Positions 1-8,022 of a stretch of 8,022 bases of DNA are shown here, one piece after another. The stretch comes from an uncultured Desulfomonile sp. GTDB taxonomy: Bacteria; Desulfobacterota; Desulfomonilia; Desulfomonilales; Desulfomonilaceae. A program made the translations under genes and the position numbers. The notes below the pieces were generated by a model. That model saw only the letters and a program-made list of their open reading frames with translations, was not told the origin of the DNA and made no database searches. The stretch is taken from assembly GCA_903853735.1 (NCBI GenBank), contig CAINUH010000012.1:1-8022 (forward strand), given 5' to 3'. Every line of letters starts with the position of its first letter. Positions within the stretch are counted from its first letter, which is position 1.

Positions 1-82
1 ATAGAATACCTGAATTATAGAACTGGTCTTTGAACCAAAAGAGCCCTAGGGTTCCCGCTGATAGCCCTGAAAGGAAGACACA
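1..82. other. Upstream leader of the first gene
   Basis: Non-coding by inspection. It holds the ribosome binding site AAGGAAG (71-77), five bases before the ATG at 83. An 8-base palindrome CCCTAGGG lies at 44-51, and GAACC (32-36) could pair with GGTTC (50-54). No T-tract follows, so this does not look like a terminator. I see no convincing -35/-10 pair; the promoter may lie upstream of the window. Confidence 0.4.
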
Positions 83-2383
83 ATGAACGGCGCAAACGAA
101 CACAGGGAAATCCAGCCCGAAAAGAGACCACAAATAGGCATATTGAGAATCGTTCTCTTGGGAGTTATCGCGACAACGCTATTGGGCTCGTTGATTCTGT
201 TACCGGTTAAAGCATACGTGGCGACCGGTCTCCAATGGGCCCATGGACTTGGTTTTTGGGGACCCTTGTTTGTAGCGGCTTTTTACGTCCTGGCAGCCGT
301 CCTGTTTTTGCCTGGTTCGGTAATCACACTCGGCGCAGGTTTCCTGTTCGGGGGCCCAATTGGTTTTATCACGGTTTTGGTTGGCGCAAACCTTGGAGCG
401 TGGGCTGCGTTTCTCGTGGGTCGAAGCATTGCCAGAAATTGGGTCGAACAAAAAGTAAAAGGGAATCCAAAATTCCTGGCTATAGACCGAGCGTTGGGAA
501 GAGAGGGATTTAAAATTGTATTGCTGCTGAGATTGAGCCCCGTGTTCCCGTTCGACCTCCTGAACTATGCCCTTGGTATTACTAAAGTCTCATTCAGAAA
601 TTTTGTTCTAGCCTCGGCAATAGGTATGGTTCCGGGCACTCTCATGTATGTCTATTTCGGCTCAGCAGCGAGATCTCTTACGGACGTAGCTACCGGCAAG
701 GTTGAGGGTGGATTAGCCGGACAGGCGTTCTTTTGGGTTGGGCTAATAATGACCATCGTTGTAGCGTTGTTTGTAACCAGACTGGCTCGCAAGAGCCTGA
801 AGGAAGCAGAGGCGTCGGCAGTCACTGACTCTAGAAAGTCCCCAGCGCTGAATCCACTTCTTTCGGACAAGAAAATTGATGTCCTTCCTGATGACGAACA
901 CAACCGAGAACTGGTATCTAATGTTCGCCCTACAAGCTGGGTTAATCCTCAAGCCGCAGATCGCTACAACCTGGTAGTCATTGGAGCGGGCACCGCAGGG
1001 CTCGTAACGGCGGCAGGCGCTGCCGGCCTCGGCGCAAGAGTAGCCCTTGTGGAGCGCAACCTTTTAGGAGGGGATTGTCTGAATTACGGTTGTGTGCCTT
1101 CCAAGGCCCTCATTCGGTCATCCAGAGCGTACGCTGAGATCCGAGACTCCCATAATTACGGAATTGAGGTGGACTCAGAGGTAAACATCAATTTTTCGTC
1201 GGTGATGGAACGCATGAGAAGACTCCGGGCCAAGATCAGCCATCATGATTCTGCGCAGCGTTTCAAAGAACTGGGAGTGGACGTTTTCCTGGGACATGCT
1301 CGATTCACCAGCTCAAATGCAATAGAAGTCGATGGCAGGACCTTGCGGTTCAAGAAGGCGGTGATTGCTACCGGCGCTCGGGCTGCGCATCCTGGAATAG
1401 AGGGCCTGCCTGAGGCGGGGTTTCTCACGAACGAGACTGTGTTTTCCCTCACCAAAAGGCCTTCTCGACTTGCCGTAATAGGAGGAGGCCCCATAGGCTG
1501 CGAAATGGCGCAGGCATTCCAGAGATTGGGTAGTCAGGTGAGCCTTTTCCACAAGAATGACCACATACTCGACCGTGAGGACAGAGACGCTGCGGGAATC
1601 GTACAAAACAGGTTCAGCAAGGAAGGTGTACAACTGATACTCAACGCTAGCCTTAAAGAAGTCAAGACAACCAATGGAGAAAAGGTTATCCATTTTGAAG
1701 TGAGCGGCGTGCGGAACTCCATTGTGGTGGACGAAATTCTTGTGGGCGCCGGCCGAGCGCCGAATGTTGAGAATCTCAATCTGGAAGCCGCTGGAGTCCA
1801 ATATGATACGCGCAGGGGTGTCTTTGTTGATGATTACCTACAAACCACAAACCCTTCCATTTTTGCGGCGGGTGACATTTCGATGAATTACAAGTTTACT
1901 CACATGGCAGACGCTGCTGCTCGAATCGTAATTCAGAACGCTCTATTCAAGGGTTCCAAGAAACTCAGCGCTCTCACGGCGCCGTGGTGCACCTATACCG
2001 ATCCCGAGATCGCCCATGTGGGCATGTATGAGAGGGATGCGGCTAAACAAAAGATACCCGTAGATACATTCGTGAAACCTCTAGCGGAAGTGGACAGAGC
2101 GATGCTAGACGGGGAGGATCAAGGATTCGTGAAGATTCATGTGAAAAAAGGGACTGACAAGCTCCTCGGAGCGACAATCGTAGCCACTCATGCTGGTGAA
2201 ATGATAAGCGAACTCACTCTGGCCATGGTGGGCAAGTTAGGATTGGGGACCATTTCCGGAGTGATCCATCCTTATCCGACTCAAGCGGAGGCGATCAAAC
2301 AGGCTGCCGACGCGTACAGTCGGACCCGGCTCACCCCTTTTGTGAAGAAACTGTTTACCAAATGGTTTTCCTGGACACGCTGA
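83..2383 (+). CDS. TVP38/TMEM64 membrane domain fused to MerA-like FAD/NAD(P) disulfide oxidoreductase
   Basis: A 766-residue two-part inner-membrane protein. Residues about 20-235 form a SNARE-associated (TVP38/DedA-like) domain with hydrophobic segments near 22-45, 61-90, 91-113, 143-165, 171-193 and 214-233; the family's RLSPVFPFDLLNY-type block starts at R150. A polar linker (about 240-290) leads to a pyridine nucleotide-disulfide oxidoreductase of usual length. This part has the FAD-binding GAGTAG (301-306), the redox pair C332/C337 in GGDCLNYGCVPSK, the NAD(P)-binding GGGPIG (467-472), the second FAD motif FAAGD and the C-terminal dimerisation domain. The motif around 729-736 is HPYPTQAE, so Tyr731 sits where dihydrolipoamide dehydrogenases carry the catalytic His. 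This favours a MerA-like or uncharacterised reductase over true Lpd. The ATG start is supported by AAGGAAG five bases upstream. This fusion architecture is known in other bacteria. The substrate is unknown; position next to arsS suggests a role in arsenic or thiol redox chemistry (inference). Confidence 0.9.
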   Translation: MNGANEHREIQPEKRPQIGILRIVLLGVIATTLLGSLILLPVKAYVATGLQWAHGLGFWGPLFVAAFYVLAAVLFLPGSVITLGAGFLFGGPIGFITVLVGANLGAWAAFLVGRSIARNWVEQKVKGNPKFLAIDRALGREGFKIVLLLRLSPVFPFDLLNYALGITKVSFRNFVLASAIGMVPGTLMYVYFGSAARSLTDVATGKVEGGLAGQAFFWVGLIMTIVVALFVTRLARKSLKEAEASAVTDSRKSPALNPLLSDKKIDVLPDDEHNRELVSNVRPTSWVNPQAADRYNLVVIGAGTAGLVTAAGAAGLGARVALVERNLLGGDCLNYGCVPSKALIRSSRAYAEIRDSHNYGIEVDSEVNINFSSVMERMRRLRAKISHHDSAQRFKELGVDVFLGHARFTSSNAIEVDGRTLRFKKAVIATGARAAHPGIEGLPEAGFLTNETVFSLTKRPSRLAVIGGGPIGCEMAQAFQRLGSQVSLFHKNDHILDREDRDAAGIVQNRFSKEGVQLILNASLKEVKTTNGEKVIHFEVSGVRNSIVVDEILVGAGRAPNVENLNLEAAGVQYDTRRGVFVDDYLQTTNPSIFAAGDISMNYKFTHMADAAARIVIQNALFKGSKKLSALTAPWCTYTDPEIAHVGMYERDAAKQKIPVDTFVKPLAEVDRAMLDGEDQGFVKIHVKKGTDKLLGATIVATHAGEMISELTLAMVGKLGLGTISGVIHPYPTQAEAIKQAADAYSRTRLTPFVKKLFTKWFSWTR

Positions 2384-2410
2384 GACATGACTGTAAAAGT
2401 CTATATTGTT

Positions 2411-2416
2411 AGGAGG
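2411..2416 (+). promoter_or_regulatory. Ribosome binding site that sets the peroxidase-like gene start
   Basis: AGGAGG lies six bases before the ATG at 2423. An earlier in-frame ATG at 2387 has no Shine-Dalgarno sequence and would add 12 residues (MTVKVYIVRRKL) unlike the family's N-terminus. The start at 2423 is therefore preferred. Confidence 0.8.
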
Positions 2417-2422
2417 AAACTC

Positions 2423-2755
2423 ATGGAGAGTTACTACGATCCCAAAGACCTCGCGAAATTCCCTGACGTCGGCGAAGAGGCCCCAGAGTTAGCGAAGAAG
2501 TTTTTCGATTATTACGGAGCAGTGTTTGCCGAAGGGGACCTTACTGAGCGAGAGAAGGCGCTTATTGCATTGGCCGTAGCTCATGCTATCCAGTGTCCAT
2601 ATTGTATTGACGCTTACACTCAGACCTGTCTGGAAAAGGGAGCTAGTCTCGGTGAAATGACCGAGGCGATTCATGTAACGACGGCCATCAGAGGCGGAGC
2701 TTCGCTCGTTCATGCCACCCAGATGAGGAAAATCGCCAAGAAGCTGTCCATGTGA
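2423..2755 (+). CDS. Arsenosugar cluster-associated AhpD/CMD-fold peroxidase-like protein
   Basis: A small soluble protein of 110 residues from the preferred ATG. It belongs to the carboxymuconolactone decarboxylase/AhpD fold: the helical block LTEREKALIALAVAHAIQCP leads into the redox motif CPYC (C58, C61), followed by a glycine-rich helix (IRGGAS). In AhpD the CxxC is followed four residues later by a catalytic His; here that position is Tyr65, so classical alkylhydroperoxidase chemistry may be altered. Another cysteine, C69, lies close by. Members resembling this one occur next to arsS and are named arsenosugar biosynthesis-associated peroxidase-like proteins; their reaction is not established to my knowledge. 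It sits 39 bases after the oxidoreductase and 15 bases before arsS, consistent with one transcript. Family assignment is firm; the biochemical role is inferred from context. Confidence 0.88.
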   Translation: MESYYDPKDLAKFPDVGEEAPELAKKFFDYYGAVFAEGDLTEREKALIALAVAHAIQCPYCIDAYTQTCLEKGASLGEMTEAIHVTTAIRGGASLVHATQMRKIAKKLSM

Positions 2756-2770
2756 GCCACGGAGGCTGTC

Positions 2771-3805
2771 ATGTCACAGAAAACCGCCCCGCTAACCACC
2801 GCTCCGGATGTGAGCGCCGAGCTTCCCCAAAGGCTCGGGATACGACCTTTTGCTCAGACATTGGTCGAGCATGGACTTGATCTCATAAGAGGAGAAACCA
2901 CCACTCTTCAGATCAACCTGGGGTTGTTATGCAACCATACTTGCCGACACTGCCACCTGGAAGCTGGGCCTAGCCGCACGGAACTCATGAACCGGAAAAC
3001 GGTTGACGCTGTAGTCGCCTATGCCCGACGGGAACGCTTCCAGACTATAGATATCACCGGCGGCGCTCCGGAGCTAAACCCAAACCTGGGCTATCTCATC
3101 GAAACGATAGCTCCCGAAGCCCCGAGGCTGATGCTTCGGGTGAACCTCACTGCTATAGCCCAACAGAACACCAACTACTTGCTGGATCTGTGCATGGCTA
3201 ACCGAGTGGTTATTGTGGCGTCGTTTCCTTCCGTGAATTCTTCCCAAACTGACGCTCAGCGGGGAAGAGGAGTATTGGATAGAAGCGTCGCCATGCTTGC
3301 GAAATTCAATGCCTTGGGTTATGGAAAAAATGGAACTGGCCTCGAACTGAATTTGGTATCCAACCCGACGGGCGCTTTCTTGCCAGTTGCCCAGTCTCAG
3401 GCCGAGAAGAAATTCAGGAGCGATCTCGAACGAAAGTGGGGAATTTCTTTCAACAACTTGTTTACGTTCGCGAATGTGCCGTTGGGGAGGTTCCTGACAT
3501 GGCTCATAGACTCCGGGAACCTCGATTCATACATGAAAAAGCTGTCTGCTGGCTTCAACCCTTGCGCTGTCGCGGGATTGATGTGTCGAACATTATTGTC
3601 CGTGAATTGGGAGGGCTATTTGTTCGATTGCGATTTCAACCTGTCGAGGGGGGTCTACCTTGCTGGTCATAAGCGACATGTATCTGAGATGGACGGGTTA
3701 CCGGGACCTGGAACTCGCATACCCACTGGCAATCATTGTTATGCGTGCACAGCCGGGTCGGGATTTTCCTGAGGAGGATCGATTGTGACCCAGGTGGGTC
3801 CTTAG
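2771..3805 (+). CDS. arsS: Arsenosugar biosynthesis radical SAM selenoprotein ArsS (in-frame TGA read as selenocysteine)
   Basis: ArsS is a radical SAM enzyme thought to join a SAM-derived 5'-deoxyadenosyl group to dimethylated arsenic, the committed step to arsenosugars. The radical SAM cluster motif CNHTCRHC gives C54, C58 and C61; GGAPE is the SAM-contact motif. The C-terminal half matches the family's Cys-rich domain (formerly DUF3641): SNPTGAFLP, GFNP, C265, C272, FDCDFN (C287), and HCYACTAGSG with C323 and C326, probable auxiliary Fe-S ligands. A conventional reading stops after 333 residues at TGA 3770-3772. Homologues, as I recall them, continue TAGxGSSCGG; here the codons read TAG SGFS, TGA, then Gly-Gly, so TGA replaces the conserved Cys. 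Reading through gives Sec334 plus SIVTQVGP after Gly-Gly and a TAG stop, 344 residues in all. This family is known to include selenoproteins (TIGR04167, rSAM_SeCys). The start ATG has GGAGG (2761-2765) five bases upstream. ArsS identity is very secure; the Sec reading is strong but inferred. Confidence 0.88.
3770..3800 (+). promoter_or_regulatory. Bacterial SECIS-like element for the arsS UGA codon
   Basis: The TGA (3770-3772) is followed by a perfect hairpin: GACCC (3787-3791), loop AGGT (3792-3795), GGGTC (3796-3800). The loop GG is the 21st and 22nd base after the TGA. Bacterial SECIS elements sit inside the coding region just after UGA, with an apical loop bearing exposed G residues; the E. 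coli fdhF element has an AGGUCU loop with GG at about 19-20 bases. Stem, loop and spacing all fit SelB recognition. There is no T-tract after the stem, which argues against a terminator. Confidence 0.72.
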
Positions 3806-3935
3806 CAACAAGCGAAAAGGTAAGCCGATTACCTGATTGGTTTGAAACTCATGCCGGGTTCGTTGCGATTTTTCGAAACCGGACCGGCGTCAGGGCGCCA
3901 AGCCATTATATACTACAACTGAAAGGACTTTCCCA
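3806..3935. other. Intergenic gap between arsS and the GH15 gene
   Basis: This gap of 130 bases holds an imperfect 9-base-pair hairpin: CCGGGTTCG (3854-3862), an 11-base loop, CGAAACCGG (3874-3882), with one G/A mismatch. It lacks a downstream T-run, so intrinsic termination is doubtful. TATACT at 3909-3914 resembles a -10 box but has no good -35 about 17 bases upstream. The gap could give the GH15 gene a separate promoter, but this is weak. Confidence 0.35.
3922..3927 (+). promoter_or_regulatory. Ribosome binding site supporting the GTG start of the GH15 gene
   Basis: AAAGGA lies eight bases before GTG 3936. No suitable ATG precedes the conserved N-terminal block (VGNGRLLVCFD), so the GTG is the best start. 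Confidence 0.7.
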
Positions 3936-5999
3936 GTGCCCAGAGACATCCCTGTCGGTAACGGACGACTTCTCGTATGCTTTGACAATGAATATCGAAT
4001 CCGGGACCTGTATTTTCCTCACGTAGGTCAAGAAAACCATATCAACGGCAACTATTGCAGGATCGGTATCTGGGCTGACGAGAGCTTCTCCTGGGTGGGA
4101 CCAGGCTGGAAGGTTGATCTCGGATATGCTGCCGACACCTTGGTCACAAATGTGAGTCTTTACAATGAGGATTTTGGGTTGCTTATCTCGGCTCGAGATG
4201 CGGTAGATTTTCACGAGAACATCTACATCCGGGAGATCGAGATAGAGAACTTGAAACCGCAGCGTAGGGAAATCCGTATTTTCTTTTCCCACGACTTCAG
4301 TATTTACGGGAATGACATCGGGAATACGGCAGCTTACGATCCAGAGACTGGGGGAATAGTCCATTACAAAGCTGCCCGATATTTTCTTCTCAACGGCACA
4401 ACAGAAACTCATCCAGGTCTTCTCGGGTTTGCGACGGGCCAGAAAAACATTCGTGGTCTTGAAGGGGCTTTTCGGGATGCCGAAGACGGCATTCTATCAG
4501 GCAACCCGATCGCTCAAGGAGCAGTGGATTCTGTGATGTGTTTCAGTCTTGAGGTTGACGGGTTTTCCAAAGGTAAAGCCCATTTCTGGCTGACCGCCGC
4601 GGAGACCTGGAACCAGGTCCGTGTCCTCGACGCGATTGTTAAGCACAAAGGGCCCGAGGCCCTCATTTCTCGAACTGCCGATTACTGGCGCTTGTGGGTA
4701 ACCAAAGAGACCCCTCGTCTGGATTTGTTGCCACCCCATATAGGTAAATTGTACGTTCGAAGCCTTCTCGTCCTGCGGACTCAGATGGACTGGCAGGGAG
4801 GTATTGTTGCAGCGAATGATTCAGACATAGTCAACTTCAATCGGGACACCTATTCGTATATCTGGCCACGAGACGGGGCGCTTGTCGCCAATGCTCTGGA
4901 TCAATCGGGTCACCTTATGCCCGCTCAAGCATTCTACCAGTTTGCTGCGGATGTCATAGAGAAAGAAGGGTATTTCCTACACAAGTACAACCCTGATCGC
5001 ACGCTCGCCTCTTCATGGCATCCCTGGTTTAGCAACGGAGAGCCTCAACTACCCATACAGGAAGATGAAACTGCTCTCGTCTTGTGGGCGCTTTGGCGCC
5101 ACTTCGTCAAGTATCGGGACATCGAGTTTATCAAGCCATTGTACAAGCCGCTCATAAAGAGCGCCGCCGATTTTATGTGCGCCTTCAGGGATGAGCGGAC
5201 CGGTCTTCCTGCTCCTTCGTATGACCTGTGGGAAGAACGCCGCGGAATATGGAGCTTTACCGTTGGCGCAGTCTTCGGAGGTCTGACGTCAGCTTCCTTG
5301 TTCTGTACCGTGTTCGGGGAGAACCAACGGGCTGAAGTCTATCGCAAAGCGGCGGCTGAAATACGGGACGCGGCTTCAACTCATCTGTGGAGACAAGATC
5401 TCAATCGTTTCTGTAGAATGCTATACCGCGATCCCCAAGGCAAGCTTGAGGTTGATTCTACCGGTGATGCGAGCATCTGGGGACTCTTCGCGTTTGGTCT
5501 CTACTCTGCTGACGATCCGAAGATAGCTTCCACCATGTCAGACCTGAGGGAAAGACTATGGGTGGGAGCAGGCGTGGGCGGAATGGCTCGGTATGAGAAT
5601 GATTATTATCACCAGGTGACCAAAGATGTGCCGGGTAATCCCTGGTTCATATGCACTCTGTGGTTGGCCGACTACCTTGCCGAAAGAGCAACTGACGAAA
5701 AGGAGATAGCAGAGGCTGTGGACATACTCAAATGGGTGACCGATCACGCCCTCCCGTCGGGGATTCTCGCTGAACAGGCGCATCCGTTCACAGGGGCGCC
5801 TTTATCGGTCTCACCACTCACATGGAGCCACGCCACATTCGTTGCAACGGTTCATCGCGTTCTCCGTCGTCTGGGAGCTATAAAGACCTGTCCTCAATGT
5901 GGCTCGCCCCTGACCGACCACGAAAAGAGAGAAGATTGGATCCAGCGGTTGTATTCGGAGACCTGCGACGAAATCTATGGCATGTGCAGGATCGAATGA
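3936..5999 (+). CDS. Glycoside hydrolase family 15 protein (glucoamylase-like)
   Basis: A 687-residue, probably cytoplasmic enzyme with no signal peptide. The N-terminal beta domain (about 1-260, starting GNGRLLVCFDNEYRIRDLYF) is typical of bacterial and archaeal GH15. The (alpha/alpha)6 catalytic domain follows: FNRDTYSYIWPRDGA (R303-D304, W310-D313; substrate-binding WPRD), the LHKYNPD block, QEDETALVLWAL, DLWEER with E433 as likely catalytic acid, GNPWFICTLWLADYL, and LAEQ with E613 as likely catalytic base. Both catalytic glutamates are present, so it should be active as an inverting exo-alpha-glucosidase; glucoamylase, glucodextranase and trehalase specificities occur in the family and cannot be separated here. 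The C-terminal tail has CPQC (C652, C655) and later C677 and C684, which could bind a metal. It lies between arsS and the transferase fusion, 130 bases after arsS. Whether it trims a glucoside linked to the arsenosugar pathway or works in storage-glucan metabolism is open. Confidence 0.92.
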   Translation: MPRDIPVGNGRLLVCFDNEYRIRDLYFPHVGQENHINGNYCRIGIWADESFSWVGPGWKVDLGYAADTLVTNVSLYNEDFGLLISARDAVDFHENIYIREIEIENLKPQRREIRIFFSHDFSIYGNDIGNTAAYDPETGGIVHYKAARYFLLNGTTETHPGLLGFATGQKNIRGLEGAFRDAEDGILSGNPIAQGAVDSVMCFSLEVDGFSKGKAHFWLTAAETWNQVRVLDAIVKHKGPEALISRTADYWRLWVTKETPRLDLLPPHIGKLYVRSLLVLRTQMDWQGGIVAANDSDIVNFNRDTYSYIWPRDGALVANALDQSGHLMPAQAFYQFAADVIEKEGYFLHKYNPDRTLASSWHPWFSNGEPQLPIQEDETALVLWALWRHFVKYRDIEFIKPLYKPLIKSAADFMCAFRDERTGLPAPSYDLWEERRGIWSFTVGAVFGGLTSASLFCTVFGENQRAEVYRKAAAEIRDAASTHLWRQDLNRFCRMLYRDPQGKLEVDSTGDASIWGLFAFGLYSADDPKIASTMSDLRERLWVGAGVGGMARYENDYYHQVTKDVPGNPWFICTLWLADYLAERATDEKEIAEAVDILKWVTDHALPSGILAEQAHPFTGAPLSVSPLTWSHATFVATVHRVLRRLGAIKTCPQCGSPLTDHEKREDWIQRLYSETCDEIYGMCRIE

Positions 6000-6298
6000 G
6001 CTAATTCAATCATCCGCGATGACATGAGGCAAGATGGCCAACAACTCGGGGATGCGATGCTAAAAGTGTCAACGACAAGCCAAAGATAACGCAGGAATGG
6101 GGATTGCCGGTAAATTTGTCGAATGCCTCGCTAACAATCCAGTAAGTATTTAAGCCGACTTAGCTTCTATCGAATGCCCGAATACTTAGACTTGATCATT
6201 GAAGCTCTTGATTGAGCACACACTAGACTGTCCATATTGTTTGTCCTTGAAAACTCGGAGACGAAACCAAAAGCCACGCAGTGAGGCACTGTATCCAA
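6000..6298. other. Non-coding gap between GH15 and the transferase fusion
   Basis: No protein-like frame of useful length is present; all short frames end quickly. Visible structure: a 9-base direct repeat TCGAATGCC at 6119-6127 and 6170-6178, an 8-base inverted repeat TAAGTATT (6143-6150) / AATACTTA (6181-6188), and CTTGAT repeated at 6191-6196 and 6207-6212. These could be regulator sites for a promoter serving the downstream gene, but no clear -35/-10 pair stands out. No intrinsic terminator with a T-tract follows the GH15 stop. Confidence 0.45.
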
Positions 6299-8022
6299 AT
6301 GAGGAATGGGAATAGCATAGCCGTTATTATTCCTGCGCTTAACGAGGAGAAATCGATTGGAAGAGTTTTAACCGCTATCCCGAAGTGGGTAGACGAAATA
6401 GTAGTCGTAGACAACGGCTCAACCGATAACACACCAACGATCGCGGCCAAGCACGGGGCACGTGTGGTCTTTGAGCCTCGACGTGGTTATGGCTCTGCTT
6501 GTCTTAAGGGTATCGCATCCCTTAGGGAACCTGACATAGTAGTGTTCATGGACGCAGATTTCAGCGACCACCCTGAAGAAGCGCACCTCCTGGTAGACCC
6601 CATAGTCGCTGGGATCGCGGACATAGTGATTGGCTCTCGCGTCTTGGGGAACCGTGAGGACGGCGCTCTAACCCCTCAAGCGATCTTCGGTAACTGGCTT
6701 TCCTGTAGGCTCATAGCACTGCTGTGGAAAACCAGATTTACAGACTTGGGGCCCTTTCGCGCCATTAGTTTCGGAGCGCTTCAACGACTTGGAATGTGTG
6801 ACCCTGATTACGGCTGGACCGTAGAAATGCAGATTAAGGCAGCGAGACAAGGGCTACGTTGCATGGAAGTCCCCGTGTCGTATCGCAAACGAATAGGCAA
6901 GTCAAAAATCTCTGGAACCGTTAGGGGGGTCGTTGGCGCAGGGGCCAAGATTCTCTACACCATCTTTACAGCCTCTCTGGAGGGTTTTCTCTCCAAAAAA
7001 AGTAATAAGGATATTATTATAATATTTTGTCGCTACCCAGCGCCCGGAAAAACCAAGACCCGTTTAATTCCAGCGCTTGGGACGCAGGGCGCCGCGGATT
7101 ATCACAGACTTCTCTCCCAACTGATAGTTAGTTGCGCCCGAGATTTTGTCAAACTCCACCGAAGGACGGCTATCGAGATCTATTACACTGGAGGTAACGA
7201 GGCATTAATGAAGGATTGGCTGGGAGCCGACCTTTTGTATTTCGAGCAACCGTTAGGTGACCTCGGGAGCCGAATGCAATCCTCTTTCGACCGAGCGTTC
7301 TTAAAAGGAGCAGGCCACGTTGTCATTTTTGGAACCGATGTCCCTGCCCTTTCCGTTAACTTACTCGAAGAGGCTTTTAAAAAACTCGAGTCCCACGACA
7401 TGGTCCTTGGACCATCTGAAGACGGCGGTTATTACCTCATCGGTTTCAATCGACCATTTAACGGTCTTTTCCAAGGCATAGCATGGGGCACTCACACCGT
7501 GGCGCAGGACACTCTGAGGCTGGCAAGACAGCATCATTTGTCCCATGACTTGATAAAGCGTCTCAAAGATGTTGACAGACCGGAAGACCTAATCATCCAC
7601 GAAGGACATCCGCTCCCAACGGCTGATTTTTCGGAGCCTAGCGCCATTCGCTCTTCGCTGAAATCAATTTCGGTAATAATCCCAACTCTGAACGAGGAAT
7701 CAAACATTGCCAACACCTTAGCCACGGTTATGGGCTTCGATAACGTGGAGATTATTGTGGTTGATGGCGGCAGTACGGACAGAACGGTTGAGATAGCCTG
7801 CGCTCACGACGCAACGGTATTGTCAGGTCCAGGAGGAAAGGCTTCCCAGATGAATCTGGGCTCAATGGTAGCGGGCGGCGAATTTATAGTTTTTCTTCAT
7901 GCGGATACGGTCATGCCAGAGGGGTGGATTGATCACGTTTACCGCGAGCTACAACGACAAGGAGTGGTCGCAGGGGCATTCAGGCTTCGTATCGATTGCA
8001 ACCGGTGGAGTATGCGCTTGAT
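6299..8022 (+). CDS. Three-module transferase: DPM1-like GT2 + TIGR04282 (DUF2064) + TIGR04283 GT2 (3' partial)
   Basis: One uninterrupted frame of 574 codons runs off the window end. Module 1 (about 7-230) is a GT2 glycosyltransferase of the DPM1/DPG-synthase type: VIIPALNEE, VVDNGSTD (D38, D43), metal-binding DAD (D85, D87), GWTVEMQ (172-178), then YRKRIGKSKISGT. Module 2 (about 238-440) is the CofC/MobA-like TIGR04282 family: FCRYPAPGKTKTRL (243-256), GTDVP (345-349), GPSEDGGYYLIG (371-382) and DVDRPEDL. Module 3 (from 456) is a TIGR04283 GT2: ISVIIPTLNEE, VVDGGSTD (489-494) and HADT (534-537); roughly 100 residues should lie beyond the window. Modules 2 and 3 are the transferases that accompany arsS and probably build or decorate the arsenosugar. 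No transmembrane segment is seen in the part present. The ATG at 6299 leaves a natural short N-terminus, but its ribosome site (GTGAGG, 6281-6286) is distant; GTG 6281 is an alternative start in the same frame. Confidence 0.9.
   Translation, partial: MRNGNSIAVIIPALNEEKSIGRVLTAIPKWVDEIVVVDNGSTDNTPTIAAKHGARVVFEPRRGYGSACLKGIASLREPDIVVFMDADFSDHPEEAHLLVDPIVAGIADIVIGSRVLGNREDGALTPQAIFGNWLSCRLIALLWKTRFTDLGPFRAISFGALQRLGMCDPDYGWTVEMQIKAARQGLRCMEVPVSYRKRIGKSKISGTVRGVVGAGAKILYTIFTASLEGFLSKKSNKDIIIIFCRYPAPGKTKTRLIPALGTQGAADYHRLLSQLIVSCARDFVKLHRRTAIEIYYTGGNEALMKDWLGADLLYFEQPLGDLGSRMQSSFDRAFLKGAGHVVIFGTDVPALSVNLLEEAFKKLESHDMVLGPSEDGGYYLIGFNRPFNGLFQGIAWGTHTVAQDTLRLARQHHLSHDLIKRLKDVDRPEDLIIHEGHPLPTADFSEPSAIRSSLKSISVIIPTLNEESNIANTLATVMGFDNVEIIVVDGGSTDRTVEIACAHDATVLSGPGGKASQMNLGSMVAGGEFIVFLHADTVMPEGWIDHVYRELQRQGVVAGAFRLRIDCNRWSMRL

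Follow-up and report, generated by a model that had tools for sequence, protein, structure and literature searches.

The closest described system to the gene studied here is rSAM_SeCys/ArsS (AAR34688.1), which is listed as a predicted selenoprotein of the TIGR04167 family in excerpts of two reviews (PMC9312934, PMC13188914), the second of which credits Zhang and Gladyshev 2005 for the assignment. The full NCBIfam name of the family is "arsenosugar biosynthesis radical SAM (seleno)protein ArsS", and some database entries, P0008 and P0017 among them, bear the (seleno)protein ArsS name. An earlier note on this DNA stated that the family was originally described with a Sec/Cys position (rSAM_SeCys). 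As regards function, adenosylation of arsenic by a radical SAM enzyme, as a step of oxo-arsenosugar biosynthesis, is described for other members in an excerpt of PMC12159101 that cites Cheng et al. 2021. ArsS as a possible selenoprotein is already in print, and the arsS gene of the window (by which we mean the whole stretch of 8,022 nucleotides analysed) very probably adds a further case.

The window gene and AAR34688.1, which we compared by its published listing, belong to the same family, and in both Sec lies close to the C-terminus within a GxxU motif (G331-F-S-U334 as predicted for the window); they differ in organism and in that the window has CAG seven codons after the Sec codon and its stop, TAG, four codons further on. 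The Cys-type ArsS of 51 of the 80 loci described below shares the family and the C-terminal motif, but has a Cys codon and in no case (0/51) a hairpin at the Sec-type position, whereas the window has TGA and a hairpin. A third group, NF045646 (rSAM_Se_TrsS), is a selenoprotein family by name and has the radical SAM core in common with the window protein, which scores only 19 bits against it (cut-off 490).

The arsS reading frame and its neighbours

The conventional arsS ORF runs on the + strand from the ATG at 2771 to the TGA at 3770-3772 and encodes 333 aa. When this TGA is read through, residue 334 and ten further codons (GGSIVTQVGP) are added before a TAG is reached, so that the conventional call would be short by 11 residues; on the coordinates of the frame, the ten open codons and the number of residues lost, the recomputed ORF agrees with the earlier note. 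Residues 40-338 of the read-through product align with positions 4-303 of the 303 positions of the TIGR04167 profile (cut-off 300), and therefore the conserved end of the family sits downstream of the TGA.

The features of the window are collected in Table 1. Like TIGR04169 and TIGR04282, TIGR04283 has a name that refers to arsenosugar biosynthesis; its start is recognized in the ORF at 6281-8020 with 160.2 bits, below the cut-off of 182, over profile positions 1-120 of 221, and the same ORF also has a GT2 domain joined to these two parts. Among the NCBIfam matches listed for five ORFs of the window there was none to the ArsM family, save for a weak match of the peroxidase-like gene to an AhpD domain. 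Two other genes may be mentioned: the ORF at 83-2383, in which an N-terminal VTT membrane domain is joined to a MerA-like FAD-containing oxidoreductase (NF004991, 855.9 bits), and a glycosyl hydrolase family 15 gene (3936-5999), which lies directly behind arsS, beside the arsenosugar-type genes.

Table 1. Features of the arsS region in the window.
Feature	Coordinates	Strand	Evidence
arsS, predicted read-through form, 344 aa with Sec334	2771..3805	+	TIGR04167, 373.3 bits
TGA codon for predicted Sec334	3770..3772	+	aligned codon TGA 28, Cys 51, off contig 1 (80 loci)
Candidate SECIS apical hairpin, stem GACCC/GGGTC, loop AGGT	3787..3800	+	loop 19 nt after TGA; relatives covary
TAG, probable real stop	3803..3805	+	TGA at same place in sisters L024, L095, L098
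TIGR04169 arsenosugar biosynthesis-associated peroxidase-like protein	2387..2755	+	192.1 bits, cut-off 120
Fused glycosyltransferase, runs off window	6281..8020	+	TIGR04282, 202.9 bits (cut-off 134), and start of TIGR04283

The predicted Sec334 codon in relatives

From 586 confirmed stretches, the 80 best relatives were taken and their DNA was compared with the window. The codon aligned to position 334 was TGA in 28 of these loci and Cys in 51, and in the remaining one (L026) the contig ends before it. Thus, TGA or Cys occupies the column in 79/79 genomic loci that reach it, mostly with Gly-Gly next, as in the UGG predicted at residues 334-336 of the window. The claim that the TGA sits at a conserved Cys followed by Gly-Gly is upheld by this alignment, in which homologues ending naturally without the conserved Cys-Gly-Gly did not turn up. 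One alternative is that translation ends at the TGA as at any ordinary stop, this lineage having lost the Cys-Gly-Gly tail and the downstream codons being a relic. This is hard to reconcile with the preservation of both TGA and a GG-rich tail in 28 loci whose proteins diverge by 40-60%, with neither TAA nor TAG ever found at this codon.

Recognition of this column would also correct a truncated annotation: among the matches listed in the protein search (120 relatives out of at least 8000 scored), 115 stop just before residue 334 and only five continue, with Cys at that position (P0032, P0037, P0066, P0074, P0096), yet Cys or Sec is encoded in all 79 genomic loci. Judging by record titles, the TGA loci are deltaproteobacterial or of Desulfo-type, with the exception of L014, titled only Proteobacteria; Cys is found at the column in L015 and L019 (Geobacter, Geobacteraceae) and in all of L032-L080. 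The search also took in 18 genomes of the GTDB family to which the conspecific genome belongs. Nine TIGR04167 loci over the cut-off were recognized in 8 of these 18, and another genome (G058) holds an ArsS fragment with a score of 175.2 bits, below the cut-off; all ten loci carry TGA, four of them (in the genomes of L001, L005, L012 and L024) being already among the 80. As a separate observation, the TGA-type ArsS at L017:6868-6987 has nine residues fewer than the similar L010, among them a CxxC that is otherwise conserved immediately ahead of the Sec codon; the gap reflects either a deletion or an assembly fault.

A SECIS-like hairpin behind the TGA

Since an Rfam scan of the window gave only two matches, both unrelated and below the gathering score, a SECIS was sought by comparison. 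The bacterial SECIS model in an excerpt of PMC13188914 has a loop of 3-9 nt, a stem of 4-16 bp, a G in the first two loop positions, a spacing of 16-37 nt and a folding energy of -7.5 kcal/mol or lower. The hairpin of the window (GACCC-AGGT-GGGTC) has a loop of 4 nt with G at position 2, a stem of 5 bp and a spacing of 19 nt; its energy is -7.1 kcal/mol for the bare hairpin, just short of the published value, and -7.9 kcal/mol when the segment 3779-3803 is folded. Longer segments behave differently from each other: those that begin at 3770 or 3773 and extend to about 3815 favour an alternative stem, and the hairpin is seen in the fold of 3762-3830. Against shuffled sequences, the folding of a single sequence does not reach significance (z about -1).

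Relatives were then compared. The counts include 27 rather than 28 TGA loci, as the motif search did not pick up L027, and 136 control ORFs, defined as stop-to-stop stretches of at least 200 aa ending in TGA in L001-L031 and taken without a check that they are genes. At -5 kcal/mol and a spacing of 18-22, a hairpin is found in 23/27 TGA loci, 0/51 Cys loci and 3/136 control ORFs; with the wide spacing of 16-37, 4/51 Cys loci and 23/136 control ORFs also pass. Requiring a perfect stem and -7.5 kcal/mol leaves 13/27 TGA loci, 3/51 Cys loci and 11/136 control ORFs, and the narrow spacing of 18-22 reduces these numbers to 13/27, 0/51 and 1/136, respectively. A simple stem score also separates TGA from Cys loci (27 vs 51, p = 1e-8), the highest single score being that of Cys locus L048, with a long stem further downstream. 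When a G in the loop is required by the loop-G rule, three TGA loci (L022, L028, L031) are left without a hairpin. In the six further loci of the GTDB family the hairpin reaches -7.1 kcal/mol or better in four, -4.8 in L101 and only -0.8 in L111.

Because an ungapped alignment of the 27 rows misplaces hairpins of different loop length, pair counts were restricted to a selected set, the 15 of 28 loci that have one loop length. In this set 89.5% of the cells pair, versus 76.0% after shuffling, and 16 cells are changed on both sides, versus 6.0; sliding the partner cuts pairing to 43.8% or less. The covariation of the hairpin in these 15 loci is 0.382, compared with 0.132 in the shuffled sets, none of 500 shuffles reaching as high. 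Overall, sequence comparison points to a conserved, covarying SECIS-like hairpin behind the TGA of relatives, which is a second argument against an ordinary stop.

Sec machinery in relatives of the host

Locus L001 (Syntrophaceae MAG_BA410) is 98% identical to the window over 1907-7998, with 5 differences in the 1,035 bases of arsS and 0 in the 130 bases behind it. That the TGA is really a Cys codon, altered by an error of sequencing or assembly, is hardly credible, since it is shared by L001 in spite of these differences, by L024 and by 26 further loci; the separate assemblies contradict an error.

The earlier note had proposed a search of the host for selA, selB, selC and selD. In the conspecific MAG (G001) we found selB (401.6 bits), selD (350.9 bits) and part of selA (331.2 bits, at a contig end), and in the sister genome G002 (that of L024, whose ArsS is 93% identical) all four genes; tRNA-Sec was not found in the MAG, the best score being 42.4 bits against a threshold of 47. 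A complete lack of Sec machinery is not what these genomes show. Elsewhere, tRNA-Sec was found in G060 but not in the related G053 (best score 42.6 bits vs 47).

A wider comparison covered 50 genomes, 28 with TGA, 21 with Cys, and that of L026, which has both SelB and tRNA-Sec and was left out of the contrast, its contig stopping short of the codon. SelB over the cut-off is present in 24 TGA and 9 Cys genomes, and tRNA-Sec in 20 and 10, respectively; one or the other occurs in 26/28 TGA versus 10/21 Cys genomes (p = 7e-4, uncorrected for kinship). Six of the 28 TGA genomes have SelB without tRNA-Sec and two (L021, L028) have neither, although L021 has a SelB fragment of 237.8 bits against the cut-off of 242.25. 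It can also be seen that in both the conspecific MAG and the sister (L087, L088) selD has an in-frame TGA in SGUAAKIGPGDL, which we take to be the usual Sec/Cys site of SelD; SelD itself is therefore probably a selenoprotein there.

These observations bear on the remaining alternatives. For an ordinary stop speak the missing tRNA-Sec of the conspecific MAG and the fact that insertion of Sec at residue 334 is something we infer from sequence; with the Sec genes of the MAG and of G002 added to the hairpin and to the conservation of the column, we consider that explanation highly improbable. Reading of the UGA, reassigned or suppressed, as a residue other than Sec would be compatible with the data in so far as the identity of an inserted residue lies beyond them, but the other 51 loci have Cys in this column, the conspecific MAG carries selB, selA and selD, and the genes of the window end at TGA in the normal way of table 11, only where expected; its likelihood is in our opinion negligible.

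Taken with the TGA/Cys column, the hairpin and the Sec genes of the conspecific MAG and sister, the arsS product is probably a protein of 344 residues with Sec334, and the proposal of the earlier note that ArsS is a selenoprotein agrees with all three. The window ArsS would thus very probably be made as follows. SelB, loaded with Sec-tRNA, would recognize the 3787-3800 hairpin downstream of the UGA (3770-3772), Sec would go in as residue 334, and the ribosome would stop ten codons later, at the UAG at 3803-3805. The enzyme would then join a 5'-deoxyadenosyl group to methylated arsenic en route to arsenosugars, as suggested by its family name and by the excerpt of PMC12159101.

A possible role for residue 334

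The three cysteines of the CxxxCxxC motif for the SAM cluster (C54, C58, C61) are present in 81/81 aligned sequences, and four others (C272, C287, C323, C326) are just as invariant; C265 is Cys in 43 of the 81. Position 334 is Cys in 43/43 aligned rows that reach it, with the Sec of the window counted as Cys. As the four invariant cysteines beyond the SAM motif would suffice for an auxiliary cluster, a role of Sec334 in substrate handling or redox chemistry is favoured over that of cluster ligand, which had also been suggested and now appears less likely. The predicted structure has a mean pLDDT of 90, with residues 335-344 under 50; these low values would fit a mobile tail or merely poor alignment coverage. 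The best Foldseek matches are general radical SAM enzymes (SkfB, SuiB, EpeE), uninformative on the tail. Tentatively, Sec334, on this low-confidence C-terminal tail, might act as a reactive chalcogen, either in the handling of As(III) or in a redox step. The Cys and Sec forms of ArsS provide a natural series of one arsenic enzyme, with which the part of selenium in C-As chemistry could be tested.

A second TGA inside the hairpin

In 22/28 TGA loci a second in-frame TGA occurs seven codons after the Sec codon (for example L009:1665-1667) and falls within the hairpin, as in GCCTGAGTTCAGGC. The remaining loci have TAG (L014, L031), CAG (L001, L005, L024) or CGG (L025) at this place, and TAG is found there also in L101 and L111. 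One-base loop differences in L007, L012, L016, L018, L023 and L030 shift the frame downstream. We considered whether the second TGA could encode a second Sec and think it unlikely: because TAG shares its column and the loop differences shift the downstream frame, it is probably a real stop in those loci.

If the second TGA is taken as a stop, it follows that the SECIS straddles the stop codon in those genes. One hairpin would then serve the Sec-UGA while the terminating UGA, 21 nt downstream, lies in its own stem, two identical codons having opposite meanings and the hairpin being half coding and half 3' UTR; we give this picture an even chance of being correct. A limited literature search for a SECIS straddling a stop brought up only work that, judged by title and abstract, concerns vertebrate or mammalian-type selenoproteins. 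The lineage of the window departs from this arrangement, with CAG at the second position and its end at the TAG four codons on.
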